Shown here: positions 1 through 64,000 of the stretch, in pieces
Layout: each line of letters starts with the position of its first letter
How positions within the stretch are numbered: the stretch's first letter is position 1
DNA from: Bacillota bacterium
GTDB lineage: Bacteria; Bacillota; DSM-12270; Thermacetogeniales; Thermacetogeniaceae
Assembly: GCA_029907475.1 (NCBI GenBank)
Contig: JARYLU010000009.1
Location: forward strand, 1 to 64,000
Length of the DNA stretch: 64,000 bases
Direction of reading: 5' to 3'
Program-made: the position numbers and the translations under genes
The notes under the pieces: model-generated
The model's input: the letters and a program-made list of their open reading frames with translations, nothing else
Told to the model about the DNA's origin: nothing
Database searches by the model: none

Positions 1-84
1 ATCGCCAGGGAGAAGGACATACCGTACCAGACTCTAATCCGGTCGTGGATTACTGAGGCCATCAGGCGAGAACGAGGCGAGTAG
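1..84 (+). CDS. CopG/BrnA-like antitoxin, C-terminal end (partial)
   Basis: Only the last 27 codons are in the window, ending at a TAG. The residues IPYQTLIRSWITEAIRRE match the C-terminal ribbon-helix-helix signature of CopG-type antitoxins, which repress their own toxin-antitoxin operon by DNA binding. The toxin partner, normally upstream (BrnT-like), would lie outside the left edge. No toxin gene follows. Family assignment rests on this short motif, so it is moderately sure. Confidence 0.6.
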   Translation: MAREKDIPYQTLIRSWITEAIRRERGE

Positions 85-300
85 CGGGCTTAAAATTTTT
101 AAAAAAATTTCACATGTTAAACTAGTTGACAATTCTCTCATGGAAATAGCATCATTTGTGATGAGATGAAATATTTTCCGGGGAATCTCTGGAATTAGGA
201 AGAACGTCTCCTGGTGCCTCTGGCTGCCAGGAAAAGGAGAATTTAGCGGTTCTGCGATAGAGTCGCTTAACAAAAGATAAAGAGTTATTTTTATCCCAAA

Positions 301-336
301 AACGTCCGTTTGGTCGATGGGCGTTTTTTGTTTTTT
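301..336 (+). terminator. Rho-independent terminator
   Basis: AACGTCC (301-307) pairs with GGGCGTT (319-325) with one G-T wobble, and is followed by a run TTTTTTGTTTTTT. It could end the antitoxin transcript, although it lies about 215 bases past its stop. Confidence 0.6.
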
Positions 337-407
337 CTATGATCCTTGAAAACCGAATAATATCGTTTTTGCTGCTGACCAGCGCATGCCGGTGGGCTCC
401 CCCAGCC

Positions 408-476
408 CCCGGGCGGGTAGGAGCGAACGAAAGTGAGGCGCGGGGGCGTGGCTGAGACTATGCGTATCCGCCCGGG
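408..476. repeat. GC-rich inverted repeat
   Basis: CCCGGGCGG at 408-416 is the exact reverse complement of CCGCCCGGG at 468-476. The loop also holds purine-rich stretches (GAGCGAACGAAAGTGAGG). A structured RNA or mobile-element end is possible; no known family was recognised. Confidence 0.4.
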
Positions 477-573
477 CCGAGGCCAGGCGCAGCAGTGAGC
501 GCAAAAGCAGCGTATGGGGCGCCGTATGCTTGTAGTGTTCATCCGCTCCTTGCTGTGAGCTTCCGGAGACAAG

Positions 574-1006
574 GACAAGGGGCTTGTCTTCGCCTCGCAA
601 ACCGGCGGCTACCTGAACCCCAGCAACCTTAATAATCGGCATTTCAAGCCGATCCTGAAGGCGGCGGGCTGCCTGACTTCGGCTCTATGACCTGCGCCAC
701 ACCCACGCCACCCTGCTTTACAGGCTCTACAAAGACATAAAGCTGGTGGCCGAGAGGCTGGGTCACGAGGACGAGGCATTCACTGTGAAGACTCACCATC
801 ATGTGTTACCCCGAGTCAAGGACGAGGCGGTTGCGAATTACGATGATGTGCTGACGGGCAAAATACTAGCCCCGGACCCCAAGCAGGACAAGCCTTTTGA
901 AAAAATGGATGCGTTAACTCTTGTGTTATACAACGTGATCGCCTTTCCGACTGGCGCACTACCCAAAAAGAAAACCCGCAATTGCTTGCGGGACAAGGTG
1001 TTCTAG
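574..1006 (+). pseudogene. Tyrosine recombinase (phage integrase) remnant
   Basis: Two reading frames give the C-terminal catalytic half of a tyrosine integrase. The first reads GLVFASQTGGYLNPSNLNN and ends at a TGA near 690; the second resumes with DLRHTHATLL, which holds the conserved R-H-x-x-H box, then LVAERLGHEDE and a THHHVLP segment in place of the usual TYxHVLP. The catalytic tyrosine position appears as His, so even apart from the frameshift the enzyme looks dead. The N-terminal half is missing. It runs up to the base before the 3' end of a tRNA-Thr, the usual integration target of this family. Confidence 0.8.
965..992 (-). terminator. Terminator of tRNA-Thr
   Basis: On the minus strand CCCGCAA-GCAA-TTGCGGG (992-975) is a perfect 7-bp hairpin followed by TTTTCTTTTT, 15 bases after the tRNA CCA end. 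It overlaps the tail of the integrase relic. Confidence 0.75.
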
Positions 1007-1081
1007 TGGAGCTGATGGTCGGATTCGAACCGACGACCTGCGCATTACGAGTGCGCTGCTCTACCACTGAGCTACATCAGC
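1007..1081 (-). tRNA. tRNA-Thr (CGT)
   Basis: A full cloverleaf is visible on the minus strand. The acceptor stem is GCTGATG/CATCAGC, the D arm holds AGCTCAGTGGTAGAGC, the anticodon stem-loop is GCGCA-CTCGTAA-TGCGC with anticodon CGT, and the T arm is GTCGGTTCGAATCCGAC. TCCA follows, so CCA is encoded. It is flanked by an integrase relic and its own terminator. Confidence 0.95.
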
Positions 1082-1256
1082 ACTTTAACTGAACGGACTT
1101 GTAACCGAAAGATATTATACAGCAGATTGCCGCTCCTGACAACTCCAATTTATTACCAGGAGCATCGACGCATTCGTCATTTGAATTTTTAAGGTTTTTG
1201 GGAGAAGGTGGTTAATTTCATCCCCAAGCAGGAAAAATATAAAGGGGGTGTTGACT

Positions 1257-2453
1257 TTGAAAATGCATTTAAAAGGTTGCCTTTTGAGTTTCCTGGTACT
1301 TGTCCTCGCCGCAGCGCTGGCTGGATGCTCCAGCCCGAACAAGAAGATCATGCCGGCGCCTGAACAGGAGAATTATGAGAAGCTGCGCGGTCAGGTTGCC
1401 GCCTATATAAAAGACCTGCCCGGCACTTATACCCTTTACTTTAAGGACCTCGCATCAGAGAAAGAATTCGGAATTGAAGAGGATGAACCTGTTCCTCCTG
1501 CCAGTTCCATCAAGCTCCCGGTAGCGCTCTACCTCTACAGGGAAATAGCTGCCGGAAATCGCAACTGGGAAGACAGGGTACGCTATGAAGCTGATACCGA
1601 CTACCAGGAAGGGGCCGGGATCTTGCGCTACTGGGCAAAAAACGGTGACACATACTCCCTGCGGACACTTGCCACCATCTCTATAGCACTCAGCGACAAC
1701 ATCGCCCACAACATGCTGGTGCGCCACCTGGGAGAAAAAAACGTCATGGAGTTTATAAACAAATTTGCACCCCGAACGACGCGTCCTTTCGGCAGCGCTT
1801 CGACAACCGCACGGGACATGGGGGCTTGCGTCGAAGAGGTACTGAAGTTCAAACGCCAACACCCCGAGTTGGGAACGCGCCTCCTGGATGACCTCGCCCA
1901 TACCATCTTTCACTATGGCCTCCCCGGCAAACTGCCTCCGGATCTGCTGGTTGCCCACAAAGAGGGCAGCATCGGGGGTGTGGCCACAGACGTAGGAGTG
2001 GTGCTTTCCCGCCGCCCGTATATCCTTGCCGTCCTCGCCAAAGACCTGCCGGATGAGGAAGAGGCTTTCAAGCATTTCTCCGCAATCTCGCGGATCATCT
2101 ACGATTACCAGCAAAAGCTCCCTCCCTCACCCCACCTCCGGGGGGCCGCAGGGGCCTTTTCAGGCATTTCTTTTGGGGTTGGGAACCTTGTGGCTGCCCG
2201 TGCGCAGCCCGTGCAGGAATCCCTCTTCTTCCGCCGAGATCCCCTCCCTCCGCTTCATCACCTGCCGCACAAAGGCTTCCCTTTTCGTCTCGAGCCGCTC
2301 CTGCAACCCCTCCGCCTCGTGGTCGAAACGTTCATCGCCCGTCTTGCGGTCTCCTGCCACCGGTCCAACCTCCTTTCCAGGGCTAAGTGGTTCCTCAGGT
2401 ATAGTTTCTCCTTTCGCCGCTTCCTTAAACTGGCCCTAAAACTAAACGAATGA
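1257..2453 (+). CDS. Class A beta-lactamase-like serine hydrolase, lipoprotein (C-terminal tail doubtful)
   Basis: The protein begins with a lipoprotein signal ending in a LAGCSS lipobox, so it should be anchored outside the membrane. It carries the SxxK motif in PASSIKLPVAL, an SDN motif in SDNIAHNML and a KxG-like HKEGSIGG, the three landmarks of class A beta-lactamase folds; such firmicute proteins may be penicillin-hydrolysing or cell-wall related. I prefer TTG at 1257, 8 bases after AAAGGGGG; GTG 1248 is too close to it. The family domain ends near base 2120 (IIYDYQQKL). The following 110 codons are Pro/Arg/Leu-rich, lie antisense to a small gene with its own strong ribosome site, and resemble nothing known, so the natural stop seems to have been lost. 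Domain call sure, tail not. Confidence 0.7.
   Translation: MKMHLKGCLLSFLVLVLAAALAGCSSPNKKIMPAPEQENYEKLRGQVAAYIKDLPGTYTLYFKDLASEKEFGIEEDEPVPPASSIKLPVALYLYREIAAGNRNWEDRVRYEADTDYQEGAGILRYWAKNGDTYSLRTLATISIALSDNIAHNMLVRHLGEKNVMEFINKFAPRTTRPFGSASTTARDMGACVEEVLKFKRQHPELGTRLLDDLAHTIFHYGLPGKLPPDLLVAHKEGSIGGVATDVGVVLSRRPYILAVLAKDLPDEEEAFKHFSAISRIIYDYQQKLPPSPHLRGAAGAFSGISFGVGNLVAARAQPVQESLFFRRDPLPPLHHLPHKGFPFRLEPLLQPLRLVVETFIARLAVSCHRSNLLSRAKWFLRYSFSFRRFLKLALKLNE
2160..2360 (-). CDS. Small charged hypothetical protein
   Basis: A 66-residue protein, about 40% charged, probably helical (GLQERLETKREAFVRQV). Its GTG start is 8 bases behind a perfect AAAGGAGG, which argues that it is truly translated even though it lies inside the apparent tail of the opposite-strand serine hydrolase. 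It follows the methyltransferase on the same strand by about 155 bases and might be co-transcribed with it. No family recognised. Confidence 0.5.
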   Translation of the reverse strand: MAGDRKTGDERFDHEAEGLQERLETKREAFVRQVMKRREGISAEEEGFLHGLRTGSHKVPNPKRNA

Positions 2454-2515
2454 AACGAATCCGTGTGCGCCTTCCTGGCGCGAAAGGTACGGCGAAAGTG
2501 TTATTCCGGAGTTTT

Positions 2516-4078
2516 TCAGGTAAAAGGAGCCACCTTCACGTCCCGGGGGACGAGCCGGATCGCCTCCCCGATCTTTTCGATGTTTTTCGAGAGGCGCTGC
2601 CGGCCCGGCCTCCTTCCCCGCACAGAAGTCCCCTGCACCCGCGCGATCTGCGCCCCGAAGCGCTCCATCTGCTCCCTGACCGCATCCATGATGAACTCCT
2701 CATCCCCAGCACGCGCCCCGTCCTCGTTTAGCTTCTGGAAAACGAGGATGTACTCGTCCTCTATCTTTCCGACCTCTACATTCGTGTATTTCCGGGTCAC
2801 GTCAATGTTCCTGAAAATCGACTTCAGGTGGGCGAAACCGGCGCGGGCTGCCAGTGCAGCCAGGAACTTGTGAGTCTCGATCAGTTCGTACTCCAGGCTG
2901 GAGTTCCCCACCACGACCACGCACAATTTCCCCTTTTTCAAAACGCGGTGCATCTCGCACAGGGCGCGGAGCATGTCTCCCAAATACCTGGCAAGGAGCC
3001 GGAACCGGTTCGCGATGAACTGAGAATGCCCCCCGATCTCGTGCTGTTTGAAGAGGCCGAAGTCAAGCCCCAGCCAGAGCATGTTGTACATGTGGACGCG
3101 GTAGTAATCGAGGGCGTTCACGTAAGGGGGAGAAGTAACGATCAAATCGACGGTGCCGCCGCGGATCTCGAGTCTCCTGGCGTCCCCGTTGAGAAGGCGC
3201 ACCCCAGGAGGTTTGGGAATCAGCGCGGTCATCCTCTCAAGCTCGGCCCTCATCAGGGCGAGCTTTCTCAGGAAAAGGTCTTCCACTCTCCCGCCCCCGC
3301 AGTTCTCGGAGCCATTTTCTCCCTGCCTGTTCTTGCAGTTCTTTCCCTCTTCGTTTTCCACCAGCGACCAGACCGCCGCCGAGAGGGCAACCCTCCCCAG
3401 GTCGTACAGGTCCTGCGAACCTCCTGTTAAAAGCTCCCTCACAAAGAGGCGCACCCCTTCCAGCCGCCTGACGGTCGCGGCATCGAAAAGACGGCTCAGT
3501 TTCCGCCTGGGGAGGGGCTGGAGTGTGCTTTCCCCGGCGCTGCTTCCCCCGGTCACTCTTTCCCCGGCACTGCCTTCGGCATCGCCTGCACTGCTGCCCG
3601 CCTCGCTGCCGCCGGTTTTGCCCGCCCTACCGCCCCCGGTTACGCCTTCCCCGCCTTCCCCTGCGCCACCTCCCCGGTTCCGGTGCTCCTGAAACTCCGC
3701 GAGCTTCTCCGTCAGGAAAGAAAGCTCAGCCTCCGGAAGGAGCGTGGTCTTCGCCTTGCTGATCAGGACCGCGAGGGGGTTGAGGTCGTTCCCGATGGAG
3801 TTCCTCCCGTTCAGGAAGGACTCCACCAGGGTCGTCCCGCAGCCGCAGAAGGGGTCGCAGACCAGGTCTCCCTCCCCGGTGAAGAGCTTGATGAAGGTGA
3901 GGGGGATCTGGGGGATAAAGCGGGCAGGGTAGGAATGAAACTTGTGGGAGAGGTACTGGGTGGGAAAGTCCTTGAAGTCCCAGGGAACCCGGTCCAGAAG
4001 AGCCAGCGCGGCCTCAAAATCGCAGGCCCCGTTGATGGTTTCCAGGTATTCCAGGTATTCACCGCAAGCCTTGACCAC
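2516..4078 (-). CDS. DNA methyltransferase (N4/N6 type)
   Basis: The protein (520 residues) carries the SAM-binding motif I as DPFCGCGTT (75-83) and the catalytic motif IV as TSPPY (315-319), typical of amino-methyltransferases acting on cytosine N4 or adenine N6. The N-terminal segment with HSYPARFIPQIP is common in this COG0863-like group. Start GTG at 4078 follows AGGAGG by 12 bases; a closer ATG opens only an 8-codon frame. Residues 134-184 are a Gly/Ser/Ala/Glu-rich low-complexity insertion between motifs, probably a flexible loop. No restriction endonuclease is adjacent, so it looks like an orphan methylase or the remnant of a restriction system. Target base is not decidable by eye. Confidence 0.85.
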   Translation of the reverse strand: MVKACGEYLEYLETINGACDFEAALALLDRVPWDFKDFPTQYLSHKFHSYPARFIPQIPLTFIKLFTGEGDLVCDPFCGCGTTLVESFLNGRNSIGNDLNPLAVLISKAKTTLLPEAELSFLTEKLAEFQEHRNRGGGAGEGGEGVTGGGRAGKTGGSEAGSSAGDAEGSAGERVTGGSSAGESTLQPLPRRKLSRLFDAATVRRLEGVRLFVRELLTGGSQDLYDLGRVALSAAVWSLVENEEGKNCKNRQGENGSENCGGGRVEDLFLRKLALMRAELERMTALIPKPPGVRLLNGDARRLEIRGGTVDLIVTSPPYVNALDYYRVHMYNMLWLGLDFGLFKQHEIGGHSQFIANRFRLLARYLGDMLRALCEMHRVLKKGKLCVVVVGNSSLEYELIETHKFLAALAARAGFAHLKSIFRNIDVTRKYTNVEVGKIEDEYILVFQKLNEDGARAGDEEFIMDAVREQMERFGAQIARVQGTSVRGRRPGRQRLSKNIEKIGEAIRLVPRDVKVAPFT

Positions 4079-4183
4079 CGCTCATCCCGACCTCCTCGAG
4101 CCTTTTTCATATCTACCTGCAATATCATCCCGCAATACCAACCACGCACCTGCCGGACATCGCGCCTGTTTTACATTTTATCT

Positions 4184-4195
4184 CATCCCGGGATG
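4184..4195. promoter_or_regulatory. Perfect 12-bp palindrome between divergent genes
   Basis: CATCCCGGGATG lies midway between the divergent methyltransferase and coiled-coil genes, a position suited to an operator. No bound regulator can be named. Confidence 0.3.
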
Positions 4196-4313
4196 CGGTA
4201 CCATCCACACGCAGGGTAATCCCGGTAATTTTTATCCCTCCGGCAGGAAAAAAAGGGAATTCGGAGAAACCTTTCCAGAAGTGATGTCATGTAAATGAAT
4301 GAGGTGGGGTGAA

Positions 4314-4796
4314 GTGGAAAAAATCCTGGATCAGATCCTCTGTGAACTGAAAACGCTCAAGGAAGGGCAAGACCGGATGGAGGGGAGTATTGCCGTCCTC
4401 CAGGAAGGGCAGGCACGCCTGGGAGAGCGCATCGGTGGCGTGGAAGAGCGAATCGGTGGCGTGGAAGAGCGCCTTGGCAGCGTGGAAGTGCGCATAGGCG
4501 GCGTAGAGGGCCGGATCGCCGGCCTCGAAGAAGGGCAGGGACGGACAGAAGACCGCCTCAAAATAATTGAAGAAGAGCAGCGGAACACGAAATTCGAAAT
4601 CAGAGAGCTCAGGCAGGGCCAGCTCAGGCTCGAAACCCGCATCGAAAACGAGGTGATCGAAAAGATCCGTGCCCTTTACGATGGTCGTAATGTCCAGAAT
4701 GACGTAAATGAGAGGATTTTCGCCGCTCTCGAGCGCATCGAGGCGAAAATCGACGTTTTGCAGCTGGAAACCGCCCACATCCGCCGTGCAAAGTAG
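4314..4796 (+). CDS. Coiled-coil heptad-repeat protein
   Basis: The 160-residue protein is an almost continuous coiled coil. Its middle carries five to six 7-residue units of the type VEERIGG, encoded by 21-bp near-repeats between about 4420 and 4530. There is no signal peptide or membrane segment, so it should be cytoplasmic and oligomeric. GTG 4314 is favoured because GAGGTGGGG precedes it by a good distance; an ATG at 4299 would place that site inside the gene. It is transcribed away from the methyltransferase. Such repeat-rich coiled-coil proteins are common in Peptococcaceae, with unknown role. Confidence 0.65.
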   Translation: MEKILDQILCELKTLKEGQDRMEGSIAVLQEGQARLGERIGGVEERIGGVEERLGSVEVRIGGVEGRIAGLEEGQGRTEDRLKIIEEEQRNTKFEIRELRQGQLRLETRIENEVIEKIRALYDGRNVQNDVNERIFAALERIEAKIDVLQLETAHIRRAK

Positions 4797-4803
4797 GGAT
4801 TTT

Positions 4804-5319
4804 TTATCCTTCGTCAAGGCGGTCAGCAGTCTCCTCCAGGAAAGACAAGAATCTCTCCATCTGGGAAATGAGACTCTCTAAAACTTCTGGCAACTCATAA
4901 ACCAGATGCTTCATCCTGTCCCAGTCAGGGACAAGGGGACTGTACATGTGCAGGCCGCGTTGGCGGAAACGGCGGTATTCATCAAGCTTCTGGGCGAGGC
5001 CCTCATCGATTACCGGCGGCCGAACTTTGGGGATGTCGAGTGTCATCCGGCGCAACAGATCCCGGTGCCATGTTTCCGAAGCAAGGGTCCCGTGGTTGAT
5101 CGTGGTCAGGACGTCTAAAAAAATATCTTCTACAGCGGTATAGAAACCCTCGAGGCAGTGTGCCAGCCCCATCAGCTCCAGGGAAGTAAGTCCTTTTTTC
5201 TTTCCCGCGCCTTTTATCCCTGCCTCCGCTTCCCTGCCAATGCCCCGGATGGCGCTTAACTTATCCCGGATTTCGGCGATAAAGCTCCGGAGGGATACGG
5301 CATCAAGTTCCCGACTCAC
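4804..5319 (-). CDS. HepT-like HEPN ribonuclease toxin
   Basis: This 171-residue protein has the HEPN active-site signature RX4HXY exactly (R119-QRGL-H124-M-Y126), followed by DWDRM and LVYELPEVL as in HepT proteins. HEPN toxins cleave RNA and are silenced by the paired MNT nucleotidyltransferase, which in studied cases adds AMP to the toxin near the active site. The GTG start overlaps the mntA-like stop (5303-5305), so the two are translationally coupled. A longer reading frame to 5556 is only overlap with mntA. The pair lies in an accessory region, as expected for a toxin-antitoxin module. Confidence 0.8.
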   Translation of the reverse strand: MSRELDAVSLRSFIAEIRDKLSAIRGIGREAEAGIKGAGKKKGLTSLELMGLAHCLEGFYTAVEDIFLDVLTTINHGTLASETWHRDLLRRMTLDIPKVRPPVIDEGLAQKLDEYRRFRQRGLHMYSPLVPDWDRMKHLVYELPEVLESLISQMERFLSFLEETADRLDEG

Positions 5320-5707
5320 AAAGAAGCACCCCCTCGGTCTCAATTTTCCTGCGCAGAAAGGGAGCAGCTTCCCTGAGATCAACCAGATCAAAAGAAAAGC
5401 TAAGGTGCTCCCCAAGGCCCCGTTCGGCCAGACTCCAGTTCTTTTCCGGCATCCCCTCCACTGCCAGATCGATATCGGAGTCAAGGCGAAAAAGAGGCCT
5501 CTTCCAGGCCAGAGAGCCGAAAAGGTAGACCCGCCTGGCGCCGCAGTTCTCGACAAGAAAGCGTGCCGCCGCCGCCGCCTCCCTCAGGGCGCGTTTAACC
5601 TCTCTTGATCTCTTCTTCCTTGCAGCCTGAAGCCGCTGCTTCCAGGCCGCAATGTAAACATCCCACCCATGTCCGGGTTCTTTTTCGTCTCTCACCGTTT
5701 CGGACAC
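5303..5707 (-). CDS. MntA-like nucleotidyltransferase antitoxin
   Basis: A minimal nucleotidyltransferase with the catalytic GSL...SDIDLAV pattern: GS precedes the D-x-D acidic pair by about a dozen residues. Counted from an upstream TTG at 5749, GS is 78-79 and the acids are Asp92 and Asp94. MNT proteins of this kind AMPylate and neutralise HepT toxins. The start is uncertain. GTG at 5707 has an AGGAG ten bases before it, while TTG 5749 has no visible ribosome site. It overlaps the hepT start. A second, broken nucleotidyltransferase of the same kind lies 1.2 kb away. Confidence 0.75.
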   Translation of the reverse strand: MSETVRDEKEPGHGWDVYIAAWKQRLQAARKKRSREVKRALREAAAAARFLVENCGARRVYLFGSLAWKRPLFRLDSDIDLAVEGMPEKNWSLAERGLGEHLSFSFDLVDLREAAPFLRRKIETEGVLLCESGT

Positions 5708-5875
5708 TCCATCCACGCTCCTGCCGGTAATATCCCATCTTGTGGTCAAATTTTATCTTACTTCCGCGTATAATTCTATCACTTGGAGTGAATCTGCTAA
5801 ATTTTTTTGAGAGTCCCGCCCTCAAGGGTGGCTTCCCTTTCTTTTGGTCACAGCTGTAGCCCAGAACGGCCACTT

Positions 5876-6436
5876 TTACGCCTGGACATCGAGGGGGGAA
5901 CCAACTGCATGAATATGCAGCTCAGGTGGACGGCGCAAAAAAACACGCACCGCACCCGGGTGCAGCTTCACCCGCATTTCCCCGGGTTCAAAGCGAACCT
6001 TTACATAACCCCCTCGAAAACTTCTCTCCCCCTCGATCACCCGAAAAGAAATATCCGGCAAGCGGACCGGGGCCAGCGCTACTTCGCACTCCTCGCCCAG
6101 GCTGTTCTCCCACGCAATGTCAGCAATTACATTTGCCTCCCCGTTCTCAATGGAAGCCAGGCGGTCCCCCTCGGCGGCAGTCTGCGCCACCGCCTCGTTT
6201 AACTTCATGCTGGCTTGGGAGGCATAGAAGCGGGAAAAAGCAAGAACGTCGAATATTTGCAGGTCCTCCCGGCAGGGCTTCGCATCAATCGAAAGTTCCA
6301 GCCGGTCCGGCTTGAACGTCAGGACGGGAAGCTGCGTTTTTATGTCCAACTTTGGGTCAGAGATCGTCAATTCGATAGATGGGGGAGTTTGGCGGACGCC
6401 GATCTGCCCCCAAACCTGTTCGATTCGCAACTGCAC
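5876..6436 (-). CDS. DUF6470 (YviE-like) flagellar-associated protein
   Basis: The 186-residue protein starts with LRIEQVWGQIGVRQTPPSIE and alternates short beta-rich segments with PxLxI motifs, the pattern of Bacillus YviE/DUF6470. That gene normally sits between flgL and fliW in the flagellar operon. Here it stands alone, 11 kb from the flagellar block, without fliW or csrA beside it. GTG 6436 is preceded by GAGGGG at 5 bases and gives the family N-terminus directly. Its molecular function is unknown. Confidence 0.65.
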   Translation of the reverse strand: MQLRIEQVWGQIGVRQTPPSIELTISDPKLDIKTQLPVLTFKPDRLELSIDAKPCREDLQIFDVLAFSRFYASQASMKLNEAVAQTAAEGDRLASIENGEANVIADIAWENSLGEECEVALAPVRLPDISFRVIEGERSFRGGYVKVRFEPGEMRVKLHPGAVRVFLRRPPELHIHAVGSPLDVQA

Positions 6437-6869
6437 TGCATTCCCCTCAATTCCAGCAGGAATCAATTCCTCTTATCGCCTCACGGGGCGGGGCGATCCA
6501 ACGTAAACGAGCTTTATCCCTCTCCAGCCGCCTGGAAACAACTTTTGCCAGTTTCCAGCGGTCAAACCCCAGGCGTGTAAGAAAAGATGTGGGAAAAACC
6601 TCCCCACCGAAAACTAACACCGATATTTTGGCAACCAACGGGCTTTTTTTGTTATATTCGGCATAAAACAGAAAATCCCTCCATAAAAAATAGGTCTTAA
6701 GCATGAGTTTGTAATGAATTCGGGGATTTTAATCCCATGTAATACCGCCTGTACGCGGCAGTCCTTGCATAACTGGGAGCGCCTCAACCGGACCAGACCC
6801 CAGTCAAGAATGGCCGACACTTATGAAACTGGTGCGTGAATCACACAAAAGTGGCAAGGTAGACGTGAT
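6437..6869. other. No supported gene
   Basis: Several short open frames exist on both strands but none has a recognisable family, ribosome site and plausible composition together. The stretch separates the DUF6470 gene from a decayed nucleotidyltransferase and may contain worn-down coding DNA. Confidence 0.5.
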
Positions 6870-7191
6870 CCGCTTCCTGGCCCTCGTTCATCCGGGATTC
6901 CCCATGCCGCAAGGTCAATATCAGACCAGCGAGTAAACCTAGAACGATCTACTAGGGAGCCAAAAACAACTACCTTCCTGGCGCCAAAACCTTCTTTAAT
7001 AAAAAGGACGCCGCCTGGCGGGCCAGTTTCCAGGCCTCCTCGTACCGCAGGATTACAGCCGCACCAGCTTCTGAAAGCTCCTGAGTAAACGCCAAAGGAT
7101 ATTTAGCTGTGCAATAAACAGTTGAGTCATTAGATTCCAAAACGACCACCGCCCCTGTCTCCATTCTATAGTATTTGCACCGGCCGATCAA
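6870..7191 (-). pseudogene. Nucleotidyltransferase (MNT family), frameshifted
   Basis: The first frame gives a helical N-terminus ending EEAWKLARQAASFLLKK and then leaves its frame. A one-base shift continues it as GFGARKVVVFGSLVDRS followed by RWSDIDLAAWGIPDE, which contains the GS and D-I-D catalytic elements. After GIPDE similarity is lost. No HEPN partner remains. It resembles the intact antitoxin at 5303-5707 in type but is not a recent copy. Confidence 0.7.
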
Positions 7192-7319
7192 GAAACCGGC
7201 TGGCCTATGTATTTGCTAAACTGAAAGTTGACCACCTGATCACCAAAAAATTACCCAACCAAACACCGGATCCCAGTATAGTGGAAACGTCCAAGTTTTC
7301 AGTATACAGGAGGAGAAAG

Positions 7320-7590
7320 GATAATCGACGCGGTCGACAAAGAACTGAACCGCAGGCCCTACTTCGTAGAAGGAAAATCTTAAAGATTATTTACGCCGGT
7401 TAAAGCTGCCGGCGGTGGCCCGGCACTACAAGAGCCTGGCCAGCAGTGGCTAAAACGAGACCTGGTGGTAGTGGACGAACTGGGTTATGTGCCGTACACC
7501 CCGGAGGGAGCCCAGCTTTTCTTCCGGTTCATGGCGATCCGCTACGAAAGGGGGATGTGCTGATCACCTCACTGCTACCACCACCGGGCG
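7320..7590 (+). pseudogene. IS21-family IstB ATPase remnant
   Basis: Fragments in shifted frames read DYLRRLKLPAVARHYKSLA (IstB N-terminal helix) and DLVVVDELGYVPYTPEGAQL (Walker B region), then ERG plus, one base out of frame, DVLITS. The Walker A segment is deleted. IstB is the ATP-dependent helper of IS21 transposases; this copy cannot work. No terminal repeats were found, so the element borders are unknown. Confidence 0.75.
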
Positions 7591-7606
7591 GGCGGAAAAT
7601 CTGTCC

Positions 7607-8190
7607 TTAGCTGCCGCAATCCCCGGCGAACCGCAGGATGTGCAGCATCCCCCGCAGCATGTTGTCGATCCCCACAAGGGAATCTCCCGGGTCGTTGCCG
7701 TAGCGGGTCAGCTTGCTCACCAGGGCCTTGCGGGAAGGCGGCTCAAGCCGGGCGGCCTTTTCCGTCTTCCTTCTCTTCAAGAGTCCGCGGCGCAGGCAGG
7801 ATGGAGATGAACCGGGCGAGGCTAACCAGGGTCATAAAAAGGCCGACCAGCGACTGGACCCACAGAACGTACAGCCCGGCCAGGGTCCGCGCGCTGATCC
7901 CCGCGGAGCCGATATTGGTCATCACCGCGAAGCTGGAGTAGATCACGCCAACCAGGGACCCATGGAACTTTTCAAAGCTGAACTGGCCGGCCAGCACCAG
8001 ATAGGACGCTGCAAACCAGAAAATGATCTCGAAGTAGTTGTGCAGAAGCAAGAGGACGATGCGCCGGTAGCTCCGCAAGTAGTAGCCTTGCCCGCGCAAA
8101 GAAGCTTTTGCGCTCGTCAAACAGGAGGACGTTGACCTGGTAGACAATGATCTCGAACACCCGCAGGTAGGAGTAAAACAAAATGAAATA
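7607..8190 (-). pseudogene. Channel-like membrane protein, multiply frameshifted
   Basis: Three frames on the minus strand join into one protein. The first reads FYSYLRVFEIIVYQVNVLL, the second YYLRSYRRIVLLLLHNYFEI through IIFWFAASYLVLAGQF and GVIYSSFAVMTNIGS to LVSLARFISILP, and the third ALVSKLTRYGNDPGDSLVGI to its stop at 7607. About four hydrophobic segments and a short re-entrant-like loop before the last helix recall two-pore ion-channel folds (PF07885-like). The short loop lacks a clear potassium filter GYG. Two indels break it, so it is called a pseudogene unless the indels are sequence errors. Confidence 0.55.
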
Positions 8191-8667
8191 CCAGAAAGGG
8201 CGTCTTCCTGGCGCGCGTTATCTTGCTGCTTACGGTCCTCTTCGTCCTCACCTTCTTTGGCCCCCGCTACGCTCTCGCCACGCTCCTCGGCCTTGCGCTC
8301 TACGGCTTCCTCAAGCAGCCCACCCTCAGGGCACGGCTTATCCGCCGCGTCTCCCAAATCCCCGGCGGGAGGTACCGGCAGCCCGAGGAGATTGCCGCTG
8401 TACTTATCGAAATTGCCTCTACTATGGCACGCGCTGTGGAATACGCGACCGAGGAACTCTGAGCGCCTCTCAACGAGGCATTAAGCAGCACAATGAGTGA
8501 CCTCGTAGCAAAGACGAGAAGCGTGAACGCAAAACATCGATGCTGCAAGCGCGAGACTTGCTTTGCTAAGAGAAGATCTGGAAGCCTTGAGCATTGAAAT
8601 CGACCGCGCCTGGGCTGGCTTCAAAGACAAGCTTAAGAGCTTTGTGGAAGAAAAAAAGTTTCCCTAA
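8183..8667 (+). pseudogene. Small membrane/coiled-coil protein, broken
   Basis: ATG 8183 follows GTAGGAG at 8 bases but its frame is right for only about six codons. Skipping one G in AAAGGGCG restores VFLARVILLLTVLFVLTFFG, a strong membrane helix, followed by a basic linker and IAAVLIEIASTMARAVEYAT. An in-frame TGA interrupts at 8460-8462, the same frame continues through EALSSTMSDLVAKTRSVN, and one more shift gives ARLALLREDLEALSIEID to a TAA at 8667. Together this is one roughly 155-residue membrane-anchored coiled-coil protein with three lesions. No family recognised. Confidence 0.5.
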
Positions 8668-8843
8668 ATGAAGACGCCAACAACCCTGTTCCCCCTCCAA
8701 TTACAAATCCACGCAAGCCTGCCAGCAAAAGCTCGAGATCCAAAATCTTGCCACCAACAAACAAAAGCTGGAGGATTTCGACACACTTCTGTCGAAGCAA
8801 ATAATTTGATAGTCCTACTTCCCAGAGAGGAGAGAAATGAAAC

Positions 8844-9926
8844 TTGCATCTACTTAATCTCAAGGCGCTGATCCTCGCTGGAGGAAAAGGTACGCGCCTT
8901 CGACCCCTCACCTACACCACTGCTAAGCAGCTCATCCCTGTCGCAAACAAGCCGATTATCTTCTTTGTAATGGAGCAGGTCGCCCAGGCTGGTGTTGCCG
9001 ACATTGGAGTAATTATTTCCCCAGAAACCGGTGCAGCCATCAAAGGGGTTTTAGGGGATGGCAGCCGCTGGGGAGTGAAGCTTACCTATATTGTCCAGGA
9101 CCACCCTGGCGGCCTCGCCCACGCCGTAAAGGTGGCTCAGCCTTTCCTCGGAGACGACCCCTTCCTCATGTTCCTCGGGGATAACCTCATCGAAGGGGGA
9201 GTCTCCTCGCTTGTCGGGGACTTCTCTACAAGCGCGAGCGACGCCCTCATCCTCCTAAAAGAAGTCCCGGATCCACGCTCCTTCGGGGTTGCAGTGCTCG
9301 ACGGCGCGAACCGCGTCCTGAAACTGATCGAAAAGCCGAAAGAACCGCCCAGCAACCTCGCCCTCGTCGGGATTTATCTCTTCCAACCCGCCATCCACGA
9401 AGCGATAGGCCAGATCAAGCCTTCGTGGCGCGGGGAACTGGAGATCACCGAGGCCATCCAGAGGCTCCTCGACCTCGGGCGCGGCGTTGAAGCGCGCCTG
9501 CTCTCCGGGTGGTGGCTGGACACCGGGAAGAAGGATGACATCCTCGAGGCCAACCGCGTCGTCCTCGATACCTTCACGGAAAGAAAGATCCGCGGCGAAG
9601 TGGACTCCATAAGCCAGGTCGTGGGCCGGGTAGAGATCGGGGAGGGCACGAGGGTCTCATCCAGCACCGTCAGGGGGCCCGCCGTGATCGGCAGGAACGC
9701 CGTCCTCGAGAATTGCTTCATCGGCCCCTTCACAGCCATCGGGGACAACGCCCAACTCTCCGACGTGAGGATAGAGCACTCGGTGGTCCTGGAGGCCTGC
9801 AAGATCCGGGGCGTCGACCGCATCGAGGACAGCCTCATTGGGCGCAACGCCAGGGTGGTGCGCTCCGGAAGCCCCCACCAGGGACTCCAACTCTTCATCG
9901 GCGACGACTCAGCGGTAGTTGTGTAG
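8844..9926 (+). CDS. rmlA: Glucose-1-phosphate thymidylyltransferase, long form
   Basis: This enzyme joins glucose-1-phosphate and dTTP to dTDP-glucose, the first step to dTDP-rhamnose. The nucleotide-binding [15 protein letters not shown] opens the protein; sugar-nucleotide residues appear in FLGDN and in [10 protein letters not shown]. At 360 residues it is the long type with a C-terminal left-handed beta-helix of hexapeptide repeats ([16 protein letters not shown] onward). Start TTG 8844 lies 9 bases after AGAGGAGAG and precedes the conserved LILAGG by only six residues. It heads the rmlACDB cluster. Confidence 0.93.
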
Positions 9927-9964
9927 GAAGGCCGAAACCATCTTAAGGAAAGGAGTCAGGAGTC

Positions 9965-10426
9965 TTGGAACTTATCCATGGCGTGCGGATGAGACCTCTG
10001 CGCCTCATCCCTGATGAGCGCGGGTTTCTCATGGAGATGCTTAGGAGCGACTGGCCGGAGTTCACAAAGTTCGGCCAGGCCTACATCACCGCCTGTTACC
10101 CAGGGGTGGTGAAGGCCTGGCACTACCACAAGATCCAGTGGGACCACTTTGTGTGCGTCCAGGGCATGGCGAAGGTTGTCCTGTACGACCCAAGAGAAGG
10201 ATCTTCGACCAGGGGTAAGGTGAACGAGTTCCACATCGGCTACCTCAACCCCGTGCTCTTGAAGATCCCGCCCCTTGTGTACCACGGTTTCACCGCGGAG
10301 GGTGGGACCACCGCTCTCATCGTCAACTTCCCCACGGAGTTCTACAACTACGAGAATCCCGATGAGTTTCGTCTTCCCTTCAATGACCCCTCCATCCCCT
10401 ACGACTGGAAGGTGAAGCACAGGTGA
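9965..10426 (+). CDS. rmlC: dTDP-4-dehydrorhamnose 3,5-epimerase family
   Basis: A cupin of 153 residues with the RmlC pattern DERGFLMEMLR and AWHYHKIQWDHFVCVQG, the latter carrying the active-site and cupin histidines. It epimerises dTDP-4-keto-6-deoxyglucose at C3 and C5. It is shorter than the 180-residue classical RmlC, as in many Clostridia and Archaea. TTG start with GGAG upstream. Its stop overlaps the rmlD GTG start. Confidence 0.88.
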   Translation: MELIHGVRMRPLRLIPDERGFLMEMLRSDWPEFTKFGQAYITACYPGVVKAWHYHKIQWDHFVCVQGMAKVVLYDPREGSSTRGKVNEFHIGYLNPVLLKIPPLVYHGFTAEGGTTALIVNFPTEFYNYENPDEFRLPFNDPSIPYDWKVKHR

Positions 10427-11277
10427 GGCTGCTCGTCACCGGGGCAAAGGGGATGCTGGGGAAAGATGTGGTGCGGGATGCAAGGGCGCGGGGCTTCGCG
10501 GTGACTGCCCTCGGGAGGGAAGAACTCGACGTCACGGACCGGGAGGCGGTGCGCCGCGCCCTCCAGGGGGTGCAGCCTGACGCGGTGCTGAACTGCGCCG
10601 CCTACACCGATGTCGACGGGGCCGAGAGTGAGCCCGGGCGAGCCTTCGCCGTAAACGCCCTCGGCGTGAGGAACCTCGCCGCAGCCTGCCGCGAGCAGGA
10701 CGTTGCGCTCGTCCACTTCAGCACCGACTACATCTTCAACGGCGAGAATGAGGCCCCTTACCTCATCTTTGACCCTCCTAGCCCAGTCAACACCTACGGG
10801 AAGAGCAAGCTCTACGGGGAGGAGTTCTTGAGACTCATCTCCCCCCGGTTCTACCTCGTGCGCACGAGCTGGCTCTTCGGCACCGGAGGGAGGAACTTCG
10901 TGGAGACGGTCTTGAGGCTCGCCCGGGAAAAAGGGGAACTGGACGTCGTGGATGACCAGGAGGGGTTCCCAACGTACACCCGCGATCTCGCAAGGGCGGT
11001 CCTCGACCTGCTGGAGACGGGGGCCTTCGGCACCTACCACATCACGAACACGGGCAGCACCACCTGGTATACCTTCGCGTGCGCCATTTTAGAGAGCGCC
11101 GGGCTGAAAATTCCCGTGCATCCCATTAAAACGGCAGAGCTCAAGCGCCCGGCTCGGAGGCCCCCAAACTCGAGGCTCGACCCCTTCCCTCTTAAGGAGA
11201 CGCTGGGGTACCTCCTACCGCCCTGGGAAGACGCCCTTAAGCGCTATCTTACAGAAAGAAAGGAAGTGTCCGCATGA
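10423..11277 (+). CDS. rmlD: dTDP-4-dehydrorhamnose reductase
   Basis: A short-chain dehydrogenase of 284 residues that uses NAD(P)H to make dTDP-L-rhamnose. The Rossmann motif is GAKGMLGKD near the N-terminus and the catalytic Tyr-Lys pair is in TYGKSK. The STDYIFNG box is typical of RmlD. GTG start overlaps the rmlC stop, and its end overlaps the rmlB ATG, so all three are coupled. Confidence 0.93.
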
Positions 11278-12290
11278 AGCTTCTCGTCACGGGGGGCGCC
11301 GGGTTTATCGGGAGTAACTTCATCCACTACGTGCTCAGAAACTACCCCAGCTGGCAAGTCCTCAACCTCGACAAGCTTACCTACGCCGGAAACCTCGAGA
11401 ACCTCAGAGGTGTGGAGAGAAATCCCCGCTATCGCTTTGTGCGCGGGGATATCGCGGAGAGAAACCTTGTGTTCGAGCTTTTTCAAAGGGAGCGATTCGA
11501 CATTGTGGTGAACTTTGCCGCCGAGTCCCACGTAGACCGGAGTATCCTCGATGCTTCTCCATTTATTGAAACAAACGTCAAGGGAGCGCAGGTGCTACTG
11601 GAAGCGGCAAGGGAATTCAGGGTGGAAAGGTTTGTCCAGATCTCCACAGATGAGGTATACGGCGACCTCGGCTTTGAGGACCCCCCTTTCACCGAGGAAA
11701 GCCCCCTTCTTCCGAACAGTCCCTACGCCGCCAGTAAAGCGGCAGCAGACCTTCTTTGCCGTACCTACTTCAGAACGCACAAGCTCCCCGTGGTCATCAC
11801 GCGGAGCTCCAACAACTACGGCCCCCGCCAGTTCCCGGAGAAGCTTATCCCCCTCATGATCACGAACGCCCTTGAAAACAAGCCTCTGCCTGTCTATGGG
11901 GACGGCCAAAACGTCCGGGACTGGCTCTTTGTTGAGGACAACTGCCGGGCGATTGCCCTGGTTGTGGAAAAGGGGAAGCCGGGCGAGGTCTACAACATCG
12001 GGGGCGGAGAGGAGAAGAAGAACATCGAGGTAGTGAAGGAAATCCTCAAGATCCTCGGCAAGCCCGAGTCCCTCATCACCTTCGTCAAGGACCGCCCGGG
12101 CCACGACCTGCGCTATGCCCTCGACGCCTCCAAGGCAAAAAGAGACCTCGGCTGGCGGCCCGAGGTGCCCTTTGCGGAGGGCCTTAGGTGTACGGTGGAG
12201 TGGTACCTCGAGAACCGCCCCTGGTGGGAGCGCGTCCGCATCGGCGCCTACAGGGAGTTCGTGGAGCAGTTGTACGGGACCAAGGAATAG
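11274..12290 (+). CDS. rmlB: dTDP-glucose 4,6-dehydratase
   Basis: Extended SDR of 338 residues with [11 protein letters not shown] for NAD binding, STDEVYG, and catalytic [23 protein letters not shown] is the RmlB-specific segment. It converts dTDP-glucose to the 4-keto-6-deoxy sugar. It is the last gene of the operon; the stop is only 27 bases from the convergent glycosyltransferase stop and no strong terminator is visible between them. The order A-C-D-B is common in Clostridia. Confidence 0.95.
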
Positions 12291-12317
12291 CAGGCTGACT
12301 CTCTGCCGCGAGCAGCA

Positions 12318-14840
12318 CTACTTTTGCCGAACCCTTGCGTCCGCTTTCCCAGAATGTTCCTGCACCAGCAGCCTTAATGCATGAGCCGAAGGTTTTGGAA
12401 GTTTCCAAACAGCCAACCCGCAGGCTCGCGCTTCCCGCGCAAGAACCTGCTCCCGGACGCCCGGAAGGACAACAAAGGCGTCAGCAGCGCGGTAAACACT
12501 ACCCCGGTGACAAGAAGGAATTTGCCGCGCTTCTATTATCAGGTCGTTGCGCTCGAGATCGAGTTTTTCTTTCCTCGCTACCTCCTGGATCTCCGAAACC
12601 ACCTTCAGGAACCACTCACGAGTCGAGGGCTCTACCCTCACCATGAGCGCCACTCCCTCGGCGGGCTTGAAGGCCTTCAAGTACTCGCTGACCAGCTGGA
12701 GCCACGTTTTCTCGGAGTCGGAAGGATCCGGAACGCATAAAATCTTAAAGGAAGCCGCACACCCTACATTCAAGGGTTCCACGTGAGGGGAGAAGATTTC
12801 CTTGAACTCGAGGGGTATGTAGAGAATTTCTTTGTCGACATGCCCCCTAAAGCGCGCTACCACCTCGTCAGGGCGGTAGCAACCCCCTGCAAAGTCTATC
12901 CCCCACTTTCCGGTAAATAGTTGCCTGTTGGTCTCGAGGAGTTTGGTGTAGGTCTCCGGAATCTTCCGGAACGACTGGCTACCGTAGTGGTGCACGAACA
13001 CGTCATCAGCTATCACCAACCTGAAGCCTGCGAGATGCGCCCTGAGGCAGTAATCGTCGTCCTCGTAGTTGCCGATCCCAAAAATGGGATCAAATCCTCC
13101 TATCTTGTCTACGACCTCCCGCTTCATCATCCAGAGGAAGCCGATCAGGCGGCTTACCTCCCTCAAGCTCCCGGCGTGCTGGAGGTACCACTTCTCTGCC
13201 CACGAATCCAGAGAACTCTCGTCGTAGCGACACTCGGGCACTACCTGCGGACCTGCACAGTAGTTTGTCCTGGGACCGACAATCCCGATGGAGGAATCGA
13301 CCGCAAACGCCGCCATCATCCTGCTGGCCCAGTGCGGCGTGACGACCACATCGTTGTTCATGACTACTATAAATTCCCCTTTGGCTAAAGCGATGCCTTT
13401 ATTACAGGCCAGTGGATAACCCAAGTTCTCCTCGTTGTGTACAGTCTTAATGTGTATTTCCTGTAGAAGCGTTTCAAAAACATTTTCCGAGAACCCTTCA
13501 AGAAACATCTTGGTCTCGCAGTCGCTCTTATTATCAACTATTATCAGCTCTAGTTGATTTGGGCTACTATTACTGTGCCATTTCAATATACTTTCCAAAG
13601 CCTTTCTAGTCACTACCGGATTACAGTTTACAGGTACAATAATGCTTAAAGTTGTTACCTTTTGCCAGCTAGACCTTACACTGGTCCCTCCCCATGATGA
13701 ACGGTTCTTTATCTCTGACAAGCCAAGCAATTTCTTGAGCGCCATTAAGTACACCTGGTTTTGTCTTGAAAGGTGCCAATACTTCTTTTGATCACGCAGT
13801 TTCCAACCCAGTCCATCTGTAGTATTGCCTTCGCGCTTGTGGATGAGTTTAAGAACCTTCTCCACATTCCTGCCCAAGTTATACCTTGACCTAGCAAGTT
13901 CTCTGAAGTAGTTAGTGTGTCTTAAAGCAAAAGGGTAGCCTTCTAATACCCTGCTCACGATTTCGTTACTGGTCAACTTTATATTAGTGCATCTTCCAGA
14001 ATAATTATACCATTCAGCTTTTTCGTAATTGTCCGAGGTTATCCACCCTGGTCCCCCAAAACGGTCGTAGCAGAAAACTGGCACCCCTATGGCCATGGCC
14101 TGTTGCACGGTTCGCCCAATAGTAATAACAGCATCAAATTGAGACAAAATTCCGGGCGAAACAAAAGTATAAGTTCCAAGTAAGCCAAACAGTTGAACAG
14201 CTATTCCAGCTTTTTCAAACATAGCTATTGCGTCTAGCACTTCCTGAGGAGGATGATTCGATACAATGGCCAGCTTTCTTGGTTTCGCTGTACCCCCCGC
14301 CTCATTAATTTCGCGAGAATCGCTGAAAGATAGCCAGGCATCACTTGCTGAGTTAGGAAATACCATTATGCTGGACACATCACAGCCAAGCATCTGATTA
14401 GCATTAAGCACTTCGTAGTAATTTTCATGGGAGTTTACCAAAATAACATCAGCTTCTCTAGCAAATAATGGCAGAGCTTCTAGGGGCTCATACGGAGATA
14501 AAGTGCTCAAAATCAGTCGCCTAACCTTTATGTGGTCACTAACCAAACATTTAGTCACTATTGGAAAGTGATGAGCCCACATAACATCGAAAACCTTTAC
14601 AGGAAGTTGCTCGTGTAACAGATCGTAAACTCTAATACTTTTTTCATTAAACAGACGCCTGAGTGGTTCCCCATACTGAAAAGTAGCAACTGTAACTTCC
14701 CAGCCTTTAGACTTGAAAAAGACTGCTAGATCGTAAGTAACAAGCTCCGAGCCGCCAAATTCTTTAAGGTGATGGTTAAGCAAAACAATAGTTGAGAATT
14801 CCTTCTTCTCTACCTTCCCATCCGGTGACAAATTCTTCAC
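12318..14840 (-). CDS. Multidomain glycosyltransferase (GT4-like + GT2 + C-terminal GT-like)
   Basis: An 840-residue cytoplasmic protein without membrane segments. The N-terminal third (HHLKEFGGSELVTYDLAVFF) is like the acceptor half of GT4 enzymes. A full GT2 domain starts at LSIIVPVNCNPVVTRKAL and contains VMNNDVVV in the place of the DxD motif, and EDDDYCLRAHLAGF as the GT2 ED catalytic segment. The last 150 residues again resemble a retaining GT. The 5' two thirds of the gene is visibly more AT-rich than the 3' end and the neighbouring rml genes, suggesting a mosaic. Location between rml and flagellar genes suggests transfer of rhamnose or related sugars to flagellin or surface polymer. 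Confidence 0.8.
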   Translation of the reverse strand: MKNLSPDGKVEKKEFSTIVLLNHHLKEFGGSELVTYDLAVFFKSKGWEVTVATFQYGEPLRRLFNEKSIRVYDLLHEQLPVKVFDVMWAHHFPIVTKCLVSDHIKVRRLILSTLSPYEPLEALPLFAREADVILVNSHENYYEVLNANQMLGCDVSSIMVFPNSASDAWLSFSDSREINEAGGTAKPRKLAIVSNHPPQEVLDAIAMFEKAGIAVQLFGLLGTYTFVSPGILSQFDAVITIGRTVQQAMAIGVPVFCYDRFGGPGWITSDNYEKAEWYNYSGRCTNIKLTSNEIVSRVLEGYPFALRHTNYFRELARSRYNLGRNVEKVLKLIHKREGNTTDGLGWKLRDQKKYWHLSRQNQVYLMALKKLLGLSEIKNRSSWGGTSVRSSWQKVTTLSIIVPVNCNPVVTRKALESILKWHSNSSPNQLELIIVDNKSDCETKMFLEGFSENVFETLLQEIHIKTVHNEENLGYPLACNKGIALAKGEFIVVMNNDVVVTPHWASRMMAAFAVDSSIGIVGPRTNYCAGPQVVPECRYDESSLDSWAEKWYLQHAGSLREVSRLIGFLWMMKREVVDKIGGFDPIFGIGNYEDDDYCLRAHLAGFRLVIADDVFVHHYGSQSFRKIPETYTKLLETNRQLFTGKWGIDFAGGCYRPDEVVARFRGHVDKEILYIPLEFKEIFSPHVEPLNVGCAASFKILCVPDPSDSEKTWLQLVSEYLKAFKPAEGVALMVRVEPSTREWFLKVVSEIQEVARKEKLDLERNDLIIEARQIPSCHRGSVYRAADAFVVLPGVREQVLAREARACGLAVWKLPKPSAHALRLLVQEHSGKADARVRQK

Positions 14841-15084
14841 GGCTCCGCAGCCCCCAAGCTTTAGGTACTTACTGACTGAAAAATCTCTTACAAACTAAAC
14901 CACTACGAAAGCCACTCGAACACCACTTTAACGAAAAGTTTTGGCAAAAACCTGAACTCTGAAACCTGCCATACGAACTGTAGCTCCGCCTGTATTCAAC
15001 CACGTGCAATGGACCTGCTAACGCCAGGCCTTTAAGAAACTAGCCAAAAGTGTATGTAATGACTCCAAAAAACACAGAAAAGGT

Positions 15085-17628
15085 TCAGCCCTGTGCCAGG
15101 ACGCGCATGTGCCGCGAGACCTGCAGGAGGTCACTCGCTTGCTGGTTGCCGGGGTCGGCGTGAACCGCGCCAAGAAAAGCGTTTTCAGCGTCTTCCCAAC
15201 GCGCAAGCTTGAGCATCAAGAGCCCAATGCGGAACAGTAGCTCAGGATCACCAGAGTTAAGCCGGTAAGCTTCAAAGTAGGAGTCTGCCGCCACCTCCCA
15301 CTGCTGAAGGCCGTAGTAGGCATTCCCCCGCACGAGGTGGAACTCAAAAGCTTCCGAAGGCCTGAGCTTGGCTTCTCCTGCCAAGTTCAGGAGGTTGAGG
15401 GATTCAAAGTAGCGCTTCAGGACGTTTAGACACCGCGCCGCCAGGAGCGCTGCTTTGGGGAGGCAACTCTCCTTGTGCTCCGCAACGGCAATCGGGTAGA
15501 CTAAATCCAGCGCCTCTTGGACTCTCCCTTTCAGGACGAGAACCTGGGCGAGGTTGGTGGCTGCTGCTGCGTGGGCGGGGTCTTGAGCCAGGACATTTCG
15601 GAAAGAGGCTTCCGCTTCGTCGAGAAGGCCTTTCGCCAAAGCAAGGCAGCCCCGTTCGTTTTCGACTTCCGGGTACGCCGGAGCCGCGTTGAGCACTTCT
15701 TCAGCCACGTCCAAGCGCCCGAGTTCCTTGAGGGAACGAGCTTTGATTACGAGAGCGGAAACATCCGTGCTGCCGTGCTCGAGGGCTTTTTCCGAAGCTT
15801 CGAGGGCAATCGACCAGTTTTCAGCGTCTGCGGCCGCGCCCGCAAGGCGGAGCCACAACCCCTGCTCGAAGCTACCTGACAGCTCACTACAGGCTATGTG
15901 GTCTCTGGCCTCGGAAAGACCGCCGCCTGCCAGAAGCACTTCCAGGTACTCGGCGTGGGGTTCAAGGGCAAGAGGCTGGGCCTCGACCGCGCGCCGCGCC
16001 CATTTCAGTGCTTCTCTGGGCCTGCCTTGGAGCCGCTTCATCCGGGAGACCCCGAGGAGGGCAAAGATGTTGGCCACATCTTTTTCGAGGACTTGCCTGT
16101 ACTCGCGTTCGGCCTCCGCGTACCTCTTCTCCTTCTCCAGCAAGGACGCCGCGGCGAGACGAGCGCGCCAAAGTTTAATCGAGGTGTCGGTTTGGTTGAA
16201 GATCTGATAGAGGCTTGCTGGAGGGTCAGGTAAAGAGGCTGCTTCCCTGTAGGCCATGATTGCATCATTTATACGACCGTGGGCTTCCAATACCTGGGCC
16301 TTAGTAAAGTAGCACTCCGGTAAAGGTGCCTCGCAAGCTTTTTCAGCATACTCGAGAGCCACTCCCTGCTTTCCGCAGGCAAGTGCTGCACGGGCGGCGT
16401 GCCAGTAGGCGGAGGGTCTTAACTTTAGCGTCTCCGGCGCTTCTAATCGGAAGTACTGCTCAAGGGCATGAAAACTTTCTTCTGCCTTACCTTCGGATAC
16501 CAGGAGTGTTCCCAGGTTATACCACTCGAACGGATGATGATTTTCTGATGTGGCTTCTTCCAATAACTCGAGATTGCGATTAAATTTTTTCTTTTTTGAC
16601 AGGATCTCGGGAAGATATCCAAAGTGCAATACATATGGGCCGCCCACAAGTTCTCGGGAAAGCGAGGTAGAAAGTTGTTCATGGATTTTCCCCAAATACC
16701 AGGTATCATCCGCCCTCCAGTAAAGTCTCACATTTGCAATATCACTAAAAACAGGAACCAAATCGGAGTGATAGTTAAAGGTGCGGAGATAATACACTTT
16801 AGGTTCGTTTTTCTCGGCCAGGCGCCGCAGCAGGGCACCCGCCTCGGGGGTGAGATACTCATCGGCATCCAGGGTGAGAACCCAACCGTCCTCGATCTTC
16901 TCCAGGTAAACGTTCCTGGCAGCCGAAAAATCCTCCTGCCAGGGGTGTACGATCACACGTGCCCCGTAGGCTTCAGCGATCTCCACCGTGCGGTCCTGCG
17001 AACCGGTATCCACCACCATAATCCCGTCCACGTAAGGAAGCGCCTGCTCCAGGCAGCCAGCCAGGAACTGCTCCTCGTTCTTTACGATCAGGGCGAGGGT
17101 GATCCGCTGGTTCCCCTTGGAAAGGGCGAGTTCCTCGGCCGGACCCGGCCAGGGCCTCCCCCGGCGGAGCAGCGCAATATCCCTCTTTCCCAGTTCATCC
17201 CCAAGGACCCTACAGAAGAACCTGTTCCCCAGGTGAACCGGGAGGCTGCCGACCTGTTCGGCAATATCGCCGGGCAGGCACAATCCCAGCGCACCATAAA
17301 AGCCTGGAACGCCCTTTTCCCGCCCCCGCTCCCACTGCGACCAGAAAAAAGGGTCCGCACCCGTCCAGTCGGATACCTCCCGCAGGAAAGAACGGAGAAA
17401 ATGCCTGGAGCCCCAGAAGAAGACCTTACCGCCGCATCCCTTTCCCTGGAGGAGATTAAAGAGACGAGCTGCACTGGGCCACCAGACGGTGCGCCTGGAA
17501 CTGCTCACCCCGGGCAGCATCGGCAGGTACAGATCTGCTTCCTCCAGGTGAAACTCCCGCAGAACCTTTCCTGAATCCTTTTCTTCTCCATCCAGCACCA
17601 GAAAAAGGGCGCGGGTTTTTTCTTTCAT
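15085..17628 (-). CDS. GT2 glycosyltransferase with TPR repeats, likely flagellin glycosylation
   Basis: The 847-residue protein has an N-terminal region of about 185 residues, then a GT2 domain beginning ITLALIVKNEEQFLAGCLEQ with MVVDTGSQDRT and the metal-binding TLDADEY. The rest is about 400 residues of tetratricopeptide helices (for example LGVSRMKRLQGRPREALKWA). This layout, as in SunS-like and peptide O- or S-glycosyltransferases, suits a protein acceptor. Its ATG overlaps the fliS stop (ATGA), so it is translated with the flagellin chaperone. I infer that it glycosylates flagellin; no other substrate is suggested by context. Confidence 0.82.
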   Translation of the reverse strand: MKEKTRALFLVLDGEEKDSGKVLREFHLEEADLYLPMLPGVSSSRRTVWWPSAARLFNLLQGKGCGGKVFFWGSRHFLRSFLREVSDWTGADPFFWSQWERGREKGVPGFYGALGLCLPGDIAEQVGSLPVHLGNRFFCRVLGDELGKRDIALLRRGRPWPGPAEELALSKGNQRITLALIVKNEEQFLAGCLEQALPYVDGIMVVDTGSQDRTVEIAEAYGARVIVHPWQEDFSAARNVYLEKIEDGWVLTLDADEYLTPEAGALLRRLAEKNEPKVYYLRTFNYHSDLVPVFSDIANVRLYWRADDTWYLGKIHEQLSTSLSRELVGGPYVLHFGYLPEILSKKKKFNRNLELLEEATSENHHPFEWYNLGTLLVSEGKAEESFHALEQYFRLEAPETLKLRPSAYWHAARAALACGKQGVALEYAEKACEAPLPECYFTKAQVLEAHGRINDAIMAYREAASLPDPPASLYQIFNQTDTSIKLWRARLAAASLLEKEKRYAEAEREYRQVLEKDVANIFALLGVSRMKRLQGRPREALKWARRAVEAQPLALEPHAEYLEVLLAGGGLSEARDHIACSELSGSFEQGLWLRLAGAAADAENWSIALEASEKALEHGSTDVSALVIKARSLKELGRLDVAEEVLNAAPAYPEVENERGCLALAKGLLDEAEASFRNVLAQDPAHAAAATNLAQVLVLKGRVQEALDLVYPIAVAEHKESCLPKAALLAARCLNVLKRYFESLNLLNLAGEAKLRPSEAFEFHLVRGNAYYGLQQWEVAADSYFEAYRLNSGDPELLFRIGLLMLKLARWEDAENAFLGAVHADPGNQQASDLLQVSRHMRVLAQG

Positions 17629-18014
17629 CTGTTTTCACCTCCCCCCGCCTGGGAGATCAGGGCCTGAGTCCAGGTATCGCACAGCTCCCTCAACAACCTC
17701 TGCACCTCGTCTAGAGGCGCAGCCTCCTTCTTCAGGTTGGCCTGAACAAGGCGGCCATGCAGGTACTCGTAGAGGCGGTAGAGGTTTCCAGAGATCTCAT
17801 ATGAAAAGTCAAGGGTAGCCATCAGCTCAGTCAGGATGTCCTGAACTCTTGTCACCCTCTCGTGCACCCGCGCCGTATCCCTAGCGTTGAGGGCGGCTCT
17901 CGCTTCGTCCAGAAAGCGGATGGCGCCATCGTAGAGCATCAGGACGAGGCGCTCCGGAGGTGCAGTTAAAACCTGCGCCTGGCGGTACTGATCATAGGGA
18001 TTGACAACTACCAA
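17625..18014 (-). CDS. fliS: Flagellar export chaperone FliS
   Basis: A 129-residue four-helix protein with the family start NPYDQYRQAQVLTAPPERLVL and LMLYDGAIRFL. It binds the C-terminus of flagellin and keeps it unfolded for export. TTG start after GAGGTGAG. It follows fliD by 32 bases and overlaps the downstream glycosyltransferase by 4 bases. Confidence 0.95.
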   Translation of the reverse strand: MVVVNPYDQYRQAQVLTAPPERLVLMLYDGAIRFLDEARAALNARDTARVHERVTRVQDILTELMATLDFSYEISGNLYRLYEYLHGRLVQANLKKEAAPLDEVQRLLRELCDTWTQALISQAGGGENR

Positions 18015-18046
18015 CTTCGCTCACCTCATCTTTACAAACAATCTGA

Positions 18047-19585
18047 TTACCTCATAGAACTGGTTTGACTAGCGATTCCGGCCAGCCAGTCGCTCTGGGC
18101 CTGCATAGCGGCGAGAGCCTGCTCCAGGGCAGCGAATTGCCGCCAATAGCGGTCTTCCAGTTCCTTCAGTCTTTCTTCCGTGATGTCAATGCGTTCATCC
18201 AGGTCGCGGATGCTTCGTGAGAGAAAACTGTTATCATATAAAGCAGCAGCGCTTCCCGCCTGCGCATTAATGCGGTTAATTGCTTTGCTCACTTCATCGT
18301 AGAGCCTCACCCCTAGGCCCTGACTGTCAAAAGCAGCTGCGTTCTTAGTGAACAGGTTCATCACCGCTTCTGGATTGGCATTGATCGCCTCCCGGAGCGC
18401 CGCCTCGTCGATGTAGAGCTTTCCGCCTTCCCAGTAGTAGCCGGTCCTGATCCCGATGTCGAAGAGGGAGTCATACCCCGTGAGCCCGGTAACCGGGGCC
18501 GTGAGTGCCCGGCGCAGGCGGTAGACGATGTCGCTCAGGATCGGGTCGTTTCTGAGGAGGCCGCTCTTCGCCTTTTCCTCCCACTGCTCAATCTGTTTGT
18601 CGGTAAGCTGTTCCTTCTGCTCCTCGGTCAGGGGAAGGTAGTCGGGGTAGCGCTCCTCGGTCAACTCTTTCTTGATGGTATCAAGCAGGGAATTGAACTG
18701 GTCTACAAAGTTCTTTACTGTATTAAAGATATGATCCGTATCATTGGAAACCGTAACCAGCACCGGGGATGTTGTAGTTTTCTTTATGGTGAAGGTAATT
18801 TTGTTCAGGGTAAAGGTATTTTCGTACTGCTGAATCCCTGTTAAGCCGTTGATATCCAAAATTGCGTTTTTACCCTGGGCAGTTGCCGCAAGCGCTAAGG
18901 TACCGAGCGCAAAAGTACCCGTAACATCTTCGATCTCGATCTCATTTGTAGCGTAATTTCCGGTTTTTTTCGTAGAAATAACAACCTTGTCGGTGCTCGG
19001 CTCGTAAAAGGCGGTCACGCCAAGGGAGGTCTCGGCATTGATTCGAGCAATAACAGAATTAAGACTGTCTACAGTCGTGTCTACTGCAAATGTTTTGCTG
19101 TTCGGCGTGCCATCCGGGTTGTAAGTGGTAATCTTAAACTCTAGAGCTGTCCCGCTCCAAGGATTTACAAATTTTGACTTCTGGCTTTCCAGCGTGGCGT
19201 TGGGGTCAATCTTCTGTCCGACAGCGGAAAGGGCAGTAGAACTGATATCAGTTGCCACCTCGGCCAACTGACTGATTTTAATACTGTAAGTCCCGGGTTG
19301 GGCTGACCCGTCTGGAGTTGCCGTAACCGCAGACTCGTCGCTTGAAGTCGCCTTTTTTACCAGAAATGTGCCCTGCAAGCGCAGGGGAGAGGCGGTACTT
19401 GTGCGGAAGTTCGTGAGGGATATGTTAATGCTCCGGTAGTCCTCCCGGCGCCATTCCAGGACCTGCTTCTGCTGGAGGAGCCTGTCCAGGGGGAGGCGGG
19501 CCACCTTCACCAGATCCTCGACAATCTTTTGGGTCTCCAGGCCGGAAACCAGCCCCGCGACGCGGTTCACCGCATTCAGGTACAC
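18047..19585 (-). CDS. fliD: Flagellar cap protein FliD (hook-associated protein 2)
   Basis: FliD caps the filament and helps flagellin fold at the tip. The protein (512 residues) shows the N-terminal RVAGLVSGLETQKIVEDLVK and the C-terminal coiled coil ending RYWRQFAALEQALAAMQAQS, both needed for assembly, around a variable beta-rich centre. GTG start follows AGGGGGTG. It lies between flaG and fliS as in Bacillus. Confidence 0.95.
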   Translation of the reverse strand: MYLNAVNRVAGLVSGLETQKIVEDLVKVARLPLDRLLQQKQVLEWRREDYRSINISLTNFRTSTASPLRLQGTFLVKKATSSDESAVTATPDGSAQPGTYSIKISQLAEVATDISSTALSAVGQKIDPNATLESQKSKFVNPWSGTALEFKITTYNPDGTPNSKTFAVDTTVDSLNSVIARINAETSLGVTAFYEPSTDKVVISTKKTGNYATNEIEIEDVTGTFALGTLALAATAQGKNAILDINGLTGIQQYENTFTLNKITFTIKKTTTSPVLVTVSNDTDHIFNTVKNFVDQFNSLLDTIKKELTEERYPDYLPLTEEQKEQLTDKQIEQWEEKAKSGLLRNDPILSDIVYRLRRALTAPVTGLTGYDSLFDIGIRTGYYWEGGKLYIDEAALREAINANPEAVMNLFTKNAAAFDSQGLGVRLYDEVSKAINRINAQAGSAAALYDNSFLSRSIRDLDERIDITEERLKELEDRYWRQFAALEQALAAMQAQSDWLAGIASQTSSMR

Positions 19586-19606
19586 TTGCTGTCACCCCCT
19601 GTCCCC

Positions 19607-19978
19607 TCAGACCTTTTTGTCCACCAGGAGCCCGACCAGCCGCCAGATCTCCGCCACCAGATTCAAGATCTTCTCGGGAGGCACCTCGTTGATGAGATCC
19701 CCCGTCTCCTCATCGATCACCTGGACCATGATGCGTCCCGTATCCTCGTGGATTTTGAAATGGAGCTTGTAGTCGAAGATCAGAGCCGCTTCCTGAAGTT
19801 TATCCGCAGCCTCCCGAAGACTTTCTTTCATTTCACTCATGCCTGAAGCCCGATCCTCCCGGCCGCCACTTTCCACAGGCTCCTGCTTCGGTCTCACCTG
19901 GTGCGGGTGCCCTCCTGGCAGGTGAGCATCCAGACTCCCGACCCGCAGGCCGCTGTCTACTATCTCCCCGATCTTCAA
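19607..19978 (-). CDS. flaG: FlaG family protein
   Basis: The 123-residue protein has a disordered, basic first half and the compact FlaG domain at the end: LHFKIHEDTGRIMVQVIDEE then DLINEVPPEKILNL. FlaG proteins influence filament length. TTG start. Located between flagellin and fliD, its usual place. Confidence 0.88.
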   Translation of the reverse strand: MKIGEIVDSGLRVGSLDAHLPGGHPHQVRPKQEPVESGGREDRASGMSEMKESLREAADKLQEAALIFDYKLHFKIHEDTGRIMVQVIDEETGDLINEVPPEKILNLVAEIWRLVGLLVDKKV

Positions 19979-20031
19979 AAATATCCACCCCTAGCCGCTC
20001 TCAAGATAAACCCCAAAAGCTCAGAGCTATG

Positions 20032-20070
20032 AAAAAAACGGGCTGGCCGTGGCATATTGAGCCAGCCCGC
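20032..20070 (-). terminator. Rho-independent terminator of flagellin
   Basis: On the minus strand CGGGCTGGC (20069-20061) and GCCAGCCCG (20047-20039) form a 9-bp stem followed by TTTTTTT. It starts 12 bases after the flagellin stop, so flagellin is mostly a single-gene transcript, separate from flaG-fliD-fliS. Confidence 0.9.
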
Positions 20071-20081
20071 ACCTCCGCAGT

Positions 20082-21017
20082 TTAGCCGAGGAGCCGCAAT
20101 ACCGTCTGCGGCGCCATGTTCGCCTGCGCCAGCATCACCGTGCCGGCCTGCATCAAGATTTGCTGTCTTGTGAAGTTCATCATCTCCTGGGCCATGTCCA
20201 CGTCTCTGATGCGCGACTCAGCGGCCGTCAGGTTCTCCGCGGCCACACCGAGGTTGGCGATGGTGTGCTCCAGGCGGTTCTGGTAGGCACCAAGCTTGGC
20301 ACGCTCCGTGGAAACAGTATCTATGGCGTTCTGGAAGGTCGTAATTGCTGCTTCAGCACTAGCCTGACCGGTGACATTAACAGCGTATCCGCTTGCGTAC
20401 GCTACCACTGTACCCGTAAAGTAGGCAAGTTTTTCGATGTAATTAGCGGCAGTGGTACCTCCGCCAGCACTAGTCGCAATACCTAGCCCGCCAGTACCTA
20501 AAGAACCAGTTGTAGAAATACTTACAGAACGCATATCATTGATGGTGATAGTAAGGGTCTGCGACTCGTTAGCACCTATATGGAAATTTTTGGTACTAAA
20601 TCCCCCGTCCAAAAGTTGCTGGGTGTTAAATTCGGTAGTAACACCAACCCTCTGGATTTCTTCGGTTAACTGATTGATCTCTTTCTGGATTTGTATCCTA
20701 TCGTCTTGGGTCAAAGTATCGTTGGATGCTTGTGTTGCCAGCTCGCGCATACGCTGAAGGATGGCCTCAGTCTCGTTGAGGGCACCCTCGGCAGTCTGGA
20801 TGAGAGAGATGCCGTCCTGGGCGTTGCGCACCGCTTGGTTCAGGCCCCGGATCTGGCCGCGCATCTTCTCTGAGATGGCGAGGCCCGCGGCGTCATCCGC
20901 CGCCCGGTTGATGCGCAAGCCCGAGGAAAGCTTCTCCAGCGACTTGGACATGGCACTGTTGGTTACGGAAAGACCGCGCCAGGCGTTGAGGGCGCTGATG
21001 TTGTGGTTGATGATCAT
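20082..21017 (-). CDS. hag: Flagellin
   Basis: 311 residues with the conserved D0/D1 ends: MIINHNISALNAWRGLSVTN, LSSGLRINRAADDAAGLAIS at the start and SRIRDVDMAQEMMNFTRQQI, MLAQANMAPQTVLRLLG at the end. The central D2/D3 part is short, Ser/Thr-rich (SISTTGSLGTGGLG, SAGGGTTAAN), giving many possible O-glycosylation sites. ATG start behind AAGGAGG. A sigma-28-like promoter lies about 236 bases upstream and a strong terminator follows. Confidence 0.97.
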   Translation of the reverse strand: MIINHNISALNAWRGLSVTNSAMSKSLEKLSSGLRINRAADDAAGLAISEKMRGQIRGLNQAVRNAQDGISLIQTAEGALNETEAILQRMRELATQASNDTLTQDDRIQIQKEINQLTEEIQRVGVTTEFNTQQLLDGGFSTKNFHIGANESQTLTITINDMRSVSISTTGSLGTGGLGIATSAGGGTTAANYIEKLAYFTGTVVAYASGYAVNVTGQASAEAAITTFQNAIDTVSTERAKLGAYQNRLEHTIANLGVAAENLTAAESRIRDVDMAQEMMNFTRQQILMQAGTVMLAQANMAPQTVLRLLG

Positions 21018-21231
21018 AAATTCTCACTCCTCCTTGAAAGTGGTTTTGCGCATCCCTGCGCTGGAACTCGTTGACCTTTCTTTACTTCTTGAACGCTAAT
21101 TCTCCTCTCCCTAAAATTGCCTTTCTCTTTCCTCTGGGAAATCCCCCCTTTTTCTCTTTTTTCGCCCTGTACCGGGTGCAGGAGCAGGTATGGCCCCGGC
21201 CCAAGGCGGCTCAAACGTGCCGGAACGGAAA

Positions 21232-21267
21232 AGGCCTGCCCGGCTACTTCTAGTATCGGACAGGCCT
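21232..21267. repeat. Inverted repeat overlapping the flagellin promoter
   Basis: AGGCCTGCCCG (21232-21242) pairs with CGGACAGGCCT (21257-21267) with one mismatch; on the minus strand TTT(T) follows. It includes the -10 box, so it could be an operator, or a leader hairpin if transcription starts further upstream. Confidence 0.5.
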
Positions 21268-21280
21268 GGAGGAAAATTTA
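21253..21280 (-). promoter_or_regulatory. Sigma-28 (SigD)-type flagellin promoter
   Basis: Minus-strand TAAA (21280-21277), 16 bases, then TCCGATAC (21260-21253) matches the SigD/FliA consensus TAAA-N15-GCCGATAT at 10 of 12 positions. It would give a flagellin leader of about 230 bases. Confidence 0.6.
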
Positions 21281-21638
21281 GGGCTGAAAATCGCGCCATT
21301 GTCCCCTCAGCACGCTAAATTTTACTGAAATCGCCCTCTCTTGCCCCTTTTTTCCTCTTTTGCCGCTTCTTACAGAACCCCCTTCGGGACGGCCCCGGCG
21401 CATCACCGGTTCTCCTCTCGCCAGAGCGCAAGGAATTCAGCAGGGTTGACAAAAGCCAGGATCGCCGGAGCAAGAGGGCAAGTCGCGAAAAACCGGCAGG
21501 GGGAATCGCTGCCGGTCGCTGTATTCGGTTGCGGTACCGTTGTTCAGTACCCGTTCGGTTGATCGTGCCGGCCATCTGGTTCGGCACCCGCTATTCGGTT
21601 GGGGGCCGGAAATAGCAACACATAAAACGGCAGTTGTT

Positions 21639-21917
21639 TTACTTTTTCTCCTCGTAGGTCGTGGAATCGGAGCTGAGGCCGGAGTCGTAGCCGGCGCCGG
21701 TGTCAAAGCCGGGCATGTCTGAACCGGGAAGATGATGAGGATCTCTCAAAAGCCCCCTCAGTGTTTCCATCTCTTCCCGTTCCCGCCGAATCATCATTCT
21801 GATCGCCTGCCTCAGGGCACGGGTCGGTACTTGCTCAGCAATCCTCTCCCAGAAAGCAATCTCCTCTTCGTCAAGCCTCAGAACGCGCCTTACTTCGTCA
21901 TGCCAGGGTCCGTTCAT
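21639..21917 (-). CDS. Small acidic hypothetical protein A
   Basis: A 92-residue protein. Its helical first part, VRRVLRLDEEEIAFWERIAE followed by RREREEMETLRGLL, is spaced like half of a ferritin-like helical pair; the tail is disordered (GFDTGAGYDSGLSSDSTTYE). It shares the VRR-x-(V/L)-x-(I/L)-D-x-EEI start with the next gene upstream, 54 bases away, and both look like a duplicated pair. Spore-associated small proteins of Clostridia often look this way; no direct proof. Confidence 0.6.
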   Translation of the reverse strand: MNGPWHDEVRRVLRLDEEEIAFWERIAEQVPTRALRQAIRMMIRREREEMETLRGLLRDPHHLPGSDMPGFDTGAGYDSGLSSDSTTYEEKK

Positions 21918-21971
21918 TTTTATCCCTCCTTTTAATTTCCACCTTTGCGAATCCGCCTTACGGATTACTCC

Positions 21972-22229
21972 TTATTCCTTTTCGGAATCGTCCTTTTCCT
22001 GGTAAGGATAGTACTCTTCGTAAATCGGGCTGGGAGGGGGCATCATGTCGTCGCGGCCGAAAGCAAGCAGGGCATTCCAGAACATGATATCATGGGCCTC
22101 GCTGACGATGACCGATAGAAGGACCGGACGAATTCCAGGCGGCGCGGTGCGGGCGGCCGACGCCAGCAGGCGAATCTCTTCGAGGTCGATCTCAACCGCT
22201 CTTCTCACGAGATCGTGATAGTGATGCAC
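21972..22229 (-). CDS. Small acidic hypothetical protein B
   Basis: An 85-residue protein starting MHHYHDLVRRAVEIDLEEIR, with EAHDIMFWNALLAF later, and an acidic Pro/Tyr-rich tail (SPIYEEYYPYQEKDDSEKE). GTG start directly behind AAAGGAGG, so translation should be strong. It is a divergent relative of the neighbour at 21639-21917, in the same direction. Function unknown. Confidence 0.6.
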   Translation of the reverse strand: MHHYHDLVRRAVEIDLEEIRLLASAARTAPPGIRPVLLSVIVSEAHDIMFWNALLAFGRDDMMPPPSPIYEEYYPYQEKDDSEKE

Positions 22230-22353
22230 CAGAGATTCCTCCTTTACTAAAAAATGAAAGTGATGAAATCTAAGTTAATTTATGCCGGACTCAAGGAAAA
22301 AGTTCCAGTCCACACCTCGCGGGAGGGTGAAGCAGACAACCGGCGGGAAGTCC

Positions 22354-22382
22354 TTTACAGCAGGGGAAGGGTGTGGTATAAT
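22354..22382 (+). promoter_or_regulatory. SigA promoter of the c-di-AMP riboswitch transcript
   Basis: TTTACA (22354-22359), exactly 17 bases, TATAAT (22377-22382). Transcription would start near 22389, about 30 bases before the riboswitch core. Confidence 0.8.
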
Positions 22383-22417
22383 ACTCTTGGTAAAAAATCA
22401 TACAAGTATTACCGGGA

Positions 22418-22621
22418 ACGCTGAATTCTCTCCACGAGAAGCGGGGGAACCAATCGTTGGGGTGAATCCCCGCACTCAAGCCGGCGCCCGTTTCCAGGCA
22501 CGAAAACACTCACGGGAACACCTTTGAAGCGCCTGGAAGCAGGGAACGGTTCCGGGAAAAGCTTGAGTGCGTGGGTAGGGTTACCTTTCAACCCGAACCC
22601 GTCAGCTAACCTCGTAAGCGT
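22418..22621 (+). promoter_or_regulatory. c-di-AMP riboswitch (ydaO-yuaA class)
   Basis: The conserved ydaO elements are all present in order: GGGGGAACCAATCGTTGGGG with TGAATC just after, and later CCGAACCCGTCAGCTAACCT with CGTAAGCG. ACGCT (22418) and AGCGT (22617) can close the outer stem. The long insert between the two conserved halves (22470-22590) can form extra pairing (GTTCCAGGC type segments). In this class c-di-AMP binding switches the downstream gene off through a terminator, which follows here at 22668. Confidence 0.93.
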
Positions 22622-22667
22622 GGGAAGGAAAGGCCAAGAAAGCTTGTTTGGTCCTGTAAGGTTTGTG

Positions 22668-22704
22668 CTGCCCTCAACCTTTGCGTTCCGGGCAGTTTTC
22701 TTTT
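22668..22704 (+). terminator. Riboswitch expression-platform terminator
   Basis: CTGCCC (22668-22673) pairs with GGGCAG (22690-22695) and is followed by TTTTCTTTT. It lies 150 bases before the aminomutase start and 47 after the riboswitch core, fitting ligand-dependent termination. Confidence 0.75.
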
Positions 22705-22854
22705 GCGAATAGTCTCTTCAGAATTTATTTTCAACCAGTTCCGGAAACGAACTGACAAGGCTGTTTTGACAGTATTCCTTGAAATGCCGGATTTCTCTGC
22801 AGAAAACCAGCAGAAGCGTGACCGGTATCCACAAGAGCCAGAAAAGAAAGGAAG

Positions 22855-24171
22855 GTGGATGAGTTGGCCCTTAAATTTCCGAACTTTTTAGAACAGGAGC
22901 TTGAACAGAATACGGCGGGCAAACACGGAAATAAACAGGCGGGGAGCCCGGAAAAGAAGCGTGCCGCCCTGGAACGGTCAGCGGAGTTGAAGGAAAGGAT
23001 CAGGGGCTATCTGGAAGCGAAAAAAGGGATCCCGACCGGCTTCGACCTGGTGCCCGCCTACACGGAGGCCCGGGAGAGGATCTTAAGCGCCTTCGGAGCC
23101 GCGGAAGAGGATTGGAACAGCTGGCTCTGGCAGCTTTCGCACCGGATCACCAGCGTCCAGACCCTCGCCCGGTTCCTCACCCTGAGCGACGAGGACCGGG
23201 AGGAAATCTCCCTTGTAAGCGGGCACTTCCGCTGGGCGATCTCCCCCTACTACCTCGCCCTGGTGATGTGCGACGAGCCGCACGGGGCGCTCTGGAAGCA
23301 GTCGGTCCCGGCGCGGTTCGAGGTCACCGATACCCGGGGGTGCGAGGACCCGATGGCCGAGGCCTGGACCTCGCCGGCGCCGGGGATCACAAGGCGCTAC
23401 CCCGACCGCCTGATCATCAACGTCACCAACCAGTGCGCCATGTTCTGCCGCCACTGCCAGCGGAGGCGCAACATCGGGAAGGTGGACTCCCACCGGCCGC
23501 GCGCCGTCCTGGAGGCGGCGCTCCGGTACGTGCGGGAAAACGAGGAGATCCGGGACGTGCTGGTCACCGGCGGGGACGCCCTCCTGCTGGACGACCTCAC
23601 CCTGGACTGGCTGCTGGGGGAGCTGCACGCCATCTCCCACGTGGAGATCAAGCGGATCGGCACCAGGGTCCCGGTGACCCTGCCGCAGCGGATCACGCCG
23701 GAGCTCTGTGCGGTGCTTGAGAAGTACCCGCCGATTTACATCAACACCCAGTTCAACCACCCGCGGGAGGTCACGCCTGAAGCGAAGCAGGCCTGCGATA
23801 TGCTGGTGCGCGCCGGGGTGGTTTTAGGCAACCAGACGGTGCTGCTGCGGGGGGTAAACAACGACCCCCACGTGATGAAGAAGCTCAACCAGGAGCTTTT
23901 AAAGATCCGGGTGCGCCCCTACTACATCTTCCACGCCAAGAACGTCAGGGGCACCAGCCACTTCATCACTTCCGTGGACGAGGGTCTGGAGATCATGGAG
24001 CACCTGCGGGGCTATACCTCAGGGCTGGCCGTTCCCACGTACATCATCAACGCCCCCTACGGGATGGGGAAGACGCCCGTCGCCCCAAACTACCTGCTGG
24101 GGAAAAAGGGGAACCAGCTCCTGTTGAGAACCTGGGAGAACAAGATCGTCCCCTACGAAACCCCGTCATAA
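22855..24171 (+). CDS. eam: Glutamate 2,3-aminomutase (KamA-type radical SAM)
   Basis: A PLP- and SAM-dependent aminomutase that should move the amino group of glutamate from C2 to C3, giving beta-glutamate, a known compatible solute. The radical-SAM cluster is C194-AMF-C198-RH-C201; the PLP lysine is in APYGMGKTPV (Lys406). Lysine 2,3-aminomutase binds its substrate through two aspartates; here the two aligned positions are Lys362 (FHAKN) and Asn399 (IINAP), the same pair and the same spacing (37) that define glutamate 2,3-aminomutase. Length 438 fits the family. GTG 22855 or TTG 22864, the latter better spaced from AAGGAAGG. The c-di-AMP riboswitch upstream links it to osmotic control. Confidence 0.88.
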   Translation: MDELALKFPNFLEQELEQNTAGKHGNKQAGSPEKKRAALERSAELKERIRGYLEAKKGIPTGFDLVPAYTEARERILSAFGAAEEDWNSWLWQLSHRITSVQTLARFLTLSDEDREEISLVSGHFRWAISPYYLALVMCDEPHGALWKQSVPARFEVTDTRGCEDPMAEAWTSPAPGITRRYPDRLIINVTNQCAMFCRHCQRRRNIGKVDSHRPRAVLEAALRYVRENEEIRDVLVTGGDALLLDDLTLDWLLGELHAISHVEIKRIGTRVPVTLPQRITPELCAVLEKYPPIYINTQFNHPREVTPEAKQACDMLVRAGVVLGNQTVLLRGVNNDPHVMKKLNQELLKIRVRPYYIFHAKNVRGTSHFITSVDEGLEIMEHLRGYTSGLAVPTYIINAPYGMGKTPVAPNYLLGKKGNQLLLRTWENKIVPYETPS

Positions 24172-24207
24172 GGGAAAGTTCGCGCGCTCCGGCGGCCCGG
24201 CTTCGGT

Positions 24208-25002
24208 CTAAACTCGGCGTACCGGGACGAAGCCCTTTTGCAGGCGTTTTTTCATGACATTATGGGCATACAGCTCGAGGGTGTCGTCGAGGGGGGGGAG
24301 CCCAACCTCCCCGCAGCGGCGGGATAAGGCCCGCGCCAGGAGCAGATCGGCGAAATGGGGGTTTTTTGAGAGAAAGGGGCCGTGGAGGTAAGTGCCGAAG
24401 GCGTTTTTATAACAGACCCCCTCGCTGCGGTCCTCCCCGTTGTTCCCGTTCCCCTTTAAAACCATCCCCAAGGGCCTGACAGAACTGCCCAGGAAGGTGC
24501 GGCCCGAGTGGTTTTCAAAGCCGATGAGGGTGGTGGGGGGTTTGGCTTCGCGCCGGTCGTAAAACTGCCTCATTTCGGTTTGGAGCTCCGGCGCAAGCTG
24601 GAGAAGAATGTTCCCCTTCAACCTCTTCCCTCCCGCCTCGGTGTAGAGGTCGAAGAGGCCCACGCCCGGCAGGAGGGTGCCGTCCTGGGCCCTGTAGTAG
24701 CGGCCCAGGAGCTGGTACCCTCCGCAGATGCTCAAAATAACAACCCCCGTCTCGGCCGCCTCGATGAGGAGGGGGCCCTTTTTTTCCAGGTCTTTGCTCA
24801 CCAGGCCCTGTTCGAGGTCCGCCCCTCCCCCCAGAAAAATGAAATCGTAATCCGTGAACCGGGCGTGGTCGTGGAGGGATACAGCATCAAGCTCCACACC
24901 GATCCCGCGCCAGGTTGCCCGGCGGCAGAAGATGAGCACATTTCCCCGGTCACCGTATAAATTTAAGAGATCAGGATAGAGATGGCATACTCTGAGCCGC
25001 AC
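24208..25002 (-). CDS. gatD: Lipid II isoglutaminyl synthase, glutaminase subunit
   Basis: A CobB/CobQ-like class I amidotransferase of 264 residues. The nucleophile cysteine is in ILSICGGYQLLGRYY, and HLYPDLLNLYGDRGN at the start is the family marker. It frees ammonia from glutamine for MurT, which amidates D-Glu of the peptidoglycan stem. It overlaps murT by 32 bases. It lies tail to tail with the aminomutase. Confidence 0.92.
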   Translation of the reverse strand: MRLRVCHLYPDLLNLYGDRGNVLIFCRRATWRGIGVELDAVSLHDHARFTDYDFIFLGGGADLEQGLVSKDLEKKGPLLIEAAETGVVILSICGGYQLLGRYYRAQDGTLLPGVGLFDLYTEAGGKRLKGNILLQLAPELQTEMRQFYDRREAKPPTTLIGFENHSGRTFLGSSVRPLGMVLKGNGNNGEDRSEGVCYKNAFGTYLHGPFLSKNPHFADLLLARALSRRCGEVGLPPLDDTLELYAHNVMKKRLQKGFVPVRRV

Positions 25003-26725
25003 CTCTTTCCACCACCTTTCCCCAGCGGCGCAGGAGCCCCGCGTAAGGAAAAAGATTCGTGTAGGTCGCCAGCACGTAGAGCTCCTCCACTCCCTCCGCT
25101 GCCTGCTGGGCCAGAATCTTAAGACTGGCGGCGCGCTCCGGAGCCAGCGCCAGCCGCCCGGGGTCGATCCCGGCGTACTTCAGGCAGACGGCGAGGTCCG
25201 CGGCGCGGCGCCCGGCGCAGATGATCTTTTTAATGCGCGCTCCGGCCAGCCGGGCGAAGTCGGCGTCCCAGAGCCACGAAACGTCCCGCCCGTCTGCAGC
25301 GAGGTCGTTAATCGCGATCACCAGCGCCTTCTCTGTCCTCCCCTCCAGGATGGTCTTCAGGACTTCATCCACTCCGGCCGGATTTTTGATTAAAGCAAGC
25401 GTGCAGGGGCGCCCCTGGAAAATGAACTCCTCCATTCTCCCCAGAGCCGGGGTGTAGTCGAGGAGGGCGGTTTTCAGGCAGCCGGCAGGAATGCCGAGGG
25501 TTAGGGCGGCGGCCGCCGCGCCGAGGACGTTGTACACATTATAGAACCCCCGCAGGGGAGCCTCGAGGAAAAGGTTCCGGCAGGGCTCCGGAGTCCGGCT
25601 ACCGCCCGCGGGCGGCTGAAGGCCGGACAGGCCGCTATTTAGGCCGCTTCTGTTGAAGCCGCGGCTGAGGAGACCAGGCTCAGAGGAGCCGGGGCCGGAT
25701 AAAGAAAAGCGCAGGGAAAATCTCAACGCATCACCGGCGTTCACATCAAAGGCTGCAAAGTCAAGCACCGGACGGTGGAAACCGCAGTCAGGGCAGAAGT
25801 AGTCTCCAAGCTGGCCGTAGTGGTAGTAATGGTATACAAGGGCGGTCCCGCAGCACAGGCAGAACCTCCCTTCGCGTGTTTCCCCGGAACCTTTTAGAAC
25901 AATCCCCGCAACTTGATCCGGAATACCTCCGGAAGGCGCGGCACCGGCCGGAGCGGCGGGCGGAGCAGCTCCAGGTGAGGTGGAACCGGGGGAAGCAGCA
26001 CCGGCGGAAACACCGGGCAGGCTGCCGCCGGCTGAAGTGGCACCGGGCAGGGCGGCAACGGAGGGAGCGGCACCAGGCGAAACGGTTCCGGATGGAACGG
26101 CACCGGCCGGGGCAGTATCCCGGAGGACACCGAAGTAGCAGGTACGGGGGTGACCGCGGCCGACAGATGCCACGAGGGGGTCATCTCCGTTTAAAATCAA
26201 GGTCACACCGGGGAGTCCCGCGACCGCACTGCGCAGGAGCGCCGTCGTGCGCTCCAGCTCCCAGTAGCGGTCGAGCTGGTCGCGGAAGTAGTTCGTCACG
26301 ATTACGAGCTCCGGTCTGGCTGCGGCGAAGACCTTCGCGACGCTCCCCTCATCCACCTCAAGGAGTGCCACCCGGCTCCGCGGCCTCCCTAACCGGGTAC
26401 AGTCCCGGATCAGGGCGGTTGCCACGCCGGGCAGCATGTTGGCGCCCTCGGCGTTGTGGGCGACCGTGAAGCCCGCCCGGCGCAGGGTATGAGCCAGGAG
26501 GTTGGCGGTGGTGGTTTTGCCGTTGGTCCCCGTCACCGCCAGCACCCTCTCGTAACCGGGTACCAGGAACTGGACAAGCCCGGGAAAGATCTTCAGGGCT
26601 ACCACCCCGGGCAGGGATGTCCCCGGGTGCCCGAAGAGCCGGCACCCGAAGGCCACCAGCCTTGCGGCCAGCAAAGCGAGGACCAGCCGCACCCAGACCG
26701 TGATTTTAATCCTGCTCCGACTCAC
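24971..26725 (-). CDS. murT: Lipid II isoglutaminyl synthase, Mur ligase subunit, with low-complexity insertions
   Basis: Mur ligase fold with P-loop VTGTNGKTTT (64-73), a four-cysteine zinc ribbon (C289/C292, C311/C314) typical of MurT, and a C-terminal DUF1727 domain. It activates the D-Glu carboxylate of lipid II with ATP and uses ammonia from GatD. At 584 residues it is well over the usual 440-460. The excess is an Ala/Pro/Gly/Ser stretch at residues 205-266, built of short AP-S-G units, and a second Ser/Gly-rich insertion at 342-382, on both sides of the zinc ribbon. GTG start after AAGGAG. An N-terminal hydrophobic segment may bring it to the membrane. Confidence 0.9.
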   Translation of the reverse strand: MSRSRIKITVWVRLVLALLAARLVAFGCRLFGHPGTSLPGVVALKIFPGLVQFLVPGYERVLAVTGTNGKTTTANLLAHTLRRAGFTVAHNAEGANMLPGVATALIRDCTRLGRPRSRVALLEVDEGSVAKVFAAARPELVIVTNYFRDQLDRYWELERTTALLRSAVAGLPGVTLILNGDDPLVASVGRGHPRTCYFGVLRDTAPAGAVPSGTVSPGAAPSVAALPGATSAGGSLPGVSAGAASPGSTSPGAAPPAAPAGAAPSGGIPDQVAGIVLKGSGETREGRFCLCCGTALVYHYYHYGQLGDYFCPDCGFHRPVLDFAAFDVNAGDALRFSLRFSLSGPGSSEPGLLSRGFNRSGLNSGLSGLQPPAGGSRTPEPCRNLFLEAPLRGFYNVYNVLGAAAAALTLGIPAGCLKTALLDYTPALGRMEEFIFQGRPCTLALIKNPAGVDEVLKTILEGRTEKALVIAINDLAADGRDVSWLWDADFARLAGARIKKIICAGRRAADLAVCLKYAGIDPGRLALAPERAASLKILAQQAAEGVEELYVLATYTNLFPYAGLLRRWGKVVERGAAQSMPSLS

Positions 26726-26884
26726 TTTTAAAATCTCCTTTTTTATCTACCATGAAAGATATGATTCGGGTATCCTTGCGCTTGCTCCTGGACTCCGGTC
26801 GGTTGCCAGGCAAGCCTTCTGCTCTTACTCCCAGTATACCACAATCAATGTTTCATGTCCCTGAGAGGGGACGGGGACGTGATT

Positions 26885-28099
26885 TTATCTCCTGCTGTCC
26901 GGCAGCAGGAGGGTGAGGAGAAGAGCGGGGAGCGGCAAAACCGCCACGATCTTCAGCGCCGCCGGCACGCCCCAGAGATCTGCAACATTTCCCAGCAGGA
27001 GGGTGCCCAGCCCTCCCATTCCCACCGCAAAGCCGAGCATTAACCCCGAAGCAAGCCCGACGTGGCCGGGGATTAACTCCTGTGCGTAGACAACCGTAAT
27101 GGCAAAGCTGGAAATCAGTACCAGGCCGCTCCACCCGACAAGGACGGCGCTCCAAACCCCTGTAGTGGAGGGGAGGTAAAGCAGGGAAGGAATCACGAGA
27201 GCGAAAGAAAAAAGTAAAACCGTTCTTCTCCCCCACCGGTCGGAGAGATATCCCCCGAGCAGGGTTCCTACCGCGCCGGCGAGGAGAAAAATCGTGAGCA
27301 GCATGCTGGCAAAATTGGGATCGCTCCCCAGGTAGTCCACATAGTAAAGAGGTATGAAAGTAGTAAAACCCACGTGGACCCAGGAGCGCAGGGAGGTTAT
27401 GATAACCAGGAAAAGCAAAGCAACCCGGGCAGCAGGCCCCGGGTCACGCAAGGGGTACTGAGCCACCGCGGCGGAATTCGGGTTTAACTCTTTTCTGCAA
27501 GGTTCGCCGCACCCGGCCGCGCCACCGCGTTCCCTGGCATCCTGCACCAGGCGGGCCAGGACGGGAAGAAATCCCTGCATCAGTAAAGCGGTGGCAAGAG
27601 CCGGAATCAGCAGGCCGATCATCCCAAAGCGCCCAGCCTGTGCCAGAAGCAAGGCAGCCGTCAGGGGGCCGAGGCCAAACCCCAGGCTCCCTCCTACAGA
27701 ATAAACGGATAGCGCGGTTGCCCTTTGTTTTTCCTTACTGATTAAAAAGGTCTGCTTCGAACCTTCAGGGTGGTACGCCGCAGATCCCAGCCCGCTGATC
27801 AGAACACCCAGCAAAATCAGAGCATAGGCCGGCCCCACGCCGGCCAGCGCCATTCCCAGTGCCGAAAGGAAGCACCCCAGAGGAAGGAGCCAGCGGCTTG
27901 TAAACCGGTCGCTCCAGATCCCAAAAAGAGGCTGGGTTACGGAAGCGCTCAAGCTTGCGACCAGAACGACCACGCTCACCGCAGTATAGGAGAGATCGAA
28001 CTCATCCTTTAAAACCGGGAGCAGCATGGGGAGCGCTCCCTGGCTCAAATCGGTGACGAGGTGACCGAGACTCAACAGCATCAGGAGCAGAACCTGCAA
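26885..28099 (-). CDS. MFS transporter, fosmidomycin-resistance (Fsr) type
   Basis: A 404-residue 12-helix carrier. The opening LSLGHLVTDLSQGALPMLLP and the A-motif-like GIWSDRFTSR / GYLSDRWGRR loops match the Fsr-type branch of the major facilitator superfamily, proton-driven exporters; substrates differ and are not known here. The central loop after helix 6 is long and hydrophilic. TTG start behind AAGGAGG. It follows no obvious operon partner. Confidence 0.82.
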   Translation of the reverse strand: MQVLLLMLLSLGHLVTDLSQGALPMLLPVLKDEFDLSYTAVSVVVLVASLSASVTQPLFGIWSDRFTSRWLLPLGCFLSALGMALAGVGPAYALILLGVLISGLGSAAYHPEGSKQTFLISKEKQRATALSVYSVGGSLGFGLGPLTAALLLAQAGRFGMIGLLIPALATALLMQGFLPVLARLVQDARERGGAAGCGEPCRKELNPNSAAVAQYPLRDPGPAARVALLFLVIITSLRSWVHVGFTTFIPLYYVDYLGSDPNFASMLLTIFLLAGAVGTLLGGYLSDRWGRRTVLLFSFALVIPSLLYLPSTTGVWSAVLVGWSGLVLISSFAITVVYAQELIPGHVGLASGLMLGFAVGMGGLGTLLLGNVADLWGVPAALKIVAVLPLPALLLTLLLPDSRR

Positions 28100-28244
28100 G
28101 ACGCGTCCTCCTTGAATGACAAGGTACAGAATAATAATACGGCAACCGTTTTAATTTATCCAGCCTTTTTCTTCGAGGTTCCTCAATTTTCAATCAGTTC
28201 CTTTCCGGCAGTTTCTCCGGTTTCCCGATAAATGTCTTGAAATT

Positions 28245-28274
28245 TTCACAATAGGGTTCCCCCCTGCATATAAT
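28245..28274 (+). promoter_or_regulatory. Candidate SigE promoter of cotJABC
   Basis: TTCACAAT (28245-28252), 14 bases, CATATAAT (28267-28274) resembles the mother-cell SigE pattern (GKMATATT-N14-CATACAMT): 7 of 8 in the -10, weaker in the -35. It lies 95 bases before cotJA, a gene under SigE in Bacillus. Confidence 0.45.
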
Positions 28275-28369
28275 GAACGGTAAATGTTGGGCAAGATACC
28301 ATCTCTGCGCCCCTTGCCCAAGCCTGATTGACAGGGCGCAGGTCCAACCGCGAAAGGAGTTGGGACAGG

Positions 28370-28555
28370 ATGGCAAATTCTGAAGAAAACAAAAAGAAAG
28401 AGGAGCAGGCTGACGCTTACTACTATCCCGATCACATGCACCTGAGACTGGCTACAGCATACGTTCCGCCCCAGGTGCTCAGGGAAATGTTCCCCCTTCC
28501 GGAAGCCCTGAGCAAGGGAACCCTTTTCCCCGAGCTGTACCGGCCCTATCCCTAA
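28370..28555 (+). CDS. cotJA: Spore coat protein CotJA
   Basis: A 61-residue protein with the CotJA core MHLRLATAYVPPQVLREMFP and LSKGTLFPELYRPY. It is part of the CotJ inner-coat complex. ATG 28370 sits 9 bases after AAAGGAG; longer in-frame versions add residues foreign to the family. First gene of cotJABC. Confidence 0.9.
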   Translation: MANSEENKKKEEQADAYYYPDHMHLRLATAYVPPQVLREMFPLPEALSKGTLFPELYRPYP

Positions 28556-28573
28556 AAATGTGAGGTGGTTTCT

Positions 28574-28834
28574 ATGAATCGCCAGCAAGTGAGGATACTG
28601 CGGGAAATTCAGGAGCTTGAGTTCGCCGCGCTTGAATTGAACCTTTACCTCGACACCCACCCGAATGACGAAACGGCCTTAAACGCCTTCAACAGCCTCG
28701 TGTCCCGTCTTGCCGAGGCCAGGCGGGTCTACGAGGCAGAATTCGGCCCTCTCATCAACTTCGGCTACTCTTCTCCAAGCCGCTTGCCCTGGCAGTGGAT
28801 CGAAGAGCCCTGGCCCTGGGAAATTACATATTAA
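28574..28834 (+). CDS. cotJB: Spore coat protein CotJB
   Basis: An 86-residue protein beginning MNRQQVRILREIQELEFAAL and containing LYLDTHPNDETALNAFN, characteristic of CotJB, with the Trp-rich end WPWEITY. ATG 28574 is preceded by GAGGTGG. It lies between cotJA and cotJC with short gaps, one transcript. Confidence 0.92.
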   Translation: MNRQQVRILREIQELEFAALELNLYLDTHPNDETALNAFNSLVSRLAEARRVYEAEFGPLINFGYSSPSRLPWQWIEEPWPWEITY

Positions 28835-28846
28835 AGGGGGGAGTAA

Positions 28847-29422
28847 ATGATGTGGCTTTATGAAAAGAAACTGCAATACCCGGTCCGCGTTTCCAAACCC
28901 GACCTCAAAATGGCTAAATACTTATTTACCCAATACGGCGGGCCGAACGGAGAACTTTCAGCAGCGGTCAGGTACCTCACCCAGCGCTACACGATGCCCA
29001 CAAACAGGGCGAAGGGCGTGCTGACAGACATCGGCACCGAGGAACTGGCGCACTGGGAGATCGTCGGGACGATGATCTACAAGCTGATGAAGGGCGCAAC
29101 CCCCCAGGAGATCCGGCGTGCCGACCTGGGAAGCTATTACGCCATTTGGGACGGGGGGATCTTCCCCAGCGACTCCAACGGCGTTCCCTGGACATCCGCT
29201 TACATTAATTCCATGGGCGATCCGGTAGCAAACCTGCATGAGGATATGGCAGCGGAGGAGAAGGCGCGGGCCACTTACGAGCACCTGATCAACCTCACCG
29301 ACGACCCCGATCTCAAGGACGGGTTACGGTTTTTGCGGCAGCGGGAAGTCGCCCACTTCCAGCGCTTCGGCGAAACCCTCGACCACATCCAGGGCTATAT
29401 GCAGAGCAAAAAGCTCTTCTAA
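28847..29422 (+). CDS. cotJC: Spore coat protein CotJC (manganese-catalase family)
   Basis: A 191-residue ferritin-like protein homologous to Mn catalase: GELSAAVRYLTQRY, TEELAHWEIVGTMI and HEDMAAEEKARATYEHLINL supply Glu/His metal ligands on a four-helix bundle. It belongs to the spore coat and may remove peroxide. ATG start after AAAGGGGGG. Ends the cotJ operon. Confidence 0.95.
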   Translation: MMWLYEKKLQYPVRVSKPDLKMAKYLFTQYGGPNGELSAAVRYLTQRYTMPTNRAKGVLTDIGTEELAHWEIVGTMIYKLMKGATPQEIRRADLGSYYAIWDGGIFPSDSNGVPWTSAYINSMGDPVANLHEDMAAEEKARATYEHLINLTDDPDLKDGLRFLRQREVAHFQRFGETLDHIQGYMQSKKLF

Positions 29423-29446
29423 AAAAATAAATACTGGTTTAAAAAT

Positions 29447-29499
29447 GGGGGACAGGTAAAACCGTATAACACAAAAATGCTTTCCCCCTTCTTTTTCTT
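29447..29499 (+). terminator. Possible terminator after cotJC
   Basis: GGGGGA and TCCCCC pair over a 30-base loop, followed by the pyrimidine run TTCTTTTTCTT. The long loop makes it weak. Confidence 0.35.
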
Positions 29500-29566
29500 A
29501 TGGCATGATTTTCCCTGAGGGCGGACGGCACCGAAAAGGAGAAGAGTTCAATAGTGATCAGCTGGC

Positions 29567-29598
29567 GAAATAAATTGCCCGGCGGCATTCAGCCGGGC
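29567..29598 (-). terminator. Terminator overlapping the LysM gene stop
   Basis: GCCCGGC and GCCGGGC (29598-29577 on the minus strand) form a perfect 7-bp stem with the TGA stop of the LysM gene in its 5' side and loop; AATTTATTT follows. Confidence 0.6.
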
Positions 29599-29924
29599 AG
29601 GCAGATCTTCTGGCCGATCTGAAGGTTCTCGGGGTCGATATGGGGGTTCAACTCCAACAGCCTTTCCACCGTTGTCCCGATGGCCCGTGCAATGCTGAAC
29701 AGGGTGTCCCCGGCAGCCACCTCCCAGTAGACACCCGAAGGGCAGGGGGGTAATTCCTCCGGGAGGTTGATCACCTGACCGACCTGAAGGTTATTCGGGT
29801 CGATGCCGGGGTTAAGCCGGAGCAGTTCGGCAATTGTAGTGCCTGATTGAGCGGCGATCAGATACAGGGTATCCCCCGGCCTCACCCGCCAGGAACCACG
29901 GCCCATAATCCTCACCTCTGGCAT
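29589..29924 (-). CDS. Double LysM domain protein, probably spore/cell-wall associated
   Basis: 111 residues made almost only of two LysM domains, WRVRPGDTLYLIAAQSGTTI... and WEVAAGDTLFSIARAIGTTV..., each with the NPGIDPNNLQVGQ type ending. LysM binds the GlcNAc sugars of peptidoglycan. There is no signal peptide, as for coat proteins made in the mother cell (SafA/YkvP-like). Next to cotJABC but opposite in direction. Confidence 0.85.
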   Translation of the reverse strand: MPEVRIMGRGSWRVRPGDTLYLIAAQSGTTIAELLRLNPGIDPNNLQVGQVINLPEELPPCPSGVYWEVAAGDTLFSIARAIGTTVERLLELNPHIDPENLQIGQKICLPG

Positions 29925-30076
29925 ACTTTTTGGTGTATCTTATGCGCCGGCCTCCGTAATGGGAACAAAAAAGAAAGAAAAACCGCTCAGAACGGAGGGG
30001 AGAAATCACCCGAAAGAAAAAAAGCCCAGGACCGATGCCCGGAGCGGGTGAAACAAAAGGATGGGAGAAAAGGGGT

Positions 30077-31213
30077 TTAAGAAAGATAAGGCTCCAGGAG
30101 CCGGGCAACGGCACGTGCAGCAGCCGGCTTTTTCAGCCGGGAAGCTGCCTGTTTCATTTCAGTACGCAGGTGAGCATCCTTGAGCACGCGGCGCAAGCAC
30201 TCCGAAAGCTCGGAGATGTTTTGGGCCGCCAGCGCCGCCCCTGCCGCCACGAGAAAGGCGCGGTTGCTCTCCTCCTGGCAGGGGAGCGGCCTGTAAATAA
30301 CTACGGGCAGTTCCATCGCAAGGGCCTCGCTCATCGTTAATCCCCCCGCCTTGCTGACCAGGCAGCTTGCCGCTCCCATGAAGGAGGGAACCTCTTTCGT
30401 GAAGCCCAGGATCAACACTTTGTTGCGCCCCTTTTTCACGAGCCGGCGCAGCTTGAAGCGCTGCCTGGGATGGCGGACACCGGCCACTACTCCGACCAAA
30501 GGAACGGGAAAGTCGGCCAGAAGCCGGCAGAGGCGGGGAAGGTCCCCCCTGAAGCAGGTAGCCCCGTTGAGGACGAAAACCAGGGGAAGCCCTTCGCTTG
30601 CAGGAGGTAGGCCCGGGAGCAGCTCAGGGAGCTTTTTTCCTGGATGTGTTTCAAAACGCGGGTCAATCGGGATCCCGGTTGCAGCCACCTGATGAGGCGG
30701 GATTTTGCGGCAAATCAGATCCCCGGCCATGACCTCGTTGGCAACGATGTAGAGGTCGGTGCCCGGCTGAATCCATTGCTGGTGCAAAGTGTAATCAGTA
30801 ACGACAGTCACCAGGGGGCAGCGGACCAGTCCCCGCCGCTTCAGGTTCGCAGCGACTGCGGCAGGAACGGGGAAGGTGCTGATTAAAAGAACCGGGTTCG
30901 CGCGCCGGAGGTACCTGCGAAACCTCCGCGCCCCGCACGTACAGATAAACTTCTGAAAAAGGGAACCGGGCCGGAGCTGGTTCGTATAAGCAAAAAAACG
31001 GCGGTAAAGCCGCGGCATATGGATCATCAAGTCGTGGTAGCCGAGCCTGGTCAACCAGTCGAAGAAAAAGCCGGCAAACTTCAGGTAGTTAACGACATCC
31101 ACCTGAACCCCAGGGTAGGTCTGCTCCAAGGCCTCCTTCAAGGCCTGAGCGGCTTGCCAGTGACCGGCCCCGAAACGCACCGCCAGAATCGCGACCCGTT
31201 TTGCCTCTCCCAT
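30077..31213 (-). CDS. MGDG-synthase-like processive glycolipid glycosyltransferase (UgtP type)
   Basis: The N-terminal MGDG synthase domain holds AVRFGAGHWQAAQALKEAL, with the GxGH motif, and VNYLKFAGFFFDWLTRLGY; the C-terminal GT28 half has LGFTKEVPSFMGAASCLVSK and AGGLTMSEALAMELPVV for the UDP-sugar. The family adds glucose or galactose to diacylglycerol for membrane lipids and lipoteichoic acid anchors. ATG 31213 is 7 bases after GGGGG; 36 nucleotides further upstream give an unlikely extension. Single gene. Confidence 0.88.
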   Translation of the reverse strand: MGEAKRVAILAVRFGAGHWQAAQALKEALEQTYPGVQVDVVNYLKFAGFFFDWLTRLGYHDLMIHMPRLYRRFFAYTNQLRPGSLFQKFICTCGARRFRRYLRRANPVLLISTFPVPAAVAANLKRRGLVRCPLVTVVTDYTLHQQWIQPGTDLYIVANEVMAGDLICRKIPPHQVAATGIPIDPRFETHPGKKLPELLPGLPPASEGLPLVFVLNGATCFRGDLPRLCRLLADFPVPLVGVVAGVRHPRQRFKLRRLVKKGRNKVLILGFTKEVPSFMGAASCLVSKAGGLTMSEALAMELPVVIYRPLPCQEESNRAFLVAAGAALAAQNISELSECLRRVLKDAHLRTEMKQAASRLKKPAAARAVARLLEPYLS

Positions 31214-31408
31214 TCTCAAGCCCCCAGAGTGACCCCTTTCGTCCGGCACTCAACCAATTTGCGAGTGCTCAAACTGCAAACAACCAAACCACATTTAAAT
31301 TGAACGCCAGGTTTCATTCAGTACGACAATTTTATGGTAGGCTACGAGCGGGAAAAAATCAAGACCGGGATTCACCGGTCAACCGGAACCAATTGAATAA
31401 CAGTGCGG

Positions 31409-33766
31409 TTAATCGGATGATGGCGCAGCTAACGGTACGGTTTTGGAATAAAGCAGGGACTGGTAGATGAGGGTGGCAACTTCGGCCCTGGTGGCTGAAG
31501 CTGCAGGCCGGAAGTAACCTCCGCTCCCCTGCAAGATCCCGGCCGCTGTCGCACGACGTACCGCTTCCTGGGCCCAGGAGGGAATCTGCCCGGCATCCTC
31601 AAAGACAACCGGGGAACGGGCTTCCGGAAGCTCCAGGGCACGGGCAATCAAGACCGCAAGCTCGGCGCGGGAAATTGCCCGGTCCGGCCGGAAGGTTCCA
31701 TCCGGGTATCCTCCGATGACGCCCCGGCCCCAGGCAGCTTTCAGGCCGGGAAGCGCCCAGCCAGGAATTTCGTCCCTGAAAGGAAGGTTCACTTTATCAG
31801 AAACCGACCATCCGAGGGCGCGCGCCAGGATGGTTACAAATTCGGCCCTGGTAACCGCCCGGTCCGGCCGGAAGGTTCCATCCGGATAGCCCCGGATCAC
31901 ATCCCGCCCGACCAGCTCCCGCACGGGAACCTGGGCCCAGTGGCCTGCCACATCGGGAGGAAGGGGAACTCCCACCGTCACGGGAACCTCAACAGCGAAA
32001 CCCAAAAAGGAAGCCCTGATCTTCCCTGCCGCATCCTCACTCCCTGCAGAGAACCTTCCGTTCTGGACCGCTCCAATTGCTCCCTCCACTTCCCAAAGCA
32101 CTTCAGTGGGGGGAAGTGTCCAGACCCTCCCGTCTTTTCCCCGCACCTGCGCCTTGAAAGAAACCTCTTCTCCCGGGTTGAGCTTAACCACACCGGGAGC
32201 CACTTCTAAACCTTCCAGATCCGCCGGTCCGATCACCCTTACCTGGTACTCCTGCCGGATTCCTTGAAAAGCTGCTTCGAGAGTCACGGTTCCGCTCTCC
32301 AGCCCCCGGAAACGGTTTCCCTCAAAGGCGCCGCTCCCTTTCCGGACGGTCCACTTCACCTGGCCCGCCTCTACAGGGAAGGGGTTGTAGTATTCATCGT
32401 AACCCCGCGCTTCGAAGGTGTACTCCAGGCCGGCAAGCACTTCGCGCGGTCCCTGGACCACCAGCCCCGCGAGTTTTCCTTGAGGAGCGGTGGTAAAGAT
32501 CCCCAGGGCGTTGGGGACCGGGCGGGGCGTATCCTGCGCCGGATTATTCACCAGGATGGGCAACTCTTCTCCCAGGGGACGGACGGCGAGGCTCGTAGAA
32601 CCACCCCCGTCGAGGTTCAGGGCGCGCCAGACGCCAAGCCGCTCTGCGAGGAATTCAGCCAGCTCCCGCTGGAACATCCCCCGGCTCTTCTTTCCCCCTT
32701 CGACGGCCACCAGGTAGAGCCTCTTCCCATCCTGCGAGAAGCCCACCGCGGAGCGGGCGAACTTCCCTTCAATGTCTTTAGGGAAAGCCGCAACGGGCTT
32801 CCCGTTCACAACAAGGAGGTTCCTCCCGCCGACAGCGGTTTGAACTTCCTCGCCCCGGGGCGTGACCCGGTAACTCACGGAAACGCGGGCGCCGGGTTGA
32901 CAGTAAGCGCGCAGGAACTGCGCCGCCGCGCCATGGCCGGCCAGCACAAAACCACGTTCAGGGATTGCGACACCGGGCTGGTCCTCGCGGACCTCAAGAA
33001 CAACCCCGTCCTTTACTACCACTTCCACCCAGCCCGGCAGGTCGGTCTGGGCACCCCGGCTCACCGGTCCCCAGCAGGAGTCGTAGAGGTGAAGCCGCTC
33101 GCAATCGGAGACATCCGTCTGGCCTCCAACGAGAACAGAATAGCGGGGCTTGTTGATCCCGGCAAGGGGAAAGGTCAAAGGGAAGAGTGCTGCTTCGCCC
33201 GTACTGGCATTGAGCATGTCGCTACTTTGTGTGTCACTCGAATCCGGTGGGGGGGTAACCTGAACATGCCCTTCGAAATTGAATATTTCGACCAGGGGTA
33301 CCAGATCGCGGGTCAGGGCAAAGGCATAAAAATCATCCCGCAGCATCGGGCTCGTTAAAACCTGCCCATCCTTGACGGTAATCCCCAGGGGGTGTTTTCC
33401 CTCTTTGAGGTGGAAAAAATCTGCATTGAGGGCGGCAACCGCCCCGACGCGGCGGGTCGTTTCGTGAACCGGGCGCACCGCGCCAAAACTCTGGTTATCG
33501 GCTCCCACCAGCACGTCGACCTTCACGTAGGGATTGGCGAGGTCTATATTCAAGGTGTAAATCTTCAAAGGTCCCTCATCGGTTTCTTGAAAGAACTCCT
33601 GAAGAGTGACGCCTGACGCAACAGGCTCTGTCCTCACCTCTTCGCGGAGCACGGTGTATGCCCCGGCAGGGAGGGGAAGCCCCAGAGCAAGAGAAAAAAT
33701 CAGGCAGAAAACTGCCCCCACCCTTATTCTCCGAAGATGTCGCCCCCATCTCAGACGTTGCTTCAT
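31409..33766 (-). CDS. Phosphodiester glycosidase with S-layer homology anchor
   Basis: A secreted protein of 785 residues with signal peptide (FCLIFSLALGLPLPAGA). The N-terminal part has the phosphodiester alpha-GlcNAcase (NAGPA) fold: VAALNADFFHLKEGKHPLGI, AAVGGRNLLVVNGKPVAAFP and LNLDGGGSTSLAVRP. Two beta-sandwich, Ig-like regions follow (residues 430-590). Three SLH motifs end it, with GYPDGTFRPDRAVTRAEF and GYPDGTFRPDRAISRAEL nearly identical. It should sit on the S-layer and hydrolyse sugar phosphodiesters of teichoic-acid-like or exopolysaccharide polymers. Confidence 0.88.
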   Translation of the reverse strand: MKQRLRWGRHLRRIRVGAVFCLIFSLALGLPLPAGAYTVLREEVRTEPVASGVTLQEFFQETDEGPLKIYTLNIDLANPYVKVDVLVGADNQSFGAVRPVHETTRRVGAVAALNADFFHLKEGKHPLGITVKDGQVLTSPMLRDDFYAFALTRDLVPLVEIFNFEGHVQVTPPPDSSDTQSSDMLNASTGEAALFPLTFPLAGINKPRYSVLVGGQTDVSDCERLHLYDSCWGPVSRGAQTDLPGWVEVVVKDGVVLEVREDQPGVAIPERGFVLAGHGAAAQFLRAYCQPGARVSVSYRVTPRGEEVQTAVGGRNLLVVNGKPVAAFPKDIEGKFARSAVGFSQDGKRLYLVAVEGGKKSRGMFQRELAEFLAERLGVWRALNLDGGGSTSLAVRPLGEELPILVNNPAQDTPRPVPNALGIFTTAPQGKLAGLVVQGPREVLAGLEYTFEARGYDEYYNPFPVEAGQVKWTVRKGSGAFEGNRFRGLESGTVTLEAAFQGIRQEYQVRVIGPADLEGLEVAPGVVKLNPGEEVSFKAQVRGKDGRVWTLPPTEVLWEVEGAIGAVQNGRFSAGSEDAAGKIRASFLGFAVEVPVTVGVPLPPDVAGHWAQVPVRELVGRDVIRGYPDGTFRPDRAVTRAEFVTILARALGWSVSDKVNLPFRDEIPGWALPGLKAAWGRGVIGGYPDGTFRPDRAISRAELAVLIARALELPEARSPVVFEDAGQIPSWAQEAVRRATAAGILQGSGGYFRPAASATRAEVATLIYQSLLYSKTVPLAAPSSD

Positions 33767-33885
33767 TTTCCCGGCTAGAAATGCCTCCCGGCATTTTCAG
33801 CCCTTTCCCTCCTTCAGGTGATATCGTGCAACAAATGGCTCTAAAATATTAGACAAGTTCGGAGGGTAAAATGTTCCGTCTTTTC

Positions 33886-34341
33886 CTAATTTTTTACTTC
33901 CTTTTCGATCTGCTCCAGTACTGCGGGGAGGCTGGCCGCGACTTCCGGGGTGAGCTCCATCCCCCAGTCGATTTCCTTGGGCTCGACTCCGATAATAACC
34001 ACGCGCGGGGTGCGCTCCTCTAAAATTTCTAAGCTCCGGATCACCTGTAAAATCCCGAGGTCGTGCAGGGAGATGGGGGTGTCCTGCTGCTGCGACCGGA
34101 AATCGCCAGGGGTGACCCGGTATACCGCCCCGGCCGGTTCCCCGCCGCGCAGAGCATCCACAATGATGATTTTATCCGCCCCCACAAGGAGCGGTAAAAG
34201 GTCAAAGCCTGCCGTCCCCCCGTCGATGAGCTCCACTCCCGGGGGGAGGTCGCGCCCCGCGAGGGCGCGGATCGCGTGGACCCCTACTCCTTCGTCTTTC
34301 AGCAAGAGGTTGCCAATTCCCAAAATGATGGTTTTTTCCAA
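33886..34341 (-). CDS. hyaD: Hydrogenase maturation protease (HyaD/HycI family)
   Basis: A 151-residue endopeptidase that removes the C-terminal tail of the large subunit after nickel insertion. ILGIGNLLLKDEGVGVHAIR carries the first nickel-sensing Glu, LIDGGTAGFDLL the conserved Asp region, and DTPISLHDLGILQVI the histidine. TTG 34341 lies 6 bases after AGAGAGGG and begins right before the family sequence; the longer frame to 34404 adds unlikely residues. It is downstream of the hydrogenase operon, after a terminator, same strand. Confidence 0.88.
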   Translation of the reverse strand: MEKTIILGIGNLLLKDEGVGVHAIRALAGRDLPPGVELIDGGTAGFDLLPLLVGADKIIIVDALRGGEPAGAVYRVTPGDFRSQQQDTPISLHDLGILQVIRSLEILEERTPRVVIIGVEPKEIDWGMELTPEVAASLPAVLEQIEKEVKN

Positions 34342-34671
34342 GTAGATCCCTCTCTCTTTAATTTCTTCTGCCCCCGGGATATCCCGGGAATCAGCCCCTT
34401 GCACAGGGCAGTCCAGTTAGATTATACCTCATCAAACCTGCTTCCGGGTCCTTCATTCTCAAGAAGATTTCAGGGCGAGCCCCGGGAACGCTTTTTGCGA
34501 CCGGCATTTCGTGTCCCAAGGTGTTAAGTTTTTTGCGCCGGTTTCGACGGCAACGATAGTAAGCAGCTGTAGCGGTGCATAAGGGCGGGCTTCGTATCTT
34601 CAAGTAAAAGGCCGGCCTGAACTTCCCAGGCCGGCTTCAGAACCGTTAATTTAACCGTTAGTTGAGCGCCG
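34342..34671. other. Intergenic region between hydrogenase operon and protease
   Basis: It contains the terminator at 34603-34635 and a minus-strand TATAAT (34426-34421) with no good -35, possibly serving hyaD. A short frame (34391-34603) has no known relatives. Confidence 0.4.
34603..34635 (-). terminator. Terminator of the hydrogenase operon
   Basis: GCCGGCCTG and CAGGCCGGC (34635-34611 on the minus strand) make a perfect 9-bp stem with a 7-base loop, followed by CTTTTAC. It lies about 37 bases after the cytochrome b stop. The T-run is short, so some readthrough into hyaD is possible. Confidence 0.65.
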
Positions 34672-35328
34672 TTAATGCCCGTGCCTGTACGGGCTCCATG
34701 TCCGGGGGAACGACGAACTGTGCTTCCGGTGCCTGCTGTGCAGATCCTCAGGAACATGTCCGCTGATTATCCCGATGATGTTGGCAATCCCCTCGGTAAT
34801 GTCCAGGTAGAGGTGAGCCGCAACGCAGTAGACGAAAACCCAGGCCACAATGTAGTGAATGTAGCGGACGGCAATGGGGCCCCCGAGCCATACGGCCCAG
34901 TGATTCAAGGCAGTCGGCCAGTAGAGAATAAAGCCGGTGACGATCTGGATGATGAGCAGGGGGACGAAGCCCGCGTACATCATCTTCTGGCCCGGGTTGT
35001 ATTTCTCTCCCCAGTCGGGGAGCTCGTCACTCAGGAACGTATAGTACTTCATCAAGGCAATCATGTTCGGAATGTCGCGGAACCTGGGCTTAAAGTTCCT
35101 GGAATCTCCGCTGATGAAGGCGTAGTAGAGGCGCCCCACGAGACCGGCGATTACTGCGTACATAAAAATAAAGTGGATTTTCCGGGCGACATCCATTGAA
35201 GAAAAAATGGGAAAGCCATAAGGTGTATGAATATAAAAGCCGGTTAAAATCAGCATGATAATCGAAACCGCGTTCCACCAGTGAAAAAAGCGGACCGCCA
35301 GGGTATGGCGAAGGATCATGCGCTTCAC
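34672..35328 (-). CDS. hyaC: Ni/Fe-hydrogenase b-type cytochrome subunit
   Basis: A 218-residue four-helix membrane cytochrome that anchors the hydrogenase and passes electrons from H2 to quinone. Haem ligands are probably His in RFFHWWNAV, RKIHFIFMY, IHYIVAWVF and CVAAHLYLDI. GTG 35328, behind AAGGGGG, lies 13 bases after the large-subunit stop; a longer frame would run back into that gene. The C-terminus is rich in His/Arg/Ser (HSRHRKHSSS). Confidence 0.92.
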   Translation of the reverse strand: MKRMILRHTLAVRFFHWWNAVSIIMLILTGFYIHTPYGFPIFSSMDVARKIHFIFMYAVIAGLVGRLYYAFISGDSRNFKPRFRDIPNMIALMKYYTFLSDELPDWGEKYNPGQKMMYAGFVPLLIIQIVTGFILYWPTALNHWAVWLGGPIAVRYIHYIVAWVFVYCVAAHLYLDITEGIANIIGIISGHVPEDLHSRHRKHSSSFPRTWSPYRHGH

Positions 35329-35341
35329 TATCCCTACCCCC

Positions 35342-36766
35342 TTAATAGACCCGGAACTTGCGAAGCTTCCGGTCCGGGGTAATGACGTGAACGGCACAGG
35401 CGATACACGGGTCAAAGGCGCGTACAACCCGCACAACCTCGATGGGGTTATTGGGATCCTTTACAGGCGTGCCGACCAGCGCTTGCTCGATGGGCCCCGG
35501 CTGGCCCTGCTCATCCCGCGGGCTGCCATTCCAGGTCGTAGGTACTACCGCATTATACTTCGCGACCCGGCCGGCTTCGATCTTGATCCAGTGCCCCAGC
35601 GCGCCCCGCGCTGCCTCGGTGAGGCCCATTCCCGTTGCCTGATTGGGCACCTTGTGAGGATTGCAGGTGGGCTTGCCGGGCTCCAACTGGCCAAGCCAAT
35701 CCAACATTGCTTCGGCCACCATCTTCGCCTCCTGGGCGCGTGCGGCGTGGCGGCCCATGACGGAGAAGGCTTTTTCTCCCAGGGCCCTGAGCTGCTGATC
35801 CTTACTTATCCAGATCCGCGCCAGCGGCCCGACTTCGTGAACTTTTCCGTCATAACGCGGCGCTTTCAGCCAGGAGTAAGCCCCTTCCTTATCAGGAGCA
35901 GGGGTGATCACGCTTTCGCCGGGGTGTTTGTCGATGGTATCATCGTCGTACCAGGAGTATTTAACATCTTCGGTGACTTTGGCCGGATCGAAGTCCCTGT
36001 CTGCCCCCCCGGTGTAGCAGCCCCGGGTGAAAAAGAGGGTCCCGTTATCATCTACGGGGAAGGCACCGTACGCAAGGAGGTTTTTGCAGCCCCGCCCGAT
36101 GTCAAGCCAATCCTTGTAAACACTGGCCACGGCCAGCACATCGGGAATGTAAACATTATTGATAAAAGAGATTAATTCCTGGAGGCGGAACTTGAACTCC
36201 AGAATTTTCTCTGCATCTACGGTTTCCGTCACACCACCGGGAACGATCGCCCGCTGGCCCGGCATTCTGCCTCCGAAGATCGCCAGCATTTCGTGCGCTT
36301 TCTTCCGCATCTCCAGAGCCTGGATGTAATGGTTTACCGCGGCGCTGTTGACCTCCTCGGGGAGGCGGTAGTCTCCTTCATAACGTGGGGCCAGCGGCGC
36401 GATGGTATCAGGGGCTTTCACGTAGTCCAGGGCCGCCAGGTGGTAAAAATGGAGGATATGAGACTGGATGTAATTCGCCCCAAGGATGAGATTGCGGATG
36501 ATCCGGCCGTTGCTGGGCGGCGCAATGTCAAAAGCATCATCTAAGGCCAGGGTCGCGGCTGTGGCGTGGCCAATCGGACAAACTCCACAGATCCGCTGAA
36601 CGACCTCCTGGGCGTCCCGCGGGTCGTGGCCCTGCAAAATAAGCTCCAGGCCCCGGAAAAGGGTTCCGCTGCTGTGGGCGCTGACAACTTGACCCCCCTC
36701 AACCTCAACTTCAATCTTCAAGTGGCCCTCGATTCTGGTTACGGGATCGACAATCACTTTTGCCAT
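35342..36766 (-). CDS. hyaB: [NiFe] hydrogenase large subunit
   Basis: 474 residues with the nickel ligand motifs RICGVCPIGH near residue 60 and DPCIACAVH near the C-terminus. The 14-15 residues after the last His (VITPDRKLRKFRVY) are the peptide expected to be cut by the protease encoded nearby. RIEGHLKIEVEVEGG is the usual N-terminus. With a Tat-signal small subunit and cytochrome b it is a group 1, membrane-bound, H2-uptake enzyme facing outward. hyp accessory genes are not in the window. Confidence 0.96.
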   Translation of the reverse strand: MAKVIVDPVTRIEGHLKIEVEVEGGQVVSAHSSGTLFRGLELILQGHDPRDAQEVVQRICGVCPIGHATAATLALDDAFDIAPPSNGRIIRNLILGANYIQSHILHFYHLAALDYVKAPDTIAPLAPRYEGDYRLPEEVNSAAVNHYIQALEMRKKAHEMLAIFGGRMPGQRAIVPGGVTETVDAEKILEFKFRLQELISFINNVYIPDVLAVASVYKDWLDIGRGCKNLLAYGAFPVDDNGTLFFTRGCYTGGADRDFDPAKVTEDVKYSWYDDDTIDKHPGESVITPAPDKEGAYSWLKAPRYDGKVHEVGPLARIWISKDQQLRALGEKAFSVMGRHAARAQEAKMVAEAMLDWLGQLEPGKPTCNPHKVPNQATGMGLTEAARGALGHWIKIEAGRVAKYNAVVPTTWNGSPRDEQGQPGPIEQALVGTPVKDPNNPIEVVRVVRAFDPCIACAVHVITPDRKLRKFRVY

Positions 36767-36789
36767 CTGTTTTTCACCTACCTTCTCTC

Positions 36790-37830
36790 TTATTTACCGC
36801 CGAGCCGGCCTGTGGCAATGTTGCCGACCAGGTGGGCGCCAATCCCGGCCACTACCGCAGCACCCAGCACGGCCCCGACCGCGTCCGCGCTGGCGGTAAT
36901 GTTGGGAAGCGGCACGCCGGGCATCCGCGCGTAGAACGGTGTGGCGTCATCGGGGAAACCTTTTTCCGTGCAGGCAATGCAGGGCGCACCCGCCTTCAGA
37001 CACCAGCTCACGCCGCCGTTCCACTGGCGGTCAAAGCTGTCGCAGTGGGCCTGGGGCCCCTTGCAGCCGATCTCCAGCAGGCAGCCTGGCTCGCTGAAAG
37101 ATTTCGCGAACTTGCTGTTGTCAAAGTACTGGCGCCGCGGGCAGTTGTCGTGGACCAGTTTGCCGTAGAAAACCTTGGGCCTCCCGAGCTTGTCAACCTC
37201 AGGAAGTTCTCCAAAGAGTAAAACGTGGGCAAGGCTTCCCACGATCCAGTCGGGATGGGGAGGACAGCCGGAAATGTTGAGGACCGGAGTGTTGATGCCC
37301 TCCTCTTTAAAGACATCCTGCACACCCTTACAGCCCGTCGGATTTGGATCGGCCGCCGGAATCCCGCCATAGGCAGCACAGGTCCCGACAGCCAGGACGG
37401 CGGCTGCATTCTCGCCAAGTTCCTTCACTCTATCCAGGAAAGTCAGGTGTTTTCCATCCCGCTCCCCAACCGTACAGTAAATTCCGCCGTCTTTGGTGGG
37501 GACCGCCCCTTCAACCACCAGGTAGTAGTTCCCTGCAGCTTCCGTTTCTTCAATCACCCTCATCGCGAGTTCTCCTGCCGCTGCAGAGACGTTGGGGTGG
37601 AATTTTAAACTAATAACTTCTGTCAAAATTTTCAAAATATCGGGCTGGACGGAATTTAACAAGGAGATCGAACAACCCGTACAACTGGCGCCTTGAATCC
37701 AGAGCACCGGCGGGTTTCCTGCGGCAGGGACGGCCCGGGCAAGTTCGGGCAACAGGGCCTGGGATAAGCTAACCGCCGCTGCAGAACCTGCGCATAACTT
37801 GAGAAAATCGCGGCGACTTAATTCTTTCAT
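36790..37830 (-). CDS. hyaA: [NiFe] hydrogenase small subunit, Tat-exported
   Basis: The N-terminus has a twin-arginine signal, SRRDFLKLCAGSAAAVSL. Iron-sulphur ligands appear in GASCTGCSISLLN (proximal), NISGCPPHPDWIVG, and the cluster-rich end CLLEIGCKGPQAHC and CIACTEKGFPD. A C-terminal hydrophobic helix (VLGAAVVAGIGAHLVGNIA) anchors it in the membrane. It exports the large subunit with it. First gene of hyaABC; upstream lies a gene-free 940 bases. Confidence 0.95.
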   Translation of the reverse strand: MKELSRRDFLKLCAGSAAAVSLSQALLPELARAVPAAGNPPVLWIQGASCTGCSISLLNSVQPDILKILTEVISLKFHPNVSAAAGELAMRVIEETEAAGNYYLVVEGAVPTKDGGIYCTVGERDGKHLTFLDRVKELGENAAAVLAVGTCAAYGGIPAADPNPTGCKGVQDVFKEEGINTPVLNISGCPPHPDWIVGSLAHVLLFGELPEVDKLGRPKVFYGKLVHDNCPRRQYFDNSKFAKSFSEPGCLLEIGCKGPQAHCDSFDRQWNGGVSWCLKAGAPCIACTEKGFPDDATPFYARMPGVPLPNITASADAVGAVLGAAVVAGIGAHLVGNIATGRLGGK

Positions 37831-38427
37831 ACCAATCCCTCCTTCTTCTTTTTCGAAATGCCGTCAGTATTCTCAAAATGAAACACCGCCACGCCGGCGC
37901 GGCGCGCTTTTGTCAGGCAGCCCGCTCGAGCCGGCCCCACCACCCCCTTTCTGGCAAAAAACCCTTTTCCCGTCTCCACAGTTAATAAAGAAAACAAACA
38001 GGCAGCCCACCAGCATTCTGCTTCGGCAGAGGTGTAATGACAAACCACTGGAACCAGGGTTGGGCGGCCCCCGGTAGCCGGCAAGCTGCCTGCTGTTGTA
38101 AACGATTCCTTGATCTTGCAAGTTTTTTCGCATTTTAAAAATTGAATACTCTTTAAAGAAAAATATGCAAATTTGGTGCCAACAGAGCCCTGTAAAAAAT
38201 CTTTCCCACTGTGCTTACAGGTCCAAGAGTTTCCCCGGAGCAACGTTAAACCCTTGGAGGGGCTTGTCTTCTCAAGAATTCAGACTCTTATTAATTATAT
38301 TAATTATATGGTAAGCGTGATTATTTAGATTATTTTATCTTTATTCTCTTTCAATTCCAAAAATCCTTCTTTTGGGGACCAGATGGTGGCGCGGCCGAAT
38401 AGTGAAAGATTTCACTATTACCTGCTA

Positions 38428-38467
38428 TTAAAAGCCCTGCATTGCGGAAAAGGAGCAATACAGGGCT
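38428..38467 (-). terminator. Strong hairpin with T-run (minus strand)
   Basis: AGCCCTG-ATTGC and GCAAT-CAGGGCT pair over 12 bases with one opposed mismatch, 9-base loop; on the minus strand TTTT follows. It may end deoC transcription 305 bases downstream of that gene. Confidence 0.55.
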
Positions 38468-38678
38468 CAACAAATTCCTGCGTGTCTCCTTTCCGCACTG
38501 GGAGGCGCACCCGTTTCCAGGTACACCCTAACGGTCAACCGCCGTGGCGCAGATCCTGCGCGACAGGCCGCTTGACTCGGAGAACCTTTAATTGTCTGAT
38601 GGATACATTCGACACGAATAAGGGAATTCCTGCATAAAAACTGCTTTGTGACAGCAGAATACTAAAAAAACAAACACC

Positions 38679-38765
38679 ACCGTCTCGGCAAACAGGCTGG
38701 ATTTGAAGGAAGGGGACGAGGTGACGGCCCTGGTCAAGGCCAGTTTTGTGATGATTACGAAATAA
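38679..38765 (+). pseudogene. TOBE/Mop molybdate-binding domain fragment
   Basis: The frame reads TVSANRLDLKEGDEVTALVK then ASFVMITK and a TAA, the C-terminal half of a Mop/TOBE domain (LGLKEGDEVTALIKAT-V-I in intact members). Such domains bind molybdate or tungstate in ModE-type regulators and molbindins. Everything before it is lost. Confidence 0.7.
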
Positions 38766-38772
38766 GCGCAAG

Positions 38773-39474
38773 CTAACTTTCAAACTTGACCAGAGCCGGA
38801 CCCCGGCTTGTACCCAAACGGTCGGCACCGGCCGCGACCAGCGCCAGGGCCTGCGCCCGGGTTCTGATTCCACCCGCCGCCTTAATTTTCAGCCTGCCTC
38901 CTGCCGCCTCCCGCAGCAGGGCAACGTCCTCCACCCTCGCTCCCCCGGGCGCGAACCCCGTCGAGGTTTTGACGAAATCCGCCCCTGCCTCCAGAACCAG
39001 GCGAGCCGCCTGAGTCTTTTCGGTATCGGAGAGGTAGCATGTTTCGACGATGATCTTGAGCAAAGGCCGCGCCCCGGACCGGCCGGCAGCGCGGACGGCC
39101 TCCATAAGAGAGCGCACTTCTGCCTCAACAAAAGAAAAGCGCGCCTCTTTTAAAGCGCCAATGTTGAGAACCGCGTCAATTTCCTCCGCTCCTGCGGCAA
39201 GGGCGTTCTCTATTTCAAAGACCTTGACGGCAACGGTTTGAAAACCCAGGGGAAAGCCTGCAACGGTTACCACTTTGACCCCGCTCCCCGCCAGGAGAGA
39301 GCGGGCAAGCCTCACCCGGTTAGGCGGGACGCAGACGCCGTAAAAACGAAAATTCATGGCTTCCCGGCAGAGCTGCTCGCAGTCCCGGGCGGTTGCCTCG
39401 GGCCGCAGCAGGGTGTGTTCAATCAAGGGGGCAAGGTCAATTCCCTCCCCCTGTTTTTCAAGTTCGTGAACCAA
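38773..39474 (-). CDS. deoC: Deoxyribose-phosphate aldolase
   Basis: TIM-barrel aldolase that cleaves 2-deoxyribose-5-phosphate into glyceraldehyde-3-phosphate and acetaldehyde in nucleoside breakdown. IDLAPLIEHTLLRPEAT starts the fold, the Schiff-base lysine is in DFVKTSTGFAPGGA, and KAAGGIRT holds the second active-site Lys. TTG 39474, 10 bases after GGGAGG, gives a normal 233 residues; the frame open to 39549 adds an atypical basic leader. Confidence 0.93.
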   Translation of the reverse strand: MVHELEKQGEGIDLAPLIEHTLLRPEATARDCEQLCREAMNFRFYGVCVPPNRVRLARSLLAGSGVKVVTVAGFPLGFQTVAVKVFEIENALAAGAEEIDAVLNIGALKEARFSFVEAEVRSLMEAVRAAGRSGARPLLKIIVETCYLSDTEKTQAARLVLEAGADFVKTSTGFAPGGARVEDVALLREAAGGRLKIKAAGGIRTRAQALALVAAGADRLGTSRGPALVKFES

Positions 39475-39572
39475 ATGCTCAAAACCTCCCTTTCGGACCT
39501 TACTTCCGGCGGCCTCACGGGTACATGCCCGGCTCCAGCTTAAAATCAAAGCCTGCCGCCGGGCGGAGTGGA

Positions 39573-40955
39573 TTAAGAAACCACCAGACTAAAAATGAGG
39601 ACCGCAAGGCTGAAGTAAACGGCCATGCTTACAATATCTGTAAGCGTAGTAATGAAGGGCCCCGAGGCCAGGGCGGGATCCAGTCCAATCCGATCAATTA
39701 CCAGCGGAATAAATGTACCGAGAATGACACCTACGAAGATATTAATCGAGAGCGCCGAACCCAGGGTGATTGCAAGGGCGGCGTTGTGCAGCCACAGGTA
39801 ACCGACCGCCGCAAGAACGATCCCGCAAATCAAACCGACAGTAATCCCTACCTTTGCCTCGCGCAGGACTACAAAGAAAACCCTTTTTCTATCCAGGTTG
39901 CCGGTAGCAAGGCCGCGCACCACAATCGCGAGGGACTGGGTTGCCGCGTTTCCGGCCTGGCCTGCCATTACTGTGATAAAGACCGCGAGTGTCGTGACTA
40001 CCTGGAGGAGATTCGTGAAATTATCGATTACCCTGCTTGCGAGGAGCTGGCCAAAGAGGAGTGCAAGGAGCCAAGGGAGACGGAGTTGGGCGCGCCGCCA
40101 AAAGGAGGTGGTCATTTCGAGGTCTTCGGGTTCGCCGCTGCTGGCCAGTTTATAGATGTCCTCGGTGGCCTCTTCCTCGATGACATCGATTACGTCGTCA
40201 ACGGTAACAATTCCAACGAGCACCTGGTCCAAATCCACAACAGGAACCGCCAGAAAGTCGTATTTAGAAATAACGCGGGCAACTTCTTCCTGGTCGGCAA
40301 GGACACTTACGGAGATTACTTTGCGGTGCATGATCTGTTCGATCCGCGTCTCAAGGCTGGCCACGATTAATTCCCGTAAAGAGATGACCCCGACCAGTTG
40401 ACCGCGCTCGTTAATGACGTAGACGTAGTAAATCGTTTCGGCATCGGGAGCGGTTTCCCGGAGCACCTCAATGGCGCGCCCCACCGTAATGTCCTGCCTG
40501 ATGGCCACGTACTCCGTTGTCATGATCCCGCCGGCGGTATCCTCCGGGTAAACCAGGAGTTCCTCCACATCGGCGGCATCTTCGACCTCCATCATGGTGA
40601 GAAGCCTTTTCTTTTCAGCTTCGGTAAGCTCACCGAGGAGGTCCGCGGCATCGTCGGAGGGCATCTCTTCAAAAATATCGGCGACCCGTTCTGCCCCTAA
40701 GGCCTGAAGAAGAGGAGAAACCAGCCGGGGATCGAGTTCGTTGAGGACTGCGGCGGCCTTCTCGTTGTCCAGGGTCACGAAAACCCAAACGCGCTCTTCA
40801 AGTTTCAGTTCTGCGAGCACTTCTGCAAGATCGGCAGCCTGAATTTCATTCGCGATGAGGGTGATCCCGTGCAGGTCTTCCCGTGCAAGATGCTGTTTGA
40901 CTAAGTTGATAATTCCGTTTAGATCCTTTTTTCCTTTTGAGGTTCTCTGTGCCAT
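39573..40955 (-). CDS. mgtE: Magnesium transporter MgtE
   Basis: The 460-residue channel has the N-terminal superhelical domain (FEEMPSDDAADLLGELTEAE), two CBS domains (VAIRQDITVGRAIEVLRE, VISVSVLADQEEVARVISKY) that sense Mg2+, and a five-helix C-terminal membrane part with VFITVMAGQAGNAATQSLAI, the conserved pore region. No M-box riboswitch precedes it. It follows era in the same direction, separated by a terminator. Confidence 0.96.
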   Translation of the reverse strand: MAQRTSKGKKDLNGIINLVKQHLAREDLHGITLIANEIQAADLAEVLAELKLEERVWVFVTLDNEKAAAVLNELDPRLVSPLLQALGAERVADIFEEMPSDDAADLLGELTEAEKKRLLTMMEVEDAADVEELLVYPEDTAGGIMTTEYVAIRQDITVGRAIEVLRETAPDAETIYYVYVINERGQLVGVISLRELIVASLETRIEQIMHRKVISVSVLADQEEVARVISKYDFLAVPVVDLDQVLVGIVTVDDVIDVIEEEATEDIYKLASSGEPEDLEMTTSFWRRAQLRLPWLLALLFGQLLASRVIDNFTNLLQVVTTLAVFITVMAGQAGNAATQSLAIVVRGLATGNLDRKRVFFVVLREAKVGITVGLICGIVLAAVGYLWLHNAALAITLGSALSINIFVGVILGTFIPLVIDRIGLDPALASGPFITTLTDIVSMAVYFSLAVLIFSLVVS

Positions 40956-41062
40956 GGCGAAGTGCTCCTTTCCCGCCGGGGCACCTACCAGGCACAGGTG
41001 GAGCGCCCGCGGCCTTATCTCTGATGTTGTCTAGGGTCTGAATCCAATCCTGGCACCTCCAT

Positions 41063-41085
41063 AAAAAAACCCCCTTACCGGGGAT
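41063..41085 (-). terminator. Terminator after era
   Basis: On the minus strand ATCCCC-GGTAA-GGGGGT followed by TTTTTT, 45 bases after the era stop. It separates the era cluster from mgtE. Confidence 0.85.
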
Positions 41086-41131
41086 TTTTAAACCCTTTAT
41101 TAACCTACCAGTTCCTGCCGCGCCTGTCAAG

Positions 41132-42019
41132 CTAGAAGGTTTTTTCGTATCCTAAAGAACGGAGCGCTCCCTCGTCGTCCCGCCAGCCCTTCTTCACCTT
41201 AACCCAGATATCGAGGTAGACCTGGTTCCCGAAGATTGCTTCCAGTTCCAGGCGGGCGAGCCTTCCGATCTCCTTCAGCATTTGTCCCCCTTTTCCGATC
41301 AGGATGGCCTTCTGGGAATCTCGTTCCACGTAAACCACCGCAGAAAGATACAGTACCTGGTTGGGCCGCAGTTGCATTTCTTCTACCGCGACCGCAACGG
41401 AATGGGGAACTTCTTCCCTGGTCAGCATCAGTACCTTCTCGCGGACAATTTCGCCTGCGATAAAACGCTCCGGCTGATCGGTAAGCATTTCTGGAGGATA
41501 ATAAAAGGGTCCCTCTGGGAGATTTTCAATGATGACTTTTTTGAGTTCCCCGAGATTCTCCCCGGTCAAAGCAGAAACGGGAATGACGGCCAGAAAGGCG
41601 GCCCGCCCGGAGAACCACTCGATTAAAGGGAGAAGCTCGTGTTTTTGGATCAGGTCAATTTTATTGAGGACGAGGATGACCGGTGTTTTGACCCTGCTTA
41701 ACCGGCTAAGAATATATTCTTCTCCGGATCCCGGGGGGACGGAGGCATCAACAACGTAAAGGACCAGATCTACCTCTTCCAGGGTTTTCTCGGCCACTTT
41801 TACCATGTACTCCCCCAGCTTGTGGCGGGGCTTATGGATACCGGGAGTATCCAGGAAAGCCACCTGGGCATCCCCGGTGCTGAAAACCCCTAAAATTCGG
41901 TTCCTCGTAGTCTGGGGCTTTTCGGAAACAATCGCTATCTTCCGGCCCACCATCCCGTTGAGCAGAGTTGATTTCCCTACATTAGGACGACCGACGATGC
42001 AAACAAATCCCGACTTGAT
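41132..42019 (-). CDS. era: GTPase Era, apparent ATC start
   Basis: Era binds 16S rRNA and checks 30S assembly. G1 is GRPNVGKST, switch II DTPGIHKPRHKLGEY, G4 LNKIDL, and the C-terminal KH domain includes LIGKGGQMLKEIGRLARLEL. The conserved N-terminus (KSGFVCIVGRPNVGKS) is fully coded, but between the preceding cdd stop in the same frame and that sequence there is no ATG, GTG or TTG. The codon at the expected place is ATC (42019-42017), 9 bases after AGGGGAG. The first ordinary start, ATG 41953, would delete the P-loop. Either a non-canonical start is used or there is a sequence error; with ATC the length is a standard 295. Confidence 0.9.
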   Translation of the reverse strand: MKSGFVCIVGRPNVGKSTLLNGMVGRKIAIVSEKPQTTRNRILGVFSTGDAQVAFLDTPGIHKPRHKLGEYMVKVAEKTLEEVDLVLYVVDASVPPGSGEEYILSRLSRVKTPVILVLNKIDLIQKHELLPLIEWFSGRAAFLAVIPVSALTGENLGELKKVIIENLPEGPFYYPPEMLTDQPERFIAGEIVREKVLMLTREEVPHSVAVAVEEMQLRPNQVLYLSAVVYVERDSQKAILIGKGGQMLKEIGRLARLELEAIFGNQVYLDIWVKVKKGWRDDEGALRSLGYEKTF

Positions 42020-42025
42020 ATACTT

Positions 42026-42442
42026 TCACTCCCCTGTAATCCTTTTCTCCCCTGCTTTCCCCTGCCCGGGAAAACGGAAGGCGGCGGGAAAGAGTTCCTC
42101 GAGATTTTTAACTTCTTTTTCGAAGTTATCCCCACCGCGGACAATCCGCAGCCGGGGGGCAAATTCCGCAAGACTCTGGAGACAGGCGCCGCATGGCCAG
42201 CTCGCAACCGGGGCCCAGATGGCAAGGGCCGCAAATCTGCGCACACCGGCTGCCACAGCCTTTACCAGGGCCACCCGCTCCGCGCACAGGGTCAGGCCGT
42301 AGGAGGCGTTTTCCACGTTGCAGCCCGTAAAAACGGTTCCTTCCTCGCCCAGCAAAGCTGCCCCTACCGGAAAGCGTGAGTAGGGCGCATAAGCATTTTG
42401 CGAGGCCTTTTTTGCCTGCAATAACAACTCCCGATCTTCCAT
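42026..42442 (-). CDS. cdd: Cytidine deaminase
   Basis: Homotetrameric zinc enzyme of 138 residues that deaminates cytidine and deoxycytidine. Zinc and catalytic residues are in CNVENASYGLTLCAERVA (Cys and Glu) and PCGACLQSLAEF. The stop TGA is in frame with era and six bases before its proposed start, so the two are likely translationally coupled. Confidence 0.95.
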   Translation of the reverse strand: MEDRELLLQAKKASQNAYAPYSRFPVGAALLGEEGTVFTGCNVENASYGLTLCAERVALVKAVAAGVRRFAALAIWAPVASWPCGACLQSLAEFAPRLRIVRGGDNFEKEVKNLEELFPAAFRFPGQGKAGEKRITGE

Positions 42443-42555
42443 ATAAGACTATTTTTTCCTTTCACCTGATACTTATCCCCTCAACTCTCAGCCGCCAGAA
42501 ATCCGGCCTCCCGGCTGTACCCTCCCTGTCCCGGGACCGGCTAACATACGGCCGG

Positions 42556-42921
42556 CTAGCCGAAGCAGGCGCGGAGGTGGGGGGCGAAAACAAAAAACCC
42601 TGTGAGCACGGCGTTTAAAGCCGCAACCAGAACCGCCCCTGCTGCAATATGCTTGGCGGTGCGCGCCAGAGGGTGGTAAGTGGTGATGAACAAATCTATC
42701 GTTTTTTCCAGGGCGGTATTGAACATCTCGGCAACAAGGACGAGGCTGATGGCAAAAACGACCAGTGCAACCTCCAGCCGGTCTAATTTCATCACCCAGG
42801 CCGCAATCAGGGCAATGCAGGCTACGGCAAGGTGGATCCTCATGTTCCGCTGCGTCCCCAGGCAGTATCTCATTCCCGACCCGGCGTCCTTAAAGCTTTC
42901 CGCGAAGGTTCGCCTACTCAT
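42556..42921 (-). CDS. dgkA: Diacylglycerol/undecaprenol kinase
   Basis: A small membrane kinase of 121 residues with three hydrophobic helices and the family motif AEMFNTALEKTIDLF, with the catalytic Glu and Asn-x-x-x-Glu. In Gram-positives this enzyme phosphorylates undecaprenol. ATG 42921 overlaps the ybeY end by 8 bases. Upstream continuation of the frame is only ybeY read out of frame. Confidence 0.92.
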   Translation of the reverse strand: MSRRTFAESFKDAGSGMRYCLGTQRNMRIHLAVACIALIAAWVMKLDRLEVALVVFAISLVLVAEMFNTALEKTIDLFITTYHPLARTAKHIAAGAVLVAALNAVLTGFFVFAPHLRACFG

Positions 42922-43396
42922 CCTCACGCACCTCGAAGCCGAGCCGGTCAAGCACCCTCTTTTCCTTCCCCCGCATCCGGGCGGCTTCTCCGGGAGTCCC
43001 GTGGTCGTAGCCCAGCAGGTGCAGCATGCCGTGCACCGCCAGAAAAACCACCTCCTGAGCGAGGGAGTTTCCGCAGGCAGCGGCCTGCTCAAGGGCACGG
43101 GGGACAGAAATCACGATGTCTCCCAGCAGGATCTCCTCAGCCGGGTCGGGAACCGTGAACTTCCCGGAGCCCTCCTCCAGCATCGGGAAAGCAAGTACAT
43201 CCGTAGTGCCTTCAATCCCCCGGTATTTCCTGTTCAAACCGGCCATCCTGGCGTCATCGACGAGGACCATGCTGACCTCCGCCTCCGGAAAAAAGCCCTC
43301 TTCCTTGAGGACCTCCGCGAGGGCGTTTTCCACCAATCCCAAGAGATCTTCACCGACAGGGACTTGGTTTTGCTCATTACTGATTAACAACTGCAC
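42914..43396 (-). CDS. ybeY: Endoribonuclease YbeY
   Basis: rRNA maturation nuclease with the zinc motif HGMLHLLGYDH (H-x3-H-x5-H) and LNRKYRGIEGTTDVLAFPM. It acts in 16S 3'-end processing and ribosome quality control, which fits with era nearby. GTG 43396 gives 160 residues; a TTG at 43417 is also possible. It overlaps the pgpH end by about 20 bases. Confidence 0.94.
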   Translation of the reverse strand: MQLLISNEQNQVPVGEDLLGLVENALAEVLKEEGFFPEAEVSMVLVDDARMAGLNRKYRGIEGTTDVLAFPMLEEGSGKFTVPDPAEEILLGDIVISVPRALEQAAACGNSLAQEVVFLAVHGMLHLLGYDHGTPGEAARMRGKEKRVLDRLGFEVREDE

Positions 43397-45587
43397 TCCT
43401 GGACCTTCTCCTTTCAAATTCGCTGATTACGGTTTCGGGGTACTCGATGCGGGAATGAAAGATCCCCGCCAGTACCTGTACAAACGCGGCAGCAATTCTG
43501 TTCAAGTCCTTGAACGTCAGGTCACATTCATCCAGTTGACCGTCGTGCAGCTTTTCCTTAATGAGCCTCCTGGTTAACCCCTCAAGACGTCCCGGAGTAG
43601 GCTTCTGAAGCGCCCGGATCGCCGCTTCCACACTGTCGGCCAGCATCACGAGAGCAGCCTCTTTGCTCTGAGGTTTTACGGCATCATACCGGAAGTCAGC
43701 TTCTGCAACCAGTTCCGGCCGGTCGCTTTCCAGGGCGCGCTGGTAAAAATAGGCAACCAAACTCGTACCGTGGTGCTGTTCGATAATCGCCTGAATATCG
43801 CGGGGAAGTTTGAATTCCCGGGCGAGTTCCAGCCCGTCCTTGACGTGAGATGTAATGATCAGCGTGCTCAGGCTCGGTGCAATCTTTTCGTGAGGATTTT
43901 CCTTCATTACCTGATTCTCAATGAAAAAATAGGGACGCTTTAACTTCCCGATATCATGGTAATAGGAACCGACGCGCACGAGCAGGGGATCTGCCTGGAC
44001 CGCCTGCGCCGCCGCCTCGGCGAGATTGCCGACAAGGATGCTGTGATGGTACGTGCCGGGGGCTTCCATCAGCAAGCGCTTTAACAAGGGCTGGTTGGGA
44101 TTGGCCAGCTCTAAAAGCCGGACCGAACTGGTGATTCCAAAGGCGGCTTCCAGATAAGGGAGACACCCGAGGGTCATGACCGAGGAGAGGAACCCGTTCA
44201 AAACCCCCATCCCCACCCCCGAAACCACCGTTCTTGCCCCTACTTCGTTGAGCAAGCCCAGGATCAGAATCGCGGCGGCATTCGCTGAGGAGACGTAAAT
44301 ACCTCCCCGGATTAAACCCGACCGGTCACTCAAGGCGGAGATGCTGTAAATCCCCGCCAGACTTCCTGCCAGGCCCGCGATCACGAAAGACAACTGCCCG
44401 TCCATCATGATCCCGACCAGGATGCTGGTCACAAAGGCAGTAAAAACAGCCAGACCCGCATCCAGGAGCACCGCGATCAGCATCGCTCCCCCGGCAAGCG
44501 GGACGAGATAGCCTGTCAGGTTCGCAACCTCCGGCTGGTTGCTGATTTTCAAAACTGTAATCCCCTTCGCAACCAGGAGAGTCAGGGTGAAGAGCAGTCC
44601 GTACAGGAGCAGGTGCTGGTCGTGCCTCAGGAAGTCCCGCCGGAACTGGTAAAGGTAAAGCAGGCTCAACCCGCCAAGCAAAAGCACGAAAAGGCTCACG
44701 GCGAGCAGCACCGGCCAGACCGCGCGCGCCCTTAAAAGCCCTAACTGGCGAAGTACCGCAAGATCCCCGGCATCGACGGGGTCCCCTTTCCTTACGATGA
44801 TCTGCCCTGCCTGAATCGTCCGCTGAACCAAGGGCACCCGGTCCCTTGCCTCGGCAACCCGTTTTTCGTAAGCCTCGCGGTCGAGAACGAGGTTGGGGCG
44901 GATCGTTTCTGTCAGGAAGAAGCTGACTGCAGGTTGCCAGGGTCGATTCTTTTCGGATAAGGCAACCTTCTCGGCAAGGCTCGCCCTGGCATCGGGAAGA
45001 GACTCCTCGGTCAGGCGGTATTTTAATTCCTCCTGGAGGAAATTCCTGCTTCGCCTCTCGAGCTCTTCCAGTTCTTCCGCGCTTCTCTGGAGAAGCGCCT
45101 CCAGGGCGTCGCCAGGCAAAGACTTGACCCTCTCGGCGGGAGCACCCGTTACCTGGGCGATAAATTCCCGCAACCGGGCAACCCGCTCCGCAGCAGAAAT
45201 TTCGGCCGTTTGCAGTTCCTTAACCTTTGCATAGATGGTTGCGATTTTTTCATCCAGCAGGGCTGCAACCTGCTTATCTTCCCGGTAAACCTTTTCCACC
45301 TGGCGCGCCGCCTCCAGCCGGAGGCGCTCCGTCTCCGCTTCGTCAACATAAACGAGATTCCGGGGTGAAGAGATATCGGCCGGGCTGATCTGGCCCTCTT
45401 TAAGTGAAAAGCCCCCGGAAAGGAAGCTTGAAGCCAGGATTAAAGCAGTAACCAAAAAAAAGAAAAGACTCCAGCCTACCCTCCGGAAGTTCGGGTGGCG
45501 GATTGTTTTACCGAAAACAGACCGGAGCCACTGGCCCCCTTTTTGCCAGGTTAACATGGTGTCACCTCTAAAAAGAGCCGGCCTCAC
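43377..45587 (-). CDS. pgpH: c-di-AMP phosphodiesterase, 7TM-HD family
   Basis: The 736-residue protein has an N-terminal membrane helix, an extracellular 7TMR-HDED domain, seven membrane helices, and a cytoplasmic HD domain with YYHDIGKLKRPYFFIENQ and IIEQHHGTSLVAYFYQR. PgpH (YqfF) proteins hydrolyse c-di-AMP to pApA. The window also has a c-di-AMP riboswitch, so this enzyme probably sets the level of the same signal. ATG start; between phoH and ybeY as in other Firmicutes. Confidence 0.93.
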   Translation of the reverse strand: MRPALFRGDTMLTWQKGGQWLRSVFGKTIRHPNFRRVGWSLFFFLVTALILASSFLSGGFSLKEGQISPADISSPRNLVYVDEAETERLRLEAARQVEKVYREDKQVAALLDEKIATIYAKVKELQTAEISAAERVARLREFIAQVTGAPAERVKSLPGDALEALLQRSAEELEELERRSRNFLQEELKYRLTEESLPDARASLAEKVALSEKNRPWQPAVSFFLTETIRPNLVLDREAYEKRVAEARDRVPLVQRTIQAGQIIVRKGDPVDAGDLAVLRQLGLLRARAVWPVLLAVSLFVLLLGGLSLLYLYQFRRDFLRHDQHLLLYGLLFTLTLLVAKGITVLKISNQPEVANLTGYLVPLAGGAMLIAVLLDAGLAVFTAFVTSILVGIMMDGQLSFVIAGLAGSLAGIYSISALSDRSGLIRGGIYVSSANAAAILILGLLNEVGARTVVSGVGMGVLNGFLSSVMTLGCLPYLEAAFGITSSVRLLELANPNQPLLKRLLMEAPGTYHHSILVGNLAEAAAQAVQADPLLVRVGSYYHDIGKLKRPYFFIENQVMKENPHEKIAPSLSTLIITSHVKDGLELAREFKLPRDIQAIIEQHHGTSLVAYFYQRALESDRPELVAEADFRYDAVKPQSKEAALVMLADSVEAAIRALQKPTPGRLEGLTRRLIKEKLHDGQLDECDLTFKDLNRIAAAFVQVLAGIFHSRIEYPETVISEFERRRSRSAVVNQ

Positions 45588-45601
45588 TTGCTTACTTGAT
45601 T

Positions 45602-46570
45602 TTACTCCTCTTTTGCTTCAAAGTGCTCGTAGGCTTCGATTATCTTCTGAACAAGAGGGTGACGGATGACGTCCTCCCCCGTAAGATACTGAAATGAAAC
45701 CCCTTCCACACCTTTTAACACCTTCTGGACCTCGATTAACCCCGACGACTGCCCTTTGGGGAGGTCAATCTGGGTTATATCCCCGGTGACCACAGCCTTG
45801 GAACCAAAGCCGAGGCGGGTCAAAAACATCTTCATCTGTTCCGGGGTGGTGTTTTGAGCCTCATCGAGAATCACAAACGAGTCGTCAAGCGTACGCCCCC
45901 GCATGTAAGCGAGAGGAGCCACCTCGATAATGTTGCGCTCCATATAGCGCTGGGCTGTTTCTGCCCCCAAAACATTGTAAAGCCCGTCATAAAGTGGCCG
46001 CAGGTAAGGATCGACCTTTTCCTGAATATCACCCGGGAGAAACCCCAGTTTTTCCCCTGCTTCAACCGCGGGACGGACGAGGACAATCCGGCTGATCTCC
46101 CTGTTCCTCAGGGCCCGGACGGCCATCACAACGGCCAGGTAAGTTTTCCCGGTGCCGGCGGGACCGATGGCAAAAACCAGATCGTGGTCCTTGATCGCCC
46201 GGGTATAACGGGACTGACCGGCCGTCTTCGGGCGAACCGGCTTACCCCGCGCATTTGTTAAAATCACTTCTGCCCGGATGTCAACCAGCTTATCATGTGA
46301 ACTATCTTGAACAAGGCGCCAGGCGTAATTGATGTCCGAAACCGTAATCGGGTTTCCCTGCTCAGTCCAGGCAATTAACTGTTTCAATAAAGCAACCGTC
46401 CGGTCAACCGCTTTTTCTTCACCCCGGACGACGATCTCGCCGCTCCGGGCAAAAATCTTGGTTGTACTTTTTTCTTCAATAAATTTTAAGTTTTCGTCAA
46501 GATGACCGAAAAGGTTAACCGCGTCTCCATTGTTTTTCACGGTGAGCCTCGCTTCCGCGCAACCTACCAA
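45602..46570 (-). CDS. phoH: PhoH family ATPase
   Basis: 322 residues with an N-terminal KH-like part and a P-loop domain: FAIGPAGTGKTYLAVVMAV (Walker A), DSFVILDEAQNTTPEQMKMF (Walker B). PhoH/YbeZ is a partner of YbeY in RNA processing. The TTG start 46570 is 10 bases after GGGGG. It is followed by pgpH after 14 bases. Confidence 0.93.
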   Translation of the reverse strand: MVGCAEARLTVKNNGDAVNLFGHLDENLKFIEEKSTTKIFARSGEIVVRGEEKAVDRTVALLKQLIAWTEQGNPITVSDINYAWRLVQDSSHDKLVDIRAEVILTNARGKPVRPKTAGQSRYTRAIKDHDLVFAIGPAGTGKTYLAVVMAVRALRNREISRIVLVRPAVEAGEKLGFLPGDIQEKVDPYLRPLYDGLYNVLGAETAQRYMERNIIEVAPLAYMRGRTLDDSFVILDEAQNTTPEQMKMFLTRLGFGSKAVVTGDITQIDLPKGQSSGLIEVQKVLKGVEGVSFQYLTGEDVIRHPLVQKIIEAYEHFEAKEE

Positions 46571-46600
46571 ACTTTCTTTCTACCCCCTTGTCTCATTTTA

Positions 46601-47881
46601 TTAATTGTTTTCCCTTTCACTTAAGTCCGCCGGCACCTGAGATTCCCCTGAGTTTTGCGGCACCTGGAACGGCCTCTGTTTTCCGATTTCCTCGACGGTT
46701 TCTACGGTAGCGACAACCCTGACAAGATTCTGATCCCCGCCCTGGAGCACCTTTAACTGGCGCTTCACGACCGGTACCCTGGGCGGTACAAGCTCTTCAA
46801 GATTTTCTTGTGCACGCTGCGCCGCAAGCTGGAGCGCTTCTTCATAACTGCGGTTGACACGAACACGCTTGATTTCTTCTACTTCTATTGTAACAAATTC
46901 GACAGGCAGATCGATACTCCTCCACCTGGGAAATTTCCTGCGGTAGACTTTTTGGCTGTACAATGCATAAGGGATCCGCCGGGGGCCTTTTATAATTATT
47001 TCCTTTTGTTCCATTCTAATACAGATGATCCGCGCCACCCTCCCCGTTTTTCTCTCCTGGACCTCCGTGCGGGCAGCCTCCCCGTAACCCCGGTACCAAA
47101 GGCGTGCCCGGACGATCCCCTGTGCCGTTACATAGCGAGGTGCGGCCCGGGGGGGCGAGGGTGCCCCGGTATTTTCCGGGGAGGGCGGGGTCGTAGTAAT
47201 GACTCCGGAGATCAGGACCTGCCCCGCGCGGACGACCTCGCCTTCTTTCACCTGGGGAGTACCGGCCAGAACCAGGATGTCCTTGATCATGCCTTCCTTT
47301 TTCGCCACAAGGTGAGCAGGACCCGGGTCTTTTTCGGCGACCGCCTTTTCCGTAATTTTAATGCGCGCCCGGGTCCCTTTAAAATCAACTTCCGCATAGG
47401 CTACGCCGGGGATCTCCTGTATCAGCACGTTAGCAACCTCGTGAGGTTCCACCTGAAACCGGAAGGCACCCGGACGCAGACCGGCGCCGGACGCAACCCG
47501 CAGTACTGCTGCGGGTGAAACCCGTTTTGTCCCTGCCACATCAACCGTCCAGATAAAGGAAGAAAGGAAATAGAGGAGCAGGCAGAAAACAAGAGCTCCG
47601 CCTACCAACATCTTGCGCCGCCGCAAAGAGTTGAGAAAAAAAGGAAGACCCCGCTTCGCCCGGATCCTGACCCTGCACCGCGCCCGCCTGGCAATGTGGC
47701 GCAAGGCCCTGAAAGAAGTTACCTGAACCTTGACAAGAAGGAGCTGTTCATTAATCCAGACTATATCCCAGAGGAAAACCCCCCGGGTTAAGGCTAAATT
47801 AATGAAACGTTCCGGGTACACCCCCTGAACTGCCAGGACAACAAACCCTAGCAGATAAGTCCACAGATTTCTGATTAACAT
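46601..47881 (-). CDS. yqfD: Sporulation protein YqfD
   Basis: A 426-residue membrane protein. After an N-terminal region with two short hydrophobic parts comes a basic stretch, a transmembrane helix (KMLVGGALVFCLLLYFLSSF), a POTRA-like TKRVSPAAVLRVASGAGLRP domain and a beta-rich extracytoplasmic part with IRMEQKEIIIKGPRRIPYAL. It is the stage IV YqfD type, needed for sporulation in Bacillus relatives. ATG start after AAGGAGG. Confidence 0.92.
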   Translation of the reverse strand: MLIRNLWTYLLGFVVLAVQGVYPERFINLALTRGVFLWDIVWINEQLLLVKVQVTSFRALRHIARRARCRVRIRAKRGLPFFLNSLRRRKMLVGGALVFCLLLYFLSSFIWTVDVAGTKRVSPAAVLRVASGAGLRPGAFRFQVEPHEVANVLIQEIPGVAYAEVDFKGTRARIKITEKAVAEKDPGPAHLVAKKEGMIKDILVLAGTPQVKEGEVVRAGQVLISGVITTTPPSPENTGAPSPPRAAPRYVTAQGIVRARLWYRGYGEAARTEVQERKTGRVARIICIRMEQKEIIIKGPRRIPYALYSQKVYRRKFPRWRSIDLPVEFVTIEVEEIKRVRVNRSYEEALQLAAQRAQENLEELVPPRVPVVKRQLKVLQGGDQNLVRVVATVETVEEIGKQRPFQVPQNSGESQVPADLSERENN

Positions 47882-47955
47882 TAATGCTGCCTCCTTATCC
47901 GGCCGCCTTTCCCAGATCGAAAGCGGATTTACCGCCGCCTTCCTCGCCTGCGGCC

Positions 47956-48261
47956 CTAACCGCCGAGGGTTAACCCCTGGATCTTGCCTTCCACAGCAAT
48001 TTCCTCGGGGAAGATTGTACTTAGGGCGAGACCCGTTCCACTGATGATCAGTTCCCCCAGGCTCGTGCTGATCCGCACCCTTTCCCTGGTATACTCAATA
48101 ATGCCCCGGTGGTTTTCAACGATCACCTGCATGTCCCCCACGAGGGTAACGCGGGGAAGGTCCATTACCAGGTCTTTGGGGAGTTCCAGGAAGTGGGCAA
48201 GTGCATATTCAAACCGCTTCTTCCTCTCCCTTGGCAAAAGAATCCCACCTTTCTCTCCCAT
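47956..48261 (-). CDS. yqfC: Sporulation protein YqfC
   Basis: A short beta-rich protein with LPKDLVMDLPRVTLVGDMQV and IENHRGIIEYTRERVRI, the YqfC signature. ATG 48261 gives 101 residues; the open frame runs to 48291 but adds nothing family-like. It precedes yqfD by about 75 bases and is expected to be under SigE. Confidence 0.9.
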   Translation of the reverse strand: MGEKGGILLPRERKKRFEYALAHFLELPKDLVMDLPRVTLVGDMQVIVENHRGIIEYTRERVRISTSLGELIISGTGLALSTIFPEEIAVEGKIQGLTLGG

Positions 48262-48365
48262 TCTATGCAGTCTCCCGGTCGTTGAGACCACACCGCCAGC
48301 CCCTCGCCGGCACCTGTTTTCTCACGTACCCTGCGGGGATCTCCCAGTTCAAGCGCGCGGGGCCA

Positions 48366-48389
48366 CAAAAAAAGCCGGGTTACCGGCTT
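48366..48389 (-). terminator. Terminator after yqeY
   Basis: Minus-strand AAGCCGG-TAAC-CCGGCTT followed by TTTTT, 36 bases after the yqeY stop. It ends the rpsU-yqeY transcript before yqfC. Confidence 0.88.
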
Positions 48390-48424
48390 TCTCTTGCTTG
48401 ACTCTCTCTTTCCAGCCTGCTATT

Positions 48425-48883
48425 TTAACCTTTCTCCGAAAGTAGTGTCCGGACAATTTCCTGGACCACTTTCCCGTCGGCGCGCCCCTTCATCCCGGGC
48501 ATCAGAGCGGCCATGACCCGTCCCAGATCTCGCACCTCCCTGGCTTCAGTAGCAGTAATTGCCTCGCGCGCCATTCGGACAATTTCATCCTTGCTCAACT
48601 GCTTGGGAAGGTATGCTTCAAGAATCGCAATCTCTTCTTCCAGTTCTGACGCGACATCATGTCGCTCGAGCCGGGTGTATTCAAGGATGGCTTCCCGGCG
48701 CTGTTTGACCTCTTTTGCCAGAACCTCGATCACATCTTCATCTGTCAGTTCCCGTCCAAGTACAATCGCGCGGTTTTTCAGGGCAGCCCGTGCTAAACGA
48801 ATCACGGAGAGTTGCTTTTTTCCTGCCTCGCGGGCCTTCAATGCTTTTTTCATGTCGTTGAAGAGCCTTTCCTGGAGAGACAA
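48425..48883 (-). CDS. yqeY: GatB/YqeY domain protein
   Basis: The 152-residue helical protein resembles the tRNA-interacting tail domain of GatB: LQERLFNDMKKALKAREAGK, LEEEIAILEAYLPKQLSKDE and GRVMAALMPGMKGRADGKVV. Its precise role is not established. TTG 48883, 8 bases after AGGGAG, fits better than GTG 48892 which would touch its ribosome site. It follows rpsU directly. Confidence 0.92.
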   Translation of the reverse strand: MSLQERLFNDMKKALKAREAGKKQLSVIRLARAALKNRAIVLGRELTDEDVIEVLAKEVKQRREAILEYTRLERHDVASELEEEIAILEAYLPKQLSKDEIVRMAREAITATEAREVRDLGRVMAALMPGMKGRADGKVVQEIVRTLLSEKG

Positions 48884-48895
48884 AAAGATCACTCC

Positions 48896-49072
48896 CTATG
48901 ACCAGCGCCGCTTGCGTGCCGCCTCGGATTTCTTTTTCCTTCTCACGCTAGGCTTTAAATAATGCTCCCGCTTTCTTGCCTCAACAAGAATCCCGGCTTT
49001 CTGGCAGGAACGCTTAAAGCGTCGGAGGGCACTATCTAGAGATTCGTTTTTTCCGACCTTTACCTCGGCCAT
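48896..49072 (-). CDS. rpsU: Ribosomal protein bS21
   Basis: A 58-residue, very basic small-subunit protein: [40 protein letters not shown] and the Arg/Lys tail. It works in translation initiation. Two ATGs are in frame; 49072 is preferred because GAGGG precedes it by about 9 bases. First gene of the rpsU-yqeY unit. Confidence 0.96.
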
Positions 49073-49269
49073 ACCCATTTTCCCTCCCCCTCTCCTAAGT
49101 TCCGCGCCGTGACTTTTACTCCGAATGAGAGTTGTTTTGTGCCCGGCCCTAAAAATTGCAGTTTAACCGCATTTTCATTATACACCAGTCCGGTGGAAAG
49201 CGTCAACACAAGGTGTGAACAAGGATCATTCGCCCCGGCAAGCAGCAGAGACAAGTTTGCACCGGTATC

Positions 49270-49728
49270 CTAGTACCAGAATACGGCGGCCGCGAACACG
49301 CTCCCGTTTAGCTCCACCTGGTGCTCGACCGCCCGGACGAACACCTCGTGCAAGCAGAGGTTGCGTTTTTTGAACCCTTGCTCTACCATTGCCGTAACCC
49401 GGGCCTCCGCCTCCTCTTTCCTACAAAAGCCCTCGAACTCCATGATGACGCCATAAGTATCGAGGCTGAACCCAACCCCAATTGCAGCCGCAATTACTGA
49501 ACCCGGCTCGCTGGAGGTAAGATACCCGTAGGCTGTCGGTACGAGGGCGCCCGGCGGAATAGCCAGCCCGGTATGGTAAACGGCACCCGGCGGTAAAATG
49601 CTGCTTACTCTTAATAGATTCAAATTTCCTACTCCGGCATCTAAGAGGGCCGCATCGAAAGCATTTAAAGGAGTATCTCCCTCCCCTCGACCTGCCACCA
49701 AGGTAAATTTACACGGAATTGGTAACAC
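49270..49728 (-). CDS. pdaD: Pyruvoyl-dependent arginine decarboxylase
   Basis: A 152-residue proenzyme that cleaves itself between two serines in LLRVSSILPPGAVY (Ser42-Ser43), turning the second into the pyruvoyl cofactor; GVGNLNLLR and IMEFEGFC are further family marks. It decarboxylates arginine to agmatine, the first step to polyamines. This form is best known from Archaea and occurs in scattered bacteria. ATG start after GAGGG. A minus-strand TATAAT is at 49764-49759. A divergent gene pair lies upstream. Confidence 0.93.
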   Translation of the reverse strand: MLPIPCKFTLVAGRGEGDTPLNAFDAALLDAGVGNLNLLRVSSILPPGAVYHTGLAIPPGALVPTAYGYLTSSEPGSVIAAAIGVGFSLDTYGVIMEFEGFCRKEEAEARVTAMVEQGFKKRNLCLHEVFVRAVEHQVELNGSVFAAAVFWY

Positions 49729-49809
49729 ATGCTTCCCTCCTCGCCAGTTTTACGCTCTATTATATGGAGAACAAAAATAATTGGTGCGAAAGTTGCTAAT
49801 GAGAAAACT

Positions 49810-49839
49810 TTGACTGGTTTTAAGCTGGGCCCGCATATA
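49810..49839 (+). promoter_or_regulatory. Candidate promoter of the 49949-51153 gene pair
   Basis: TTGACT (49810-49815), 18 bases, CATATA (49834-49839). Acceptable SigA spacing, weak -10. Confidence 0.35.
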
Positions 49840-49948
49840 CATAGTAATGAACCACTCAACCGCGCCGGAGATGAAAACCTGAAAGGACGAGCAGGATTGA
49901 CGGGAAAATCGAAATCGAAGGAAAATTCGGAAAGGTGGAGGTGCCGGT

Positions 49949-50476
49949 TTGTTCCTCCTTGCGCTTTTTACCTTTGCCGGCAGCCTCACGGCAGCCCTGG
50001 CGATCTATTTCTGGTATCAGGGAGACAGCGACATTGTCTTTAAAACAAACGAGGCGCATTCTTTCCGGGTTCAACACGAATTCCCAAAGCGCGAAATTTA
50101 CTGCCGCTGTTTGATTCCCCTGACCAACCGGGGACGGCAGCACGGTATGGTGATCAATGTCTTCTGCCAGCCCATGTACTGCGGAAAGGTGATGGAAAAG
50201 CTGGAGATCATACCTCGCCTCAGGCTTTCACGGGAACCCTTGCGAAGAAACGGTTACTGGGAAGCGGTAATTATCAAAAAAAATACCACCCACCTCACCG
50301 AGTTGGAGGTTAAAATTCGCGCCCAGATAGATCTAAGATCTCTGATTAATGAGGTTCCGCATCTCACGGTCCTGATTTACTACCAAACTGTCGGGAGAAA
50401 CGGAATGCAGTTACGCCTGGCAGAAATTCAATTTGATCTTACCGGACTGGATGAAAAGGAGAAGGTGAGAGGATGA
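49949..50476 (+). CDS. Membrane-anchored hypothetical protein
   Basis: A 175-residue protein with one N-terminal hydrophobic helix (FLLALFTFAGSLTAALAIYF) and an extracytoplasmic, beta-rich remainder holding three cysteines (YCRCLIP, NVFCQPMYC). TTG start follows GGAGGTG by six bases. Its TGA overlaps the ATG of the CofE-like gene, so the products are probably linked. I do not recognise a family. Confidence 0.65.
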   Translation: MFLLALFTFAGSLTAALAIYFWYQGDSDIVFKTNEAHSFRVQHEFPKREIYCRCLIPLTNRGRQHGMVINVFCQPMYCGKVMEKLEIIPRLRLSREPLRRNGYWEAVIIKKNTTHLTELEVKIRAQIDLRSLINEVPHLTVLIYYQTVGRNGMQLRLAEIQFDLTGLDEKEKVRG

Positions 50477-51153
50477 TTCCCGTTGAGGTAATCCCCTTAA
50501 ATACGAAAATTATCACTCCCGAGGATGACCTGTGCGACATCATTGCCACCTATGCAGGACCTTTTCTCAAAGAGGGGGATATCCTGGTCGTAGCCGAAAG
50601 CGTGGTGGCGATTACGCAGGGGCGGATCATCCGCCCGGATTACGTAAAACCAGGGTTCTGGGCCCGGGTCCTGGCGCGCTTCATCCACCAGGACGGGAGC
50701 CTCTCCTCCCCTTACGCCATGCAGGTGATAATGAAAGAGGAGGGGGTGATTCGCACCCTTGCGGCTTTTTTTATCGCCGCTCTTACCCGCCTTTTAGCGG
50801 GGCGCCGGGGGGATTTCTACCGGCTTGCCGGGGAACAGGCCTCTTTGATTGACGACATCACGGGAACAATGCCCCCTTTCGATAAGCACATCGTCCTCGG
50901 CCCCCGCGAACCCGAGAAAGTGGCCGCCGAGATTAAGCGGCGGTTTGGAGTAGAAGCTGCAATCATTGATGCTAACGACCTGGGAAGGTCGAAACTCCTG
51001 GCAACTACTCCCGGCGTTAACCATCCCCTCCTGATCAAGGTCTTCCAAAAAAACCCCGCCGGAAACGCCGACCAGCAAACCCCCCTCGTGATCGTCAGGA
51101 AGGTGCGCAGGAAGGCCAGTTCGCTAGGCCCGGTACGTAGATCGGGCAGGTAA
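50473..51153 (+). CDS. CofE-like F420-0:gamma-glutamyl ligase family protein
   Basis: The 226-residue protein has the CofE fold marks: PLNTKIITPEDDLCDIIATY, EGDILVVAESVVAITQGR, ASLIDDITGTMPPFDKH and VEAAIIDANDLGR. CofE adds glutamates to coenzyme F420, but many Clostridia without F420 carry such homologues with unknown substrate, and no other F420 gene is in the window. A central hydrophobic region (LAAFFIAALTRLL) is unusual. Translationally coupled to the preceding membrane protein. Confidence 0.8.
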   Translation: MIPVEVIPLNTKIITPEDDLCDIIATYAGPFLKEGDILVVAESVVAITQGRIIRPDYVKPGFWARVLARFIHQDGSLSSPYAMQVIMKEEGVIRTLAAFFIAALTRLLAGRRGDFYRLAGEQASLIDDITGTMPPFDKHIVLGPREPEKVAAEIKRRFGVEAAIIDANDLGRSKLLATTPGVNHPLLIKVFQKNPAGNADQQTPLVIVRKVRRKASSLGPVRRSGR

Positions 51154-51260
51154 TCCCGGCTTACCCGGGAAGGCAGCTCAAAAAATTTATAGCCTGTTTA
51201 CGGCTTTTGATTGCTTCTCAACGTCTTCTGTAACAGTGTGTAACCCATACGTGACAACAC

Positions 51261-51297
51261 AAAAAGCTGGACCCGTTTTACCGGGGCCCAGCCTTTT
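51261..51297. terminator. Bidirectional terminator
   Basis: AAAAAGCTGG-ACCCG and CGGGG-CCAGCCTTTT form a hairpin with A-run on one side and T-run on the other. It serves both the CofE-like gene (+) and the convergent lipoprotein (-). Confidence 0.8.
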
Positions 51298-51310
51298 CAG
51301 ACTACCTGGT

Positions 51311-52807
51311 TTAATTTTTAGTTATTTTGACAATCTTTACTATTTCATACCAGTCGATTTGGTACCCCAGCTTCTCAAAATCCCTGATCTTGACATAGGT
51401 GCGGCCGTTGATAATGGTTCCGGTCATGTCGATCGTTTCGCCGTTTCTTTCGATGTAGGCCCGGCGTGTCCTGGCATTCCAACCGACATTTTCGTTGAAA
51501 GTCTCGGCGATCAGGCGCAGCGGTAAATAAGTGCGGCCGTCGATGATCTTGACGTCAACGGTGCCTCTACTGGTTTTCATCCCCTGAGAAATGGTGTAAA
51601 AACCATCCTCAACCCCTATCACCATCACCTTCGGCATCCTTGCCTGCAATTCGGTCAGTGTAAGTACCCCAGCGGTAGGGGTGGCTACGCCGAAGGTTTC
51701 AATGACACGGGTTGTATTCCTGACACTGGCCGTGAAGCCAAAGGTTTCCTCCGGATCCCCGGGGTCTTTCACCTTGATGGCCATATCTACCGTAGAGCCG
51801 TACGTTTTCGCGTTGAGTTTTTCTAACGTAGCCGTGAGCTTTGAACCTGCGAATAGTTCGGTGAGCCCTTTCTCAACTTCGCTTTTTGCTTTTTCAAACT
51901 GTGACAGGTATTGATCCCGGTCGGCGTTGGCGCTTGCTACCATGATGTCAATACTGAGGAGATAGTCGGATTTCTTCGCGGGATCCAGCCCCAGAATTGC
52001 CATTTCTTCATTGTCCAGACCGTTGATGAATATCTTTGCAAAGGCGCCTAATTTATCAATATTGTTGATCGAGTAGGAAACGAATGAGTCAAGAGTTTTC
52101 ACAAAACCGGCGGTATCCAATGAAATAACGTATTTGTTGCCTTCCTGTTTAACGATTCCGGGTTCGTATTGATCATACGCCTGGATTAACCCATCAAGCA
52201 ACTTCTGGTAAAGGGTCTGCTGTTTTTGCATGTTAGCATAAATGTTGGTATAACCGAACATAAACGGTGGTAGCTGGTTGGTAGAGTCGGAGTTCTTCAT
52301 GTTCTCCGTCATGATCTCGTACAGTTCCTTTAAATCAATTCTCAGGTATTCCGCACCGCCGAACAACTGATCTAATTGTTTGTTTAGTTCAGGATTATTA
52401 AAAGACTTTAAGTAACGAACAAGTTCGTCTACTTTAATATAAATTGATTCACCTTTACCGGTGATCGAGAGGATCTCCTTTTGATTCCCGGTGGTTTTAT
52501 CCTTTAAATAAAACTTTTCCTCGAAAATTTGCTGATTTACGTCAACTTTTGCAGTGTAACTCAGACTTGTATTTTTCAAGATGCCCTGTAACAGGACAAT
52601 GGTTGCCGCATCTTCAGCTTTGGTGAGTTCTCCCGGTATTTGTTCGAGATTAAATGTGATTTCACCTGTACTTTCATATAATTTGAGATTACTGATTTCC
52701 TTCTGGAGATTGTAATATCCTATCTCCGCCCTGCTGCATCCCGTCAAAAGGCTCACTAAAAAAACAGCCGCACACAACAAGGTCAACCACTTCTTTGGAT
52801 TCATCAT
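51311..52807 (-). CDS. Lipoprotein with copper-amine-oxidase-N (stalk) domain
   Basis: About 498 residues. A lipobox (SLLTGCSRA) follows the signal helix, so the protein is membrane-anchored outside. The central 350 residues are alpha/beta with an early coil and no family I can name; it contains two statements of the type VDMAIKVKDPGDPEETFGFT. The C-terminal domain, IIDGRTYLPLRLIAETFNEN and IINGRTYVKIRDFEKLGY, is the Cu_amine_oxidN1 fold found in many Clostridia surface proteins, where it probably binds wall polymer rather than copper. Two ATGs follow AAAGGAGGG. Confidence 0.82.
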   Translation of the reverse strand: MMNPKKWLTLLCAAVFLVSLLTGCSRAEIGYYNLQKEISNLKLYESTGEITFNLEQIPGELTKAEDAATIVLLQGILKNTSLSYTAKVDVNQQIFEEKFYLKDKTTGNQKEILSITGKGESIYIKVDELVRYLKSFNNPELNKQLDQLFGGAEYLRIDLKELYEIMTENMKNSDSTNQLPPFMFGYTNIYANMQKQQTLYQKLLDGLIQAYDQYEPGIVKQEGNKYVISLDTAGFVKTLDSFVSYSINNIDKLGAFAKIFINGLDNEEMAILGLDPAKKSDYLLSIDIMVASANADRDQYLSQFEKAKSEVEKGLTELFAGSKLTATLEKLNAKTYGSTVDMAIKVKDPGDPEETFGFTASVRNTTRVIETFGVATPTAGVLTLTELQARMPKVMVIGVEDGFYTISQGMKTSRGTVDVKIIDGRTYLPLRLIAETFNENVGWNARTRRAYIERNGETIDMTGTIINGRTYVKIRDFEKLGYQIDWYEIVKIVKITKN

Positions 52808-52981
52808 GACCCTCCTTTGCATCTTTTACACACCAGCATTTGTCACCAAAACCAACCTGCCTTATCCGGTCCTGTCTTTCCCACAATATATTGGCCCTTT
52901 AAATAAAAATTCCTTCTATTAACAATAATTTTCTGGGGAAAAATTCGTATCTTTCCCCACAGCCAGGAGGACGCGGCAGGG

Positions 52982-53122
52982 CTATGCAGGGCTGTTCCTG
53001 TTTCCCAGAGGTTTGCCGTATCTCCCTTCGTTCTGCGGCAATGGGTTACTTGAAACCTTGTCTATGGCTTTGAGCACTTGCAACCGCTGGCTGTGGTCAA
53101 GACGCTTCAAGTCTTCCACTAC
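52982..53122 (-). pseudogene. RelE-family toxin fragment
   Basis: The frame reads VVEDLKRLDHSQRLQVLKAI followed by DKVSSNPLPQNEGRYGKPLG, the N-terminal half of a RelE-type mRNA interferase (LDK..Q..I.KAIDK....P....GYGKPL). The catalytic C-terminal part is missing and the frame stops after NSPA. No antitoxin is attached. It lies next to an intact RelE/ParE pair of a different subfamily. Confidence 0.65.
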
Positions 53123-53189
53123 ACCTCCTGATTTTGTGCATAAAGAATCGCCAGCCCTCAAGCTGACGATATAAGAGTAACGCTGTATT

Positions 53190-53522
53190 CTATTTTTCTT
53201 CATCCTCCGGCAAATCACCGAACAGGATACGCGTATAATCCCGCCTGCCGTATAAGATGCTCGACACGAAAACAATTCCATCTTCGTACCTGTAAAATAT
53301 CAGGTAATTGACACAGACAAGGAAACGATAGTCTGTCTGAATATCCATAACGGAAGATAGCGGTGCACCAATTTCAGGATGCTCCGACAGCCCGCGTATT
53401 TTTTTTGTGATTTTAGAAACCAGATTTACAGCCGCCTGCGGATTACAAAGTTCCTGAGAAATGTAGCCTTTAATTTCTGCCAAATCATTTTTGGCTTCAG
53501 GCGAAATTTTTAGCTTATACAT
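53190..53522 (-). CDS. RelE/ParE family toxin
   Basis: A 110-residue toxin with YKLKISPEAKNDLAEIKGYI, IRGLSEHPEIGAPLSSV and a C-terminal RRDYTRIL segment, typical of RelE/ParE folds that act on ribosome-bound mRNA or on gyrase. ATG 53522 lies inside the last codons of the antitoxin gene (8-base overlap), so synthesis is coupled. Confidence 0.88.
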   Translation of the reverse strand: MYKLKISPEAKNDLAEIKGYISQELCNPQAAVNLVSKITKKIRGLSEHPEIGAPLSSVMDIQTDYRFLVCVNYLIFYRYEDGIVFVSSILYGRRDYTRILFGDLPEDEEK

Positions 53523-53769
53523 TCTCAATCCCCAGTTCTGCTTCCACTTCCTCGATAGTCATCCATCCTTTTTCTTTTCCAGCCTGCTCTCCCTGGGCAA
53601 GCTGTGACATCAGCTTCAGCGAAGCCTTTAATTTTTCATATTCGTTAATATCGACAATGACAAATTTCCCTCTGCCATTTTTGGTTAAAAACACTGGCTC
53701 GCCTATGGCAATATCTCGCAGGACTTCATTGTAATTCCTTAAATCGGAGATGGGTTTGATATTTGGCAT
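53515..53769 (-). CDS. Phd/YefM family antitoxin
   Basis: An 84-residue antitoxin; PISDLRNYNEVLRDIAIGEP with VFLTKNGRGKFVIVDINEY is the Phd/YefM DNA-binding half, and the acidic tail (TIEEVEAELGIE) is the toxin-binding part. It should neutralise the RelE-like protein and repress the operon. First gene of the pair. Confidence 0.92.
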   Translation of the reverse strand: MPNIKPISDLRNYNEVLRDIAIGEPVFLTKNGRGKFVIVDINEYEKLKASLKLMSQLAQGEQAGKEKGWMTIEEVEAELGIENV

Positions 53770-53924
53770 AGATAACAGCTCCTTTCATTGCTGTTATTAT
53801 TATACCCTTATTATTCGTAAAATACAACAGCAAAATAAGCAGCAAAAAATACAGCACAATAAAAAAACAAATACCCTAAATCTCGCGATCAACAACCTAA
53901 TGCACTCAAAAATAATTCTGGTAT

Positions 53925-54089
53925 CTATAACACCGGTTTCCGCATAGGCAATGTAGCCGCGAAAACAGTAGGTTGCTTCAAACATGCAGTCAAAATCCAA
54001 AGCAGAATACTGCTAACCCCAATGATTACAACCAAAGCGATACCAATAAACAACTTGTTTTGCTTCAAAACCCCACTTAACTTTATCAT
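53925..54089 (-). CDS. Single-span membrane microprotein
   Basis: 54 residues: MIKLSGVLKQNK, one long hydrophobic helix (FIGIALVVIIGVSSILLWIL) and a short basic tail. The ATG follows the stop of the M14 peptidase gene by one base, inside the context GGCGGATTGAG, suggesting coupling. No family recognised; the position argues for a helper of the upstream secreted proteins. Confidence 0.45.
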   Translation of the reverse strand: MIKLSGVLKQNKLFIGIALVVIIGVSSILLWILTACLKQPTVFAATLPMRKPVL

Positions 54090-54090
54090 C

Positions 54091-55017
54091 TCAATCCGCC
54101 TTTCTAGATTGTTGCACGATCTCTTTAAGCGCTTCCGCCGTCTTCTCCGCATAGCCGAATTTATTAAACTCGGAATGGGCATAGTCATATTTCTGGTCAC
54201 TTTTTCCCTCATAAGGTCCTTGACCCGTAAAAGGGTTTGGGTACTCCACCAAAACGGATTTGGCGTACTGGGCAGCCCAACCGGCAAAAAAGCCGTCATA
54301 AAACGTCTTTTCCTTGTCTTCATAAGTCAGGCCCAGGTGCTTGCAAAAAATTTCGGCGATTCCGGGGTCGCCGGAAGCACTGTTCACCCAGCCGTGAAAG
54401 TCAACAATAATATCCGGTCTTTCCTTGAGAACCAAATCCCTCAGGGCGGCGGCCTCCGGTGAAGTAAACGGCTGCTCACCGGTCTTGTTGCGCGTGTTGG
54501 TTCTGACCCGGAAGTTGTAGGCAAAATCCATATTAATGTCAATCCCCAGGGAGATCTGGCAGCGTCCGGGGCCGTTGCAGGTCCACCCCCGGGCCAGCCC
54601 GTCGGGATTGGCACAGGGGACGATCATGACCTCGTAAGCACCCAGGGCAGCAGTATCTTCTTTTAGGGAAGCAATCACCCCGTTGGCCGTATCGACCAGA
54701 GCCTGCCCGTCCCGGTAAAAGGTATCTTCAAAACCATGCATGGCAAAGACACAAAGAATTTTTTTCGTAGGCGCAGGGTTGCTTATTTTATAGACTTTCA
54801 GAGGCGTGTTTAATCCGCTGTAGCCATAGATTTCTTCGGAACAAACCTGTTGCGGCGACGTTTCCTGTTGGCCTGGTTCCGCTTCCGTCTGTGTTTCTTG
54901 GCGCTGCGCTTTTTCAGGATGTTCCGGTAAAACTGGCCCCCATCCCCTGAAGTGAGCCAAAGTCACCGCTAAACATACGATAAAGAATAAAAGCAAGAAT
55001 GCTGTTCCTTTTCTCAT
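54091..55017 (-). CDS. M14-family zinc carboxypeptidase, exported
   Basis: A 308-residue protein with an N-terminal export helix (FLLLFFIVCLAVTLAHF) and an M14 domain. Zinc ligands are H and E in AMHGFEDTFYRDG and the later His in IIVDFHGWVN; the substrate-binding Asn-Arg pair position is GIDINMDFAY. VPCANPDGLARGW is a further M14 block. It may trim wall peptides or extracellular peptides. It lies in a cluster with two lipoproteins and a microprotein in one direction. Confidence 0.85.
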   Translation of the reverse strand: MRKGTAFLLLFFIVCLAVTLAHFRGWGPVLPEHPEKAQRQETQTEAEPGQQETSPQQVCSEEIYGYSGLNTPLKVYKISNPAPTKKILCVFAMHGFEDTFYRDGQALVDTANGVIASLKEDTAALGAYEVMIVPCANPDGLARGWTCNGPGRCQISLGIDINMDFAYNFRVRTNTRNKTGEQPFTSPEAAALRDLVLKERPDIIVDFHGWVNSASGDPGIAEIFCKHLGLTYEDKEKTFYDGFFAGWAAQYAKSVLVEYPNPFTGQGPYEGKSDQKYDYAHSEFNKFGYAEKTAEALKEIVQQSRKAD

Positions 55018-55105
55018 CGGTTTCGCCTTTCAAACCATTAGATTATTCATCAGGATGATGTGCCACTTCTTTCTTCATCTTTCAATTCGCCTCAGATAAT
55101 TTCAT

Positions 55106-56560
55106 CTAATTAACCCATTTGCTGTCGCATTTGCTGTCACAGGACAGGTACGTAAAATAGATGTCCCCCAGCGGATTATTGACGGTAAATTCTATCGTCC
55201 ATTCACAGGCTAAATCCAATTTGGAGCCTGGGTCGTTAAATACCAAACGGTCCCGGACTTGCCAAAAGTTCAGACCTTTGTTTTCTTCTTTTTTCATTTC
55301 CTCCCATACGACCCTGGCATTTTTCGATTGATACTCATCATCTTCAGAGCCGCCGTCCAGCTCATTAAAATAGTATCCTTTGATCTTTACTTTCCATTTA
55401 TCTTGGCCTTCTTTGGTCTTTCCCTTTTCAAGATTCGTCAATTCATAAAGCAAACTGCCGTGGAAACTAAAACCACCTGAAGATGTATACTTTCCATCTT
55501 TATAGATGAGTCCGATTGTTGGTTTAGGTGTACAGCTTATATTCCCGAAGTATTTGCTTACATACTTATCAAATTCCTCTTTGGTCATGAACCCGTCCGC
55601 CCATTGATCGGGTGTATTAGCTATGATAAAATCAGAAAGGTCCCCCCACTCCGGAGTCCCGCCCAGGGGAAAGACAGGCAGAAGTCGAAGTTCCATGCTG
55701 TTCTTGGAAAAATAGTCATGGATAAAAATCTTGGTCGCTGCCGTAATATCCGTCTCCCCATTTAAAATTTGGTGGGTATAAAAATCATGCTGATATTCAT
55801 ATTTCCAATCATTAAACGAAAGTTTTGCTTCTTCGGAAGGCTGCAAGTTCCAGTCAACCGGCAGGGCAGCAGCATTTTTCACTCGTATGCCGCCCCACTT
55901 AGCGCCTTTTCTCACAAAGATAATATCTTCAGGAACGTTTAAGACATCCATAAAGGCCGTATCCCAGACCGGATCGACAAGCGGTTTTCCCTCCCTGGTC
56001 ACATAACCGAACTTCCCGTTTTTCTCAACCTTGATGAAAGGCTCCACTTCTTCGTAATAGGTTAAATGAATAAAATCGAATTGCGGCTGAATGACGATTT
56101 TCCCGTTTTGATCGATAGCACCCCACAAGCCGTTGGATTTGACCCGCACCAGGCCATTGACTTTGTAGCCGTCCGGCATCTCGGGGTTTAAGATTTCATC
56201 ATAGGTCTGCTCAAGGACGATTTGGCCCGATCTGTCATAAAGCCTCCATTTGCCGTCTTTTTGAGCAAAGATAAGATTCAGCATGAGGTCGTAATTTGCA
56301 AAGCCGGATAGGATGGTTTCTCTTTTATCATTTAACAGGTCCTTTTGGCCGTCGGCTCTGTAACGGACAAGATAATTGACGTCTTTTTCTCCGGCGTCAC
56401 CCAGCCAATACCTAGCCGTTATCTTCTCTTCTTTAAGGTTATTTTGCATAACTTTTTTATCTTGCTGCGCTCCGTTCCGGCCAGACTCGGCACTGCAACC
56501 CAACAGTACAAAGCTAAGAATAAAGAATAGGGCAATCCGTACTTTAAACCGTTTATACAT
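55106..56560 (-). CDS. WG-repeat lipoprotein
   Basis: About 484 residues. A signal helix with lipobox (SFVLLGCSAES) is followed by a run of WG-type beta repeats, e.g. KDGKWRLYDRSGQIVLEQTY, SNGLWGAIDQNGKIVIQPQF, KNGKFGYVTREGKPLVDPVW and KGAKWGGIRV. The C-terminal 250 residues are a separate domain without known family, ending in KLDLACEWTIEFTVNNP. Start ATG 56560 after GGAGGATAATTTT. Probably an exported binding protein; it precedes the M14 peptidase. Confidence 0.8.
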   Translation of the reverse strand: MYKRFKVRIALFFILSFVLLGCSAESGRNGAQQDKKVMQNNLKEEKITARYWLGDAGEKDVNYLVRYRADGQKDLLNDKRETILSGFANYDLMLNLIFAQKDGKWRLYDRSGQIVLEQTYDEILNPEMPDGYKVNGLVRVKSNGLWGAIDQNGKIVIQPQFDFIHLTYYEEVEPFIKVEKNGKFGYVTREGKPLVDPVWDTAFMDVLNVPEDIIFVRKGAKWGGIRVKNAAALPVDWNLQPSEEAKLSFNDWKYEYQHDFYTHQILNGETDITAATKIFIHDYFSKNSMELRLLPVFPLGGTPEWGDLSDFIIANTPDQWADGFMTKEEFDKYVSKYFGNISCTPKPTIGLIYKDGKYTSSGGFSFHGSLLYELTNLEKGKTKEGQDKWKVKIKGYYFNELDGGSEDDEYQSKNARVVWEEMKKEENKGLNFWQVRDRLVFNDPGSKLDLACEWTIEFTVNNPLGDIYFTYLSCDSKCDSKWVN

Positions 56561-56643
56561 AAAATTATCCTCCAACTCTTCCCGCCTACCCCGTAGTTCA
56601 ACGCCGTCTTGGCGCTACCTGACCGGACAGGCTTGAGAATTTT

Positions 56644-56811
56644 TTAGGCCTCGACGGCAAGAATATCTACCTTTTGTTCCTCTATAGTTTTAGGGCTTAA
56701 AGTTGCTTCTTGCTCGCTTTTCTTAACCCCTTCGTTTGATGTGGACTTCGGACTGAAGCATCCTACGATAAGCAAGCTTAAAAAAAACAAAATCACAATA
56801 AAACTTTGCAA
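56644..56811 (-). CDS. Small lipoprotein
   Basis: A 55-residue protein with signal helix and lipobox (FIVILFFLSLLIVGCFSPKS) and a short hydrophilic tail rich in Glu/Lys. The only start in the frame is TTG 56811, without a good ribosome site; an out-of-frame ATG upstream (ATGTGTTGT) follows AGGAGG at distance, so a lost base is possible. It is the first gene of the lipoprotein/WG/M14 cluster. Confidence 0.4.
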   Translation of the reverse strand: MQSFIVILFFLSLLIVGCFSPKSTSNEGVKKSEQEATLSPKTIEEQKVDILAVEA

Positions 56812-57057
56812 GCATTATTACAACACATAGACGCCGTCTCACTCCTCACTGCCTCCTATAATTCTCTTATACGGGAATACTGTTTTATTTGTTCTTTTTA
56901 GTTTCTTATAGAGGGATTTGGCATATGTAATAAATTTCCTGCAAATAACAACAATTTATTACTATTCTCCAGTTGAGAGATAGATAACCCCTAAATTCCC
57001 TAACCGCTTTTTTCCAACGTAATACCGCGCTTTCCGAGGTATACCTCCGGAGCTGCT

Positions 57058-58169
57058 TCATGGAAAGTGTTTCTCTGCCAGAGCCAGGTGTTCTTCCAGG
57101 AGCCTCTGGCTGTAGCCGGTAACCCGTACCATCGCCGAGAGGGGCAACTTGTAGTAGCACATGAGCAGCACCCGGTCGAAGATCCTAAGGTAGTTGTCCA
57201 CCGCCTCCGGAGTGTGGTAGATGCGCCTGGCAATCTCCTGGGTGGTCAACCCTTGAAGGGCCAACTCCACCACGATGGTCTTGTGAGTCAGGGTGCGGCC
57301 CATGTCCAGTACTGTACCCGCCGTTGGATAGATGCGCCAAAGCGCTCCTGGTAGGCTTCTAAAAGCTCCCGGATGAGTGTTGGTGAAAGCCCCAGAATCC
57401 ACTCCAGGTCCAGGTTGGTAAGCACTCCGTCCTGTCTCCAGGCCTCGGTGGTGAGCCTTTCGATCTGGCGGATTTTGAGCCGCTTCAGGTCGTTCCTGCT
57501 GGCCAGTGGAAAGTTCATCTCCTCCGGGGTTAGCAGGGTCAGGACCACCGGGACAAAGAGCCGGGGACGCTCGTGCCTGCTTTTCCGTGTGCCCAGGGCG
57601 AGCCAGACCAGCTGGCCGGGCTTGAGTTCTTCCAGGCGCGGGCAGCAGCGGGCGTAGATCTGGGCGGCCAGTTCGACCATCCCCTGGGCCTGGGCAGGCC
57701 TTAAACCCCACTCCTGCACCAGCGTCTCTACCACCGGCTTGAGGACCCCGGCCGGGATCTCCCCGGTGACGAAATTCCGGGAGGCCGTCTCCAACCGGTT
57801 GGCGTCAAGGGGGTCCTCCGGCAGGTAGTCCTCCCCGCGGCCCGGTTTCAGACAAAGCTCCGTCTGGTGCAGGATCCGCCAGAGGTCTTCCAGGCTGGCC
57901 TCCGGGTGAACCTGTTTCAGGCTCTGGTACTGCAGCATCTCCAGTTCCCGCTGCACAGCCCTGGGGGTCACGCCCCGGGAAAGCTGCCGGAGGGCCTCCG
58001 GGGCAAGGAGTGGCAGTACGAGGGGCTGGCCGTCCCGCTCCAGGAGAAGCTCTCCGGGCCGCAAGCGCCGGGCACCCTGGCTTTTCTCCCAACCCCTCAA
58101 GGCCTGGTTGGTGAGGCTGGCCGTTTTCTCGGCCACGGTGGAGGCCGGGGCCAGCTCAAACCTGGTCAA
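57058..58169 (-). pseudogene. DUF1670 protein, frameshifted
   Basis: The first frame (to 57288) has GWEKSQGARRLRPGELLLER and the central helices of DUF1670; near 57300 the match jumps one frame to PTAGTVLDMGRTLTHKTIVV and RIYHTPEAVDNYLRIFDRVL through the stop at 57058. The second half contains a helix-turn-helix-like GLTTQEIARRIYHTPEAV. DUF1670 genes are frequent and often multicopy in Clostridia and Chloroflexi, which hints at mobility, but their role is unknown. A single indel breaks this one. Confidence 0.75.
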
Positions 58170-58183
58170 ATGTTTTCTTTATT

Positions 58184-58582
58184 GCAGATAGCCTTTTTCC
58201 AGAGAGCATAATTAAGAAATATCACCTTTTCTTCCTGCTGGATATCAAGTCTCACCTCGAAACTCTGGAAAAGCTCAGGAAAGTCGATGCAGAGTTATTC
58301 GTTCCTAGCCACGGAGAGCCAATTTCTAAGTTAGATTCCCTGATTAATACCAATAAGAGCAAAATTGAGGAAATTCTCTCCAGAGTTTTTGATTCCTGTA
58401 TGAAAGCAGTTACGACAGAAGAAGTCTTACAGCAAATATGTGACATATACCGGGTATCCCTTGATCCAACGCAGTATGTCCTCTTATCTAATACAATTCG
58501 TTCATACCTTACCTATCTCTATGAGGAAAACTTGTTAGAGTGCTTATTTGAACATGGTAAATTGATTTGGAAAAGGAAGTAG
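58184..58582 (+). pseudogene. Metallo-beta-lactamase-fold hydrolase, 5'-truncated
   Basis: The frame opens at ADSLFPESIIKKYHLFFLLD and includes ELFVPSHGEPIS, the late zinc-ligand His of MBL proteins, then a helical C-terminal domain to KLIWKRK. The N-terminal half with the HxHxDH motif is absent: the sequence changes abruptly at 58170-58184, where the GC-rich DUF1670 gene begins on the other strand. It looks cut by insertion of that DNA. Confidence 0.75.
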
Positions 58583-58619
58583 GGCGCGACACATATCCAA
58601 AACTCAAAAGTTCGATAAA

Positions 58620-58961
58620 TTAAAGCTTGTTCGCAAAAATGTAAATTTCGATTATGCATGGTATTAAAACAATTACTGGTGCTAAAGCAAGGACTTTAAA
58701 GAAAAACGATTTTCCATTGACATTAATGAAGAAGGTCAGTATTCCGATACAGATAAGGATGATGGACCAAAATATCAATCTTTTGCCGCCGTACTTATTA
58801 ATCTTGTACCAATTTTCTTCGGATTCATAAGCTTTTTTTATTCTTATACCATACAAAGAATTCATTTTCACAGAATTCTGAACCAAGGGGATGCTAATGG
58901 CTATAATAAGCATAGCGGCAATTATATGTAGAACACCAATTGCAATAGTTCCTTCATTCAT
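58620..58961 (-). CDS. SdpI family membrane protein
   Basis: A 113-residue protein with three hydrophobic helices. The region IPLVQNSVKMNSLYGIRIKK and AYESEENWYKINKYGGKRL is the SdpI/YfhL pattern (PNxxYGxRTxxT..s...W...N). SdpI gives immunity to the killing factor SDP in Bacillus; homologues elsewhere have unknown roles. ATG start after GAGGTTATTAT. AT-rich like its surroundings. Confidence 0.8.
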   Translation of the reverse strand: MNEGTIAIGVLHIIAAMLIIAISIPLVQNSVKMNSLYGIRIKKAYESEENWYKINKYGGKRLIFWSIILICIGILTFFINVNGKSFFFKVLALAPVIVLIPCIIEIYIFANKL

Positions 58962-59374
58962 ATAATAACCTCCTCGTACCCTGAACTTATATCGAGAATC
59001 GACCCTCCCTACCGCCCCTTGCGGGAATGCTTTTTTTTGTTAAGCAAAAAAGCGCATGGGAAGCCAACAGGTCTTTTCCAATTCCACCGTCTGTGCCACG
59101 AGGACGGTTCCCGTGACCAGGCAATAACACAATAACGATAAAAGGATTGTCCGGACATTTATACATTAATAGAGGGGCAGGCATACGAAACGTCCCCTGG
59201 AAAACAAGCTCAGGTGGACTGGTGCAAGGTAGGAGCAAATCTCTTGGGGAACGCCTAAAAGATAGCGGAAGGTTCACGATAAAAAACATTTAAAGCTCGG
59301 ATCCCACAGAGAGTAGTGACCTGGGAGGAACTGCTTGACAGGTTCGAGGTGAAGCTGTGGGTGTATCCAGGCCG
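58962..59374. other. Gene-free stretch
   Basis: No supported gene. An A/T homopolymer stretch and small inverted sequences occur near 59020-59060; a short plus-strand fragment near 59320 (TWEELLDRFEVKLW) is too short to assign. It marks the change from AT-rich accessory DNA to GC-rich genes. Confidence 0.4.
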
Positions 59375-60871
59375 TCATCTTTCCGGCGGGCCGGCGGGCG
59401 AGTTCGCCAGATACGCTGCTGCCTCCGGTTCAATCAGCTGCCTGTCGAGGGAAAACCTGGCCGACAGCGGATCGTACTTGATCACATCTGCCGCCAGCGG
59501 CCCCTGCTCCGGGCGCACGTAAACAATGGCCGCCGAATAGGCGGCGCCCCCTTCGGAGTAGAAGCCGCGCAGGCCGGCGGCACCTGTTGTGCCGGGGTTA
59601 ATCAATGCTCCTTCAGGCGTTTTTTCGAGGACAGGGCGGTGGGTGTGCCCGGCGACGACTAAAGGAGCTTCCGGCAGCAGGCGCCGCGCCACCTCCTCGT
59701 TGTGGACGACCAGGATGTCGGGACGCCCCTGCTCCCTGACGGCCGCCCGCAGGGATTCCGCATGGACATTCAGCACCAGGTCCCGCTCTCTGCGGTCCCG
59801 TATTTCTACCTCGCCGGATGTCGAAAGGGGATCGGGGATCCCCAAAATCCGCAGCCCCTTCAGCTCTAAAGTTTCGCCGTTTAAAACGTAACTGTCCTTT
59901 ATTCCGGCGATAAAGCTGGTGATTTCCGGGGTATCGTGGTTGCCGGCCAGGAACACGTGCGGGACGCTCAAATCCTTCAAACCCTCAACCACCTCCGCCT
60001 CCAGCGGCGAACCGAAGTCGGTGATGTCCCCGGCGTTCACGATAAAATCAATCCTGAAGTAATAGGACAGGGTTCTGATAAACTCAACCCCGATGGGGTT
60101 GGAGTGCAGGTCGCTGACGAGCAAGATCGCCCGTGTTTCCTTTTCCCTGCCCGGGTTGCCCAAAACCATGAGGCTGTTAATATTTGTAAAAAGGTCTTTA
60201 ATATTGCTTACTACCTGTCCGGTCAGGTCCTTAACCTCATCGAGGCGGGTCAGGGAGTCGTTGACCATTTTTATGGCGCCGGGTGCCATCGCGACGGGCC
60301 CCTCGAAATGAGGCTCCCGAAAGGCGTCTACGTTGTAGTTAAGGCCGGCGCCGGTAAGGACCGCCGCGACCAGAAAGGCGCCTCCCGCGCCTGCCGCGAG
60401 GACTGTACGCAGGCGGGGACGCCAGAGCAGAAACACCAGCAGCGCCGCGCCGGCAAAGCCTGCCGCCACCTCTCGCAAAGCAAGGTTAATGATCACCTCC
60501 GGCATCCTCTCCCGGGCGATGCCTATTGCCCTCTCCTGGCCTGACTTATCGATCCAGCCGTTCTTAATCGTATCCATTGAAATCTGTTCCAGACCGATCC
60601 GGAACTGGACGGGAGCCCGGTGGGTTGCGGCGGAAACCTGCCCGAGCGGCGATAAATCCAGCACCGTCCTGCCGTGCAGCGCCGGCAGGGCGGATACGCG
60701 CAGGGTCAACCCCTGCACATCCACCCGCATGCCCCCCGCTAAGTACGCGGCTAAAAGGGCCCCCGCCAAAGCCGTCAAAAGGAGGCCGGGCACCCGCGCC
60801 CGTTTAACCCACTGCGTGAATATCTTGTTGACCACCCTGTGAAAGAGCATCTCGCCATCTGCCTTTGCCAT
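59375..60871 (-). CDS. Membrane-anchored metallophosphoesterase
   Basis: 498 residues. Two to three hydrophobic segments at the start (LLTALAGALLAAYLAGG and FAGAALLVFLLW) hold it in the membrane; the C-terminal half is a calcineurin-like phosphoesterase with SDLHSNPIG, VNAGDITDFGS, LAGNHDT and VAGHTHRP, the complete metal-binding set. Substrate unknown. The extracellular part between the helices (residues 45-125) has no family. ATG start. Confidence 0.88.
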   Translation of the reverse strand: MAKADGEMLFHRVVNKIFTQWVKRARVPGLLLTALAGALLAAYLAGGMRVDVQGLTLRVSALPALHGRTVLDLSPLGQVSAATHRAPVQFRIGLEQISMDTIKNGWIDKSGQERAIGIARERMPEVIINLALREVAAGFAGAALLVFLLWRPRLRTVLAAGAGGAFLVAAVLTGAGLNYNVDAFREPHFEGPVAMAPGAIKMVNDSLTRLDEVKDLTGQVVSNIKDLFTNINSLMVLGNPGREKETRAILLVSDLHSNPIGVEFIRTLSYYFRIDFIVNAGDITDFGSPLEAEVVEGLKDLSVPHVFLAGNHDTPEITSFIAGIKDSYVLNGETLELKGLRILGIPDPLSTSGEVEIRDRRERDLVLNVHAESLRAAVREQGRPDILVVHNEEVARRLLPEAPLVVAGHTHRPVLEKTPEGALINPGTTGAAGLRGFYSEGGAAYSAAIVYVRPEQGPLAADVIKYDPLSARFSLDRQLIEPEAAAYLANSPAGPPER

Positions 60872-61075
60872 CTGTCTGTCACTTACCCCGATTTAACCTT
60901 ACTTTCTCCGCTCCGGCTGCCGCTTCAACTTCGATAAATATCGACAGCAGCAAGTAATAACTTCGCCCAGGCGGCTTCCCCTTCCTGCACGCTGCCGGGC
61001 ACCGGCAGTATGCAGTTTTTGCTATTTCCGGTTAAAGCAAGACCGGGCTAGACTTATGAATTAAGGGGGCGCCGC

Positions 61076-63508
61076 TCAGGTGCCCCTTCGCACTTTCAGG
61101 TTCTCCCCCAGCAAGCTGAAGCGGGGAAGCCACGCCCCGGCATCCTCCTCCCCCTTTTCGGCTTTCCCCCGGAATTCCGGGTAAACCTTTTGCAGCAGCT
61201 TGTAATAGATGTTTTGCACCTTCCACAGGTCCACCTCGAAAGGAAGGGCGCGGGCGAGACCGGTTGCCTCCTCCAGGTTTTCGAGCAGGGAAAGGTCTTC
61301 CGGCCGGGCGCGCAGCCGCTCCGCGATTCGCTCGACGGTTTGCTGGAGGGCGTACCCGAGGCCGGCTTCGTCCAACGAGACATCGAGTTGTTTGGCTTCG
61401 TTGAGGAGGGCTCTGATCTGCTCGAGGTCGAGCTCCTCTTCTGAAATGGCCCGGCGCAGGCTGGTGTTGAGGACGAACTCGGCGGCGGCATTGAGAGCGC
61501 GGGGCTGGGGAATGTCCAGGTCTTTGAGAAAACGCATCAGGGATACGTGGTTTTCGTAAATCCGCCTGTAATCCGCCTCAACCTCTGCCAGGGTAGAGTC
61601 GAGGATCATGTCCAGGATCTTGCGCTGCTGGTCCCGGAAAAGCTGCCTGAGGGAGTAAATCCTTCCTTCAAAATACTGGTCCAGGAGCCGGATTACCCCG
61701 GGGATGTCCCCCCTGTCAAAGCTCCCGGCAACTCCCCGCACCATCTCCTGGTAGCCCTCCTCCCCCTGGTAGACCCGGACCCCGCCGCTCACGTTGATGA
61801 TGCCGAAATAAAGCACTCCGTAGTCCAGCACCGTCGATTCCCGCGTGATCTCCGAAGTAACCCGCGCCCGCCCGAGCGCGAGCTTCGCCTTTCCTGTTTC
61901 CAGCGTCCGGCAGTCCTGCCGGTCAACGGTGTAGCAGTAGATGCGAGACTGCTCATCATATGTTTCAAAGAGCGAACTGATGGCGTAATGGGCGCCGACC
62001 TTTGGAAGATCCACCATGGCGGGCTTCACAAACTTTTCGTAGATATGGGCGCCGTTGCGGTGCTCAGGGACATTGCTCCTGGCCTGCTCCAGGATCTCGA
62101 GGAAGCGGGGCTCAAGGGAACGGCCAAACAGTTCCTGGCCCAACTGGATGACGCGTCCGGCGTACTGGAGCACCTGGACATTCTCGATCCCCGAGATGTC
62201 GTCGAAGAACCAGCCGCAGCTCGTATACATCAACATGGCGTGGCGCTGCATCTCCAGAAGCTTGAGGGCCGTGACCTGCTCCGCCGGGTCAAGCGCCCTT
62301 GCTGCATGATTTTCCAGGAACTGCCGGAGGTTTTCCGCCGAACGGTCGAGCACGACGGATATGTAGTCGTCGCGCGCCGCCCAGGGGTCCCTCAGGTACT
62401 GGCGCCCCTCCTCCTCGTACCGGGAAGCGAGGGTGTTCCGGAGCCAGTTTAAGGCGTTCCGCAGGGGAGCCCGCCAGGCCTGGCTCCATCCCGGGTGCAT
62501 GCCGGAATTACAGCCGCAGTTGTTCCGCCACCGCTCGACTCCGTGCGCGCAGCTCCAGGAGGTGTTCTCAACAATCTCGACTTCGTGGCTGGGCGGGTAC
62601 ATTTCCAGGTACTCGGCATAGTTGGTGATCCGCGCCAGCTTGTTGGACTCAATGTGTTCCAGGGCGTAGGCGAGCGCCATGTCCCCGTGCCGGTGGTGGT
62701 GGCCGTAAGTTTCCCCATCGGTGGCGATGTGGACGAGCTGTGCCCAGTTGCGCGACTCCACGAAGCCGCCGAGCAGCCGGTGGGCGAAGTACTCTCCGTT
62801 GGAGAGGAGATCCTCGAAGGCCACGGCGCGGGCGATTGGCCCGTCATAGAAAAAGATGTTGATGATGCGGTCCGAGTTTTTCAGGCGGAGCTGGTAGGGC
62901 ATGGAAGGGTCGATCCCCCCGGGCCCCACCTCCTGCCAGCCGCTGCTGCCGATCTTGCGCACCCGCCGGGCCTGGTGCGGGGCAAGGATGGTGAAGCGGA
63001 TCCCCTGCTCCGCCATGATCTCGAGGGTTTCCAGGTCCACTGCGGTTTCCGGCAGCCACATTCCCTCCGGCTTCCGGCCGAAGCGGTATACAAAGTCCCT
63101 GATTCCCCAGATTACCTGGGTGTACTTGTCACGCCGGTTTGCCAGCGGCATGATCATGTGGTTGTAGGCCTGGGCGAGAGCCGAACCGTGCCCGGAAAAG
63201 TTCTGCCTGCTTTCCCGGTCGGCCTCGATGATTGCCTGGTAAACATCCGGCACCCGGGCCTCCATCCAGTGGAGCAGCGTGGGGCCGAAATTGAAGCTGA
63301 TCCTGGCGTAGTTGTTGACGATTTTCTTGATCTGGCCCTTCTCGTTCAGGATGCGGGAAGCGGCATTTGGGGCGTAACACTCGAAGGTAATCCGTTCATT
63401 CCAGTCGTGATAAGGATAGGCCTGATCCTGAAGCTCGATGGCCTCAAGCCACGAATTTTCGCGCGGCGGCTGGTAAAAGTGGCCGTGAATGCAGATATAG
63501 CGGATCAT
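61076..63508 (-). CDS. GH57 glycoside hydrolase with DUF3536
   Basis: 810 residues. The GH57 barrel is seen in YICIHGHFYQPPRENSWLEA, FNFGPTLLHWME, GMWLPETAVDLETLEIMAEQ and HIATDGETYGHHHRHGDMAL, with E in LPET and D in TDGE the probable catalytic pair. The C-terminal DUF3536 part is helical. Such enzymes act on alpha-glucans (amylase or branching type). ATG 63508, 9 bases after GAGGAG. It lies directly after malQ in the same direction, supporting a role in glycogen or starch turnover. Confidence 0.93.
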   Translation of the reverse strand: MIRYICIHGHFYQPPRENSWLEAIELQDQAYPYHDWNERITFECYAPNAASRILNEKGQIKKIVNNYARISFNFGPTLLHWMEARVPDVYQAIIEADRESRQNFSGHGSALAQAYNHMIMPLANRRDKYTQVIWGIRDFVYRFGRKPEGMWLPETAVDLETLEIMAEQGIRFTILAPHQARRVRKIGSSGWQEVGPGGIDPSMPYQLRLKNSDRIINIFFYDGPIARAVAFEDLLSNGEYFAHRLLGGFVESRNWAQLVHIATDGETYGHHHRHGDMALAYALEHIESNKLARITNYAEYLEMYPPSHEVEIVENTSWSCAHGVERWRNNCGCNSGMHPGWSQAWRAPLRNALNWLRNTLASRYEEEGRQYLRDPWAARDDYISVVLDRSAENLRQFLENHAARALDPAEQVTALKLLEMQRHAMLMYTSCGWFFDDISGIENVQVLQYAGRVIQLGQELFGRSLEPRFLEILEQARSNVPEHRNGAHIYEKFVKPAMVDLPKVGAHYAISSLFETYDEQSRIYCYTVDRQDCRTLETGKAKLALGRARVTSEITRESTVLDYGVLYFGIINVSGGVRVYQGEEGYQEMVRGVAGSFDRGDIPGVIRLLDQYFEGRIYSLRQLFRDQQRKILDMILDSTLAEVEADYRRIYENHVSLMRFLKDLDIPQPRALNAAAEFVLNTSLRRAISEEELDLEQIRALLNEAKQLDVSLDEAGLGYALQQTVERIAERLRARPEDLSLLENLEEATGLARALPFEVDLWKVQNIYYKLLQKVYPEFRGKAEKGEEDAGAWLPRFSLLGENLKVRRGT

Positions 63509-63565
63509 TTGCAACAACTCCTCCCTCGTCTGCTCGCATATTCGCTCCAGAAAGCACGGCTTCTG

Positions 63566-64000
63566 TCAGTTCTTCCTTCTGAGAGCGTCGATTTCCTGCA
63601 GCACCCCCCTCACTTCCGGCACCTGCGTAAACTCTTCCAGCGTGTAGCGCGCCTTGCGCCGCCAGTTCGGGTATTCGCCTGCATCAGGGGTATTTTGAGG
63701 GGCCGTTTCCAGCCACAGGTCTTCCAGGTTTACCAGGAGGACCCGGGCGGGGCTCGCCGCCAGATGCGCGAGGCAGGCTTTGAGGACGGCCGCCGTATTG
63801 TCCGGAGGGTACTTCAGCCGGCCTTTACGACTCAGGAAGGCGGACAGGCCGCGGCGTTCGCCCACCTTTAACGACCGCCAGAAGGCGGCGAAGGGAGCCA
63901 TGTCGTGAGTGTTCAGGCACGCCAGGGCACCGGCGGGGACGGGGCGCAATGCACCTTCGTGAACCCCGCCTGCGGCACCGCGGGACATTTCAAAGGGCAG
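63566..64000 (-). CDS. malQ: 4-alpha-glucanotransferase, C-terminal part (runs off the right edge)
   Basis: The 144 residues present match the end of GH77 amylomaltase: LACLNTHDMAPFAAFWRSL with the conserved His-Asp, LVNLEDLWLETAPQNTP and YPNWRRKARYTLEE. The enzyme transfers alpha-1,4-glucan chains. The gene begins beyond base 64000. Upstream partner of the GH57 gene. Confidence 0.88.
   Translation of the reverse strand: MPFEMSRGAAGGVHEGALRPVPAGALACLNTHDMAPFAAFWRSLKVGERRGLSAFLSRKGRLKYPPDNTAAVLKACLAHLAASPARVLLVNLEDLWLETAPQNTPDAGEYPNWRRKARYTLEEFTQVPEVRGVLQEIDALRRKN

What the first reader, a model, noticed from the sequence alone, without database searches (positions are those of the whole stretch)
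41132..42035. era has no canonical start codon; ATC is the best candidate
The full conserved Era N-terminus is present in one frame, directly after the in-frame stop of cdd, but no ATG/GTG/TTG lies between. ATC at 42019 sits 9 bases after AGGGGAG and gives exactly MKSGFVCIVGRPNVGKS. The first ordinary start would remove the P-loop of a protein that is essential in most bacteria studied. GTG overlapping the cdd stop would need a +1 shift. Use of a rare start, as AUU in infC, could make expression sensitive to IF3.
Basis: partly seen in the sequence, partly recalled or inferred. Interest (0 to 1): 0.6.

Follow-up and report, generated by a model that had tools for sequence, protein, structure and literature searches.

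The report
AUC/AUU/AUA start codon on era
The gene for the ribosome-assembly protein Era starts not at an ordinary start codon but at an isoleucine-type codon (ATC here; ATT or ATA in relatives), and this rare kind of start has been kept across the whole known bacterial class around Thermacetogenium, so Era production may be deliberately throttled at translation initiation.

Summary
Between the cdd stop and the Era P-loop there is no ATG, GTG or TTG in frame; ATC (42019-42017) lies 9 nt after AGGGGAG. It is not a sequencing error. All 17 genomes of this family/order/class whose era 5' end is held (Thermacetogenium group; one is the finished T. phaeum genome) carry ATC (4), ATT (10) or ATA (3) at exactly this codon, never NTG. 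Six genomes in two genera on opposite sides of the class tree have no ordinary in-frame start at all. In the other 11 the only nearby in-frame GTG or TTG lies inside the Shine-Dalgarno (SD) sequence or directly against it. The SD is in fixed register with ATH, not with GTG, and protein conservation begins sharply at ATH. Outside the class, 104 of 104 scored era genes have an ordinary start in frame. infC (ATT) in the same genomes has the same layout, and proC uses ATC/ATT in six genera with ATG at the equivalent codon in two others, so AUH start codons are used more widely here. Best reading: an AUH-initiated Era, a new member of the small class of conserved non-canonical starts (infC, sigR, ccpN). 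IF3-dependent dosage control is plausible but inferred.

The parts
41132..42019 (-). era coding sequence from the ATC start to TAG (295 aa, first residue read as Met)
   Evidence: translation; NCBIfam era TIGR00436 321 bits, single copy; Pfam MMR_HSR1 from residue 6 and KH_2; dN/dS about 0.06 against the sister species
42017..42019 (-). ATC start codon of era; the aligned codon is ATC, ATT or ATA in 17 of 17 class members
42025..42036 (-). extended Shine-Dalgarno element CAGGGGAGTGAA (core AGGGGAG 42035-42029)
   Evidence: anti-SD duplex -11.5 kcal/mol, ending 5 nt from ATC; the same register in relatives
42026..42442 (-). cdd (cytidine deaminase), upstream gene; its TGA stop lies inside the era SD, 6 nt before ATC
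   Evidence: ORF list; stop-to-start distance not conserved in relatives
42027..42029 (-). out-of-frame GTG inside the SD and overlapping the cdd stop; not the start
   Evidence: 10 nt from ATC; in two sister species this frame hits TAA after four codons
41951..41953 (-). first ordinary in-frame start (ATG), downstream of the P-loop; would give a protein without GTP-binding motif G1

Best explanation
Era is translated from an AUC codon read by the ordinary initiator fMet-tRNA(CAU). The weak codon:anticodon match is compensated by a strong, extended Shine-Dalgarno sequence placed at a fixed distance. This AUH start (AUU/AUC/AUA, never AUG/GUG/UUG) was already present in the ancestor of the class and has been kept while its third base drifted. 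Shown here: the sequence, its conservation, the SD register and the lack of alternatives. Inferred: that it keeps Era at low level and makes its synthesis IF3-sensitive, as at infC, so that Era output would rise when free or immature 30S subunits titrate IF3.
For: (1) 17 of 17 class genomes have ATH at the codon before K/R-S-G-F: ATC 4, ATT 10, ATA 3. (2) Six genomes, genera g1 (ATC, ATT, ATT) and g3 (ATA x3), have no ATG/GTG/TTG between the upstream stop and the P-loop. On a tree of Era, ProC and IF3 these genera lie on opposite sides of the class root, so AUH is most simply ancestral; at least 4 third-base changes occurred, none to G. (3) Predicted SD:anti-SD duplex -8.6 to -14.6 kcal/mol, ending 5 nt before ATH in 15 of 17 (4 and 3 nt in the other two). 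The in-frame GTGs (and one TTG) of the other 11 genomes overlap or abut this SD and have no adequately placed SD of their own. (4) Amino-acid entropy is above 2 bits at codons -1 and -2 and near 0 from codon 0 on. (5) 104 of 104 scored era loci outside the class have an ordinary start in frame. (6) infC of the same genomes starts with ATT after AGGAGGTG at the same 9-nt spacing. (7) proC has ATC/ATT at its start in six genera and ATG at the equivalent codon in two others; accD interchanges CTG/GTG/ATG. (8) era is under strong purifying selection: dN 0.053, dS 0.86.
Against: No protein N-terminus, ribosome profile or reporter was available. Ile is also a possible internal residue, so in the 11 genomes with an in-frame GTG a GTG start cannot be formally excluded. 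The 16S 3' end of this genome could not be read, so the anti-SD sequence is assumed. IF3 dependence is by analogy only.
Confidence: 0.9

Rival explanations
1. AUH is used, but as a neutral relic of generally relaxed start-codon choice in this class, with no regulatory role for Era.
For: Other genes of the same genome look the same: proC (ATC), accD, yacP, SpoIIM and fliY-like (CTG), rluB (ATT or CTG), an ARMT1-like gene and others. In proC and accD the codon drifts between AUH/CUG and AUG/GUG.
Against: In era, unlike proC and accD, at least 4 third-base changes include none to G in 17 genomes, which hints at selection against AUG. AUH starts elsewhere give about 10% of AUG expression (PMC13009471), so neutrality for an essential gene is not obvious.
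Confidence: 0.5
2. Translation starts at the upstream GTG and reaches the era frame by being in frame (11 genomes) or by a +1 frameshift (6 genomes); ATH is an internal Ile codon.
For: An in-frame GTG exists 6 or 9 nt upstream in four genera; an out-of-frame GTG exists at -10 in the other two.
Against: The GTG is part of the SD and has no adequately placed SD of its own. No slip site is shared. In G001 and G002 the GTG frame ends at TAA after four codons. The residues between GTG and ATH are not conserved.
Confidence: 0.05
3. The cdd UGA is read through and Era is made as a Cdd-Era fusion.
For: In this genome cdd and era share a frame and are separated by one UGA.
Against: In relatives the cdd stop lies 10 to 71 nt upstream in varying frames, so readthrough cannot be the shared mechanism.
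Confidence: 0.02
4. Sequencing or assembly error hides an ordinary start.
For: The genome is a draft of 114 contigs.
Against: Three species of the genus and three of another genus, assembled separately, have the same architecture with different third bases.
Confidence: 0.01

Closest known systems
infC (IF3) AUU/AUC/AUA start codons
   Same: AUH start after an extended SD; in this genome infC is AGGAGGTGACACCTA-ATT with the same 9-nt spacing as era
   Different: infC AUH starts are widespread in bacteria and autoregulatory; for Era no feedback through IF3 has been shown, and ordinary starts are found outside the class
Streptomyces sigR GTC start repressed by IF3 (PMC5472188)
   Same: Non-NTG start, strong conserved AGGAGGTG ribosome binding site, codon kept across a clade (GTC/GTT)
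   Different: Different codon class and gene; IF3 repression was shown by experiment there, not here
Staphylococcus ccpN (AUA), cvfC1 (AUU), citZ (AUA) starts with extended SD (PMC13009471)
   Same: Conserved AUH start plus extended SD
   Different: Those are regulators or metabolic genes; here the gene encodes the 30S assembly GTPase Era and conservation spans a whole class
rnc-era translational coupling in gamma-proteobacteria (review PMC10582724)
   Same: Era kept low by weak or coupled initiation; here too the upstream stop lies close to the start
   Different: There the start is ordinary and overlaps the rnc stop; here the neighbour is cdd and its distance varies among relatives

Membership tests
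Era GTPase | GTPase domain with G1 P-loop followed by a C-terminal KH domain, above the era family cut-off | tested here: met
   TIGR00436 321 bits; MMR_HSR1 and KH_2 in Pfam
Genes with a conserved non-canonical (non-NTG) start codon | No ATG/GTG/TTG in frame that preserves the conserved N-terminus | tested here: met
   Own genome and 5 relatives in two genera
Genes with a conserved non-canonical (non-NTG) start codon | The unusual codon class is kept in related species with an SD in register | tested here: met
   17 of 17 ATH, SD register constant
Genes with a conserved non-canonical (non-NTG) start codon | Initiation at that codon shown by protein or ribosome data | not testable with these tools
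   No proteome or Ribo-seq data could be searched
IF3-regulated starts (infC, sigR type) | Expression falls with excess IF3 or rises in IF3 fidelity mutants | not testable with these tools
   Needs an experiment
IF3-regulated starts (infC, sigR type) | The organism has a full-length IF3 | tested here: met
   infC found in 17 of 20 genomes of the class including the own one; own IF3 aligns end to end with solved bacterial IF3s
Stop-codon readthrough fusion (cdd-era) | Upstream gene in the same frame, separated only by the stop, conserved | tested here: not met
   cdd stop to ATH distance 6, 10, 15, 18, 19, 25, 28, 35, 70, 71 nt in different genomes

The most novel reading that the evidence does not exclude
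In this bacterial class AUH codons are a regular, selectively kept set of weak start codons (era, infC, proC and several more). On era this ties production of the 30S assembly GTPase to the ratio of IF3 to 30S subunits, giving a feedback loop between subunit maturation and initiation fidelity.
Probability: 0.3. Interest if true: 0.8.

Novelty: new member of a known kind. Interest (0 to 1): 0.6.

Why it matters
Only a handful of bacterial genes are known to keep a non-NTG start codon across species. A ribosome-assembly GTPase with such a start across a whole class suggests start-codon strength as a dosage control for 30S biogenesis, testable in one cultured strain (T. phaeum). It also means start-codon models limited to ATG/GTG/TTG cannot find the real N-terminus of era, proC, accD and others in these genomes.

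Tried and rejected
The codon-usage score alone missed era: its short upstream stretch scores about -1.8, so that scan is not sensitive and the list of other genes is a minimum. The first ranked list contained false leads, such as contig-edge ORFs and a CTG at C18:27192 that lies in a hairpin before an ATG start. The anti-SD could not be read in the own genome: 16S 3' end patterns matched no complete genome of the class, not even T. phaeum with three reported rRNA clusters, so rRNA is probably withheld. A second copy of era as the working one was rejected. An altered initiator tRNA reading AUH was looked for in the fetched part: both initiator-type tRNAs have anticodon CAU. No local Rfam element covers the era start.

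Full report
OBSERVATION. On the minus strand the region reads ...AGG ATT ACA GGG GAG TGA AAG TAT ATC AAG TCG GGA TTT GTT TGC ATC GTC GGT CGT CCT AAT GTA GGG AAA TCA. The cdd frame closes at TGA 42028-42026 and the same frame continues into a full Era protein. Two codons, AAG and TAT, separate the stop from ATC (42019-42017). AGGGGAG ends 9 nt before ATC. The first ordinary in-frame start is ATG 41953, behind the P-loop. The GTG in GAGTGA is out of frame by one. All points of the finding hold. era is single-copy, with MMR_HSR1 and KH_2 domains and strong purifying selection against the sister species (dN 0.053, dS 0.86).

RELATIVES. The family, order and class of the window each hold the same 20 genomes. 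One of them, G006, is a single contig of 2,939,057 bases, the exact size reported for Thermacetogenium phaeum (PMC3551663), so the class is that of Thermacetogenium. Era 5' ends are held for 17 genomes. The codon before (K/R)-S-G-F is ATC in 4, ATT in 10 and ATA in 3. In genus g1 (ATC, ATT, ATT) and genus g3 (ATA in three species) there is no ordinary start between the upstream stop and the P-loop. In the other four genera there is an in-frame GTG at -6 or -9 (one genome also has a TTG at -6).

WHY THAT GTG IS NOT THE START. In those genera the sequences read GGAGTG, GAGGTG, GGGGTG or AGGTGAGTG, so the GTG lies in the Shine-Dalgarno element or directly against it. Predicted pairing with the 16S tail is -8.6 to -14.6 kcal/mol and ends 5 nt before ATH in 15 of 17 genomes (4 and 3 nt in the other two), including those without any GTG in frame. 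For the GTGs themselves pairing is mostly weak (-1.5 to -6.2), misplaced, or, in T. phaeum, 12 nt away. Amino-acid conservation switches on at ATH: above 2 bits of entropy at codons -1 and -2, close to zero from codon 0 on. The distance to the cdd stop varies from 6 to 71 nt in all frames, which rules out readthrough as a shared mechanism.

HISTORY. On a tree of Era, ProC and IF3, g1 and g3, which have no alternative start, lie on opposite sides of the class root, so AUH initiation is most simply ancestral. At least four changes among A, C and T at the third base occurred, none to G. Outside the class, 104 of 104 scored era loci have an ordinary start in frame; 9 further loci were not matched by my motif, and one of the 104 has its nearest ordinary start 54 codons upstream. 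The criterion is coarse, but a listing of many of them shows ATG/GTG/TTG close by.

THE SAME LAYOUT ELSEWHERE IN THE GENOME. infC starts with ATT after AGGAGGTG in nearly all genomes of the class, also with 9 nt spacing. A scan of 2.41 Mb of the own genome (1749 ORFs of at least 80 codons) found further genes in which the first ordinary start would cut into a conserved domain while a strong SD precedes AUH or CUG: proC (ATC), accD, yacP, SpoIIM, fliY-like (all CTG), rluB (ATT or CTG), ARMT1-like (CTG or ATA), a SAF-domain gene (ATC or ATA) and an HlyD-type gene (ATT). ATH and CTG codons follow such SDs 12 times against 3.7 expected from codon frequency, in 10 genes; AAG is also raised (5 against 1.9), so this statistic is supportive, not decisive. 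In proC the start is ATC or ATT in six genera and ATG at the equivalent place in two. In accD the same aligned codon is CTG, GTG or ATG. This interchange with AUG is good evidence that AUH and CUG are used as starts here.

HOW IT PROBABLY WORKS. Shown: the codon, its conservation, the SD register and the absence of alternatives. From established knowledge: AUU/AUC/AUA are read by fMet-tRNA(CAU) at low efficiency and discriminated against by IF3 (infC; sigR, PMC5472188). In Staphylococcus such starts with extended SDs give about 10% of AUG expression (PMC13009471). Both initiator-type tRNAs found have anticodon CAU, and IF3 is full-length and ordinary by alignment. Inferred: Era, needed in small amounts for 30S maturation (review PMC10582724, which does not mention start codons), is held low, and its synthesis may rise when IF3 is titrated by 30S particles. 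That era never drifted to AUG although proC and accD did is the only hint of selection for weakness.

PLACE AMONG KNOWN THINGS. It works like infC, sigR and ccpN starts. Membership in conserved non-canonical starts is met by sequence criteria; membership in IF3-regulated starts is untested. In Listeria 6 of 2265 conserved genes have fixed non-canonical starts (PMC13068326), so about ten or more in 1749 ORFs here looks high, but the methods differ. I found no report of an AUH start on era in the library searched, which does not cover subscription journals.

Noticed in passing
own genome C2:46989 (L201:6989), L322-L341: proC starts at ATC/ATT in six genera of the class and at ATG at the equivalent codon in two (g4, g6); in the own genome the first ordinary start would remove the Rossmann motif.
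   Followed up: yes
own genome C21:18034 (L190:18034): accD starts at CTG; relatives have CTG, GTG or ATG at the same aligned codon. The first ordinary in-frame start would cut the zinc ribbon.
   Followed up: yes
own genome C1:69696, C11:5347(-), C23:13005, C23:9516, C4:44660(-), C4:112508(-), C21:7450(-): Further probable AUH or CUG starts: rluB, yacP, SpoIIM, SAF-domain protein, fliY-like, ARMT1-like, HlyD-like.
   Followed up: partly
own genome C3:121877-121952 and C10:3515-3590(-): Two different initiator-type tRNA-Met(CAU) genes; one has C1:A72, the other reads as U1:U72.
   Followed up: no
own genome C11:65673-65756: ARAGORN calls a tRNA-Pyl (CUA), hinting at pyrrolysine use.
   Followed up: no
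own genome C2:114192: recG-like frame has no start near its beginning; ATG AAA CTG with an SD lies just upstream one base out of frame, so a frameshift or sequence error is possible.
   Followed up: no
window 22409-22635 (+) and 38470-38594 (-): c-di-AMP riboswitch (ydaO type) and molybdenum/tungsten cofactor riboswitch by Rfam.
   Followed up: no
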